Positions 1 through 43,223 of a stretch of 43,223 nt of DNA are shown one piece after another (within the stretch, counting starts at the first letter, position 1; each line of letters starts with the position of its first letter). The notes beneath the pieces are model-generated. The model ran no database searches. It was not told where the DNA came from and worked only from the letters and a program-made list of their open reading frames with translations. A program made the translations under genes and the position numbers. Origin of the DNA: Candidatus Gastranaerophilales bacterium (GTDB lineage: Bacteria; Cyanobacteriota; Vampirovibrionia; Gastranaerophilales; Gastranaerophilaceae); NCBI GenBank assembly GCA_944322665.1, contig CALUPM010000008.1, forward strand, positions 1 through 43,223. The letters run 5' to 3'.

Positions 1-170
1 TCAGACCCCTCACCCGAATTTCTAAATTCGCTGCGCTCATTAAGAAATTCTACCCTCTCCCACAAGGGGCGAGGGAATTGTTTTGCAGCAAACCATTCAC
101 CCGTTCAACATTTCACCCATTCAACTCACTTCACCCTTCACTCTTCACTCCTCACTTTTTATCGCCCTGA
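1..170. repeat. Fragment of mosaic CTTCACYC-type repeat
   Basis: This stretch has no credible ORF. It holds a CCCTCTCCC/GGGGCGAGGG hairpin (about 52-74) followed by degenerate heptamers of the TTCACCC and TTCAACY kind. The same blocks recur at 35380-36075 in this orientation, and at 8930-9120 and 17460-17690 in the opposite orientation. It is a dispersed non-coding repeat, probably cut by the window edge. Confidence 0.8.
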
Positions 171-206
171 GGTTCTGGTTTATTCCAGCCTGTCAAAAAT
201 TACCCG

Positions 207-241
207 TTGCCCCTAAATTGTTGCCGTGATAAAATTCTTGT
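207..241 (+). promoter_or_regulatory. Promoter of rimI-bioY, probably leaderless
   Basis: TTGCCC (207-212), a 17 nt spacer and TAAAAT (230-235) form a sigma70-like promoter. Only six bases separate the -10 box from the ATG at 242, so the transcript should start at or next to the A of the start codon. No Shine-Dalgarno sequence precedes the ATG. Confidence 0.6.
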
Positions 242-778
242 ATGATAAAAAGTCAAATCAAAATTGAACCTATGCAAAGGGATTATCTTGACGATGTAAT
301 AACCGTGGAAGAAAAAGCTTACGGTCCGCATCACTGGTCTAAAGAATCTTTTTTTAACGAATTAAACAGCGAGCTTGCAAAATATTACTGCGCATTTAAC
401 GAAAAAGGAGAATTGACAGGGTATGCCGGCTGCTGGCAAATTCTTGAAGAAGCTCATATTACAAACATTGCGGTTTCACCGGATTTCAGACGGCAGCATA
501 TCGCTGAAGCGCTTTTGACAGTTTTAATTGAATCCTGCCGCAAAGCCATGGTTAAATATATTACCCTTGAAGTCAGAGTTTCCAACACTCCGGCGATTAA
601 ACTCTATGAAAAATACGGCTTTACGTCACTTGGAGTCCGCAAAGGATACTATCAGGACAATGATGAAGATGCCTTAATAATGTGGACAGAAAATATATTT
701 TACGATAAATTTAAGAGTATATACGAACAAAATCTTAAAATTTTAAACGAAAAAGCAGGGATTACATATAAATTATGA
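242..778 (+). CDS. rimI: GNAT N-acetyltransferase, RimI type (ribosomal protein S18 alanine N-acetyltransferase)
   Basis: This is a 178-residue GNAT-fold enzyme that would move an acetyl group from acetyl-CoA to the N-terminal alanine of ribosomal protein S18. Visible RimI features are the strand ITNIAVSP (73-80), the acetyl-CoA loop at 83-88, a glutamate at 110 in TLEVRVSN, and the tail LYEKYGF...RKGYYQDNDEDALIM (121-147). The loop reads RRQHIA where most GNATs have R/Q-x-x-G-x-G/A, so a histidine sits at the usual first glycine. The gene overlaps bioY by four bases (ATGA), which indicates one transcript. Substrate assignment rests on family resemblance; another GNAT substrate is possible. 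Confidence 0.85.
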   Translation: MIKSQIKIEPMQRDYLDDVITVEEKAYGPHHWSKESFFNELNSELAKYYCAFNEKGELTGYAGCWQILEEAHITNIAVSPDFRRQHIAEALLTVLIESCRKAMVKYITLEVRVSNTPAIKLYEKYGFTSLGVRKGYYQDNDEDALIMWTENIFYDKFKSIYEQNLKILNEKAGITYKL

Positions 779-1449
779 CAGAAGAAGCCGTACAACCCCG
801 CGTAAAGACAACCCGCGGTAACAATACAAAGTCCGGTTCCGGGCTGAAATTCAGTTTCAGCAGTCTGGTATTAATAATATTTTGTTCTTTTTTACTTGTA
901 ATTTCAACTTTTATGCAGCTTAATATAATACATTTTTCAATTCCTGCAGAATTTTTTTCGGGTCAGCATTTAAAGATACAGGATTACATTCACACATTTA
1001 ATCTTATCCCGCAGGTTCCTGCCGTTATGTTTATAGCTGCACTTTTAGGAAGAAAATTCGGGCTTGCAAGCGTTTTAATATATATATTGACCGGACTTTT
1101 TATCCTGCCGGTATTTGCACTGGGCGGAGGATGGAAATATTTCGGAGAATACGGTTTCGGATATATTCTGGCGTACATTCCGGCTGTATTTTTGACCGGA
1201 ACTATTCTTAAATCAGGTTTTACCTACAAAAATGCCGGCAAAGCCGTATTTACAGGAATATTCACAATTCATATAATCGGAATATTATACATGCTTCTTG
1301 TCGCCGGAATCAGACATGAAGGTTTAATGTTTACGACCGGCTGGATACTGGCGCAAAGCGGGGTTAAGATAATATATGATTTTATCTTAAGTTACCTTCT
1401 GGTGCTTATAGCAAAGTATGCGCGGCTTATTCTGTGGCTTTATTTGTAA
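775..1449 (+). CDS. bioY: BioY family biotin transporter substrate-binding (S) component
   Basis: A 224-residue membrane protein with about six hydrophobic segments. The region LIPQVPAVMFIAALLGRKFG, followed by a segment rich in GGGWKYFGEYGFGYILAYIPAVFLTG, is typical of BioY, the biotin-binding S component of ECF transporters. It would work with a shared EcfA/EcfA'/EcfT module encoded elsewhere. It is slightly longer than the usual ~190 residues because of a charged N-terminal extension of about 30 residues. It is translationally coupled to rimI through ATGA and ends just before a convergent alcohol dehydrogenase gene. No biotin-related gene lies beside it, so substrate specificity is inferred from family only. 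Confidence 0.8.
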   Translation: MTEEAVQPRVKTTRGNNTKSGSGLKFSFSSLVLIIFCSFLLVISTFMQLNIIHFSIPAEFFSGQHLKIQDYIHTFNLIPQVPAVMFIAALLGRKFGLASVLIYILTGLFILPVFALGGGWKYFGEYGFGYILAYIPAVFLTGTILKSGFTYKNAGKAVFTGIFTIHIIGILYMLLVAGIRHEGLMFTTGWILAQSGVKIIYDFILSYLLVLIAKYARLILWLYL

Positions 1450-1464
1450 GCTTTTTTATAAGAG

Positions 1465-2508
1465 CTAATCCGGTTCGACAGTTACTTTCAAACATCCGGC
1501 AGGCTTTTCCTCAAAAAATTTACAGGCTTTTTCTATTTCGCTTAATTTGAATTTTTGAGTAATTAAAAAGTCTGTTGAAATCTTTCCTTCTGATATAAGA
1601 TTAACAAGTTTTTCACAGTGAACGGCGTCTACTCCGCCGGTTTTGAAGGTAAGATTTTTGCCGTACATTGAAGGGAGCGGAAGGGTCATATCTTCTTCGT
1701 ACATCGCAACAATCCCGATGATTGCATTCGGACGGGCAATTTTCCAGGACATTTCAAAGGTTTCTTTTGTGCCTGCGCATTCTATAACCCCGTCTGCCCC
1801 GCGGTTTTCCGTAAGCGATTTAATTTCTTTTTCAATATCGCATTTTGAAGGGTTAAATGTATAATCTGCAAGCCCCCGTTCGGAAGCAATTTTTAGTCTG
1901 GTTTCATCAATATCAACCGCGATAATTTTTCCTGCCCCTGTATATTTTGCACACATCATAGCACACAAACCAACAGGGCCTGCTCCGATTACAACGATTG
2001 TGTCGCCGGATTTTATTTCGCACATTTCCGCCCCGAAATATCCGCTTGATAAAATATCTCCGACAAACAAAGCATTTTCAAAACTTACGTTATCAGGAAG
2101 TTTTGTAAGTCCGTTGTCCGCATAAGGAACCCTCACATATTCCGTCTGGCAGCCGTCAATTTTACAGCCAAGTTCCCAGCCGCCGCATTGACAGTTGTTT
2201 ATAAAGCCTCTTTTGCAAAAATAACATTCCCCGCAGAAAGTTTCACAGTTTGCGCAGACCCTGTCGCCGGCGGAAAGTTTTTTGACATCCGAACCTGTTG
2301 CAACAACTTCACCGACAAATTCATGCCCGAGGATTATGTCATTTTTTGCCGCAGGCACAAATCCATTTTTTATATGAAGGTCGCTTGTGCAAATCGCTGA
2401 CAATTTAACCTTCACAATCGCATCTTTTGAATTAATAATTTCAGGCTTATCTCTGTCGCAGAGCTTTATACATCCGTCAAAATTTTTGTTATAAACAAGA
2501 GCCTTCAT
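1465..2508 (-). CDS. Zinc-dependent medium-chain alcohol/polyol dehydrogenase
   Basis: A 347-residue MDR-superfamily dehydrogenase that would oxidise an alcohol or polyol with NAD(P)+. Catalytic zinc ligands are visible as Cys40 (ICTSDLH) and His62-Glu63 (LGHEFVG). The structural zinc site is the four-cysteine lobe C92-x2-C95-x2-C98-x7-C106. The nucleotide-binding loop is VVIGAGPVGL, followed by AVD, where the acidic residue favours NAD+. The ATG at 2508 is chosen over a TTG one codon upstream because AAGGAGAT lies at the right distance. It is monocistronic and convergent with bioY. Sorbitol, threonine or butanediol dehydrogenase are all possible; the substrate cannot be read from the sequence. 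Confidence 0.85.
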   Translation of the reverse strand: MKALVYNKNFDGCIKLCDRDKPEIINSKDAIVKVKLSAICTSDLHIKNGFVPAAKNDIILGHEFVGEVVATGSDVKKLSAGDRVCANCETFCGECYFCKRGFINNCQCGGWELGCKIDGCQTEYVRVPYADNGLTKLPDNVSFENALFVGDILSSGYFGAEMCEIKSGDTIVVIGAGPVGLCAMMCAKYTGAGKIIAVDIDETRLKIASERGLADYTFNPSKCDIEKEIKSLTENRGADGVIECAGTKETFEMSWKIARPNAIIGIVAMYEEDMTLPLPSMYGKNLTFKTGGVDAVHCEKLVNLISEGKISTDFLITQKFKLSEIEKACKFFEEKPAGCLKVTVEPD

Positions 2509-2665
2509 CAATTATCTCCTTACCTTTTAACCCGATTATATAATATCAGAAAATACAATCAATTTCTTCACCGCTTAGACTTTCTTCCGATTAAACTATG
2601 TGAAAAATAATTTATAATCAGTTTGTGAATAGCGGTTTGTACTTAAAATTACGGGAGATGAAAAA

Positions 2666-2905
2666 ATGAAAGACGCAAAAACAATTGATAAGGACAAAGA
2701 AACCTTAAAGGAAAAAGCCGAACGCACGGCTGAAAACATTAAAGAAAAAGCAAACGATGTTAAGGAAAACATCAAAAAAGGAGCAGAGCATGTTAAGGAA
2801 AAAATAGAAGAAAAAACTGATGAAATGAAAGTTAAACATGCCCTGAAAAAAGAAGAAGAAGCCGAAAAGAAAGCTGAAAAAGCAGAGAAAAAAGCGGAAA
2901 AATAG
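2666..2905 (+). CDS. Lys/Glu-rich LEA-like coiled-coil small protein
   Basis: A 79-residue, highly charged protein with no signal peptide and no membrane segment. Residues 12-57 show an imperfect 11-residue periodicity (AENIKEKANDV, KENIKKGAEHV, KEKIEEKTDEM), as in LEA group 3 and apolipoprotein-like amphipathic helices. The tail is an EKKAEKAEKKAEK helix. Such proteins often protect membranes or proteins under stress, but no function is demonstrated here. GGGAGAT precedes the ATG. A strong hairpin terminator lies five bases after the stop. Confidence 0.65.
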   Translation: MKDAKTIDKDKETLKEKAERTAENIKEKANDVKENIKKGAEHVKEKIEEKTDEMKVKHALKKEEEAEKKAEKAEKKAEK

Positions 2906-2910
2906 GTTGA

Positions 2911-2943
2911 GGGGCGGCGGGGTGAAATTCACCCCGCCGCCCC
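2911..2943. terminator. Strong bidirectional terminator hairpin
   Basis: A perfect GC-rich inverted repeat: GGGGCGGCGGGGTG at 2911-2924 pairs with its complement at 2930-2943, with loop AAATT. It sits between two convergent genes (2666-2905 and 2960-3178). The minus strand has a T-rich run after the stem, so it may serve both genes. Confidence 0.8.
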
Positions 2944-2959
2944 TTAGCAATCAAAACTT

Positions 2960-3178
2960 TCAGCCGCCGCATAATTTGCAGGGTTTGCCGCCATGACTGT
3001 AGGCGTCTTTGCGTTCGATTTTCACACAATTTTTAGTACATTTTTTTGCGGAAGGGCAGGTTACTTTATGAACCTTTTTTGACTCTGTATTAAAAATTAC
3101 ATCTTCTGCAAATACAGGTGATGAAAAAGTAAACGCTGTAAAAATTAATAACAAAAATACACTTAGAAATTTTTTCAT
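2960..3178 (-). CDS. Small secreted Cys-rich protein, Ada-like zinc-knuckle motif
   Basis: A 72-residue protein with a signal peptide (residues 1-24, cleavage after VFA) and a compact exported domain. The domain carries C41, C47, C51, C67 and C70 in the pattern YH/VHKxTC-x5-C-x3-C ... GGKPCKLCGG. This resembles the Cys4 zinc site of Ada-type metal-binding domains that occur alone or fused to nucleases in many bacteria, so structural zinc binding is likely. The start is three bases after the stop of the 3182-3580 gene, so the two are co-transcribed. Its cellular role is unknown. Confidence 0.65.
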   Translation of the reverse strand: MKKFLSVFLLLIFTAFTFSSPVFAEDVIFNTESKKVHKVTCPSAKKCTKNCVKIERKDAYSHGGKPCKLCGG

Positions 3179-3181
3179 ACC

Positions 3182-3580
3182 TTATGCAATCAAATTTAAA
3201 TTTTTACCGGTTTCGGGATGGGATTTTTTATAATTTTCCGCCTGAGATTTAATTTTTCTTGCCTCGCCTGCGACCTTCAAGTCCTGACCGGAAGGGTCAG
3301 ACGGAGCAAGGGCGGAATTTATTACTGTATTGGCATCTTTAATTGTTTTATCAGGATTGTTTTTGTCAAGAGAAGGCATTTTTATCGGAACGTACCCGCC
3401 TGTCGGGATGCCGTTTTCATCTTTTTCAATAACAATGCCGCCGGCAAGGGCGCCGCCTGCTCTTTTGTGTGCAAGTTCGTGATTGTAAATTTCGTTATAT
3501 CTCTGGCTTATCATGTCCTGACGAGCCTGATTATGAGCCTGAGCGTAATTGTTTGCATACATTCTGACCGCACCAATCAT
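3182..3580 (-). CDS. SprA-related putative metalloprotease-like protein, short form
   Basis: A 132-residue protein matching the SprA-related family (Pfam SprA-related, not the gliding-motility SprA). The core HELAHKRAGG (34-43) supplies an HExxH zinc motif. It is followed by a glycine-rich segment, GGYVPIKMP, and the family signature ALAPSDPSGQDLKVAGEARK. The family name implies a metallopeptidase, but activity is not established, and this protein is shorter than many members. GGAG precedes the ATG at 3580. It is the first gene of a two-gene operon with the secreted Cys-rich protein at 2960. Confidence 0.7.
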   Translation of the reverse strand: MIGAVRMYANNYAQAHNQARQDMISQRYNEIYNHELAHKRAGGALAGGIVIEKDENGIPTGGYVPIKMPSLDKNNPDKTIKDANTVINSALAPSDPSGQDLKVAGEARKIKSQAENYKKSHPETGKNLNLIA

Positions 3581-3661
3581 AAAACTAAACTCCTAACCTT
3601 TTATCGCTGCTACAATTATAGCAAAAATTTTGTAATATTGCAACTTTTCTGTAGAATTATT

Positions 3662-3873
3662 TGAACTTATATAACAAATTCCATTAAAAATTTCAAAACA
3701 CTGTCATCCTGAGGCGCACGGGTAAAGGGTAAAAGGCATAAACTGTGCCCGTTTATTGCGGGCGCGAAAGCCGAAGGATATCTTGAAAATGTGCAAGGGG
3801 ATTCTTCAGTCGCTTCGCTCCCTCAGAATGACGTGCTTTTTATAATATCTGTGGAATTTGCTATGTAAGTCGC
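3662..3873. mobile_element. MITE-like element, complete copy A
   Basis: A 212-bp non-coding element. Its ends are inverted repeats: CTTATATAACAAATTCC on the left, and on the right the complement of CTTACATAGCAAATTCC. It is flanked by the direct repeat GAATTATT (3654-3661 and 3874-3881), which looks like a target-site duplication. The interior has two inward-facing GTCAT(C/T)CTGAG modules joined by a spacer with the motif cgaaagccgaaggat. No transposase is encoded. Confidence 0.75.
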
Positions 3874-3885
3874 GAATTATTAAGA

Positions 3886-3913
3886 TTGTCTTGAAAATAA
3901 TTTCTGCTATAAT
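3886..3913 (+). promoter_or_regulatory. Sigma70-like promoter of the 3957 gene
   Basis: TTGTCT (3886-3891), a 16 nt spacer and a perfect TATAAT (3908-3913). Transcription would start near 3920, giving a leader of about 37 bases that contains GGAGGG before the ATG at 3957. Confidence 0.65.
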
Positions 3914-3956
3914 GTAGGTAATAAAAATGTTAGTCAAAATCTCTAACGGAGGGTTA

Positions 3957-4340
3957 ATGATAAAAAAAGTTTTCGGATTGGCAATATGTCTTACACTGAT
4001 GGCGCCTGCTGTTTTTGCGGAAGGCAGAGGAAACTCCAATAATTACGTTCCGCCGGAAGGCTACGGTCAGGATTTGAACAGTTTTATGTATATGGATTAC
4101 AAAAACAGCGAAGCGCAGGATGATGCGGATGATTACGCAATGCCCGTCCCGAAATTTTTCCAGCGCAACAAAGAAGAAGCTGCCGCAAAACGCGAACCGC
4201 ACGAGATTAAGAAAAATTCTGACGGAAGAATGAAAACAGCACCGATGAGTTATGACCAGTTCCCGCAGAATTACGACAGCAGCCAGCAGATGTTTATGAT
4301 GCAGAACAGCATGCAGGGAATGTACGGAATGCCTTTTTAG
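3957..4340 (+). CDS. Small secreted protein, Met/Gln-rich C-terminus
   Basis: A 127-residue protein with a clear signal peptide (about 1-21, cleavage VFA-EG). The mature part is hydrophilic, and its C-terminal 25 residues are very rich in Met, Gln, Asn and Ser (SQQMFMMQNSMQGMYGM). I do not recognise a family. The ATG at 3957 is preferred to one at 3927 because GGAGGG lies just upstream and the signal peptide starts there. Its stop overlaps the end of the convergent 4337-4906 gene by four bases. A periplasmic or surface location is inferred. Confidence 0.65.
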   Translation: MIKKVFGLAICLTLMAPAVFAEGRGNSNNYVPPEGYGQDLNSFMYMDYKNSEAQDDADDYAMPVPKFFQRNKEEAAAKREPHEIKKNSDGRMKTAPMSYDQFPQNYDSSQQMFMMQNSMQGMYGMPF

Positions 4341-4906
4341 GGAGTAAGTTCCTTTTCAACAATCGGCGGAATTGGTGATGTGATAAGCATTGTCATGTAT
4401 TTGTCATTGTCGGCTTTAATCTTGTCCGCCAGTTTGAAAATTTCTTCATTGTTTTTGAAGAAATATTTGACCGCATAGCGGAATTCAGTTATTCCTTCAA
4501 CAGGATTTTTTTCGTACTTGTAAACATTGTATGTAAAGAAATTTTTGCCGTTTTCGTTTCCGTTTTCAAGATAGCTGATAACCGCCTGATCTGTTTTCTT
4601 GTTCTGTGCAAATTTCAGAAGAAGGCAGGTTTCGTTGTTTTCTATATCTTTATCAATATCTTTTGCATATTCAATCGGGTCTTTGTTTTCCGGAAGATGG
4701 TAAACCCCTATCATTTTTGTCCAGCGGTCGTGGTTTTCGCCTGAGGGAAAGTATTCATTCATGGCGTTTGGCAGATTAAGCGACTGCGCTGTCGCCCTGA
4801 GGATGAAACTTTTGTTGTCAAAGGTAATCTCGTTTGCCTCGGCTCCGTAAATGCAGGCAAGCGACACCAGAAGAGAAAGCGATAAAATATTAAAGACATT
4901 TTTCAT
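4337..4906 (-). CDS. Uncharacterised periplasmic protein
   Basis: A 189-residue protein with a signal peptide (1-24, cleavage near GAEA-NE). The mature domain contains the conserved-looking strings NEYFPSGENHDRWTKMIGVYH and ENGNENGKNFFTYNVYKYEKNP, plus a C-terminal LITSPIPPIVEKEL. I recall similar unannotated periplasmic proteins in proteobacteria but no assigned function. It is monocistronic, and no Shine-Dalgarno is obvious. Its 3' end overlaps the convergent secreted-protein gene by four bases. Confidence 0.6.
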   Translation of the reverse strand: MKNVFNILSLSLLVSLACIYGAEANEITFDNKSFILRATAQSLNLPNAMNEYFPSGENHDRWTKMIGVYHLPENKDPIEYAKDIDKDIENNETCLLLKFAQNKKTDQAVISYLENGNENGKNFFTYNVYKYEKNPVEGITEFRYAVKYFFKNNEEIFKLADKIKADNDKYMTMLITSPIPPIVEKELTP

Positions 4907-4992
4907 GATAATTTTTCCTTCCTACATAACCATTGAAACATATTTTGTAAAAGAAAAAATTACACTTTCAGCTAACCGGATGTGCCTGTTTA

Positions 4993-5628
4993 TTATTTAT
5001 TAAAATAATCCATCATTTCTGACTCTATAACGTTGTCCATTTCGTCTGCAAAAATTTTAACACTTGAGGGTTCGTGCATTGCTCGGGCTTCATCATAAAA
5101 ATTTTTCCCGAAAATACCTATCATATCTTCACCTATGCACATTCCGCGGCTCAGGTCTTCGCTTTCCAGATAATCGTTATTCACAACAAAATCTTTAACG
5201 GGTTTGTGCGCAATTTCTCTTACAAGTTTTGCAAGATATGTAAAAAACGGAAGATTTTTATCTTCAAGAACCAACCCTCTGTCATTTATAAAAAAGGTTG
5301 TTTCTTTCTGCGTGATACCTTTTTCCTTGTATAACTCGCGGTTTATAAAAATATTCAAAAAGTTTTTATTTATCGGATTTTTAAATTTAAAATACGGCAG
5401 CCGTGACTTTTCGAGCGCATTCTTAAAATCTGTATAATGCTTTCCGAAATAATCGTCCGTAAGCTGCATATTTAAAAGGAATCCTTCCTCAATCTGAAAA
5501 TCAGGCCCCGGCATCTGCTGCAATTTCTGCCAGCCAAGGTCATCTCTTTTTATTAAATTTATTTTGCTATGGTCAAATGCCGTTTTTAAAAATCCGATAT
5601 TTCTTACTCCGGTAAATGTCGGTTCCAT
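4993..5628 (-). CDS. FTG-motif lineage protein, longer paralog
   Basis: A 211-residue soluble protein of no family I can name. It starts MEPTFTGV and then shares a domain with the upstream gene (5643-6131). Both contain LTDD-x4-HxxxFKxALxxSxLxxxxF, a following strand with F/VxIxxxxE, and a helix with FxxxLxREIA or FxSRLLDEIA. The FTG N-terminus is common in small proteins of Gastranaerophilales. CGGAGAT precedes the ATG, and only 14 bases separate it from its paralog, so the two form an operon born by duplication. Confidence 0.6.
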   Translation of the reverse strand: MEPTFTGVRNIGFLKTAFDHSKINLIKRDDLGWQKLQQMPGPDFQIEEGFLLNMQLTDDYFGKHYTDFKNALEKSRLPYFKFKNPINKNFLNIFINRELYKEKGITQKETTFFINDRGLVLEDKNLPFFTYLAKLVREIAHKPVKDFVVNNDYLESEDLSRGMCIGEDMIGIFGKNFYDEARAMHEPSSVKIFADEMDNVIESEMMDYFNK

Positions 5629-5642
5629 ATTAAATCTCCGTT

Positions 5643-6131
5643 TTAAGCTTTATAATCATATATCTGCGAACTTATCTCCTCCTGTAATTTTGCAACTCCA
5701 TCACTTATTGCAAAAGGATTTTTAAAATTTCTTGAATTTCCTGTCGTTTGTTTTAGTGCTATTTCATCAAGTAAACGGGAAATAAAAGAAAAAACAGGCT
5801 GTGTTTTTTGCGAAATTATTAACTGTTTATTATTCAGAAAGATATCTTTATAAACTTCCTCATCATTTTTAATTCCCGCGCCAGAAGTTTCAGTCTGAAC
5901 AACAATTTTTACTAAATCTCCGTTTCCGTAATCGCGGAATGACAGTCCTGAATGCTTAAGAGCTTTTTTGAAGTTTGAAAGATGAGAACCTTTGTTATCA
6001 TCAGTTAATCTAACCGTCAAAGTTTTTGTATCAACTGTCTCAAATTTTTCTCCGCAGCCGCTGCGTTGTTTATCAATACGGGAGGATTCTTTATAAGAAG
6101 GAGATTTTATCCCTGTAAAATTAATTTTCAT
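5643..6131 (-). CDS. FTG-motif lineage protein, shorter paralog
   Basis: A 162-residue soluble protein beginning MKINFTGIKSP. It is the first gene of an operon with its 211-residue paralog. The shared core covers about residues 35-140 (LTVRLTDDNKGSHLSNFKKALKHS through FSFISRLLDEIALK). The ATG at 6131 is chosen over a TTG one codon earlier because AGAAAGGAA is correctly spaced. There is no signal peptide or membrane segment. Function unknown. Confidence 0.6.
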   Translation of the reverse strand: MKINFTGIKSPSYKESSRIDKQRSGCGEKFETVDTKTLTVRLTDDNKGSHLSNFKKALKHSGLSFRDYGNGDLVKIVVQTETSGAGIKNDEEVYKDIFLNNKQLIISQKTQPVFSFISRLLDEIALKQTTGNSRNFKNPFAISDGVAKLQEEISSQIYDYKA

Positions 6132-6235
6132 CAATTTCCTTTCTGCTTAAATTTTATATTTCTATTAAATCTCCTGAAAATATTTTTTGCGTAAATATTT
6201 AAAATTTTTTACAAATTTTGTGCTAATCTGTGGGT

Positions 6236-6607
6236 ATGTATGACGAAATCTTTGACAGACTGAAAAATTCCGAATTCCGGAGCAGATTTAAGCTAAAAGA
6301 AAAAGACCGAGAATATCTTTTAAATAAGGGGTTTGCGGTGATTGAAAGCCACGCGCGTGATTTTATAGCAAAACGCATAGCGCCGGCTAATCCTCCAAAC
6401 GACGGTAAACAAACCCCGACAAAAGGTCATCCGGTTTTCACCGCCCAGCATGCGACAGCCTGCTGCTGCAGAGGATGTATAAACAAATGGCACAAATTTC
6501 CAAAAGGGGTTCCGCTGACTCAAAAACAGCAGGATTATCTTGTCGGAATTATTATGGAGTGGCTGAAAAGGCAGACTGCAAAGATGAAAGAGGTGACTGG
6601 TGAGTAA
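6236..6607 (+). CDS. DUF4186 family protein
   Basis: A small protein (123 residues from the ATG at 6236; a GTG two codons upstream is also possible). Signature strings are HARDFIAKRIAPANPPNDGKQTP, GHPVFTAQHATACCCRGC and KWHKFPKG. The last two carry conserved histidines and three adjacent cysteines that suggest a metal site. DUF4186 has no established function. No Shine-Dalgarno is present, and GCTAAT (6222-6227) lies close to the start, so it may be translated from a leaderless or very short-leader mRNA. Confidence 0.75.
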   Translation: MYDEIFDRLKNSEFRSRFKLKEKDREYLLNKGFAVIESHARDFIAKRIAPANPPNDGKQTPTKGHPVFTAQHATACCCRGCINKWHKFPKGVPLTQKQQDYLVGIIMEWLKRQTAKMKEVTGE

Positions 6608-6828
6608 AATGACAGCGGGCATAATTGACTGTCTGTGAAAACGTTATTGTGAACGGATACATAACAGCCAAACAGGTTGAAAAATATTATTAATAATTAT
6701 GCTAAAAATAAAAGTCATCCCCTGAGGACGTAAGTCCGGAAAATTCAGTTGAATGTTTAAGTGTATTCTTCGCTTCGCTCAGAATGACATGACCGGTAAA
6801 TCCGGCAAACTCTCATAATGCGCAGCAG

Positions 6829-6854
6829 GGGCAGAGAATCCTCTGCCCGCTTTT
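6829..6854. terminator. Hairpin terminator between convergent genes
   Basis: GGGCAGAG (6829-6836) pairs with CTCTGCCC (6841-6848) over the loop AATC, followed by GCTTTTTT. It ends transcripts from the + strand and lies directly beyond the stop of the minus-strand cupin gene. Confidence 0.75.
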
Positions 6855-7160
6855 TTAAATCTTAATCAGAAAAAATTTGCTGTCTTTGTTTGCCAGAACC
6901 TTATGCTGTTCGTCTTTTTTGAACATCAAAATTTCACCTTTGCCGGCTGTAAATTTTTCCGCATCAAAATGAAGCTCAAGTTCTCCCTCAAGTACATAAA
7001 CCGCAGCATCACAGGCGGAAGTGTGGGTGTCTATGATTTCTTCTTTTTTCAACGCTATAATACTGAAACAGCTTTCGTCTTTTTCAAGCAGGGTTTTCTT
7101 TTCAAATTTTTCTCCGTCAAGATTTACCAGTTCTTTTGCTTTTAATACATTGTAAAACAT
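6855..7160 (-). CDS. Small single-domain cupin protein
   Basis: A 101-residue cupin. Motif 1 appears as EIIDTHTSACDAAVYVLEGELEL, with a reduced set of metal ligands (a single clear His plus the Glu), and motif 2 as KGEILMFKKDEQHKV with a trailing His. Such stand-alone cupins sense or bind small molecules or metals, but the ligand is unknown. AAGGAGAT precedes the ATG. The upstream region contains a perfect 14-bp palindrome that could be an operator. It lies just downstream of, and in the same direction as, the EmrB-type transporter gene, separated by 86 bases. Confidence 0.65.
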   Translation of the reverse strand: MFYNVLKAKELVNLDGEKFEKKTLLEKDESCFSIIALKKEEIIDTHTSACDAAVYVLEGELELHFDAEKFTAGKGEILMFKKDEQHKVLANKDSKFFLIKI

Positions 7161-7194
7161 AAAATATCTCCTTAAAAAACTTTACGTTTTTAAG

Positions 7195-7208
7195 TTAAAA
7201 CGTTTTAA
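7195..7208. promoter_or_regulatory. Perfect palindrome upstream of cupin gene
   Basis: TTAAAACGTTTTAA is a perfect 14-bp palindrome about 35 bases upstream of the cupin start codon. Its length and position fit an operator for a dimeric repressor. No cognate regulator lies next to it. Confidence 0.45.
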
Positions 7209-7246
7209 CGGATATTTCTATACGCCTGACAGGCGATATCATATCA

Positions 7247-8791
7247 TCAAACTTTTTTCTGCCGGATAATCAGGACAAACGGGATTATTATAAATGCCAT
7301 AAGCCCGAAATATCTGAATGTTTCAACATACCCCCACAGACTTGCCTGCTGCAGAAGCTGGTGGTAAATTTGATAATGCGCCATCTCCATAGCCGTCGAC
7401 ATATCTGTAATTGACGAAAGACTTCCGGCAAGCGCACTTGCTTTTGCCATAAAAGTATCGCTTGAATAGTTCAAATGTCCGACCATCATCATCTGGTGCG
7501 CCTGCGCAAATCTTGAAATCATTGTTGTTGCAATTGAAGTTCCGATAGCAGCACCGATATTTTTAAGAAGGTTCTGGACACCGGCCGCATTGGTCTGCTG
7601 CGCGTTTGTAAGAGTACTGCAAGAAAGGTTCATCATCGGAACCATCGCCATAATCATCCCCAATCCGAACACACAGTTCGGAAGCGCAATATCAACAAGC
7701 GCAATCTGTGTATTAATTTCCCCGAACATAAGCCCGCCGATTCCAAGAATTATCAGACCCGTTATAATCAAAGGTTTAGTACCGATTTTAGGTGTCAGAA
7801 CCCCGCAGATTACGGTCGCAAGCAGACAACCTGCACCTCTCGGCACCATAGAAATACCGCTTAAAAACGACGTATATCCCATCAGCTGCTGGAGCATTGA
7901 CGGCAAAATCGCGGCTGATGCCATCATAACACCCATTAACACCATCAAAACTATTGTTCCGAAAAAGAAATTTCCGTCTTTTAAAACTGACAAATCAATC
8001 AGCGGTTTTTCTTTTTTAACCTGAATTGTAAAGAAGGCAACCATTGCCATCATTGAAATTGCAAAGGTTTTGCAAATCCACGCCGCCCCGAACCAGTCTG
8101 CGTCATTACCTTTATCAAGAACAATCTGCAAAGTCAAAAGCCACACGGTCAGAAAGAAAAATCCGGAATAATCCATCGTGACATTTTTCTGTTTTTTTGC
8201 ATAAGGCGGATCGTCAACAAGCATTTTGGTAAGATGAAATGCTATAATTCCGAACGGAACGTTTATAAAATAAATAAACGGCCACGACCATGTTTCGGTC
8301 AAATATCCCCCGAGAGCCGGCCCCATAATCGGCGCCATGACAACCCCGAGTCCGAATATTGCCATTGCGGCAGCTCTTTTTTCTTTCGGAAAAATTTCAA
8401 AAATAATCGCCTGCGAAATCGGCATAATCCCTCCGCCCCCGATTCCCTGCAAAACTCTTGATAAAAGCATCATCGACATTGAATTTGACAGTCCGCAAAG
8501 AATTGAGGCGATTGTAAATATTACGATACTTATTAGAAAGTAAGCTTTTCTTCCAAGAAGCTTGGAGAAGAAATCAACCGCCGGAATTATAACACCAGAT
8601 GCGACAAGATAACTTGTAATAATCCACGTTGATTCATTGTGGCTGACGGAAAAACTCCCTGCCATATATGGAAGCGCAACGTTAGAAATGGTTTCATCCA
8701 GCGCAAACATAAACACCGAAAGCATAACCGGTATCATTACTATCCACGGGTTTCTTGAAGGTTGCCACTGTTCTGCTGCAGGGTTTGTCAT
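7247..8791 (-). CDS. DHA2-family (14-TMS) drug:H+ antiporter, EmrB/QacA type
   Basis: A 514-residue MFS exporter with about 14 hydrophobic segments. Family motifs are visible: LDETISNVALP (motif D1, 31-41), GRKAYF in the first cytoplasmic loop (motif A), LLSRVLQGIGGGG (motif B) and GLGVVMAPIMGPALGGYL (motif C, the antiporter motif). It would expel hydrophobic compounds using the proton gradient. No EmrA-type membrane fusion partner or TolC is adjacent, and no regulator is fused or beside it. The start has CCGGAGGA at ideal distance. Substrate unknown. Confidence 0.85.
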   Translation of the reverse strand: MTNPAAEQWQPSRNPWIVMIPVMLSVFMFALDETISNVALPYMAGSFSVSHNESTWIITSYLVASGVIIPAVDFFSKLLGRKAYFLISIVIFTIASILCGLSNSMSMMLLSRVLQGIGGGGIMPISQAIIFEIFPKEKRAAAMAIFGLGVVMAPIMGPALGGYLTETWSWPFIYFINVPFGIIAFHLTKMLVDDPPYAKKQKNVTMDYSGFFFLTVWLLTLQIVLDKGNDADWFGAAWICKTFAISMMAMVAFFTIQVKKEKPLIDLSVLKDGNFFFGTIVLMVLMGVMMASAAILPSMLQQLMGYTSFLSGISMVPRGAGCLLATVICGVLTPKIGTKPLIITGLIILGIGGLMFGEINTQIALVDIALPNCVFGLGMIMAMVPMMNLSCSTLTNAQQTNAAGVQNLLKNIGAAIGTSIATTMISRFAQAHQMMMVGHLNYSSDTFMAKASALAGSLSSITDMSTAMEMAHYQIYHQLLQQASLWGYVETFRYFGLMAFIIIPFVLIIRQKKV

Positions 8792-8929
8792 ATTTCAGTC
8801 CTCCGGAGTATATTGCCGTTCTAAAAAATCGGTCTGTAGTTATATTTCAGCTGATTTCTCTCTTATAACCTTAAACTTAACAAAACCGGAACTATTTTTC
8901 AAGTAAACCGGGACATTATGTTAATAAAG

Positions 8930-9120
8930 TGAAGAGTGAAGGGTGAAGAGTGAGAAGAGTTGAACGGGTGAAAGGTTTGTTTCGGGAAAGACACTAAGGC
9001 ACTAGGAGGTTTCGGGATAAAGGCGATAAGTCTGCAAGGCGATAAGTTCTTATCAAAGTGAAGAGTGAAGTGTGAAGGGTGAGGAGAGTTGAGGAAGGCG
9101 ATAAAAAATCGCCCCATTTT
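8930..9120. repeat. Mosaic CTTCACYC-type repeat, reverse orientation
   Basis: Degenerate GTGAAGAGTGAAGGGTGAAG heptamers are mixed with GCGATAAG and CTAAGGCACTAG blocks, the reverse complement of the 35380-36075 family. The overlapping open frame here is an artefact of the repeat. It abuts the right half of a MITE-like element at about 9121. Confidence 0.8.
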
Positions 9121-9303
9121 GTCTAAGTCATTTCATTCTGAGGGAGTGAAACGACCGAAGAATCTTCTTGCGTTTCCGGAAGATCCTTCGGCTTTTCGCA
9201 CTCGCAGTAAACGGGTACGGCTAACGCCTTTCACCCTCTGCTCGTGCGCCTCAGGATGACGTAGTTTTGAAAATTTTTGGTAAAATTTGCTATATAAATC
9301 CCC
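9121..9303. mobile_element. MITE-like element, left end missing
   Basis: The right terminal repeat (AAATTTGCTATATAAATCCC, 9284-9303) and two GTCAT(T/C)CTGAG modules are present. No left terminal repeat is seen; the sequence passes directly into the CTTCACYC repeat at about 9120. It is probably a truncated copy of the family described at 3662, 30916, 31520 and 39105. Confidence 0.6.
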
Positions 9304-9362
9304 AAATTAATTGCTAAACACCTTTGACTTTTTATGCTAAAATTTTAGAAAAGAAGGTACGT

Positions 9363-9899
9363 ATGGAATTAATCGAAAAAACTTTAGACAGCAAAGTTGT
9401 TTATAACGGGAAAATAATAACCGTTTTTAAAGACGGTGTTGAACTGTCAACCGGCAAAACTTCATGCCGGGAAGTCGTTAAACATTCAGGCGGGGTTGTT
9501 ATTCTTGCAATTTGTAAAAAAGACGGTGTTGATAAGATTTTGATGGTAAAACAATTCAGATATCCTCTGAAAGACGCAATTCTTGAGCTTCCTGCAGGCA
9601 AGCTTGAAAAAGGAGAAGACCCCCTTGAGGCTGCAAAGCGTGAATTAACGGAAGAAACCGGTTATATCGCCAAAAACTGGCAGGATTTAGGTTATATCTT
9701 TACTTCTCCCGGTTACAGCGACGAAAAACTTTATCTTTATAAAGCAACAGACCTTGAATTTGTCGGAGAATGCCCTGATGACGGCGAAATTCTTATAGAA
9801 TACGAATATACACCGGATGAACTTAAGAATATGATTAAAAACAACAAAATTACTGACGCAAAGACAATCTGCGCCGTTATGCGGGGGCTGGAAGTATGA
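9363..9899 (+). CDS. nudF: ADP-ribose pyrophosphatase (Nudix hydrolase)
   Basis: A 178-residue Nudix hydrolase that would cleave ADP-ribose or related nucleotide sugars to AMP plus sugar phosphate. The Nudix box is intact: G79-x5-E85-x7-R93-E94-x2-E97-E98-x-G100. The preceding LMVKQFRYPLKDAILELPAGK and the downstream FTSPGYSDEKLYLY with a proline-like spacer fit the NudF/ADPRase subfamily. The ATG at 9363 is chosen because AGAAGG lies upstream, and an extended -10 (TGCTAAAAT, ending 9343) suits it. It overlaps the following HAD gene by ATGA. Confidence 0.85.
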   Translation: MELIEKTLDSKVVYNGKIITVFKDGVELSTGKTSCREVVKHSGGVVILAICKKDGVDKILMVKQFRYPLKDAILELPAGKLEKGEDPLEAAKRELTEETGYIAKNWQDLGYIFTSPGYSDEKLYLYKATDLEFVGECPDDGEILIEYEYTPDELKNMIKNNKITDAKTICAVMRGLEV

Positions 9900-10702
9900 T
9901 AAAAATGGTCGCAACAGATATTGACGGAACCCTTTTGAAGTGGAGTTACGAATACAGCCCCTATGTTAAAGACACAATAAAAAAACTTCAGGAAGCGGGT
10001 ATAAAAGTTGTTCTTGTGACCGGCAGAATGCACTGTGCCGCAACCGGTATAGCTAAAGAACTAGGGATTAAAGAACCGATTGTTTCTTATCAGGGCGGAA
10101 TGATTAAAGAATTCAGCAAGTCAGACAGAGTTTTGTACAGAAAGGACATGGACAGCGAAAGGGCTTTAGAAATTATCGACTGGGCAAGAGAAAATGATAT
10201 TCACATAAATCTTTATATGGATGATGTTCTTTATGTTGAAAGAGATTCCGAAACAATCCGTAAATATACTGACGCAAGGTTTATCGACTATCACATCTGC
10301 AAATTCGACAAACTTAAAATACGGAATGTAAACAAAATTCTTGCAATAGACTTTGACGATCCGGACAGAGTGACCGGCTGGGTGAATGATTTAGGCAAAA
10401 TGTTTCCTGATTTATATACAGTAAAATCGACCCCGTATTTCTGCGAAATTGCAAATAAGGAGGCAACAAAAGGCAATGCCGTAAAATTCCTGCAGAAATT
10501 GTGGGGAATTAAACAGGAAGAAATTCTCTCAATAGGCGATCAGGACAATGATATTGAACTATTAAAAGCCGGCGGGATTAAGATTGCGATGGGAAATTCA
10601 ACCCCTGCCTTAAGAGAATGCGCGGATTACGTAACGGACACCGTTGACAATGACGGCTGGGCTACGGCTGTTGAACATTTCTGCTTTGAATGCGTTAAAT
10701 AG
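9896..10702 (+). CDS. HAD-superfamily Cof-type phosphatase
   Basis: A 268-residue C2-cap HAD hydrolase of the Cof/YbiV/YidA group. Motif I is DIDGTLL with the nucleophile at D8 and acid at D10, motif II is VTGR, motif III is the lysine in NKEATKGNAVKFL, and motif IV is GDQDNDIELL. These enzymes dephosphorylate sugar phosphates, nucleotides or cofactors; the substrate is not readable. Coupling to nudF through a four-base overlap suggests that both act in nucleotide or sugar-phosphate house-cleaning. Confidence 0.85.
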   Translation: MIKMVATDIDGTLLKWSYEYSPYVKDTIKKLQEAGIKVVLVTGRMHCAATGIAKELGIKEPIVSYQGGMIKEFSKSDRVLYRKDMDSERALEIIDWARENDIHINLYMDDVLYVERDSETIRKYTDARFIDYHICKFDKLKIRNVNKILAIDFDDPDRVTGWVNDLGKMFPDLYTVKSTPYFCEIANKEATKGNAVKFLQKLWGIKQEEILSIGDQDNDIELLKAGGIKIAMGNSTPALRECADYVTDTVDNDGWATAVEHFCFECVK

Positions 10703-10749
10703 CGATTTTTGAAAAAAATTAATAAGTTTTATATGCCAAAACAAACACC

Positions 10750-10779
10750 AAGCGCCGGTTTTTATAAAAACCGGCGCTT
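10750..10779. terminator. Bidirectional terminator
   Basis: AAGCGCCGGTTTTT (10750-10763) pairs perfectly with AAAAACCGGCGCTT (10766-10779), followed by CTTTC. It lies between the convergent HAD and 10801-11151 genes. Confidence 0.85.
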
Positions 10780-10800
10780 CTTTCAAATTTTTCATGAAAT

Positions 10801-11151
10801 TTAGACAATGTTGTCTTGCTTTTTGCTAAACATACTTTTCTTCCCGAAAAATCCGCCAAAAAATCCGGAAAGATTAAAATCATCGTCCAATTTGTTTTCG
10901 GCAAGTTCAGTCTGACTGTTTGCAAGCTGCATTTTACCGTTTTCGTCATAAATAATTCCGTTTTTTTCGACGCTGACAAGCTTAACCTGCTCGTCAACCG
11001 GTACGAATTTCGTATCTTTAACAAAAATACTGGCTTTTTTTTCAATAGCCTCAAAGTCAATCTCTGCCAGACCAAATTCAGGTAATTCTGTATTTTGATC
11101 TGCGGGATTAATACCAGAGACACTTTTGTTGTCAATGGGGTCAATCGACAT
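10801..11151 (-). CDS. Hypothetical acidic protein
   Basis: A 116-residue, soluble, acidic protein that I do not recognise. It begins MSIDPIDNKSVSGIN and contains the segment EKNGIIYDENGKMQLAN. It ends with a short Gly/Phe patch (LSGFFGGFFGKK) and a basic tail. AGGAAGGA precedes the ATG. The frame was preferred to an overlapping 145-codon frame because the latter is extremely rich in Lys, Arg, Leu and Ser, as expected of a shadow frame. It has its own terminator at 10750. Confidence 0.55.
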   Translation of the reverse strand: MSIDPIDNKSVSGINPADQNTELPEFGLAEIDFEAIEKKASIFVKDTKFVPVDEQVKLVSVEKNGIIYDENGKMQLANSQTELAENKLDDDFNLSGFFGGFFGKKSMFSKKQDNIV

Positions 11152-11388
11152 TTCAAGAATCCTTCCTGATACTATATACTTACTATCTATATACCCGTTT
11201 ACGGCAGAATTTAAATAAATCTTGAATAGAATTTAAATTTAATTTCCGATTTTTTAAATTGCAAAAGCTGAAAACTCTTGCGCCGCACGGACATAAGTAT
11301 TATAACATAATTGTAAACTTTTGTAAAGTAATAGCGTTAAATTGTTACACTAAATTTTCATGCTATGATTTAATTACCGGAGGGGAAT

Positions 11389-13746
11389 ATGCATAAAGAG
11401 TGGATTATAAAAGATTGTGACACAAATCAGACTTCCTTAATCGGACGGCTGCTTTCAACGCGCGGGGTTAAGGGCGAAAATGAGATTGAAGAATTTTTAA
11501 ATCCGCTTTTAACAAGGCTTTCCGACCCTTATGTGTTTAAAGATATGCAAAAAGCTGTTGACAGATTAGCAGCAGCAATTGAAAATCAGGAAAAAATCGT
11601 TATCTGGGGCGACTTTGACGCTGACGGAGTCACATCAACTTCACTTTTATACAGAACTCTTTCATATCTTGGTGCGGACGTCAATTATTTTATCCCTGAC
11701 AGGGAAAAGCAGGGGCACGGGCTTGATACAAAAGCGCTTGTAAAATTGATGACAACAGTTAAGCCTAAAGTCATTATAACTGTCGACTGCGGGATAAGCG
11801 ATGTTGAGGCAGTAAATTTTATAAACAGTTTCAAGATAGACATAATCATCACAGACCACCACGAAGCGCCTGAGGAACTCCCGAAAGCTTACGCAATAGT
11901 CAACCCGAAAGCACCTGAAGCGCTGGATGAAAATCTTTCCGCAAAAGAAATTGAAAGTCTGACATCTCTTGCAGGTGTCGGGGTTGCGTTTAAAGTTTCG
12001 CAGGCACTGTTAAACAGATTTGAAAAATCAGAATTTATACAGGACATTCTTCCTTATGCCGCAGTCGGAACAGTTGCGGATATTGTGCCGCTTATCGGAG
12101 AAAACAGGCATATTGTTCTTAAAGGGCTTGATTTGATTTCAAAAGGCAGACATCAGGGGCTTAAGAGGCTTCTTGAAAGTGCCGGCTATAATCCTTCAAA
12201 CGGGGTGACTTCGGAGCAGATAGCCTTCGGGGTTGCGCCGAGGATTAACGCATCCGGACGGCTTGATACTGTCGAGGCGGCATTGAAAGTTATGCTCTCC
12301 GACAATCCGCAGGAAATCGAGATGGCAGTAATCAGCCTTAACGAATTTAACAAAATCCGCCAGACTCTCTGTCAGGAAACCTTTATGCAGGCGGACGAAA
12401 TGGTTAAAAGAGAAGGAAACAAGAACCCTGCGATTATTCTGTTTAATCCGGAGTGGAAAGTCGGAATTATCGGGATCGTTGCCTCCAAGCTTGTTGAAAA
12501 GTATTACAAACCCGCGTTTTTGATGACGTATTACGAAGAAGCCAAACAAATCCGCTGCTCTGCTAGAAGTATTGAAGGGGTTCATCTTTATGACGCAATA
12601 AGCGCAATCGGGGAGATCCTTGACGGCTTTGGCGGACATGCAATGGCAGCAGGGCTGTCGTTTTCGCCCGAAAAAACGCCGTTTAAACTTGTCAAAGAAA
12701 ATCTTAACGGCATAATCAAAGAAATGAGCGCCGGAAAAGATTTGAAACCTTTTATTAACATAGATTTAGAGGTTACACCCGATGACATTACGGTCGATCT
12801 GGTCGAAGAAATTTCAAAGCTAGAACCTTTCGGCGCATCAAACCCCGCTCCTGTTTTTGCATTGAAAAATTTATGTGTAAAAGAAAAGCGGCTTATGGGC
12901 GAAAACAAAGACCATTTAAGGATTACCGCCTCTGCCGCAAACAAAGAATTTAACTGTATCCGCTGGAGCGAGGGAGATATTTCGCTTGCAAAAGGCGATC
13001 CGTTTGATGTTGCGTTTCACCCGCAGATTAACGAATATCAGGGAAACACTACAGTACAGCTTATTGTAGACGATATCCATTCTCCTTATTTAAAAGACGA
13101 AACAGAAGAACAAGAACAGGCAAAGTTCAAAATCTACGACCACCGCAAAAAAAACGATATTCTCCCGCAGGTAAATGATTACGTCAAAACCTCAAAGCAG
13201 AATATTCTTGTCTTTGCCGAAAGCAAGGCTGTTCGGGACAAACTCAAACCTTATGAGGCTTTAATTGAAAGGTGCGTTTCAAGGGAAAATCTTCACCCGT
13301 GCGATGCGGTTATGTTTTTTGATTATCCGGCAGACAGGGAAACTCTTAATAAAATTATGGAAGAAACGAACCCAAAGTGCGTGCATTTGATGAACTACGA
13401 AATCAAATACTTTGACGATCAGGAATTTTTAAAGACGTTTGCGGGCATGCTGAAATTTGCTTCAAATAACACGGGCGGCAGGGTTGAACTTCTCCGCTGC
13501 GCAAGCCACCTCGGAAAATCCGTAAGGCTTATTGAAATGATGTTTGACCTGTTTGAAGAAGCGGGATTTATTGAAATTCTTGAAAAAGCAAACGGCCATT
13601 ACATTATCAAATTCAACGGGATTTCAAATTTGGACGGAATTCTGCACAATTCAAAATTCGCTCTTGTAATGGATATGGCGGAAGAATGCACTCTATTCCA
13701 GAAAGCGCTTCTTGAGGACGAAACAGAAGAACTGGCGCTTGTCTAG
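11389..13746 (+). CDS. recJ: Single-stranded-DNA-specific 5'-3' exonuclease RecJ
   Basis: A 785-residue RecJ, the DHH-family exonuclease that degrades 5'-ended single-stranded DNA in recombination and mismatch or base-excision repair. Metal-binding motifs are WGDFDADGVTS (73-83), the VDCG aspartate (133) and the DHH triad (156-158). The DHHA1 domain is marked by GGHAMAAGLSF (about 419-429), followed by an OB-fold segment. It carries a C-terminal extension of about 200 residues beyond the OB domain, as in larger RecJ forms. GGAGGGG precedes the ATG. Its stop overlaps the convergent 13743 gene by four bases. Confidence 0.93.
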   Translation: MHKEWIIKDCDTNQTSLIGRLLSTRGVKGENEIEEFLNPLLTRLSDPYVFKDMQKAVDRLAAAIENQEKIVIWGDFDADGVTSTSLLYRTLSYLGADVNYFIPDREKQGHGLDTKALVKLMTTVKPKVIITVDCGISDVEAVNFINSFKIDIIITDHHEAPEELPKAYAIVNPKAPEALDENLSAKEIESLTSLAGVGVAFKVSQALLNRFEKSEFIQDILPYAAVGTVADIVPLIGENRHIVLKGLDLISKGRHQGLKRLLESAGYNPSNGVTSEQIAFGVAPRINASGRLDTVEAALKVMLSDNPQEIEMAVISLNEFNKIRQTLCQETFMQADEMVKREGNKNPAIILFNPEWKVGIIGIVASKLVEKYYKPAFLMTYYEEAKQIRCSARSIEGVHLYDAISAIGEILDGFGGHAMAAGLSFSPEKTPFKLVKENLNGIIKEMSAGKDLKPFINIDLEVTPDDITVDLVEEISKLEPFGASNPAPVFALKNLCVKEKRLMGENKDHLRITASAANKEFNCIRWSEGDISLAKGDPFDVAFHPQINEYQGNTTVQLIVDDIHSPYLKDETEEQEQAKFKIYDHRKKNDILPQVNDYVKTSKQNILVFAESKAVRDKLKPYEALIERCVSRENLHPCDAVMFFDYPADRETLNKIMEETNPKCVHLMNYEIKYFDDQEFLKTFAGMLKFASNNTGGRVELLRCASHLGKSVRLIEMMFDLFEEAGFIEILEKANGHYIIKFNGISNLDGILHNSKFALVMDMAEECTLFQKALLEDETEELALV

Positions 13747-14018
13747 CCGTTCTGAACTTTAATTGGGGGATTTTCCGGCTGTTTTATTGTAGTTCTTTTT
13801 GCCGCCATTCTCCCGCCCAGAACTATTCCTGTATGGATAAAAGCAAGCGCGCCTGCGATATAGCCTGAAATTTTATGGGTTTTCATTTTTTTGTTAGAAG
13901 CCGCAATAACGCTCAGAGTTCCGGCGGCAAGCGCCACGTAACCCGTTGCCGTTACGGGATTGAGTTTGATTTTGTGTGAGGATGTTGTAATTTTATTTCC
14001 GACAGGCTGTACCGGCAT
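13743..14018 (-). CDS. Small two-helix membrane protein, unknown
   Basis: A 91-residue protein with a polar N-terminus and two hydrophobic helices (about 25-41 and 52-68) joined by a KKMKTHKISGY loop. I do not recognise it. It begins 15 bases after the pit gene stop in the same direction, so it may be the last gene of the DUF47-pit transcript, and AAAGGAA precedes its ATG. It resembles the 39335 protein only in general layout (basic N-terminus plus two helices). Confidence 0.55.
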   Translation of the reverse strand: MPVQPVGNKITTSSHKIKLNPVTATGYVALAAGTLSVIAASNKKMKTHKISGYIAGALAFIHTGIVLGGRMAAKRTTIKQPENPPIKVQNG

Positions 14019-14033
14019 GTGTGTATTCCTTTA

Positions 14034-15050
14034 TTAAAAAATTTTGTAAATCACATAATAAATCGCAGCGGACAAAAGCATGCAGGCAGGAATTGTCAAA
14101 ACCCATGCTGTTACGATATTTCCGACAATTTTCCACTTGACGGCATGAGCGTGTAAAGTTGAGCCGACACCCATAATCGCCGTTGAAATTACATGCGTTG
14201 TACTCAGCGGAATTCCGAAGTGCGAAGCGGTTAAAATCAACCCCGCAGCCGAAGTTTCAGCCGCAAAACCATGGATTGGTTTAAGTTTAATAATTTTATG
14301 CCCCATAGTTTTGATGATTTTCCATCCGCCGTTCATTGTACCTGCCGCCATAGTCAAAGCGCAGGCAATGATTACATAAATCGGGATTTCAAAATCCCCT
14401 GTCGGGCTTTTGTGGAGAACTCCGCCCGCAAGCAGGGCAAGAGTAATTATACCCATAGTTTTTTGAGCATCGTTTGAGCCGTGGCTCAATGCCATCAAGC
14501 CCGATGACAAAAGCTGGAGTTTACGGAATTTTTTATTTACAGAATCCGGATGCGCTCTTGTAATGAGGATTACCCACGCGAGAATAAGCATAAGCATAAA
14601 TCCGGCGCAAAACCCGAGAACAGGAGAGGTAAACATCGGAATTATAACTTTATCCATCAAAGTTTTTACGTGCACCGCGCTCACTCCTGCCTTAACTATT
14701 GTTGCCCCCAGAAGCCCGCCTATCAGTGCATGCGAAGAACTGGAAGGCAGCCCGAGCCACCACGTAAGAAGGTTCCACAAAACAGCCGCAAAAAGTGCAC
14801 AAAAAATTACGGTTAATGTAACCATTTCTCCGTTTACAATTCCCGCACCAATTGTTTTTGCAACGTGCGTTCCTGTCAAAGCCCCGATAAATTCAAGGCT
14901 TGCACCGAACAGCACCGCCTGCTTCGGCGATAATACTTTTGTCGAAACTACCGTTGCAATCGCATTTGCACAGTCATGAAAACCGTTTATAAATTCAAAA
15001 GCCAGTGCCGCAAGTATTACTGCTATTAAAATCAAAATCGTTATTGACAT
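14034..15050 (-). CDS. pit: Low-affinity inorganic phosphate transporter, PiT family
   Basis: A 338-residue integral membrane protein of the PiT family, which imports metal-phosphate complexes with protons or sodium. The duplicated PiT signatures are visible as GFHDCANAIATVVSTK near the N-terminus and SHGSNDAQKTMG in the second half. About ten hydrophobic segments are present. It is shorter than E. coli PitA (about 500 residues), similar to many bacterial forms. It lies seven bases after the DUF47 gene, a known partner pairing. Confidence 0.9.
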   Translation of the reverse strand: MSITILILIAVILAALAFEFINGFHDCANAIATVVSTKVLSPKQAVLFGASLEFIGALTGTHVAKTIGAGIVNGEMVTLTVIFCALFAAVLWNLLTWWLGLPSSSSHALIGGLLGATIVKAGVSAVHVKTLMDKVIIPMFTSPVLGFCAGFMLMLILAWVILITRAHPDSVNKKFRKLQLLSSGLMALSHGSNDAQKTMGIITLALLAGGVLHKSPTGDFEIPIYVIIACALTMAAGTMNGGWKIIKTMGHKIIKLKPIHGFAAETSAAGLILTASHFGIPLSTTHVISTAIMGVGSTLHAHAVKWKIVGNIVTAWVLTIPACMLLSAAIYYVIYKIF

Positions 15051-15057
15051 ATCATAC

Positions 15058-15699
15058 CTACGACTGCTTCAATACAACGTTCAAAATTGTGTCTGTGACA
15101 TAAAAACACGCGTCAAAGGCGTTTTCGATTTCCTTGTAAATATCTCTAAGTTTGATAACCTCAAGAGCCTCATAGCTGCCGGAGAAAAGATTTCTCATTG
15201 CGCGTCTGTGGATTTCATCCCCCTGCGCTTCAATCTCTTTCATCTCAATGTTCAGTTTTGTTATTTTTTCAACATCGGAAACCTTCTTGAATTTCTTGAT
15301 AATCTCTCCGAGCTTTTCCGTTGCCTGAACAAGTGTTAAAGCCTGTTCTTTCATCTCCTGAGTGTAGGTGCTTAATCTGTACACTTCCAGATTCAAACAG
15401 GCTTTTGCAATTTTTTTGTTAATTTTGTTCAACTGAACGGCAATAATCTGGATGTCTTCACGTTCAATTGGTGTTATAAAGCTTTTGTTTAACTGCTTCA
15501 AAATCGCCTTGTAAGAAAGTTTGCCTTTCTTTTTATACTTAAGCGCTTTTTCTTTATACTCATCAGTCAGGCTGTTGTGCATAATCTCATCATATAATCT
15601 TGCCGTTTTCTGGCAGATTTCCGCGCTGTCCTGAAAGTATGTAAAAAACATCTTGTCCTCTGGCGGAAGAATATATGACATCAAATTAAATTTTGGCAT
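15058..15699 (-). CDS. DUF47 / PhoU-like Pit accessory protein
   Basis: A 213-residue all-helical PhoU-like protein of the DUF47 family. Typical features are LMSYILPPEDKMFFTYF at the start, long charged helices, and the segment EIEAQGDEIHRRAMRNLF with the conserved GDEIHR core. DUF47 genes usually precede pit genes, and their products are thought to modulate Pit transport. Here it is the promoter-proximal gene of the pair, with GGGAG before its ATG. Confidence 0.85.
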   Translation of the reverse strand: MPKFNLMSYILPPEDKMFFTYFQDSAEICQKTARLYDEIMHNSLTDEYKEKALKYKKKGKLSYKAILKQLNKSFITPIEREDIQIIAVQLNKINKKIAKACLNLEVYRLSTYTQEMKEQALTLVQATEKLGEIIKKFKKVSDVEKITKLNIEMKEIEAQGDEIHRRAMRNLFSGSYEALEVIKLRDIYKEIENAFDACFYVTDTILNVVLKQS

Positions 15700-15790
15700 G
15701 GTGTTTTCTCCCTGTATTCATGCAAAGCATACCTTAAGCAAGGTTTTTAAAAAAGCTTTTTTTAACAAATCTTAAATTTTCATCTGCGCT

Positions 15791-15824
15791 AAAAATACCG
15801 CCCTGATTCCGGAGCGGTATTTTT
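15791..15824. terminator. Terminator downstream of prs
   Basis: AAAAATACCGC (15791-15801) pairs with GCGGTATTTTT (15814-15824). On the minus strand the stem ends in a T run, 24 bases after the prs stop. The symmetric A/T tracts make it potentially bidirectional. Confidence 0.8.
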
Positions 15825-15847
15825 AGATTTATTGTTATTATCAATTA

Positions 15848-16861
15848 TTAAGTTACCTGAATATCTTTTTCAAATCCGAACAGAGAACTTACGCTTTCGT
15901 CATCATGAATCCTTGAAATTGCCTGCCCGAGAAGCGGTGCGACTGAAAGCTGTTTAATATTCGGAGGCATTTTGTCCATATCAAGCGGGATTGTATTTGT
16001 TACAATACATTCCTTGATAGGAGCATTTGCAAGCCTTTCAATTGCAGGGCCTGAGAATACAGGGTGCGCAGCACAGACATAAACTTCTTTTGCGCCTTCT
16101 CTGACCAGAAGTTTGGAAGCTTCGCAGATTGTGCCTGCCGTGTCGATTATATCGTCAAACATAATACAGATTTTGTCTTTTACATCGCCGATTACGTGAG
16201 AGGCGATAGCTTCATTATGTTTGTCGCGGCGTTTGTCGATAATTGCAAGCGAACAGCCGATTGCTTTTGAAAAATGTCTTGTGCGCTGAACTCCGCCTGT
16301 GTCAGGGCTTACAGCAACCATATCATCAGGGTTGAAATTAAGACTCTTGATGTAATTTACCAGAATCGGAGTTGCAAAAATATGGTCAACAAGAATGTTG
16401 AAGAATCCTTGAATCTGGCCTGTGTGAAGATCCATTGCAAGAACTCTGTTGGCGCCGGCAGTTGTAAGCAAATCCGCAACGAGTTTTGCGGTAATTGCTT
16501 CACGGCCGGAAGTTTTTCTGTCCTGTCTTGCGTATCCGTAATAAGGGATTACGGCTGTAATCGTTTTTGCGCTTGCACGTTTGAATGCGTCAATTATAAT
16601 CAAAAGTTCCATAAGGTTTTCATTAACCGGATTGCACAGAGGCTGGATAATGAAAACATCATCGCCGCGGACGCTTTCTTTAACCTGAACGTAAATTTCT
16701 CCGTCAGCAAAATTTTTAACAACCATAGGACCGATTGATGTGCCTAAATAATCGGCTATTTCCTGAGCCAGCTTTGTGTTTGAACGTCCCGCAAAAAGTT
16801 TAATATCATGAGTCGGATTGATTGCGCGTTCCAACTGCCCGGAAGCTATTTCTAATACCAT
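15848..16861 (-). CDS. prs: Ribose-phosphate pyrophosphokinase (PRPP synthetase)
   Basis: A class I PRPP synthetase (337 residues from the ATG at 16861) that makes PRPP from ribose-5-phosphate and ATP for purine, pyrimidine, His, Trp and NAD synthesis. Visible elements are KLFAGRSNTKLAQEIADYLG near the N-terminus, NFADGEIYV, the flexible loop YYGYARQDRKTSGREAI, VLAMDLHTGQIQGFF, and the PRPP-binding loop DDIIDTAGT. The ATG at 16861 is preferred to a GTG six codons upstream because AGAAAGGATG is well placed. It is monocistronic, with its own terminator. Confidence 0.93.
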   Translation of the reverse strand: MVLEIASGQLERAINPTHDIKLFAGRSNTKLAQEIADYLGTSIGPMVVKNFADGEIYVQVKESVRGDDVFIIQPLCNPVNENLMELLIIIDAFKRASAKTITAVIPYYGYARQDRKTSGREAITAKLVADLLTTAGANRVLAMDLHTGQIQGFFNILVDHIFATPILVNYIKSLNFNPDDMVAVSPDTGGVQRTRHFSKAIGCSLAIIDKRRDKHNEAIASHVIGDVKDKICIMFDDIIDTAGTICEASKLLVREGAKEVYVCAAHPVFSGPAIERLANAPIKECIVTNTIPLDMDKMPPNIKQLSVAPLLGQAISRIHDDESVSSLFGFEKDIQVT

Positions 16862-17042
16862 TTTCATCCTTTCTGCCACCAGCTTGGTGATTGTTTGTGA
16901 GTAAAAATCTTAAATTTCACTCCAATTCCTGCATTTTTATTATATTATCCATGTTAATAAAACTTCAAGATTTTTTTAAGTAATATTACACAAAAATACC
17001 TCTGCCGGAATTCTGTTCTTACGGCTCCGGTATTCTGTCAGG

Positions 17043-17384
17043 CTAATTGTCAGGGCCGATACTGTTTAAACCGATACTTAAAATTGACAGCAAAAGTGCA
17101 CCGATAAACGCGCTCAGGAAATTTTCCACTTCAAACCCCGGCGCCACATACCCCGCAAACATAAATAAAAACGCATTAATCACAAGCGTGAAAAGCCCGA
17201 GAGTCACAATATTAATCGGAAGAGTTACAAGAATAAGCGCGGGTTTGATGAAAACATTCACAAGCGCAATCACAAAAGCCGCTATCATAGCCGTCAGAAA
17301 ATTCGCAACCGAAATTCCGGGTACAACCCATGCGATAAACATTATTACGAATGCAAAACCGACCCATCTTAAGAATAAAAACAT
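17043..17384 (-). CDS. Phage-holin-family-4-like membrane protein (YvlD type)
   Basis: A 113-residue protein made almost entirely of four hydrophobic helices. The pattern WVVPGISVANFLTAMIAAFVIALVN ... PINIVTLGLFTLVINAF ... APGFEVENFLSAFIGALLLSI matches the mycobacterial-type 4-TMS holin superfamily (YvlD). Despite the name, these proteins are common chromosomal membrane proteins with no proven lytic role. AAAAAGGAG precedes the ATG. It is monocistronic. Confidence 0.8.
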   Translation of the reverse strand: MFLFLRWVGFAFVIMFIAWVVPGISVANFLTAMIAAFVIALVNVFIKPALILVTLPINIVTLGLFTLVINAFLFMFAGYVAPGFEVENFLSAFIGALLLSILSIGLNSIGPDN

Positions 17385-17459
17385 ATAAAACTCCTTTTTG
17401 TATCATTATAAAATTTCGTTTTTAAAAAAACATTGCCCGAAAGCAGGAATTAGAAAAGG

Positions 17460-17700
17460 CGATGCTACAAAGTGAAGGGTGAAGAGTGAAGGGTGAGGAG
17501 AGTTGAGGAAGGCGATAAGACTGCAAGGCGATAAGGCGATAAGTTCTTATCAGAGTGAGGTGTGAAGCGTGAAGTGTGAAGTGAGTTGAAAGGTTGAAAA
17601 GTTGAACGGATGAATGGTAGGATACTAAGACGATAAGACGTTAGGTCGTTACGTTAAATATTTTCCCTCGCCCCTTGTAGAATGCTGGTTCAAACCGGCA
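17460..17700. repeat. Mosaic CTTCACYC-type repeat, reverse orientation
   Basis: It has the same mosaic as 8930-9120: GTGAAG heptamers, GGCGATAAG blocks, GATACTAAGACGATAAGACG and a CCCTCGCCCCTTGT end. It fills the gap between the 17043 and 17739 genes. No credible gene is present. Confidence 0.8.
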
Positions 17701-17738
17701 TGCAAAACTGTGTTTAAAAAGACAACCGATAATTAAAC

Positions 17739-18398
17739 TTATAAATTAGAGCTTGTAACTATTTTGTTTCTTCCGTCTTCCTTTGCTTTATACAAAGCTT
17801 TGTCCGCATTTGAAAATATGTCGGAGGATGTGTATGTTTCGGAATTTAAAGTTTCCACGCCAATGCTGATTGTTACATTAAACCCGTTATTGTCATAGAA
17901 AAACGGATATCTTTCAATCGTTTTGCGAAACCTTTCAAGAGGAATAACCGCTTTATCAATCGGAGTTTCGGTTAATACAACAACAAACTCTTCTCCGCCG
18001 TAACGGAACAGAATATCTGTTTTGCGGAAAGTTTCAAGCGCAATATACGCAATCTCTTTCAAAACATAATCCCCGCACAGGTGCCCGTAAGTGTCGTTGA
18101 TTTTTTTGAAATAATCTATGTCGAAAACCGCAAGGCTTAAATCGCTTGAATACCTTTTGGCACGCAAAAATTCCCGATCTAGCGTTGTTTCAAAATGCCT
18201 GCGGTTAAATAATCCCGTAAGTGCGTCTGTCACGGACATGTGTCTTGTCTGTGAATACATAAAGTTTATTTTTTTCAGGACATCCTTTTTATTGGTCTCC
18301 GAAATAGGAAAACTCTTTATTACTTCTTCTATATTACTCTGTATTTGATCCAGAAGTTCCGGAGATAAGTCGAAACCCTGTCCCTGAAAATTGTCCAT
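17739..18398 (-). CDS. Soluble GGDEF diguanylate cyclase
   Basis: A 219-residue protein that would make cyclic di-GMP from two GTP. The N-terminal ~55 residues form a helical segment with no membrane span. The GGDEF domain starts at TDALTGLFNRRHF (57-69), with the metal-binding DIDYFKKIND (93-102), the active-site GGEEF (134-138) and an intact inhibitory I-site RKTD (125-128) five residues upstream. The enzyme should therefore be active and feedback-controlled. No input domain is recognisable. AGGAG precedes the ATG. It is divergent from the HD-domain gene at 18472. Confidence 0.9.
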   Translation of the reverse strand: MDNFQGQGFDLSPELLDQIQSNIEEVIKSFPISETNKKDVLKKINFMYSQTRHMSVTDALTGLFNRRHFETTLDREFLRAKRYSSDLSLAVFDIDYFKKINDTYGHLCGDYVLKEIAYIALETFRKTDILFRYGGEEFVVVLTETPIDKAVIPLERFRKTIERYPFFYDNNGFNVTISIGVETLNSETYTSSDIFSNADKALYKAKEDGRNKIVTSSNL

Positions 18399-18435
18399 AA
18401 AAAATTCCTTCTCCTGAAATATTATATCATAAAAT

Positions 18436-18471
18436 TTGAATGCTTGTCATGTTTTTGATAAAATTCCTTAT
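18436..18471 (+). promoter_or_regulatory. Promoter of HD-domain gene, probably leaderless
   Basis: TTGAAT (18436-18441), a 17 nt spacer and TAAAAT (18459-18464). The -10 box ends seven bases before the ATG at 18472, and there is no Shine-Dalgarno sequence. Confidence 0.6.
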
Positions 18472-19059
18472 ATGAAATTATCAGCGGAAGAATTACTGGA
18501 AAAGTTTTCAAACAGCACGGCTCATCCGTTTGAGGTCAGACGGATTGCGATGATGATTTTTGATGAAGCGTCGGACAAGCTTTTTTGTATGCCGGCTTCA
18601 GACAGAAAACTCCTTGAAGCGGCAGCAATTTTACATGATATCGGCTACCATATAGAATGCAAAAATCATAACAAACACAGCCAGAAACTTGTTCTGGAAT
18701 ACGGACTTGCAGGGTTCAGCCGCAGAGAAACCGAACTTGCAGCCTGCATTTGCCGCTATCACAGAGGCAGCCTTCCCGATAAGGAAAAGCATGAAATTTA
18801 TTCCGATTTTGACAAAAAAGAACGCAAAACAGTAAAACGACTCGGCGGAATTTTAAGGCTTGCGGACGGGCTGGACAGGGCGCATCTTGCACTTATAAAA
18901 AAAGTTAAGATTAATTACAATTCAAAATATAACATTGCAGAATTCCTCATTACGCCGAACACTCCCGATTATTATCCCGATTTGACTTCCGCAATCCGCA
19001 AGCGCGATTTGTTTGAAATCGGCTTTAAAACACAGTCGGTGCTGAAGTTTGATGAATAA
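18472..19059 (+). CDS. HD-domain phosphohydrolase, Ppx/GppA C-terminal-like
   Basis: A 195-residue HD-superfamily protein. Metal ligands are visible in LLEAAAILHDIGYHIECKNHNKHSQKLV (the HD doublet plus further His) and in ICRYHRGSLP. KRLGGILRLADGLDRAHL follows, with the final conserved Asp. This arrangement matches the C-terminal HD domain of Ppx/GppA exopolyphosphatases and related stand-alone proteins, so a nucleotide or polyphosphate substrate is plausible but unproven. The ATG at 18472 is chosen because the promoter's -10 box would lie inside any longer form. Confidence 0.75.
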   Translation: MKLSAEELLEKFSNSTAHPFEVRRIAMMIFDEASDKLFCMPASDRKLLEAAAILHDIGYHIECKNHNKHSQKLVLEYGLAGFSRRETELAACICRYHRGSLPDKEKHEIYSDFDKKERKTVKRLGGILRLADGLDRAHLALIKKVKINYNSKYNIAEFLITPNTPDYYPDLTSAIRKRDLFEIGFKTQSVLKFDE

Positions 19060-19086
19060 ACCGTGTATTAGATTTAAACTGTATTC

Positions 19087-19818
19087 TTAAACCCGTCTGA
19101 AATCTTCCTCCAGCCAGTCAAAGCACATTTTTAAAAACCTCTCAGGCTCTGCAAGAAACAGATCTTCCGCATGAATTCCATCCTCAAAAATTTCAAGTTT
19201 TTTGGGGCAGACTGCTTTTTCGTAAAGCTTTTCAGTGTGCCACGGACAGACTGTTACATCATGCCTGCCTGCCGCAAAAAGTGTCGGGGCTTTGATTTTA
19301 TCTGCTATATCAAGAGGTTTTATTTTTCTTCTGATAACAGGAGAAGGCCTTACTGAAATCCACCTTTCAGGTTCAAACTTTTTAAAAGTCGGAATCCAGG
19401 CATTCGGATGCCACATTTTGTTTTCAATTTTGTAAAAATCACACGGGGGCGATACTGCGATTATTTTATTTATATCGTCATTTCCTGCGCCGTAAATCAG
19501 TACGATTGCTCCGCCCAGAGAAAATCCCGCAAGGTTTATTTTTTCATAATTTTTACGTGCAAATTCTACAACTGCCTCAAGGTCAAGAATTTCTTTTGAG
19601 GTAAAAGTATAAAAACCTCCGCTTTTGCCGTGTCCGCGAAAATCCATGACTATTACGTCATATTTTTCGGACAAAGAAAGAGCTAGCGCAGAAAATGCCC
19701 GGCTGTCCTTTGTCATAAACCATCCGGGACATATTATTATGACGCTTTTGTGTCCTGTGTTGTATAAGTCAAAAGCGATTTTTACATTGTCCGCAGTTTT
19801 TGTAAAAAGATGTTCCAT
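19087..19818 (-). CDS. Alpha/beta hydrolase, dienelactone-hydrolase/YqiA-like
   Basis: A 243-residue alpha/beta hydrolase. The oxyanion-side strand is VIIICPGWFM, the nucleophile elbow is GFSLGG (serine near 98), the acid is in AAGRHDVTV, and the catalytic histidine is in EDGIHAEDLF. No signal peptide is present, so it is cytoplasmic. The substrate is probably a small ester or acyl compound; it cannot be specified. No Shine-Dalgarno precedes the start. It shares no operon: a terminator and the XRE gene lie upstream. Confidence 0.8.
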   Translation of the reverse strand: MEHLFTKTADNVKIAFDLYNTGHKSVIIICPGWFMTKDSRAFSALALSLSEKYDVIVMDFRGHGKSGGFYTFTSKEILDLEAVVEFARKNYEKINLAGFSLGGAIVLIYGAGNDDINKIIAVSPPCDFYKIENKMWHPNAWIPTFKKFEPERWISVRPSPVIRRKIKPLDIADKIKAPTLFAAGRHDVTVCPWHTEKLYEKAVCPKKLEIFEDGIHAEDLFLAEPERFLKMCFDWLEEDFRRV

Positions 19819-19851
19819 GGTTGAAATTATTCCACTAAAACAGAAAAACTT

Positions 19852-19875
19852 AAAGCCGTTTTAAAAAACGGCTTT
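19852..19875. terminator. Terminator of the XRE gene
   Basis: AAAGCCGTTTT (19852-19862) pairs with AAAACGGCTTT (19865-19875). On the minus strand it overlaps the XRE stop region and is followed by AAGTTTTTCTG. Confidence 0.7.
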
Positions 19876-20197
19876 ACACAAGTTCCTTTGCTATTTTATA
19901 TAGAGTGGTAAGGCTTTTATCGTCAAGCAGCGGTACAAGTTTTTTCAGCTTAAATTCAATGTCATCTCTTGTGACATTTTCTTCAAAGTAGAATAACTCG
20001 GAATAGCTTACGTTGAGGGCATTAGCGAGTTTTTCAATCAAATCGCACGAAGGAAAACTTTTTGCATTTTCTATCAGCGAAATATGGCGGAAATCAACAC
20101 CTACAATTTCTGCAAGCTGTTCTTGAGTAAGTTTTCTTGATTTTCTTAATTCTTTTAACTTTTTCGCAAAACTATTTTTGAAGCTGTTAGTTCTCAT
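19874..20197 (-). CDS. XRE-family transcriptional regulator
   Basis: A 107-residue DNA-binding protein. A Cro/CI helix-turn-helix covers about residues 10-65 (FAKKLKELRKSRKLTQEQLAEIVGVDFRHISLIENAKSFPSCDLIEKLANALNVS). It is followed by a short acidic helical tail (ENVTRDDIEFKLKKLVPLLDDKSL), probably for dimerisation. It is divergent from two glycosyltransferase genes. The 140-base intergenic region carries the repeated motif ATAGAATTT at about 20246 and 20279, so it may control that operon and itself. Confidence 0.85.
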   Translation of the reverse strand: MRTNSFKNSFAKKLKELRKSRKLTQEQLAEIVGVDFRHISLIENAKSFPSCDLIEKLANALNVSYSELFYFEENVTRDDIEFKLKKLVPLLDDKSLTTLYKIAKELV

Positions 20198-20255
20198 AAA
20201 TAATAGTGTATTTGTAAAAACACAAAGGCTTTACAAACTTATTTATAGAATTTTC

Positions 20256-20284
20256 TTGACTTTTTTCTATTAATTATATAGAAT
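20256..20284 (+). promoter_or_regulatory. Promoter of the glycosyltransferase pair
   Basis: TTGACT (20256-20261), a 17 nt spacer and TAGAAT (20279-20284). The -10 box lies inside the second copy of the ATAGAATTT motif, so a repressor binding there would block transcription. The leader of about 45 bases carries AAGGA before the ATG at 20337. Confidence 0.6.
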
Positions 20285-20336
20285 TTCATGATATAAAAAT
20301 GAATTTGTTACATATTTTCAATATAAGGACAAGAAA

Positions 20337-21224
20337 ATGCCAAAAATCAGTGTAATAGTTCCGGTTTATAAGGTGGAAAAATTTCTGCCAAAATGTCTTG
20401 AGAGTTTAATAAATCAAACCTTAAAAGACATAGAAATTATCTGCATAAACGACGGATCTCCGGACAATTCGCTTAAAATACTGGAAGAATACGCAAAAAA
20501 AGATTCCAGAATAAAAATTATTAATCAAAAAAATGCCGGCCCTTCCGTCGCAAGAAATAAAGGGATGGCAGCTGCCTCGGGTGAATACATAGGATTTGTT
20601 GATTCTGACGACTGGATTGATTCGGATTTTTACGAAAAACTTTACGCTGCTGCAAAAAAATACGATGCTGATATTGCTGCTGCAGGGATTATAAAGTCAA
20701 AGAGATTTAAAGGAAATATAAATTATTTAAACTTTGAAACAATTGAATGTACGGAAGATACTTACAAAAAATATATACTTTGCAACATTCCTGATAAATG
20801 TTATATCTGGAACAAAATTTATAGAACTTCTGAGATGAAAAAACAAAATTTACAGTTTGTACCGGATATTTATTATGAGGATATGCCTTTTAGCTGTGAA
20901 GCTTTACTGTATTTGAAAAAGCTGGTTGTCGTACCGGGAACTTTTTACTATTACAACAGATTAAACAGCAACTCTATTGTTAAGACAACATCTAAATCAA
21001 AAAAGAAAAAATCTGATTCAGATTACGCGGATAAAAAAGTGTTTGAGATTTTTGATAAAAATAATATTAATATTGAACATCATTATGATTTAAAGAAATA
21101 CAAACTGTTTGGGATAACTTTATTAAAGATTAAATATTTCAAAACCAGAAGGGAATGCAAACTTTTTAATATAATAAAATTTAATCTTCCTAACAGACGC
21201 AAAAACACTTTAATTGACAAATAA
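20337..21224 (+). CDS. Family 2 glycosyltransferase
   Basis: A 295-residue GT-A fold glycosyltransferase that would add a sugar from a nucleotide-sugar donor to a surface glycan. Key motifs are ISVIVPVYKVEKFL (4-17), CINDGSPDNS (nucleotide site), NAGPSVARNKG, and the metal-binding VDSDDW. The acceptor-side YYEDMPF follows. The C-terminus ends in KKYKLFGITLLKIKY ... RECKLFNIIKFNLP, a basic tail shared with the next gene. There is no transmembrane segment. It is strongly similar to the 21274 protein, so the two arose by duplication. Confidence 0.88.
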   Translation: MPKISVIVPVYKVEKFLPKCLESLINQTLKDIEIICINDGSPDNSLKILEEYAKKDSRIKIINQKNAGPSVARNKGMAAASGEYIGFVDSDDWIDSDFYEKLYAAAKKYDADIAAAGIIKSKRFKGNINYLNFETIECTEDTYKKYILCNIPDKCYIWNKIYRTSEMKKQNLQFVPDIYYEDMPFSCEALLYLKKLVVVPGTFYYYNRLNSNSIVKTTSKSKKKKSDSDYADKKVFEIFDKNNINIEHHYDLKKYKLFGITLLKIKYFKTRRECKLFNIIKFNLPNRRKNTLIDK

Positions 21225-21273
21225 GAGGTTCTGCTATATACTCTCAAAAAGGAAAAACGGAGAGTTAATTGAG

Positions 21274-22137
21274 ATGCCTGCAATCAGTGTTATAGTTCCT
21301 GTTTACAATGTCGAAAGATATTTGCCAAGATGTTTGGACAGTTTGATAAACCAGACATTAAAGGACATAGAAATAATTTGCATAAATGATGGTTCTCCGG
21401 ACAATTCGCTTGAGATACTGGAAGAATATGCAAAAAAAGATTCCAGAATAAAAGTCATAAATCAGGAAAATGCGGGTCTTTCCGCAGCAAGAAATAACGG
21501 GATGTCTGCTGCCTCGGGTGAATACATAGGATTTGTTGATTCTGATGATTGGATTGATTTGGATTTTTATGAAAAACTTTACACGGCAGCGAAAAAATAC
21601 GACGCTGATATCACCGCAGGCTGTATAAAAACATGGCGAAAACATAACCGGAACGGGGTTATGTTAAAGTACGAAAAAGAAGAATGCAGTGAAGATTTAA
21701 ACAGAAAATTTTATCTTTCCGACTTTCCGGAAACCTGCAACGTATGGAACCGTATCTACAAAACTTCCGAACTCAAAAAACACCATCTTGAATTTGAGGT
21801 TGGAGTTTATTATGAGGATGTGTGCTTTACCGTAGAAGCTTTATACTGTATGAAAAAACTTGCTGTTGTGCCTGAAACTTATTACAACTACGAAAGGGCA
21901 AATGTAAATTCAATAGTAAAAAGCAACAATGAAAAAATGAAACAGGACAGCAAGCATGTTTGGAACAGAATGATTGAATTTTTAAAATCCAGAAGTCTGA
22001 ATTTACCTGCGCACTACCATAAAGAAAAAAAATATAAATTATTCGGATTAACAGTAGCCAAAATAAGATACCGGAGTTTCTGCAGAGAGTGTAAACTTTT
22101 TAATCTGATAATGCTAAACCTGCCGCCTTTAAAATAG
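21274..22137 (+). CDS. Family 2 glycosyltransferase, tandem paralog
   Basis: A 287-residue paralog of the preceding enzyme. The first ~110 residues (ISVIVPVYNVERYLPR through VDSDDWIDLDFYEKLY) are nearly the same, while the acceptor half diverges, which suggests a different acceptor or sugar. The VYYEDVCF motif and the KKYKLFGLTVAKIRY ... RECKLFNLIMLNLP tail are kept. The ATG at 21274 is chosen because GGAGAG precedes it and it matches the paralog's start; upstream codons lack homology. It is probably co-transcribed with the first copy (49-base gap). Confidence 0.88.
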   Translation: MPAISVIVPVYNVERYLPRCLDSLINQTLKDIEIICINDGSPDNSLEILEEYAKKDSRIKVINQENAGLSAARNNGMSAASGEYIGFVDSDDWIDLDFYEKLYTAAKKYDADITAGCIKTWRKHNRNGVMLKYEKEECSEDLNRKFYLSDFPETCNVWNRIYKTSELKKHHLEFEVGVYYEDVCFTVEALYCMKKLAVVPETYYNYERANVNSIVKSNNEKMKQDSKHVWNRMIEFLKSRSLNLPAHYHKEKKYKLFGLTVAKIRYRSFCRECKLFNLIMLNLPPLK

Positions 22138-22186
22138 CGTGTTAAGAAATGTAAAGAATTTTCAGTTTTTGTAACATTTCTTCATG

Positions 22187-22204
22187 AAAAATACTTTATA
22201 TATA
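22187..22204 (+). promoter_or_regulatory. 18-nt motif shared by two upstream regions
   Basis: AAAAATACTTTATATATA occurs exactly here and at 30234-30251, each upstream of a small lineage-specific gene (22289 and 30410). It is AT-rich and could contain a -10 element or a regulator site. Confidence 0.45.
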
Positions 22205-22217
22205 TAAGGGAAAAAAT

Positions 22218-22274
22218 ATGAAAGGATTACGAAAGTCCGGATTAATCCGACAAACGGAATCCGGGAAATCGTAA
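22218..22274 (+). CDS. Possible 18-codon leader peptide
   Basis: A short ORF, ATG to TAA, reads MKGLRKSGLIRQTESGKS. AAGGGA lies eight bases before it, and it ends 14 bases before the 22289 start. It contains the inverted repeat CCGGATT (22237-22243) / AATCCGG (22258-22264). Translation of this ORF could affect the folding of the leader. It is supported only by the ribosome site and position, so it may not be real. Confidence 0.3.
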   Translation: MKGLRKSGLIRQTESGKS

Positions 22275-22288
22275 ACTCAGGTGGAAAA

Positions 22289-22573
22289 ATGAGTTTCGAT
22301 GCAAATGTCCTCAGCGTAAAGCCCGTAATCAGAGAAGCCGCAAATATGAACAACGACGGCGGAGGCGGAAATCTCGGTTATATGCAGCGCGAAAGACAGG
22401 ATGAAGAAAAAGAAAAGAAATTTTTACTTGATGAAAGCATTTTTGACAAAAAACAGGAAGCCGACGTATTTGTGAGCCGCAAGGAAATCGAAATTCCGGA
22501 AGAATATCGTTTCAGTCTGAAAAAGTTTTTGTTGAAACTGTACGTAAAAATTAAACGTGTTTTTGCGCATTAA
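22289..22573 (+). CDS. Hypothetical charged protein
   Basis: A 94-residue protein that I do not recognise. It has a Gly/Asn-rich patch (NMNNDGGGGNLGY), a highly charged middle (QRERQDEEKEKKFLLDES) and a basic C-terminal amphipathic helix (LKKFLLKLYVKIKRVF) that could contact membrane or nucleic acid. AGGTGG precedes the ATG. It stands alone between the glycosyltransferases and hom. Confidence 0.5.
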   Translation: MSFDANVLSVKPVIREAANMNNDGGGGNLGYMQRERQDEEKEKKFLLDESIFDKKQEADVFVSRKEIEIPEEYRFSLKKFLLKLYVKIKRVFAH

Positions 22574-22590
22574 GTTTCCGGTTATTTTTG

Positions 22591-22605
22591 TGCTAGAATT
22601 TTCTT
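22591..22605 (+). promoter_or_regulatory. Extended -10 of hom-thrC, probably leaderless
   Basis: TGCTAGAAT (22591-22599) is an extended -10 element ending six bases before the hom ATG at 22606. There is no Shine-Dalgarno and no clear -35. Confidence 0.5.
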
Positions 22606-23883
22606 ATGGAAAAGAAGAAAATTAAAATCGGATTAATCGGGTTAGGCACGGTCGGAACAGGTGTTTACAAGACTCTTGCGCCTTTTGAAGATATAGAAAT
22701 TACAAAAATCGGGGTTAAAAACATAAACAAACCCCGCAATATTGAAAATTTCGACAGGTCAATTCTGACTGAGGACAGTTATGAAGTTGCAGCGGATCCT
22801 GAAATTGACATTGTCTGCGAATTGATAGGCGGTGTCCAGCCGGCATTTGACCTTATCAAAACCGCAATCAAAAACGGCAAACATATCGTGACGGCAAACA
22901 AAGAACTTCTTGCAAAACACGGAGAAGAACTTTTCAACTTTGCCGAAAAATATAACAAAGTTGTTCTCTATGAAGCCGCAATAGCAGGCGGAATTCCGTT
23001 GATAATGCCTATCAAAACGATTATGGCAGGCAACAAAATCAATAAGATAGAAGCAATTTTGAACGGAACAACAAATTATATACTGACAAAAATGGATGTT
23101 CAGGGCGCGTCTTATGAGGATGTTTTAAAGGAAGCGCAGGAATTAGGTTATGCCGAAACAGACCCGACAGGAGATGTCGAAGGTTTTGATGCCGCTTACA
23201 AAATCACGACTTTAGCAACGATTGCGTTCAGAAAACGAATTAAGCTTGATAATGTTTACCGAGAAGGGATTACGAAAATCCGCGCGCAGGATATGCATGC
23301 CGCAAACGATTTAGGCTACAAAATTAAACTCATAGCTTCAGCCTCAATTGATGACGAAGGCAAGGCCGATGTAAGGGTTCATCCGATGCTGATTTCAAAG
23401 AAATCAACTCTGGCGCATATTGATTATGTAACAAATGCCGTGAGCCTTTCAGGGCATCCGATAGGGGATATTACACTTTCAGGCCCCGGAGCCGGAGAAT
23501 TTCCGACCGCAAGCTCGGTTGTCGGCGACATTCTTGCAATCGCCGCAGAGCTCGGAAAAACTGATTATCTTCTTCCGATGATGCGCTGCCGCCATGACGA
23601 AACCGCAGATTGTGTAAATATTAAAGACACAATGAACAAATACTACCTCTCGATTAATGCCAAAAACAACAAAGGCGTAATCGGAACAATCGGCAAGATT
23701 TGCGCGGAAAATGATATAAGCCTTCAAAGTATTGTCCAAAGAGGAGTAGATGAAGACAACACCGCAAATATTACGGTAATTACAGAACTTGCATTAGAAA
23801 AAAACATGCGCCGCGCTGTCGATGCTTTTGAAAAAAACAAATTCATAAACAAAGTCAACAGCCTGATTAGAGTTCAGGTGTAA
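22606..23883 (+). CDS. hom: Homoserine dehydrogenase
   Basis: A 425-residue enzyme that reduces aspartate semialdehyde to homoserine with NAD(P)H in Thr/Met synthesis. The N-terminal Rossmann motif is [12 protein letters not shown] (about 8-19). The catalytic domain shows [31 protein letters not shown] and the [21 protein letters not shown] signature. A C-terminal ACT domain (about 350-420, starting [16 protein letters not shown]) is typical of feedback regulation by threonine. It is followed after 35 bases by thrC. The start is apparently leaderless. Confidence 0.93.
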
Positions 23884-23918
23884 AATTTACAAGAATTAAC
23901 AAAAGAGGTATCAAACAA

Positions 23919-24971
23919 ATGTACTATCAGGGATTAATCAACACGTTCAGAGAATATCTTCCGGTAACGGATAAAACTCCGGTTGTAACGCTTAATGAAG
24001 GCAACACACCGCTTATCAAAGCAGACAATCTTGCAAAAAAAATCGGGCTTGATGCTGAAATTTATTTGAAATTTGAAGGCTGCAATCCGACCGGAAGCTT
24101 TAAAGACCGCGGGATGACAATGGCTGTTTCAAAGGCAAAAGAAGCAGGCTCGGGTGCAATCATCTGCGCTTCAACCGGAAACACCTCGGCTTCTGCTGCA
24201 GCTTACGGTGCAAAAGCAGGACTGAAAACGTTTGTGCTGATTCCTGACGGCTACATTGCGCTGGGAAAACTTTCGCAGGCAATGATGTACGGCGCAGAGA
24301 TAATTGCAATTCAGGGAAATTTTGATGAAGCCTTAGAACTTGTCCGCAAAATCGCAGATAAATACCCGATTACGCTTGTCAATTCCGTAAATCCTTACAG
24401 AATTGAAGGTCAGAAAACCGGCGCCTTTGAAATAATTAATGCACTCGGTCAGGCTCCGGATTATCACTTTATCCCTGTCGGAAACGCAGGAAACATCACG
24501 GCTTACTGGAAAGGCTACAAGGAATGGCTTAACTTAGGCAAGATTTCTAAAGCTCCCAAAATGATGGGATTTGAAGCAGAAGGTGCCGCCGCAATTGTAA
24601 AAGGTGAAAGGATTTTGAAACCCGAAACCCTTGCAACAGCAATCCGTATCGGCAATCCTGCAAGCTGGAAGCAGGCAGAAGCCGCACGTGATGAAAGCAA
24701 CGGCATGATTAATTTTGTAACCGATGATGAAATCGTAAAAGCCTACAAACTTATCGCCTCAACCGAAGGAGTTCTTGCAGAACCCGCAAGCGCCGCATCA
24801 GTCGCAGGTTTGATTAAGGTTAAAGAGAAGGTAAAAGAAGGCTCAAAAATCGTTTGTATTTTAACCGGCAACGGACTTAAAGACCCTGACAATGCGATAA
24901 AATATTCAAATGCTGACGTTAAAAAGACGTCCTCAAATATGGACGACATTCTCCGCGCAATGAAAATATAG
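23919..24971 (+). CDS. thrC: Threonine synthase
   Basis: A 350-residue fold-type II PLP enzyme that converts O-phosphohomoserine to threonine. The PLP lysine is in [13 protein letters not shown] (about 57-69), the phosphate loop is [15 protein letters not shown], and the substrate-side [18 protein letters not shown] is present. Its short length, with no SAM-binding N-terminal domain, fits the bacterial class II form. AGAGG precedes the ATG. It forms an operon with hom, so the last steps of threonine synthesis are made together; a thrB homoserine kinase is not in the window. Confidence 0.93.
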
Positions 24972-25072
24972 AACGATAAAAATACGTCACGTTCTTAATT
25001 AAATTGAAGAAGTTCAGTACATAACAAAATTTCGGGAGGTTTATTGCCGCCTTAAAGTCATATTGATTTTCT

Positions 25073-26233
25073 TCAATCTTTGAACTGCTCAAGCAGCATT
25101 CCGTGCTCTTCAAGATATTTGAGCCATTCCTGTTTTTCCGGCGGAATATCAGCGCGGGTTTTGCCTTCAAGAAGCGTATCATCCTCTCCGGTGCCGTTTA
25201 ATTCGTCCATAATTTTGTCGTGGAAAGTTTCTGTATCTATTGACCAGTCATTGCCGTCGAAACTTTTGCCTGTTGCGTGTTCCACAATATCAATGTAATC
25301 CGTAATCTGTCTTACCGTCATATTGGAAGTTTGTTCAAATTTCTCGCGTGCTGCACTGTTTTCCGGCTTTAAAAGCGCCCTGAAATCCGCCGCTGTCATA
25401 TTTCGCATCTCATGCCAGTCCTCCTGATATTTTCTGTATAATAACTGCGGCATAGCGTCGACCTCCTCCTGCGGCAGGGCCTTAAAAGCAGCCCAGGCAA
25501 GCCTGTTTTTAACTTGTTCTGCGCTGTTGGTGTCCCCTTCTTTTATTAACGCCGGAAAAACAAGAGCACAGGAATTTTTATCTGCCATCGGCGGTTTTGA
25601 AATATCACCGCCGCAGCAGGAATCAGCCTGTTCAGGCGTTGCAAGCCGTGTATAGGCATCCAGATTTAATCTCCCGTACAGGGAATTTTCTTTAAACAGC
25701 CATCTGTTTGCCTGCATTTTCATCGCGTCATAAAGAAGCTGCGTCTCTTCTTCCGTCAAATCTTTGCCGAATTGTTTTTTGACACCCTCTTTTATCCCGA
25801 CCATCGGATTTTCATCTTCAATCCAGTGCCTGCACCATTCTTCAAAATTCATCCCTTCATATTCTGGGGATTTTTTAAGATTATATTTTTTTGCAAATTC
25901 TTCAGCAGTCAGGTCGCCGTCAAGATGCCCGCCGTTTTCGTTGTGGTTGTCCCACATTGCTTGCTCAATATTATCTGTTGAACCGTTACGGTCAGCGTCA
26001 ATTCTCATCCATTTGTTGACGTTTCGCTCCGCCTTAAATATTGCATCCTGCATAGCTGTCAGGTCACTGCCTCTATAACCTGCTTCGTACAACTCCCGTG
26101 TCGAAATCATTCCGTTTTTGTCTTTGTCAAGCTTTGTAAAAAGGCTTTCTTTTGTCTGTTTAGCTGATACGGAAGATTTTTGGCTGGGATTGGAATTAAC
26201 ATTGCCCCTGTTTAACGGGTTTATTTCTGTCAT
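25073..26233 (-). CDS. EF-hand protein of unknown function
   Basis: A 386-residue soluble protein. Two EF-hand loops are visible near the N-terminus: D36-x-D38-x-N40-G-x-I-x3-E47, a canonical calcium loop, and D79-A-D81-R-N83-G-S-T-D-N-I-E90, slightly degenerate at position 8. The rest is helical and acidic, with a CCGG motif near 217 (ADSCCGGDI), and I do not recognise it. The N-terminal ~28 residues are polar and Ser/Asn-rich. There is no classical signal peptide. GAGGAG precedes the start. It is 25 bases downstream of the 26259 gene, so the two are co-transcribed. Confidence 0.65.
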   Translation of the reverse strand: MTEINPLNRGNVNSNPSQKSSVSAKQTKESLFTKLDKDKNGMISTRELYEAGYRGSDLTAMQDAIFKAERNVNKWMRIDADRNGSTDNIEQAMWDNHNENGGHLDGDLTAEEFAKKYNLKKSPEYEGMNFEEWCRHWIEDENPMVGIKEGVKKQFGKDLTEEETQLLYDAMKMQANRWLFKENSLYGRLNLDAYTRLATPEQADSCCGGDISKPPMADKNSCALVFPALIKEGDTNSAEQVKNRLAWAAFKALPQEEVDAMPQLLYRKYQEDWHEMRNMTAADFRALLKPENSAAREKFEQTSNMTVRQITDYIDIVEHATGKSFDGNDWSIDTETFHDKIMDELNGTGEDDTLLEGKTRADIPPEKQEWLKYLEEHGMLLEQFKD

Positions 26234-26258
26234 TATTTTATACTCCTCTGATTAGATT

Positions 26259-26621
26259 TTATGCCATTTTTTTACCTTGATTTTTATCTGCGATATCCCA
26301 GACGCTTGTGTCTATCGGGATTGAACCCGCGGAAGCCGGTTTTGATTGTTTATCGTTTGAATTTGGTTTTTCGCTGATTCCAGCCTCTTTGTTCACGCTT
26401 ACACGTTTATTTTTGGGCAGAAGATTGGTAAAACTTTTGCCTTCTCTTCCTGCAACAAAAATAGACAGTTCGCTTGCAAACCCGCCGTTATATGAGGCGA
26501 TGTTGGAAAGCGAAACCGTGTCGCTGCCGTCAAAGTCAGTCCTTCCGTTCATTAAAGCTATCATATCTTTCGGGTTAAACCCCGGAAACTGAGTATAAAT
26601 ATCTCCGACCGTGATTGCCAT
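26259..26621 (-). CDS. Hypothetical protein, first gene of EF-hand operon
   Basis: A 120-residue soluble protein beginning MAITVGDIYTQFPGFNPKDMIALMNG, with the segment TDFDGSDTVSLSNIASYNGG that loosely resembles an Asp-rich calcium loop. The C-terminal third is Lys/Ser/Asn-rich and probably disordered. I do not recognise the family. GAAAGGA precedes the ATG. A pentanucleotide repeat lies about 90-115 bases upstream of the start and could influence promoter strength. Confidence 0.55.
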   Translation of the reverse strand: MAITVGDIYTQFPGFNPKDMIALMNGRTDFDGSDTVSLSNIASYNGGFASELSIFVAGREGKSFTNLLPKNKRVSVNKEAGISEKPNSNDKQSKPASAGSIPIDTSVWDIADKNQGKKMA

Positions 26622-26710
26622 GGATACTCCGTTCCTTTCGTGTCATAGTCTTTTGAGTCATATTTATATAAAATATTTTCGGCGCAAAAAATTGACACGA
26701 CCCCGACCGA

Positions 26711-26737
26711 CCATACCATACCATACCATACCATACC
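26711..26737. repeat. Pentanucleotide tandem repeat (CCATA)5
   Basis: Five exact CCATA units followed by CC. It lies 90-116 bases upstream of the 26621 start codon of the EF-hand operon, in a promoter-distal position. Such repeats can change length by slipped-strand mispairing. Confidence 0.9.
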
Positions 26738-26819
26738 GCAGATTATAACAGGGTTTCAGGCATTTTTAAATTCATCTTTACATTTCGTTATATTTACACA
26801 TTATCCCTTTTATCTTTCC

Positions 26820-27296
26820 GTCATTCTAAGGACGCTAGTCCGAAGAATCCCACCGGATTTTAAGGGGATCCTTCGGCTTTTCGCACTCGCAGTAAACGGG
26901 TACGGCTGACGCCTTTGACTCTCTGCTCCTGCGCCTCAGGATGACGTCTCTTTTTTCATGTCATTCTGAGGGCGAAGCCCGAAGAATCTCCTCACTCCAC
27001 CTTGTCATTCTTAGCACTCTGCCGAACTAAACGCTTAAGTATCGTTTTGTAAGAGGACGAAGAATCCCCTTGCGATTTTAAGGAGATCCTTCGGCTGACG
27101 CCTCAGGATGACGTCCTGCTATTACATCATTCTGAGGGAGCGCAGCGACCGAAGAATCTGATGGCATTTTAAGGGGAACCTCCGGCTTTTCGCACTCGCA
27201 GTAAACGGGTACGGTGACGCCTTTCAGCCTCTGCTCGTACGCCTCAGAATGATGTGCTTTTTATAATATTAGCGGAATTTGCTGCATAAGTCCCAA
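26820..27296. repeat. GTCATTCTGAG (REP-like) cluster with a MITE right end
   Basis: Several GTCATTCTGAG...GAAGAATC modules are present in both orientations, with the CGCACTCGCAGTAAACGGG spacer at about 26880 and 27190. The cluster ends in GGAATTTGCTGCATAAGTCCC (27273-27293), the right terminal repeat of the MITE-like family. No left end was found. The segment 26956-27066 is almost identical to 34971-35081. No gene is seen. Confidence 0.75.
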
Positions 27297-27306
27297 ATTA
27301 GCAGGG

Positions 27307-27334
27307 TTGAAATTTTGCTGAAATAAGTTATAAT
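27307..27334 (+). promoter_or_regulatory. Antisense promoter, cassette 1
   Basis: TTGAAA (27307-27312), a 16 nt spacer and TATAAT (27329-27334). Predicted transcription starts near 27341 and runs into the 3' part of the peptide ORF on the opposite strand. Confidence 0.65.
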
Positions 27335-27340
27335 AAAAAT

Positions 27341-27434
27341 AAGGGCGAGAGGATTGCCGTCCTCTCTTTAAAAGCCCCGATTTATGTTAGTTTGAGCGCT
27401 AGGATAATCAACAAGATTATGATTAGCGCTTTTT
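27341..27434 (+). ncRNA. Predicted antisense RNA, cassette 1 (putative antitoxin)
   Basis: It would start about seven bases after the TATAAT at 27329 and end at a hairpin with stem parts AGCGCTA (27395-27401) / TAGCGCT (27424-27430) plus ATAATC/GATTAT, followed by TTTT. It is about 94 nt long, with a second hairpin GAGAGGA/TCCTCTC at its 5' end. It is fully complementary to the mRNA 3' region and the last ~17 codons of the peptide ORF. Confidence 0.45.
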
Positions 27435-27462
27435 CACTTATCGTGAAAACCAACTTTATCAC
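27382..27462 (-). CDS. 26-residue hydrophobic peptide (putative type I toxin 1)
   Basis: A GTG-started ORF, read MIKLVFTISEKAL then IIILLIILALKLT. A single short hydrophobic helix (about residues 12-23) has a charged residue on each side, as in Fst, Ldr, Ibs or BsrG-type toxins that insert in the inner membrane. The ribosome site AGGAAAGG (27465-27472 on the minus strand) lies just upstream of the GTG. The ORF aligns with the peptide of cassette 2 at the N-terminus (MIKLV) and C-terminus (IILALK). No homolog is known to me; toxicity is an inference. Confidence 0.5.
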   Translation of the reverse strand: MIKLVFTISEKALIIILLIILALKLT

Positions 27463-27545
27463 CCCCTTTCCTGAAAAGTTTGACAAATTTATAGTTTGCG
27501 CTTTCCGGAAAAGTTAATGTGAATCAGGGCTTGCCCTATGGTGTT

Positions 27546-27574
27546 ATAATACAAAAATTTAAGATTATGGTCAA
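27546..27574 (-). promoter_or_regulatory. Promoter of hydrophobic peptide gene 1
   Basis: On the minus strand, TTGACC (complement of 27569-27574), a 17 nt spacer and TATTAT (complement of 27546-27551). Transcription would start near 27539, immediately before a hairpin AGGGC-TT-GCCCT (27526-27537), leaving a leader of about 77 nt. Confidence 0.65.
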
Positions 27575-27663
27575 GATTAATGGAAATATTATTAAAATAA
27601 ATCCGGATTTGTAAACTTTTTATTGCTATCCCCTCCTCAAAATCAGAGCTTTCGTTAGCAGGG

Positions 27664-27691
27664 TTGAAATTTTGCTGAAATAGGTTATAAT
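27664..27691 (+). promoter_or_regulatory. Antisense promoter, cassette 2
   Basis: TTGAAA (27664-27669), a 16 nt spacer and TATAAT (27686-27691), the exact counterpart of the cassette 1 promoter. Confidence 0.65.
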
Positions 27692-27698
27692 AAAAAAT

Positions 27699-27790
27699 AA
27701 GGGCGAGAGGATTGCCGTCCTCTCTTTAAAAGCCCCGTTAGTTGTTTTTTAGGGCTAGTATTATCGCAAGGATAATAACTAGCTCTATTT
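27699..27790 (+). ncRNA. Predicted antisense RNA, cassette 2 (putative antitoxin)
   Basis: It would start near 27699 and end after a hairpin whose arms are 27751-27765 and 27771-27786 (about 15 pairs, including one G-U and one bulged A), followed by the weaker ATTTG. The stem sequence differs from cassette 1 but occupies the same place in the ORF. The 3' end is uncertain. Confidence 0.4.
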
Positions 27791-27812
27791 GATTTATTAC
27801 CAACTTTATCAC
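27738..27812 (-). CDS. 24-residue hydrophobic peptide (putative type I toxin 2)
   Basis: A GTG-started ORF, read MIKLVINQIEL then VIILAIILALKNN. It has the same start, ribosome site and stop context as the peptide of cassette 1, and the same design: MIKLV, a short polar patch, a hydrophobic helix ending IILALK, and a short polar tail. The nucleotide sequence between the shared ends is strongly changed, yet hydrophobicity is kept, which argues for selection on a peptide. Function as a membrane toxin is inferred. Confidence 0.5.
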   Translation of the reverse strand: MIKLVINQIELVIILAIILALKNN

Positions 27813-27894
27813 CCCCTTTCCTGAAAAGTTTGACAAATTTATAGTTTGCGCTTTCCGGAAAAGTTAATGTGAATCAGGGCTTGCCCTTAGCCTT

Positions 27895-27923
27895 ATTATA
27901 TGAAAATAATCGTTTCGGGTCAA
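27895..27923 (-). promoter_or_regulatory. Promoter of hydrophobic peptide gene 2
   Basis: On the minus strand, TTGACC (complement of 27918-27923), a 17 nt spacer and a perfect TATAAT (complement of 27895-27900). The same AGGGC-TT-GCCCT hairpin follows the predicted start. Confidence 0.65.
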
Positions 27924-27969
27924 GATTAAAAGGAAATATTATTGATTTTTAGCGTTCGGATTGCCGCTC

Positions 27970-28003
27970 TTGCAGTTCGGGATTTTCTCAATATAATAAA
28001 GTT
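27970..28003 (+). promoter_or_regulatory. Promoter of lepA, probably leaderless
   Basis: TTGCAG (27970-27975), a 16 nt spacer and TATAAT (27992-27997). Six bases separate the -10 box from the lepA ATG at 28004, and there is no Shine-Dalgarno. Confidence 0.6.
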
Positions 28004-29806
28004 ATGAAATATAGAGATAACGTGCGCAATTTTTGTATTATTGCCCACATAGACCACGGAAAATCAACACTTGCCGACAGACTGCTGGAATTTACCGGAA
28101 CAGTCGCACAGCGTGATATGCAGGATCAAATTCTTGACAGTATGGATATTGAGCGCGAAAGAGGTATTACTATAAAGCTTAATGCTGCGCGGATGAATTA
28201 CAGGGCAAAAGACGGCAAAGATTATGTTTTGAATTTAATCGACACCCCCGGTCATGTTGATTTTTCTTATGAAGTATCACGCTCCCTTGCCGCGTGTGAA
28301 GGCGCTTTGCTTATCGTTGACGCCACACAGGGGGTTGAAGCACAAACTCTTGCGAACGTCTACCTTGCAATTGAACAAAACCTTGAAATTATTCCGGTAA
28401 TTAATAAAATCGACCTTCCATCCGCTGATGTTGAACGTGTTAAGGGAGAAATAGAGGAAGTCTTAGGAATTGACGCTTCTTACGCAATTCCTGTAAGCGC
28501 AAAGGCGGGAATCGGGATTGAAGATGTTCTTGAAGCGGTTGTGGATTTAATTCCGCCGCCTGCAGACACGTCAGATAAGCCATTAAGGGCGCTTGTTTTT
28601 GACAGCGCTTACGACCAGTATCTTGGCACCCTTTGCTTTTTCAAGATTATGGACGGCAAAATGCGGCTCGGCGACAAAGTAAAATTTATGGCTACGGGCA
28701 AAGAATACGAAATTGTGGAACTGGGGTATCTCACACCTTCAAGAGTTCAGGTAGATGAGCTTGTCTGCGGGGATGTAGGATATTTTGCAGGGTCGATTAA
28801 AGAGTTGACGCGCTTTGTCGGGGACACTGTTACAACAGTTGAAAATCCCGCAAAAGAACCGCTTCCGGGTTACAAAGAAGCTTTGCCGATGGTGTTTTCC
28901 GGTATGTATCCGGTGGATAATGACGATTATCATGACCTCAAAGAAGCGCTTGAAAAACTTAAACTGAACGACAGCAGCATTACTTTTGAACCGGAAACAT
29001 CAAGTGCTCTCGGGTTCGGGTTCCGGTGCGGTTTTCTTGGCATGCTTCACATGGAAATCGCGCAGGAAAGGCTGGAAAGAGAATACAACCTTTCTCTTGT
29101 CACAACAGCGCCTTCTGTTGTCTACCACGTTTACAAAACAAACGGTGAAATGGTTGAAATCGACAACCCCGCAAACCTTCCGCCGGCACAGTACAGAGAT
29201 TACATAGAAGAACCTTATGTCAGAGTGCAGATTATTACCCCCAACGATTACGTCGGAACTTTGATGGAGCTTTCTCAGACAAAACGCGGAATTTTTATAA
29301 ATATGCACTACCTTGACAAAGTCCGTGCAAGCCTTGAATATCAAATTCCATTAAGTGAAGTCATTACAGACTTCTACGATCAGCTGAAATCCCGTTCAAA
29401 AGGTTACGCCAGCATGGACTATGAATTCTGCGACTACAAACGCTCTAAACTTGTTAAGCTGGATATAATGCTTGCCGGCGAGGTCGTAGACGCGCTTTCT
29501 GTCATCTGCCACGAGGACAGTGCATATTACATAGGTCAGAAATTAACCGCCAAACTTAAAGAAATAATTCCGCGGCAGCTTTTTGAAGTTCCGATACAGG
29601 CAGCAATAGGCGGAAGAGTAATCGCAAGAACCAACATAAAAGCCATGCGCAAAAACGTTCTTGACAAATGCTACGGCGGCGACATTTCACGAAAACGCAA
29701 ACTCCTTGAAAAACAGAAAAAAGGTAAAAAGCGTATGAAATCCGTCGGGCGCGTAGAAGTCCCGCAGGAAGCCTTTATGGCTGTTCTTAGTCTTGATGAG
29801 GATTAA
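28004..29806 (+). CDS. lepA: Elongation factor 4 (LepA), ribosome back-translocating GTPase
   Basis: A 600-residue translational GTPase that acts on stalled or mis-translocated ribosomes. G1 is AHIDHGKST (13-21), G2 contains RERGITIK, G3 is DTPGHVDF, G4 is NKIDLP and G5 is SAKAGIG. LepA-specific features are the [14 protein letters not shown] segment and a basic C-terminal domain ([36 protein letters not shown]). Length is that of the family. It is monocistronic. The transcript probably begins at the start codon. Confidence 0.96.
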
Positions 29807-29812
29807 TATTGA

Positions 29813-30034
29813 TTAAATATCAAACCCTCTTTTCATAGCCTCACGTGTTACGTCAATTCTGCTCTCAACTTCAAATTTGTCAATGATAGCGCTGACGTGA
29901 GCTTTTACAGTTGATAATGAGATAGATAATTTCTTTGCAATTACAGGGTTGCTGTCCCCGCTTATAACGTATTTTAATACTTCTTTCTGCCTATTTGTTA
30001 AATGAATCTCTTCCATATCATCATTTTCCTGCAC
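29813..30034 (-). CDS. Stand-alone LuxR/GerE-type helix-turn-helix protein
   Basis: A 73-residue protein consisting of little more than a GerE DNA-binding domain (LTNRQKEVLKYVISGDSNPVIAKKLSISLSTVKAHVSAIIDKFEV). It lacks a receiver or ligand-binding domain. The start is either the GTG at 30034 or the ATG at 30016, which has AGGA eight bases upstream. Such small GerE proteins may bind DNA as dimers or be controlled by abundance. Its upstream region contains the palindrome CGGAAAAAgTTTTTCCG (30154-30170), a possible operator. Confidence 0.8.
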   Translation of the reverse strand: MQENDDMEEIHLTNRQKEVLKYVISGDSNPVIAKKLSISLSTVKAHVSAIIDKFEVESRIDVTREAMKRGFDI

Positions 30035-30409
30035 AGCTTAGTTTCTCTCCTTACTATTAACCGATAATAAATTTATACTACCAAAACATAACCGTATTCA
30101 TATTAGCCACAAGTCTAATTTTTTATCGAAAGCGCTTGATATGCTTGATGTTGCGGAAAAAGTTTTTCCGTAAATTGTAAACAAATGTTACAAATATTGA
30201 AAAATATATATGTTTGACGCAATTTGTATATCAAAAAATACTTTATATATACAAGAGATGATTAAGAGTATTTAATAGGAACGAGTATAAAAATATATGA
30301 TTGTAAACAAATGTAAAAAAACTTGATTAAACACTAAAGATTATTAATACATGTACCGATTGTATGTATGTGAGTAATTAAGAAAAAGAAAAAGAAAAGG
30401 AGAAATGCG
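30035..30409. promoter_or_regulatory. AT-rich regulatory region between LuxR-type gene and 30410 gene
   Basis: There is no gene in these 375 bases. Structure seen: palindrome CGGAAAAAgTTTTTCCG (30154-30170); a 15-bp direct repeat ATTGTAAACAAATGT at 30174-30188 and 30300-30314; and between them the 18-nt motif AAAAATACTTTATATATA (30234-30251) also found at 22187. A tiny ATG-TAA frame (30258) may be chance. AAAAGGAG at about 30397 is the ribosome site for the 30410 gene. Confidence 0.55.
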
Positions 30410-30769
30410 ATGACAGGTATTTACGGAGATTACGGATTTAAAAACAACGGCATTCACCAGCCGAACAACACACAAAATGCCGAAGTAAAAAAGACCGAAG
30501 CTGCACCTAATGAGGTAATCAATTTCGGCAAACATGACAACAAAGAATTAGGTCGTGACTTATTGTCTCTGAACACAGGTTCAGCATACGGCAAAGCTCT
30601 GACATTATCAACAGATTCTTCAATTGATAAAGCCTTTACAAAAGGTCTTTCTGGCAAAGAAATGGCTGCTCTTCAAAAAGAACTGAATAAACCGGGAGTT
30701 CCGGGACGTATCGGCGGCTTTGCAGCTAACATTATGGCAAACCTTGAAGCTATTGAAGAATTTGCATAA
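30410..30769 (+). CDS. Small lineage-specific protein, unknown
   Basis: A 119-residue soluble protein starting MTGIYGDYGFKNNGIHQ. The central part is GKHDNKELGRDLLSLNTGSAYGKAL, and the C-terminal part (KGLSGKEMAALQKELNKPGVPGRIGGFAANIMANLEAIEEF) looks helical. I do not recognise it. The AAAAGGAG site is strong, and a long regulated-looking upstream region precedes it. Hairpins GCAAAAGA/TCTTTTGC (about 30789-30810) and 30884-30906 follow, consistent with an independently regulated and possibly abundant small protein. Confidence 0.6.
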   Translation: MTGIYGDYGFKNNGIHQPNNTQNAEVKKTEAAPNEVINFGKHDNKELGRDLLSLNTGSAYGKALTLSTDSSIDKAFTKGLSGKEMAALQKELNKPGVPGRIGGFAANIMANLEAIEEFA

Positions 30770-30883
30770 TAAAAAGGTTTAACTAACTGCAAAAGATAAC
30801 TGTCTTTTGCGGAGGGAATACCGTATCACATTTTTATTTTCATTTTCACAACTTATAAATCTACATTTACTCACACAAATTTC

Positions 30884-30912
30884 AGGCGCTTTTAAATGAA
30901 GCGCCTTTTAAT
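30884..30912 (+). terminator. Hairpin terminator after the 30410 gene
   Basis: AGGCGCTT (30884-30891) pairs with AAGCGCCT (30899-30906), followed by TTTAATTT. The target-site-like repeat of MITE copy B begins inside its T tract at 30906. Confidence 0.7.
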
Positions 30913-30915
30913 TTG

Positions 30916-31118
30916 AACTTTATAGGAAATTCCACAAAAAATTTCAAAACAGCGTCGTCCTGAGCAGCACGAGCAGAGGGTGAAAGGTGTTAGCCGTACC
31001 CGTTTATCGCGGGTGCGAAAGCGAAGGATCCCATTAAAACGTAAGAAGATTCTTCGGGCTAAAGTCCTCAGAATGACGTGAGTTTTATAATATTTGTGGA
31101 ATTTGCTATATAAATCCT
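30916..31118. mobile_element. MITE-like element, complete copy B
   Basis: A 203-bp non-coding element with ends AACTTTATAGGAAATTCCAC and the complement of TTATATAGCAAATTCCAC. The flanking direct repeat TTTTAATTTG occurs at 30906-30915 and 31119-31128. The inside has inward-facing GTCGTCCTGAG and GTCATTCTGAG modules with the cgggtgcgaaagcgaaggatc spacer. Its right edge lies 13 bases from the stop of the Mini-III gene. Confidence 0.75.
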
Positions 31119-31131
31119 TTTTAATTTGGGT

Positions 31132-31494
31132 TTAAGCAGATAAAACTTTTTCCAGCAGAGAAATTATGTAATCAAACCTTTTTTTGTCGTTTTTAAACCA
31201 GAATCCGATTAGAGTTTCAAACGCGGTTGCCTGTCTGTATTCACTCTGGCATGAACGTCTGCCGACAGGTATGGGGAGGTTTCGTGCGCGGCGGGCAAGG
31301 TCTTTTTCTTCTTCCGTCAATGTATCTTCAAGTTTTGAAAGAAGTTCCGCCTGAAAACTCCCTTTAACTTTTGCTGTTGTTATTTCGTGGAGTTTTCGGG
31401 CGTTGTTTGTCATAAGGATTGTCTTTTCCCTTATCAAAAGTTCCCAGACTGCATCGCCTAAGTATGCATAATTTCTTAAGTTAATTTCTTCCAT
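31132..31494 (-). CDS. mrnC: Mini-ribonuclease III
   Basis: A 120-residue RNase III-type catalytic domain without a double-stranded RNA-binding domain. Mini-III matures the termini of 23S rRNA in organisms that carry it. Key parts are NYAYLGDAVWELLIRE with the catalytic Asp at 14, the helix NARKLHEITTAKVKG, LTEEEKDLARRARN, and YRQATAFETLIGFW with the second acidic site at the Glu. The catalytic acidic residues are in place, so it should be active. A TAAAAT box ends six bases before the ATG. Confidence 0.85.
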   Translation of the reverse strand: MEEINLRNYAYLGDAVWELLIREKTILMTNNARKLHEITTAKVKGSFQAELLSKLEDTLTEEEKDLARRARNLPIPVGRRSCQSEYRQATAFETLIGFWFKNDKKRFDYIISLLEKVLSA

Positions 31495-31519
31495 AGCCTT
31501 ATTTTACAACAAAATTAAA

Positions 31520-31812
31520 GGGACTAATATAGGAAATTCCACAAAAAATTTCAAAACAGCGTCATCCTGAGCCGCAAGCAAAGACACCCTTAAACCACAA
31601 GGGGATTCTTCGGACTGGCGTCCTCAGAATGAAGTAAAACCAATGATGTCATCCTGAGCCGCACGAACAGAGGGTGAAAGGCGTTAGCCACACCCGTTTA
31701 CCGCGAGTGCGAAGGCGAAGGATCCCCTGAAAACGTAAGGAGACTCTTCGGGCTAAAGCCCTTAGAATGACATGCTTTTTATAATATTTGTTGAATTTGC
31801 TATATAAATCCT
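31520..31812. mobile_element. MITE-like element, complete copy C
   Basis: A 293-bp element, the longest complete copy, carrying extra GTCATCCTGAG/AGAATGA modules. The ends are GGACTAATATAGGAAATTCC and the complement of GGATTTATATAGCAAATTC. The flanking direct repeat AAATTAAA is at 31512-31519 and 31813-31820. It lies between the divergent Mini-III and 31878 genes, within 20 bases of the Mini-III start, so it may influence its promoter. Confidence 0.75.
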
Positions 31813-31877
31813 AAATTAAATATATTGAAAAATCCTTTTATCCATGCAAAAATTTCTTTATATGAGAGGGGAATTTT

Positions 31878-32525
31878 ATGTGTAAAAGAATATTAATTGC
31901 GATTTTGGCAGGGATTTTATCTGCAAACATCTGCTTTGCGGAAACTATACTCTCCCCGCAAAGCATAGAAGACGAAGTTATTCAGGTTGAAAAACCCGCC
32001 GAGGCTTATACTCTTATGAACCGTATCAGAAAAGACAGAAATACTATTTATAATGTTCTTAACCTCACACCTGACCAGATTTGCAAAACACGGGAGATAG
32101 AACAGCAAAGGTTTGAAGAAATTACCCCTCTTGTTGATGAACTTTTGATTATCCGGAAACAAATCAGAGAACTCAGCCGGTCTGGAACTTCAAAGCGGGA
32201 AATCAATTCGCTTTGCAGGCAGTCTGACAAAATAGAAAAACAGGTCAGAAAAATTTGCAAAAAATACGACAAATGCTTTGAAGAACTTTTAAACAAGGAG
32301 CAAAAAAACAAATACAAAATGGTGCAAAAACTCCGGTTTGATGATCTTGAAAAAATGAAAAAAATTGACAAACACGGCAGAAAACCTTCTGATTTAAGAC
32401 CTTTCGGTTATGGAATCAGCCAGCCGCAGTATCTGGAAAATTTAAACGAACAGCGCTCTTTCAAAAACAAAATCAGAACTTTGTTTACAAAAGACTGCAG
32501 CGACGCTGACGGCGAATTAAATTGA
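31878..32525 (+). CDS. Periplasmic Spy/CpxP-like helical protein
   Basis: A 215-residue exported protein with a signal peptide (1-21, cleavage CFA-ET). The mature part is mostly charged helix. It carries an LTPDQ motif at LNLTPDQICKTREIEQQRFEE, matching the LTxxQ signature of Spy/CpxP family periplasmic chaperones, and a second related segment LLNKEQKNKYK. Three to four cysteines (in LCRQ, ICKKYDKC and TKDCSD) could form disulphides. It is longer than Spy because of a basic C-terminal tail. GAGGGG precedes the ATG. It overlaps the convergent ogt gene by nine bases. Confidence 0.6.
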   Translation: MCKRILIAILAGILSANICFAETILSPQSIEDEVIQVEKPAEAYTLMNRIRKDRNTIYNVLNLTPDQICKTREIEQQRFEEITPLVDELLIIRKQIRELSRSGTSKREINSLCRQSDKIEKQVRKICKKYDKCFEELLNKEQKNKYKMVQKLRFDDLEKMKKIDKHGRKPSDLRPFGYGISQPQYLENLNEQRSFKNKIRTLFTKDCSDADGELN

Positions 32526-32981
32526 AGAAGAGAAGGCTTTTTCAAGATTCAGCAATTTTTCTTTAATTTCAATTCCGCCTGCATACCCTGTCAAATCGCC
32601 GTTTGAGGCAATTACTCTGTGGCAGGGGATTATGATTGGAAGTTTGTTTTTGTTGTTTGCCATCCCGACAGCTCTTGAGGCCTTTTCGTTTCCAATGAGT
32701 TTTGCAATATCTTTGTAGGACATTGTTTCGCCGTAAGGTATTGTCATCAAAGCGTTCCAGACAGATTTTTGAAATTTCGTGCCTTCAATTTTAAGAGAAA
32801 TATCAAAACTTTTTCGTTTTCCGTCAAAATATTCCTCCAGTTCCAGAAATGTCCGTTTAATCAAAGGGGTTTCAAGCTTTGTGCCGGAAATTTCGAGGAA
32901 TGAAATTCGGGTAAGGCTGCCACCATCCGCTTCTATAAAAATTTTCCCTATTTTAGTGTCGTAATCATAAAACGTTTTCAT
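32517..32981 (-). CDS. ogt: Methylated-DNA--[protein]-cysteine S-methyltransferase
   Basis: A 154-residue suicide repair protein that removes methyl groups from O6-methylguanine. The active site is IIPCHRVI, with the acceptor Cys at 120. The DNA-binding helix-turn-helix contains IPYGETMSYKDIAKLIGNEKASRAVGMANNKN, with the recognition arginine. No Ada regulatory domain is fused, so this is the Ogt form. GGAAG lies before the ATG. The response regulator gene lies 20 bases downstream in the same direction and could be co-transcribed, though that gene has its own -10-like box. Confidence 0.93.
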   Translation of the reverse strand: MKTFYDYDTKIGKIFIEADGGSLTRISFLEISGTKLETPLIKRTFLELEEYFDGKRKSFDISLKIEGTKFQKSVWNALMTIPYGETMSYKDIAKLIGNEKASRAVGMANNKNKLPIIIPCHRVIASNGDLTGYAGGIEIKEKLLNLEKAFSSSI

Positions 32982-33001
32982 AACTTCCGGTTAAATCCTT
33001 T

Positions 33002-33379
33002 TTATTCAAAAATTTTGCCGTAATTGCTTTTAAGCTGGCACATAGGCTTTGGCAGGTATTCGACATTGTATTTTCCGGCGATTGATTTAATGTTCGGGGC
33101 GGCAGAGATTATGACTATTTTTGTCCTGTCATACTGCGGAAAGGTCTTAATCTGCCGGATAAACCATTCTCCGGCATAAAGCGGCAGAAAATCCCCTTCC
33201 ATCTGCATATCGGTCAAAATTACATCATAGGGTGAATCAATATTAAGCGTAATCTTATCAAGCCCTTCTTTTGCGCTTTTTGCGGTATCAATTTCCGCCT
33301 CCGGCGGAAGCATGCTTTCAAGAACTTTTGTATGATATTCTATCCACCCGCTTGAGTCGTCTGTTATAAGTATTTTCAT
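33002..33379 (-). CDS. Stand-alone response regulator receiver domain
   Basis: A 125-residue CheY-like protein. Acidic pocket residues are D7-D8 (LITDDSS), the phosphorylation site is D57 (VILTDMQMEG), the switch Ser/Thr is in VIISAAPN, and the conserved Lys is in YLPKP. There is no output domain, so it may act by protein contact. The ATG at 33379 is chosen because the upstream in-frame codons come from a structured non-coding element. A TAAAAT box ends seven bases before the ATG, suggesting a leaderless start. Confidence 0.85.
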   Translation of the reverse strand: MKILITDDSSGWIEYHTKVLESMLPPEAEIDTAKSAKEGLDKITLNIDSPYDVILTDMQMEGDFLPLYAGEWFIRQIKTFPQYDRTKIVIISAAPNIKSIAGKYNVEYLPKPMCQLKSNYGKIFE

Positions 33380-33442
33380 AAAATTTATTTTACCATAAAA
33401 TCTTATATTTAAATTATATAATCCGACCTCTGCGCAGTGAGC

Positions 33443-33598
33443 AATCAATGTTCCGTTTCTTGACAACAGAGCAAGCTTTGTTTGAGTGCGAAGCACAAGT
33501 CAGCTTGCTTAATAAGAAACGGTTACAATTGATTAGCGAACGAAGCAACAGGTCGGGAGCTTCTTTGCGGTACTTTCTTGTCGGCACAAGAAAGTACC
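33443..33598. other. Highly structured non-coding element
   Basis: Nested inverted repeats: an outer stem AATCAAT..CCGTTTCTT (33443-33461) with AAGAAACGG..ATTGATT (33514-33534), an inner stem AGCAAGCT (33470-33477) / AGCTTGCT (33502-33509), and then a perfect 12-bp hairpin GGTACTTTCTTG (33569-33580) / CAAGAAAGTACC (33587-33598). An open frame crossing it (33448-33651) looks incidental. It may be a mobile repeat or an RNA. Confidence 0.6.
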
Positions 33599-33657
33599 GG
33601 AAAATTTATCGATTAATATTAAAATTAGAATTATTAATCTATAAACTTTAATTTAAA

Positions 33658-33681
33658 AAAACCGGACTGATGTCCGGTTTT
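33658..33681. terminator. Terminator of the 33720 gene
   Basis: AAAACCGGAC (33658-33667) pairs with GTCCGGTTTT (33672-33681) over loop TGAT. It lies downstream of the minus-strand 33720-34265 gene and can work in both directions. Confidence 0.75.
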
Positions 33682-33719
33682 AAAATTAAGTTATGAATTG
33701 CGGAGGCTTTAAGTAAAGA

Positions 33720-34265
33720 TTAGTCTTCAAGCGGAACGACTATTATATATTTGCTGCCGTCTTTAAACTTGCTCATCTCGCCGATAAGTGCATTGTCAGG
33801 GAAAATAAAACTTTGCGTGAAACGGATTATCGCATTTTTGTTGTGCTTTTTTGTTTCGCCTGCCGCCGTAATCGTCATTTTATTGCCTTCGGTTGTTACT
33901 TCAACGTTTTTTTCGTCGTTGTCAAAGGGTTTGAGGTTGATGATAATTTTGTAGACGTCATCTGTTTTATCAATGTGGATGATTTGACCGGCTTTGTTTT
34001 CAAGAAGATCTGCCCTTGCAAAATCTCTCTGGGCAGATTTTTCAGCCATACGTGCTTCTTTCATCATCATTCTGTCCATTTTGCGCATCTGCACCATCGG
34101 ATCCAGCATTCTTTTGTAATGCCAGTCAGTGACTACATAAAATGCAGCAAAAGCGCCTAAAAACGTTAATATTCCGGCAAGAATATGCCTCATTACAGGA
34201 TGTCCGCACATAAAACAGTCGTCAGATTTGTGTTCATGCCTGTTTTCGTAATTGTTTTCGTCCAT
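33720..34265 (-). CDS. Membrane-anchored protein with Hsp20/alpha-crystallin-like domain
   Basis: A 181-residue protein. A polar N-terminus with Cys17 and Cys20 (DCFMCGH) precedes one transmembrane helix (about 25-46). A Met/Arg/Lys-rich helix (MLDPMVQMRKMDRMMMKEARMAEKSAQRDFARAD) follows. The C-terminal domain (about 100-181) reads like an alpha-crystallin domain: YKIIINLKPFDNDEKNVEVTTEGNKMTITA, then FTQSFIFPDNALIGEMSKFKDGSKYIIVVPL. It may act as a membrane-tethered, probably periplasmic, chaperone. AAAGGAG precedes the ATG. It has its own terminator. Confidence 0.65.
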   Translation of the reverse strand: MDENNYENRHEHKSDDCFMCGHPVMRHILAGILTFLGAFAAFYVVTDWHYKRMLDPMVQMRKMDRMMMKEARMAEKSAQRDFARADLLENKAGQIIHIDKTDDVYKIIINLKPFDNDEKNVEVTTEGNKMTITAAGETKKHNKNAIIRFTQSFIFPDNALIGEMSKFKDGSKYIIVVPLED

Positions 34266-34359
34266 TTACAAAACTCCTTTCTTATTCTAACAAAGTAATA
34301 ATATTGCAAACGGTTTTGTTATGTCCATAGCACAATCGGGTTAATGCTTTTCAGCAATC

Positions 34360-34388
34360 TTGTAAAACTTTAAAATATATGTTACAAT
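34360..34388 (+). promoter_or_regulatory. Promoter of the ribbon-helix-helix gene
   Basis: TTGTAA (34360-34365), a 17 nt spacer and TACAAT (34383-34388), 24 bases before the ATG at 34412. GGAGGG (34397-34402) lies in the short leader. Confidence 0.6.
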
Positions 34389-34411
34389 TATAGCATGGAG
34401 GGTTAGTGAAA

Positions 34412-34600
34412 ATGGCAAAAATTTTAGTAACGATGCCTGATGAATTTTTAAGCAGAGTAGATGGTCTGGCAAACAATGAGCAAAGAACAAGAAGTGAACT
34501 TATACGGGAAGCTCTGAGAAGTTATATGAGAAGATATTCTGACCGGCAGATTCAGCAGGCTCAGAACAACGCACAGATTTTAGAACACCTTATGGAGTAG
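34412..34600 (+). CDS. CopG-type ribbon-helix-helix DNA-binding protein
   Basis: A 62-residue protein. The N-terminal strand KILVTMPDEFLSRVDGLA and the helix pair RTRSELIREALRSYMRRY define a CopG/RHH fold that binds DNA as a dimer. The short tail SDRQIQQAQNNAQILEHLME would be a coil. Many such proteins are antitoxins, but no toxin gene follows: the next 1.4 kb is non-coding repeat. GGAGGG is nine bases from the ATG at 34412, so that start is preferred to a GTG two codons earlier. Confidence 0.8.
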   Translation: MAKILVTMPDEFLSRVDGLANNEQRTRSELIREALRSYMRRYSDRQIQQAQNNAQILEHLME

Positions 34601-34633
34601 TTAAAAACGTAAAGTTAATTTCGCAAAATAATC

Positions 34634-34660
34634 CCCTCTTTCCGGAAGAGGGAACTTTTT
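34634..34660 (+). terminator. Terminator of the ribbon-helix-helix gene
   Basis: CCCTCTT (34634-34640) pairs with AAGAGGG (34646-34652) over TCCGG, followed by AACTTTTT. It closes the single-gene unit. Confidence 0.8.
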
Positions 34661-34734
34661 ATGGGATTAACTTATAGCGTAATATATCGGCCTTATTCGA
34701 CCAATTACCTGAATTTGCAAGAACACCTGCAGCC

Positions 34735-35370
34735 CGGAATGACATACTATTTGAGGACGCCGGTTTGAAGAATCCCCTTGCGCGCTGCATGTCATTCTGA
34801 GCGGAGCGAAGAATTCCGCCGCACTACTCCTGCCATTCTGAGGAAGCGTAGTGACAGGAGAATCCACTTGCCGTTCCACATGTCATTGCGGGAGTCTTGC
34901 GACCGAAAAATCTCATTGCACTACTTAACGTCATTCTGAGGACTATCTCTGAGGAATCCCCCTGCCCTTGTCATGTCATTCTGAGGGCGAAGCCCGAAGA
35001 ATCTCCTCACGCCACCTTGTCATTCTTAGCGCTCTGCCGAACAAAACGCTTAAGTATCGTTTTGTAAGAGGACGAAGAATCTTATCGTGCTACTCTACGT
35101 CATTCTGAGGACGCTAGTCCGAAGAATCCCATTGATTTTTTAAGGGGATCCTCCGGTTTTTCGCACTCGCAGTAAACGGGTACGGCATACCTTTGACTCT
35201 CTGCCCGTGTGGCTCAGGATGACGTCCTACTATTACGTCATTCTGAGCAGAGCGAAGAATTCCATCGCGCGCTGCATGTCATTCTGAGGGAGTGTAACGA
35301 CCGAAGAATCTGATGGCGATTTTCAGGAGATCCTTCGCCTGCGGCTCAGGATGACATGCTATGACAAAAT
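34735..35370. repeat. Cluster of GTCATTCTGAG (REP-like) repeats
   Basis: About nine degenerate modules of GTCATTCTGAG...CGAAGAATC lie head to tail with variable spacers, ending in inverted CTCAGGATGAC modules with the CGCACTCGCAGTAAACGGG spacer. No MITE terminal repeats bound this cluster. No gene is present. The segment 34971-35081 duplicates 26956-27066 with three differences in 111 bases. Confidence 0.8.
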
Positions 35371-35379
35371 GGAGCGATT

Positions 35380-36075
35380 TCTTATCGCCTTCCTCACCTC
35401 TCCTCACGCTTCACCCTTCACTCTTCACTCTGATAAGAACTTATCGCCTTCCTCAACCCTCCTCACCCTTCACCCTTCACTCTTCACTTATCAGACCCCT
35501 CACCCGAATTTGTAAGTTCACATTTGCTCACTAACAAATTCTACCCTCTCTCACAAGGGGCGAGGGAAAATATTTAACGTAACGAACTTAACGTCTTTAC
35601 GTCCTAACGTCTTAACGATTTTCAAAACGAAACCTCTTAGTGCCTTAGCGCCCTAGCGCCTTAGTATCCTATTCAGAAACAAACCCTTCAACCATTCAAC
35701 TCACTTCACCCTTCACCCTTCACTCTGATAAGAACTTATCGCCTTCCTCAACTCTCCTCACCCTTCACACTTCACTCTTCACTTATCAGACCCCTCACCC
35801 GAATTTCTAAATTCGCTACGCTTATTAAGAAATTCTTCCCTCTCCCACAAGGGGCGAGGGAATTGTTTTGGAGTAAACCATTCACCCGTTCAACTCTTCA
35901 ACCTCTCAACTCTCCTCACTCTTCACTCCTCACACCTCACTTTCCGTCTGCCCCCTCACCCTAACCCTCTCCCACAAGGGGAGAGGAGATTATTTTACGT
36001 AACCAACCCTTCAACTTTTCAACCATTCACCCATTCAACCCCCTTCACTCTTCACTCTTCACGCTTCACTCTTCA
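35380..36075. repeat. Long mosaic CTTCACYC-type repeat
   Basis: About 700 bases of degenerate TTCACCC/TTCACTC heptamers alternate with CTGATAAGAACTTATCGCC, GTCTTAACG..CTTAGTGCC and CCCTCTCCCacaaGGGGCGAGGG hairpin blocks. The same blocks occur in shorter form at 1-170, 8930-9120 and 17460-17690. It runs into the 3' end of the 36059 gene. No gene is seen inside. Confidence 0.8.
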
Positions 36076-36955
36076 CGTTATTACCTGCTTCCGGCGCAAA
36101 ATGGTTTTGAAGGCATTTTAGAACGGTAGCGGCGTATTCGTCGTGTTTGCCGTAGAATATGTGAGAAGCGTCAGGCACAACTATTACCTGATTTTTGCCC
36201 GGGTGTTTGCAGCAGGAATTTATCTTCATAATAAATTCTCCGGCGTCATCTCCGACAACACTGTCTTTTGACCCGATTATAAACGAGCCGTTCGGGCGGA
36301 TTGAATACAGTGAATTTGTTTCGCCGTCGCGGCTTAAGACAGGGCAATTTTTAAGATTTTCCGCGTTATAAAATCCAAGCACAGTTTTTGCACTCATCGG
36401 AGAAAATCCGCCGAACAAAAACGGCATAATATCATTTTCCCGTCCTTCGGCAATGAATTCCTGCGCCATTTTAAGGTAGGTATCTTTCTGCGGGATTATG
36501 CTCCACCAGTAAGCAAGGTCTATCGGTGAACTTACTATAAAATAATCCACAAAATCATCCGGAGTATTTCCGAGATAGTGTATAAGTTTGTTTGAGCCGA
36601 GCGAATGTCCGGCAAGAATTATGTTTTTCCAGCCTTTTTGTTTTGCAAATTTTACGTAAGCTTCAACGTCCTCATAAACAGCGTCAAAGTCGTCAAAAAC
36701 AACCCCTGTATTGCGCTGTTTGTGAATTGAAAAGTCGGAATACGCAAAACATGAAAATGAATCCATCGTATGCGCAATAATGCAGGCAATATTATTCCGG
36801 CTTAAAATTTTTCCTGTTGCGTCAAGAAGGTCATTTTGAAATACGTTTGAGCAAATTCCGGTAAGCATTATAACAACGGTATCCATAATGTTGTCACCGT
36901 ATATTGCGCCTTTAAGTTCAAGCCCGCGCGGGGTAGCGACTCTTAAAATTTCCAT
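36059..36955 (-). CDS. Alpha/beta hydrolase, DUF1749-like
   Basis: A 298-residue alpha/beta hydrolase. The nucleophile elbow is ILAGHSLGSNKLIHYLG, the acid is probably the Asp in FIIGSKDSVVGDDAGEF, and the catalytic His is in PDASHIFYGKHDEY. The overall pattern resembles the DUF1749 group, with unknown substrate. There is no signal peptide. AAGGAGAT precedes the start region. The last five codons and the stop (VKSEA then TGA) are written in repeat sequence from the 35380-36075 block, so the C-terminus has been replaced or extended. It is divergent from the LysR gene, its likely regulator. Confidence 0.75.
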   Translation of the reverse strand: MEILRVATPRGLELKGAIYGDNIMDTVVIMLTGICSNVFQNDLLDATGKILSRNNIACIIAHTMDSFSCFAYSDFSIHKQRNTGVVFDDFDAVYEDVEAYVKFAKQKGWKNIILAGHSLGSNKLIHYLGNTPDDFVDYFIVSSPIDLAYWWSIIPQKDTYLKMAQEFIAEGRENDIMPFLFGGFSPMSAKTVLGFYNAENLKNCPVLSRDGETNSLYSIRPNGSFIIGSKDSVVGDDAGEFIMKINSCCKHPGKNQVIVVPDASHIFYGKHDEYAATVLKCLQNHFAPEAGNNVKSEA

Positions 36956-36991
36956 TTTATTTTAATCTCCTTATTTTTTATTATTTATCAC

Positions 36992-37009
36992 TTTGCATTA
37001 AATAGCAAA
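36992..37009. promoter_or_regulatory. Candidate LysR operator
   Basis: TTTGC (36992-36996) and GCAAA (37005-37009) form a dyad with AT-rich centre between the divergent hydrolase and LysR genes. This fits the position and symmetry expected of a LysR-type binding site. Confidence 0.4.
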
Positions 37010-37035
37010 TACTTATATTACATAATAAATAATGC

Positions 37036-37070
37036 TTGACAGGCATAGTAAGATTGATTATTATAATTTT
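37036..37070 (+). promoter_or_regulatory. Promoter of the LysR gene, probably leaderless
   Basis: A perfect TTGACA (37036-37041), a 17 nt spacer and TATTAT (37059-37064). Six bases follow before the ATG at 37071. There is no Shine-Dalgarno. Confidence 0.6.
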
Positions 37071-37961
37071 ATGGAAATCAGAGTTTTAAAATATTTTCTT
37101 GCGGTTGCAAGAGAAGGAAGCATAACAGGAGCGGCAAACTCGCTTCACCTTACACAGCCGACTTTAACCCGCCAGCTTCAGGAACTTGAAAAAGAACTCG
37201 GACAGCAGCTTTTTATCCGCGGCAAGCACAGGATTTCGCTGACGCAGGAAGGGTTGATGCTCAGAAAACGCGCCGGAGAAATTGTTGAAATGGTTGAAAA
37301 AACAGAAGCAGAGTTTAAATCAATCAGGGATGTAATCTGCGGAGATATTTATATAGGTTCGGGCGAAACAGATTCAATGAAATATATTGCAGAGGTTATG
37401 AAAGATATGCAGACGGATTATCCGGATGTAAAATTTCACATTTTCAGCGGGAATGCGGAGGATGTTATTGAAAAACTCGACAGAGGACTTCTTGATTTCG
37501 GGGTTTTAATCCAGCCGATTGACCTTTCAAAATATGATAACCTTACGCTTCCCGCAAAAGATGTCTGGGGTGTGATTATGAGAGAGGACAGCCCGCTTGC
37601 CGTCAAGAAATCCGTTACTATGGAAGATTTAAAAAATCTTCCGATTATTGCTTCCAGACAGATGTCTAAAAAATATTCCGCAGACAGCGGATTCCTAGAC
37701 TGGTTCGGAGAGGATTTTGAAAAGCTGAATATCACGGCAACATACAATCTTGTCTACAATGCGGCTATTATGGTAAAAGCCGGAATCGGTTATGCCGTCA
37801 CTTTAGACAAACTTATTAACACTTCAAAATCCGACGGAATAATTTTCCGTCCGCTTAGTCCGAAACTTGAGTCAGGGCTTGATATTGTCTGGAAGAAAAA
37901 TCAGGTATTTTCGCCGGCAGGTAAAATTTTTCTCGAAAGATTACAGACAAAATCCGGTTAA
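37071..37961 (+). CDS. LysR-family transcriptional regulator
   Basis: A 296-residue LysR regulator. The winged helix-turn-helix covers residues 1-60 (MEIRVLKYFLAVAREGSITGAANSLHLTQPTLTRQLQELEKELGQQLFIRG). A linker helix and a type-2 periplasmic-binding-like effector domain follow (starting IYIGSGETDSM at about 93). The ATG at 37071 is chosen because the longer frame would start before the promoter. It is divergent from an alpha/beta hydrolase gene, the usual arrangement for a LysR protein and its target; the effector is unknown. Confidence 0.9.
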   Translation: MEIRVLKYFLAVAREGSITGAANSLHLTQPTLTRQLQELEKELGQQLFIRGKHRISLTQEGLMLRKRAGEIVEMVEKTEAEFKSIRDVICGDIYIGSGETDSMKYIAEVMKDMQTDYPDVKFHIFSGNAEDVIEKLDRGLLDFGVLIQPIDLSKYDNLTLPAKDVWGVIMREDSPLAVKKSVTMEDLKNLPIIASRQMSKKYSADSGFLDWFGEDFEKLNITATYNLVYNAAIMVKAGIGYAVTLDKLINTSKSDGIIFRPLSPKLESGLDIVWKKNQVFSPAGKIFLERLQTKSG

Positions 37962-37965
37962 TTTT

Positions 37966-39069
37966 TTACTTTTTTACTTCCTGCGGCTTTCTTTCCTGAA
38001 ATAAAAAATTGTATAATTTTTTCTGACCTATTCCGGTATATGTTGTTATGACCATTGTCAGGACAAAATACAGATAAGTTGTCTGAACCGGATTGTAAAT
38101 CCAGTAAATGTCATGATTTGCCCTCTCTTCAACCGGCACGCCGTTTATGTGCATGAATATTGCAGTAATTATATACATAACAAGAAGATGGTTTGCCATA
38201 ATATGATAGGTAACTTTTCCCATATCCTGAACAAATTTGATATCTTTAACGTAAGGATAGAGAATTTTTACTGTGAATAAAGACGCCCAGATTCCGGTGA
38301 GAGCTGTAATTACCGGTACAAAAAGCTGCTCGTCAAACCTTGCCCATACAAGAACATAACTCAAACCTATCCCGTGTTCCGGATCGTAATCCCTGTTAAA
38401 CATCCACAAAATCGACTGCAAAACAAATACTGCCCCGAACCACTTCGGGGTGAAAATATTGTAATTGTCTTTTATATAATGTGTGTAAAAATAACCGAGA
38501 TACACAAAAAACAGTGAAAACATGGTTCTTATGACAATCAGCATCAACTGAGTAAACGAAAATATTTTGTAAAACGGAATTGCAAGAATGCCGAAAATCC
38601 CGAAAAACCCGAGATGAATAAATTTGTTTTTGGTAAGGGAATTTAATCCTCTGAATAAAAACAAAAAAGTAATCATTGTCATGAACAATTGAGTTACAAA
38701 CCACAACGGACAGGACAAATCAAATTGGTGTCCGTTTAAAAACGGTGTTATAAAAAAGTTTTTTAAACTAACCGGCATACCCCAGAATTTTCCGGTCAAC
38801 TTTGCAATCAGACAGGTAACGCCTAAATAAAACAAATTATACCAGAAATAAGGTACCAGAAGGCTTTTAATCCGTCTTTCAACAAAAGCGGAAACATCAT
38901 TCAGGTATTTATCCTTGAACAGACATCCGGATATAAAGAAAAATAATGCAAGCTGGAATGAATACGGAGGGAAAATTCCAAGTAACGAAAACTCAAGATG
39001 TCCCGAAACAACAAGCAATATAGCAAGTGCCTTAAGCACATTCATCTCATTTGAAAAAACTTTGTCCAT
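37966..39069 (-). CDS. Acyltransferase 3 family membrane protein
   Basis: A 367-residue integral membrane O-acyltransferase (OafA/NodX type) with about ten hydrophobic segments. The N-terminal signature NVLKALAILLVVSGHLEFSLLG contains the catalytic-type His. FFFISGCLFKDKY and the RRIKSLLVPYFWYNL motif follow. These enzymes transfer acetyl or other acyl groups to surface polysaccharides, peptidoglycan or lipids. It is monocistronic and convergent with the LysR gene. A MITE copy lies close to its 5' end and could carry or disturb its promoter. Confidence 0.85.
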   Translation of the reverse strand: MDKVFSNEMNVLKALAILLVVSGHLEFSLLGIFPPYSFQLALFFFISGCLFKDKYLNDVSAFVERRIKSLLVPYFWYNLFYLGVTCLIAKLTGKFWGMPVSLKNFFITPFLNGHQFDLSCPLWFVTQLFMTMITFLFLFRGLNSLTKNKFIHLGFFGIFGILAIPFYKIFSFTQLMLIVIRTMFSLFFVYLGYFYTHYIKDNYNIFTPKWFGAVFVLQSILWMFNRDYDPEHGIGLSYVLVWARFDEQLFVPVITALTGIWASLFTVKILYPYVKDIKFVQDMGKVTYHIMANHLLVMYIITAIFMHINGVPVEERANHDIYWIYNPVQTTYLYFVLTMVITTYTGIGQKKLYNFLFQERKPQEVKK

Positions 39070-39104
39070 AATTTAAATGTTATCACAAATAAATTTACTT
39101 TTTG

Positions 39105-39255
39105 GGAACTTATGCAGCAAATTCCACAGACAATATTAAAATCCCGTCATTCTGAGGGCTTTAGCCCGAAGAATCTCATTTATTTAGATACTTCGCTAAC
39201 GCTCAGTATGACGTAGTTTTGAAAATTTTTGGCGGAATTTGCTATATAAATCCCG
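39105..39255. mobile_element. MITE-like element, complete copy D
   Basis: The shortest complete copy (151 bp). The ends are GGAACTTATGCAGCAAATTC and the complement of GGGATTTATATAGCAAATTC. The flanking direct repeat CTTTTTG is at 39098-39104 and 39256-39262. The inside holds one GTCATTCTGAG...GAAGAATC module and one inverted CGCTCAGTATGAC module. Confidence 0.75.
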
Positions 39256-39334
39256 CTTTTTGTCTGTTGCAATTTAAAAGTTTTATAATAAAATACATAA
39301 TTGTGAGTCGGAATATTAAACAAAATCCATAAAT

Positions 39335-39592
39335 ATGAAAGTTCAAAATATACAGTTTACACACAACAACAGAAAAATTTATACAAATATCCCGAAAAGC
39401 AGAGTTTCCGCGCCATATAAAAAGAGTCTTGAAACAGCAGGTGCATGGCTGGGGTTCGGGGTTGCGCTGGATATGGTGTGCCGGAAAATTTCGGTTTTCA
39501 AATCTCCGATGAAAAATTCGCTGTTTATAAACAGTGTTTTAGCGTTAGGCGCCGGCACTTACACGTTTATAAAAAGCAGCAAAAATCAATAA
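39335..39592 (+). CDS. Small two-helix membrane protein, unknown
   Basis: An 85-residue protein with a basic, polar N-terminus (MKVQNIQFTHNNRKIYTNIPKSR) and two hydrophobic segments (about 35-48 and 62-77) separated by a basic loop. I do not recognise it. No Shine-Dalgarno precedes the ATG. It stands alone between the MITE copy and the 39766 locus. Confidence 0.5.
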   Translation: MKVQNIQFTHNNRKIYTNIPKSRVSAPYKKSLETAGAWLGFGVALDMVCRKISVFKSPMKNSLFINSVLALGAGTYTFIKSSKNQ

Positions 39593-39642
39593 TTAAGACA
39601 TCCTTATAATTCAATCAGAGCCATAAAAACATGCTTTTCCCT

Positions 39643-39712
39643 GTCCGTAAAAATACGTACGTAAATTTACTTACGTAAAAATACGGACTTGCGGAAGTAT
39701 TAAAAATACTTC
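39643..39712. promoter_or_regulatory. Twin dyad-symmetry region upstream of the 39766 locus
   Basis: A 46-bp near-palindrome spans 39643-39688 (GTCCGTA outer arms, TACGTAnGTAAATTTAC core, with two symmetric A/A mismatched patches). It is followed by a second dyad GAAGTATT (39694-39701) / AATACTTC (39705-39712). They lie 55-125 bases before the ATG at 39766 and could be operators or a leader RNA structure. Confidence 0.55.
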
Positions 39713-39765
39713 AAAATAGAAAGGTTGGTTAGACAGAAATATAACAGTCAGAAAGGGAAAAGACT

Positions 39766-39951
39766 ATGGCAAACAAACCTGTACACGTAAACGAGTATGT
39801 AAAGGATGACGGAACTTATGTAAGGGAACATTACAGAGGGCTTCCATCAAGCGGCGGCGGGAACGGGATTTTGGAGGGCGAAACTCCCGCACAAACAAGC
39901 GGGGAGGATATTCCGTTTAAACTAAGACCTGCAGAAGAAACTTCTGCGTAG
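39766..39951 (+). CDS. N-terminal part of a long protein, ended by an in-frame TAG
   Basis: A 61-codon ORF beginning MANKPVHVNEYVKDDGTYVREHYRG. This VHVxxYxxDGTxVxxHxR start is common in long surface, phage-related or effector-type proteins. GAAAGGGAAAAG precedes the ATG. It ends with TAG at 39949-39951, but the same frame continues one codon later through 41370 without another stop. It is therefore best read as the front of one protein of about 534 residues, cut by a nonsense codon or expressed by readthrough; a stand-alone 61-residue product is the alternative. Confidence 0.6.
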   Translation: MANKPVHVNEYVKDDGTYVREHYRGLPSSGGGNGILEGETPAQTSGEDIPFKLRPAEETSA

Positions 39952-39954
39952 ACT

Positions 39955-41370
39955 TTGTTCGGCGGGGTGGCTGAGAATGCTGAAATGACGTTTGATTTTG
40001 TTGTAGAAGCAGTGATGCAGAGCTTGTATAATTTGATTTTTGAGGCGGGATTTCAGCCGGAAAACCAAGCTGACAAAAAAAATACAGCGTTTCAACCCTC
40101 CGGCTTAGCACAGAGTGCAAAATCAATCGGAACCGAAACCGGAAACTTCGTTGCGAAATCTCTGAACGCAACTTCAGACGCGCTCAACACGGTAGAACTT
40201 ATCCGCAAATATCATGAAGTAATGCCTTCAAATGCATTGACAGGATTTGAACCGCAATTAGACGATGCTGTATTAAGGATGGCAGAAGCGCAGGAAGAAG
40301 CCGAAAAATCAGCGCAATCCACCCTGCAAAAACTAATTTCAACTAAAGACAAAACAGAATACGCAAATCTTTATCACACATATCAGCAGCAGCGGGCGCA
40401 GAACCGGCTTACAAAGCCACTCGTCACCGGCATTGAATACTCTGTCAGAAATCGGAATTATGAGGATACTGTGACACATCTAAAGGAATATCAAAATATG
40501 CAGAAAAGTAATCTTGAAAATTGGACAAGATTGCCAGCTTTTGTTACTCCAAATTTATATGATACTGTTGAATCCAAAGATTTGCAGAAAGTTATACAAG
40601 AAGTTTTAATGCTGACTTTTAATAATGTCAATTGGAGTATAAACAACCATCAAGTTACTAATAAAACAATGGCGCTTAAGGCGATGCTGGACGGATTTAA
40701 AGTAGCACAAAAAGAGAATCCTCTGTTTAAAACAATATTTGAATCAATACTTAGAGGAGGGTTACACGAGCATCCTTATATACAAAAAATAGGAATAACC
40801 AAAAGGATGAACCGATATGGCAAAGAAAATGCTTATGATGCGAATGAGTTGTGGAAAGCAGCGGCATACAATTTCAAACAGAGTGATGCATATATTAAGC
40901 AAAACGGATATCTATTAGAATCTACTTCTTATTTAGAACCTGATGTTCGGGATTTTGTAAGAAATAAACTGGAACAGCAACTTGGCAGACGAGAAGCAAA
41001 AGGAATTTTATTTAAGCCTGACAGCACTTTATCACAAGCCGTGACTCAAAGTGTTGAACTAGAAAATTTTATAAAAGGAAACATTCCCAAATTGCTAAGC
41101 GGGCATAGTATAAACTCAAGCGTTTACTTAGGCAGTACGACGAATTTAAAACTTGCTTTAGGGCATGTAGATATTTACAATGCCCGCATAGATATGGATG
41201 GAAATTTCAGAGCTTTAATTATTGATACTTACGACTTTAACAAAGCAGATCCGGACTGGCGTGTAGAAATAGCCCAAAATGTTCAAAGGAATGGTCTTAT
41301 AACAAATTTTTATACAATAAACATAATAGTTATCCCATATACAGCTCTGGAAAAAATAATGCGAAGATAA
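39955..41370 (+). CDS. Long effector-like protein with duplicated C-terminal module
   Basis: Up to 471 codons (TTG at 39955, or ATG at 39985 giving 461), with no clear ribosome site, as expected if it is the second part of the 39766 frame. It is mostly helical and hydrophilic, with no signal peptide. The last ~65 residues (YNARIDMDGNF ... DTYDFNKADPDW ... NGLITNFYTINIIVIP) form a compact module that is repeated downstream at 41836 and 42463. I cannot name the family. The modular C-terminus with membrane-protein partners suggests a polymorphic toxin or effector. Confidence 0.55.
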   Translation: MFGGVAENAEMTFDFVVEAVMQSLYNLIFEAGFQPENQADKKNTAFQPSGLAQSAKSIGTETGNFVAKSLNATSDALNTVELIRKYHEVMPSNALTGFEPQLDDAVLRMAEAQEEAEKSAQSTLQKLISTKDKTEYANLYHTYQQQRAQNRLTKPLVTGIEYSVRNRNYEDTVTHLKEYQNMQKSNLENWTRLPAFVTPNLYDTVESKDLQKVIQEVLMLTFNNVNWSINNHQVTNKTMALKAMLDGFKVAQKENPLFKTIFESILRGGLHEHPYIQKIGITKRMNRYGKENAYDANELWKAAAYNFKQSDAYIKQNGYLLESTSYLEPDVRDFVRNKLEQQLGRREAKGILFKPDSTLSQAVTQSVELENFIKGNIPKLLSGHSINSSVYLGSTTNLKLALGHVDIYNARIDMDGNFRALIIDTYDFNKADPDWRVEIAQNVQRNGLITNFYTINIIVIPYTALEKIMRR

Positions 41371-41713
41371 AACTTAAGCCTATGTATAAAAATAAAATAC
41401 ATTCAACTATAGCGACCGTAACAAAAGAAAGAATGTTAATAAAAGAAAGATGCTGATTTTTAATAATTTTATTTAAAGCTTTCCATGCATTGCACAGTAA
41501 AAAAGTGCCGCATCCATAGGCTAAAGTCAAAGGAATAAAAGTTTTTATAAACTCATCCCAGGAAGTGTGCATAAAGCCGTCTACAAAAATCGTAGAAAAG
41601 GAAAAAATAATCATGTATATATACGCAGGAGCTCCGCCCAAAAGCCATCCGATAAGTATAAGATCTTTAAAAATCAAATAAGCATTAAGCCATTTTTTTT
41701 TACGTTCATTCAT
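41330..41713 (-). CDS. Four-helix membrane protein, module partner 1 (putative immunity)
   Basis: A 127-residue protein with four hydrophobic helices, beginning MNERKKKWLNAYLIFKDLIL. It overlaps the end of the long protein gene by 41 bases on the opposite strand. The start region and the segment LSFINILSFVTVAIVECILF match the paralogs at 41996 and 42631. Its promoter is TTTACT-N17-TATTAT ending six bases before the ATG. A role as immunity protein against the neighbouring C-terminal module is an inference from pairing alone. Confidence 0.6.
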   Translation of the reverse strand: MNERKKKWLNAYLIFKDLILIGWLLGGAPAYIYMIIFSFSTIFVDGFMHTSWDEFIKTFIPLTLAYGCGTFLLCNAWKALNKIIKNQHLSFINILSFVTVAIVECILFLYIGLSFIFALFFPELYMG

Positions 41714-41748
41714 ATAAAAATAATAAACATAAAGGGCGTAAAAGTAAA
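41714..41748 (-). promoter_or_regulatory. Promoter of membrane protein 1, probably leaderless
   Basis: On the minus strand, TTTACT (complement of 41743-41748), a 17 nt spacer, TATTAT (complement of 41720-41725) and six bases to the ATG at 41713. The same spacing is kept before the two paralogs. Confidence 0.6.
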
Positions 41749-41802
41749 TAGTAAATATTAAAAATATATCCGTATTTATTAAAACTTAATACTTCGTTAA
41801 GT

Positions 41803-41828
41803 CAGGCAGGGCTTTCCTGCCTGTTTTT
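41803..41828 (+). terminator. Terminator in module array, copy 1
   Basis: CAGGCAGG (41803-41810) pairs with CCTGCCTG (41816-41823), followed by TTTTT. It sits between membrane gene 1 and the second C-terminal module, so plus-strand readthrough would stop before the module. Confidence 0.8.
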
Positions 41829-41835
41829 ATAAAGA

Positions 41836-42015
41836 TACAATGCCCGCATAGATAGGGATGGAAATTTCATATTTTTCAATAAAGATGACGATAACTGGGC
41901 GGTTGAATGGGCGTACAATGTTCAGGAAAACGGTTTGATAACGAATTTCTATACAATAAATATAATTGTCATTCCCAAAAGTCAGCTCTATTATTTTATT
42001 TACAAAAAATATTAA
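41836..42015 (+). pseudogene. Orphan C-terminal module 2
   Basis: A 59-codon open segment plus stop, homologous to the last part of the 39955 protein (YNARIDRDGNFIFFNKDDDNW then AVEWAYNVQENGLITNFYTI, ending LYYFIYKKY). Its first ~30 bases are almost identical to 41176-41206. It has no start codon or ribosome site at the homology start and follows a terminator, so it is probably silent. Reading-frame integrity suggests it is recent or kept for recombination. Confidence 0.65.
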
Positions 42016-42340
42016 TGAAAGGTAAAATTTCTAAAAGTGTCATAATAGTTAAAGCAATGTAATTAATAATATTCAATGGTTTTTCTTGAAGCAGTTTATG
42101 AACAGCTTTTACAGAATATATAGCAGCCAGCAAAATAACAATGTATATAAACGTAATCTGCGGAAATATACACATAAAATTTTCAGGACTGCTATGAAAT
42201 GGAGAGGAGGTATAATCATCAGGAATAATAAAAAATATTACTGCTAAATACAATCCTGTACCACCAAAAATCCAGCCTGCAAGCATGGCATAATTAAAAA
42301 TCAAATAAGCATTAAGCCATTTTTTCTTACGTTCATTCAT
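41996..42340 (-). CDS. Membrane protein, module partner 2 (putative immunity)
   Basis: A 114-residue paralog of the 41330 protein. The first 15 residues (MNERKKKWLNAYLIF) are identical, and the C-terminal LNIINYIALTIMTLLEILPF aligns, while the middle differs. Three to four hydrophobic helices are present. It overlaps orphan module 2 by 20 bases at its 3' end on the opposite strand, repeating the arrangement of the first pair. Confidence 0.6.
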   Translation of the reverse strand: MNERKKKWLNAYLIFNYAMLAGWIFGGTGLYLAVIFFIIPDDYTSSPFHSSPENFMCIFPQITFIYIVILLAAIYSVKAVHKLLQEKPLNIINYIALTIMTLLEILPFINIFCK

Positions 42341-42375
42341 ATAAAAATAATAAGCATAAAGGGCACAAAAGTAAA
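42341..42375 (-). promoter_or_regulatory. Promoter of membrane protein 2, probably leaderless
   Basis: TTTACT (complement of 42370-42375), a 17 nt spacer, TATTAT (complement of 42347-42352) and six bases to the ATG at 42340. Confidence 0.6.
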
Positions 42376-42429
42376 TAGTAAATATTAAAAATATATCCGA
42401 ATTTATTGAAACTTAATACTTCGTTAAGT

Positions 42430-42455
42430 CAGGCAGGATTTTCCTGCCTGTTTTT
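42430..42455 (+). terminator. Terminator in module array, copy 2
   Basis: CAGGCAGG (42430-42437) pairs with CCTGCCTG (42443-42450), followed by TTTTT, the counterpart of the one at 41803. Confidence 0.8.
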
Positions 42456-42462
42456 ATTAAGA

Positions 42463-42636
42463 TACAATGACCGCATAGATAGGGACGGAAATTTCATATT
42501 TTTCAATAAAGATGACGATAACTGGGCGGTTGAATGGGCGCACAATGTTCAGGAAAACGGTTTGATAACAAATTTCTATACAATAAATACAATTGTAATA
42601 CCCAAAGAAGAACTATATAACTTTATTTTCTTATAA
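42463..42636 (+). pseudogene. Orphan C-terminal module 3
   Basis: 57 codons plus stop, homologous to module 2 (YNDRIDRDGNFIFFNKDDDNW then AVEWAHNVQENGLITNFYTI, ending ELYNFIFL). An ATG upstream at 42406 would read through the terminator hairpin and is not credible. It is probably a silent cassette. It overlaps the 3' end of the third membrane gene by six bases. Confidence 0.65.
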
Positions 42637-42963
42637 TTTTGTCAAACCTCCGCTAGCGAACAAAATCTCTAAACAAATAGTGACTGTTAATGCGATGTAA
42701 TTAATAACAGAAAGCTTTTTGGACTCAATTAGTTTTTTAACTGATTTTATGGAAATTACAAACAGGATATTTACTGCAATATATATTAAAGTAAGCAAAA
42801 TATATAATCCTAACGCTTCTGACAGGAATTCCTTACCAGTATTAGTTGAAACAAACATCAGCAAAAACAAATACAAGGCAGTTCCTACGATAATCCAAAG
42901 TATAAAAATAACAAATTTAAAAATCAAATATAAGTTAAGTAATACTTTTTTCCATTCACTCAT
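42631..42963 (-). CDS. Membrane protein, module partner 3 (putative immunity)
   Basis: A 110-residue paralog that is more diverged at the start (MSEWKKVLLNLYLIFKFVIF) but with the same layout of about four hydrophobic helices. The C-terminal block LSVINYIALTVTICLEILF is nearly the same as in the other two. The TATTAT box again ends six bases before the ATG. Confidence 0.6.
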   Translation of the reverse strand: MSEWKKVLLNLYLIFKFVIFILWIIVGTALYLFLLMFVSTNTGKEFLSEALGLYILLTLIYIAVNILFVISIKSVKKLIESKKLSVINYIALTVTICLEILFASGGLTKL

Positions 42964-42998
42964 ACAATAATAATAAATCTAAAGGGGAAAAAAGTAAA
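42964..42998 (-). promoter_or_regulatory. Promoter of membrane protein 3, probably leaderless
   Basis: TTTACT (complement of 42993-42998), a 17 nt spacer, TATTAT (complement of 42970-42975) and six bases to the ATG at 42963. Confidence 0.6.
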
Positions 42999-43046
42999 TA
43001 GCAAAGATTAAAAATATATCCGTATTTATTAAAACTTTAATAATAC

Positions 43047-43138
43047 TTATGCAAATTTTATTAACTCCTCGCTAGCGAACAAAATCTCTAAACAAATAGT
43101 GACTGTTAATGCGATGTAATTAATAACAGAAAGTCCAT
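43047..43138 (-). pseudogene. C-terminal remnant of a fourth membrane paralog
   Basis: On the minus strand the frame reads LSVINYIALTVTICLEILFASEEL and stops at 43047. The segment 43067-43133 matches 42649-42716 almost base for base. Upstream of this the sequence no longer resembles the paralogs, so it is a fragment, or a fusion running past the window edge. Confidence 0.55.
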
Positions 43139-43195
43139 ATGTTGTGGTAAATTTTAATTTGCCGCAACATAAATGTTTCTGTAATCAAAGATTAC
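43139..43195. other. Two hairpins at window end
   Basis: ATGTTGTGGTAAATT (43139-43153) pairs with AATTTGCCGCAACAT (43156-43170), using two G-U pairs if transcribed. GTAATC/GATTAC (43181-43195) forms a second small hairpin. No gene can be assigned. Confidence 0.45.
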
Positions 43196-43223
43196 CAAAA
43201 CCGACTAATCTTTTCCGCAAGGG

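Follow-up and report, generated by a model that had tools for sequence, protein, structure and literature searches.

The four short repeats described here from the window, by which we mean the whole 43,223-nucleotide stretch of DNA analysed, form together with their kin a genuine, lineage-restricted family of IS1595-type MITEs. They are very probably non-autonomous elements that were moved by a DDE_Tnp_IS1595 transposase from long transposons with the same ends. We observed directly the ends of the elements, their duplications and their empty sites, as well as long transposons in this order of bacteria that have matching ends and 8-bp duplications and encode such a transposase. IS1595-type transposition is the best explanation of the family because the terminal repeats, the 8-bp duplications and the long elements with matching ends all point to it.

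All four complete elements announced by an earlier note on this DNA are present where it placed them, on the forward strand, with terminal inverted repeats (consensus GGGACTTATATAGCAAATTCCAC) whose ends read GGGA(C/T)TTATATAGCAAATTCCAC inwards. The flanking direct repeats that it saw beside each of them are also there. Copy 1 (3662-3873, 212 bp) lies between two identical copies of GAATTATT (3654-3661 and 3874-3881; 8/8), and copy 3 (31520-31812, 293 bp), which holds two module pairs and has a fold z of -5.9, lies between two identical copies of AAATTAAA (31512-31519 and 31813-31820; 8/8). For copy 4 the start at 39105 stands, but the element ends at 39254 and not at 39255. Its 150 bp contain one module pair and fold into a single hairpin spanning the element from end to end (fold z -7.1), and its duplications, ACTTTTTG on the left (39097-39104) and GCTTTTTG on the right (39255-39262), differ by one mismatch (7/8). 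Copy 2 (30916-31118, 203 bp) is flanked by TTTTAATTTG on both sides (30906-30915 and 31119-31128) and is unscored in the fixed 8-bp frame because its left end is eroded.

We then considered the terminal repeat in the window and in the whole genome from which it comes (G000). The 18-bp core TTATATAGCAAATTCCAC, scanned with up to 3 mismatches, has 10 matches in the window versus 0.05 expected in shuffles, and the genome search suggested by the earlier note gave 81 matches (up to 2 mismatches) versus 0 for a reversed-pattern control. In the sequence stretches around these matches, a plain mismatch scan paired 41 short elements of 147-457 bp, clustering at 147-158, 185-191, 205-212, 272-296 and 409-457 bp. 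The MITEs are non-coding across this size range, with no transposase gene within them. An offset scan shows that the duplication is exactly 8 bp long and sits immediately outside GGGA...TCCC. The flanking 8-mers are identical at 6 or more of 8 bases in 33 of the 41 paired elements, as opposed to 54 of 1640 cross-pairings and to a maximum of 9 of 41 in 10,000 flank permutations, which upholds the target duplications of about 8 bp proposed earlier. These duplications are AT-rich (82% vs 64% in the flanks). Five copies of 207 bp are mutually 94-99% identical, and this similarity suggests that their spread is recent.

Empty sites were assessed by removing an element together with one of its two target copies, joining the flanks and aligning the result to congeners. 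The orthologous sites with a single target copy, on which the earlier note had made its reading depend, are present in congeners for three window elements, copies 1, 3 and 4. Copy 1 has its empty site in G001, G002, G010, G013 and G008. The joined flanks of copy 3 give a gapless junction in G001, G002 and G010 (AAATTAAA vs AAATGAAA), and against G004 and G007 one base is missing near the junction; those of copy 4 align to G002 without gaps over 86 bp across the junction, where the target itself has diverged. For copy 2, gene order in the congeners differs downstream of the neighbouring gene. Short length, inverted ends, a fixed duplication, absence of a transposase gene and many copies with empty sites thus make up the MITE-like anatomy that had been claimed.

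G007 (L243) has a MITE of its own, oppositely oriented, at nearly the site of copy 1, upstream of the orthologue of the window ORF at 3927-4340. The copy 1 site is empty in G004 and G013, which are closer relatives of G007. The G007 insertion is independent and may reflect either chance or a preferred target.

Profile searches with PF12762 and PF01610 (ISL3) in six MITE-bearing genomes gave no match, and the source was therefore sought outside them. Two spans bounded by terminal repeats that were candidates for autonomous elements, one of 2.2 kb in G004 (L200) and one of 9.4 kb in G007 (L201), turned out to consist of distinct MITEs. An exact scan of GGGAYTTATATAGCAAATTCC across about 85,000 species returned 67 loci. 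All the informatively titled ones come from Gastranaerophilales, including Candidatus Adamsella and Scatousia, which we take to belong to this order, and the rest are titled uncultured bacterium. Some of the scanned ends terminate transposons of 8-12 kb in which an IS1595-family transposase is encoded. Reading inwards from 190 distinct termini, most enter GTCATTCTGAG MITEs and one group enters long elements. A literature search for MITEs in Gastranaerophilales or Melainabacteria, or for the module sequence, turned up no relevant work.

One entire transposon of 11,672 bp is carried by CALUPH010000025.1 (loci L080/L087; the same sequence as G162 contig 25, L171). Its ends are identical to the family end at 26 of 26 positions, and the duplication TAATATTT is found on both sides. 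Its transposase matches PF12762 (E=7e-32) and NF033547 (E=1e-41), both above cut-off, while the N-terminal zinc ribbon PF12760 falls in the right place but below the Pfam cut-off (E 0.002-0.1). Boundaries could be set for twelve complete long elements, 2.2-11.7 kb in length, and every one of them has inverted ends and an 8/8 duplication. Autonomous elements with MITE-type ends (L171, L175 and others) reside in other genera of the order, so a transposase gene bracketed by the same ends, which the earlier note had proposed to look for, does exist and is of the IS1595 type. The sequence common to MITEs and long elements is limited to the end of about 26 bp.

Relatives of this transposase occur in 31 of 383 genomes of the order, with a single match in all but one of them, and none of the 383 searched gave a relative in the window's genus. 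Co-residence of MITEs and the IS1595 transposase is rare: the MITE-rich genomes G000, G007, G024, G029, G269, G060 and G057 are without it, and it is present in G087, where the gene has two internal stops, and in G313. In a search of the phylum, relatives outside the order are distant only (27-33% identity), and those on plasmids are at most about 42% identical, the best being in Bacteroides and Phocaeicola.

Most likely, judging from these sequences, the IS1595-type transposase of the long elements moved the MITE copies in trans. Action in trans, as the earlier note supposed, fits elements that are non-coding and have no transposase gene inside, in a genome where the matching family was not found. 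In such a mechanism, separate long transposons with the same ends of about 26 bp would encode the DDE_Tnp_IS1595 transposase, which would recognise the terminal inverted repeats of the short elements. These would insert into AT-rich sites, creating the 8-bp duplications, and would stay in place when the source transposon was lost from the lineage. Since most MITE-rich genomes have no such transposase, we infer that the source is usually gone or missing from draft assemblies, and that in the window's own lineage it has since been lost or is not covered by the draft genome.

The same absence of an IS1595 transposase from the window's genome is what another family would have in its favour. IS6 and IS256 have GG ends and duplications of 8-9 bp, and a family of this kind could have moved the MITEs, with the long IS1595 elements sharing their ends by convergence or by use of the same ends. 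We consider this improbable: ISL3 (PF01610) was searched for and is absent from the six MITE-bearing genomes, the transposase-bearing long elements found among the 190 distinct termini are of the IS1595 type only, and convergence is unlikely to yield a 26-bp end match together with an equal duplication length.

The long IS1595-type elements have a recurrent organization. In nine of them with more similar transposases (L171, L175, L176, L177, L178, L182, L183, L185 and L187), a DUF2130 gene lies at the left end and the transposase, with an ORF of 158-200 aa that has no confident Pfam match, at the right end; DUF2130 and this ORF may serve transposition. The cargo between the ends includes restriction-modification genes: an EcoRII-C endonuclease and a C5 methylase in L185, SinI and a C5 methylase in L176, NgoFVII, a C5 methylase and Vsr in L183, and a type IIG enzyme with an SNF2-like helicase in L171 and L175.

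A segment of about 195 bp bounded by 32-nt inverted repeats (L171:9111-9305 and L170:4886-5080) lies immediately upstream of the helicase/type IIG operon and next to the gene of a tyrosine recombinase. Two assemblies that share the insertion and its flank have this segment in opposite orientations, and it holds TTGACA-17-TATATT. The segment is probably a promoter whose inversion switches the restriction cargo. Comparable inverted repeats are found close to the recombinase gene in L175 and L187. With their restriction-modification cargo and what is probably an invertible promoter, the parent transposons are a more unusual finding than the MITEs.

The interior palindromes of the MITEs require a separate account. 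The earlier note had united the common GTCATTCTGAG repeats with the transposition mechanism, and this part of it does not hold. The genome G000 has 203 matches to the GTCATTCTGAG...GAAGAATC module pattern versus 81 terminal repeats, G014 has 43 modules and 3 terminal repeats, and G026 has 73 modules and no terminal repeat. In the window, 20 of the 29 GTCATTCTGAG module matches lie outside the four MITEs, nine of them in two blocks with one terminal repeat each and the others without any. A probable MITE remnant on the forward strand (9132-9302) retains the right terminal repeat (9280-9297), its left end not being found there, and a module cluster (26820-27294, forward strand) has one terminal repeat at its right end (27272-27289). 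About ten modules at 34791-35355, also on the forward strand, lie outside any MITE with no terminal repeat. Upstream of the module cluster, at 26719-26738, there is a short tandem run of ACCAT units. Because 20 of 29 modules lie outside MITEs and some relatives are rich in modules without the ends, the GTCATTCTGAG modules are a separate repeat whose spread is not explained by IS1595-type transposition.

A second MITE type shares the left end of the family and has a variant right end, GGGAATAATATACAAGTTTCCACTA, GTCACCCTGAA-type palindromes and 8-bp duplications (L116, L119, L084 and L139), the duplications matching 8/8 at L116:1375-1516, L119:1282-1429 and L084:1771-2072. As this type joins the same left end to another module, the termini seem to act as carriers of pre-existing palindromes. 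This is most simply read as capture of such palindromic repeats by IS1595-type termini on two or more occasions.

The interior GTCATTCTGAG palindromes are paired and also exist apart from terminal repeats, which could suggest a REP/BIME-like unit that a Y1 (RAYT) transposase or recombination has spread and of which the terminal repeats are an incidental part. For the MITEs this is very improbable, being contradicted by the exact 8-bp target duplications and the empty sites: recombination does not make these, and Y1 transposition is not known to. A search for a PF01797 (Y1/RAYT) gene in G000, G007, G024, G026 and G029 found none, and RAYT was rejected as the MITE mobiliser given its absence from the window's own genome. 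REP/BIME-type spread may nevertheless apply to the free modules. The AT-rich duplications might hint that the direct repeats and inverted ends arose by chance in AT-rich intergenic DNA, but this has a negligible probability against the permutation result above and the joined flanks that align over the junction to single-copy empty sites.

IS1595-type transposition thus remains our reading for the MITEs. It links an abundant repeat family of an uncultured gut lineage to a family of transposases and shows how MITEs can outlive their source. Tentatively, and with somewhat more doubt than confidence, we propose that the IS1595-type unit transposons of Gastranaerophilales form an undescribed lineage, having DUF2130 at one end, the transposase and accessory ORF at the other, and exchangeable, partly phase-variable restriction-modification cargo in between, and that their termini repeatedly recruit unrelated host palindromes (GTCATTCTGAG and GTCACCCTGAA types), which are amplified as MITEs and outlast the transposon. 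Transposons that carry defence genes and probably an invertible promoter switch would offer a testable route for the spread of restriction systems among gut bacteria.

Compared with known systems, the GTCATTCTGAG modules resemble REP/BIME sequences as paired intergenic palindromes, single and clustered. However, the module-rich G000, G007, G026 and G029 are without a Y1/RAYT gene, and the MITEs carry terminal repeats and target duplications. MITEPye1, which is moved in trans within the IS1182 family, is likewise short, non-coding and intergenic, with a stem-loop, inverted IS-like ends and direct repeats (PMC11578231). It differs in its transposase family and in having 1-3 copies per chromosome as opposed to tens here, and the source transposon of the window-type MITEs is found only in other genera. 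In the IS1595 family, 8-bp duplications usually flank the element, and the ends of the related Merlin elements have a conserved GG (PMC8101967); cargo-bearing IS1595 elements, including tISCpe8 and MTnSag1, are also known (PMC5704250). Our family agrees with IS1595 in the PF12762/NF033547 transposase domain, the inverted ends, the 8-bp duplications and the passenger genes of the long elements (PMC8101967, PMC5704250). The zinc ribbon, N-terminal in IS1595-type transposases except those of the IS1016 group, is weak in that of the long elements. Unlike that family, the window elements are only 150-293 bp long and without a transposase, and their long relatives carry restriction-modification cargo, DUF2130 and a small accessory ORF.
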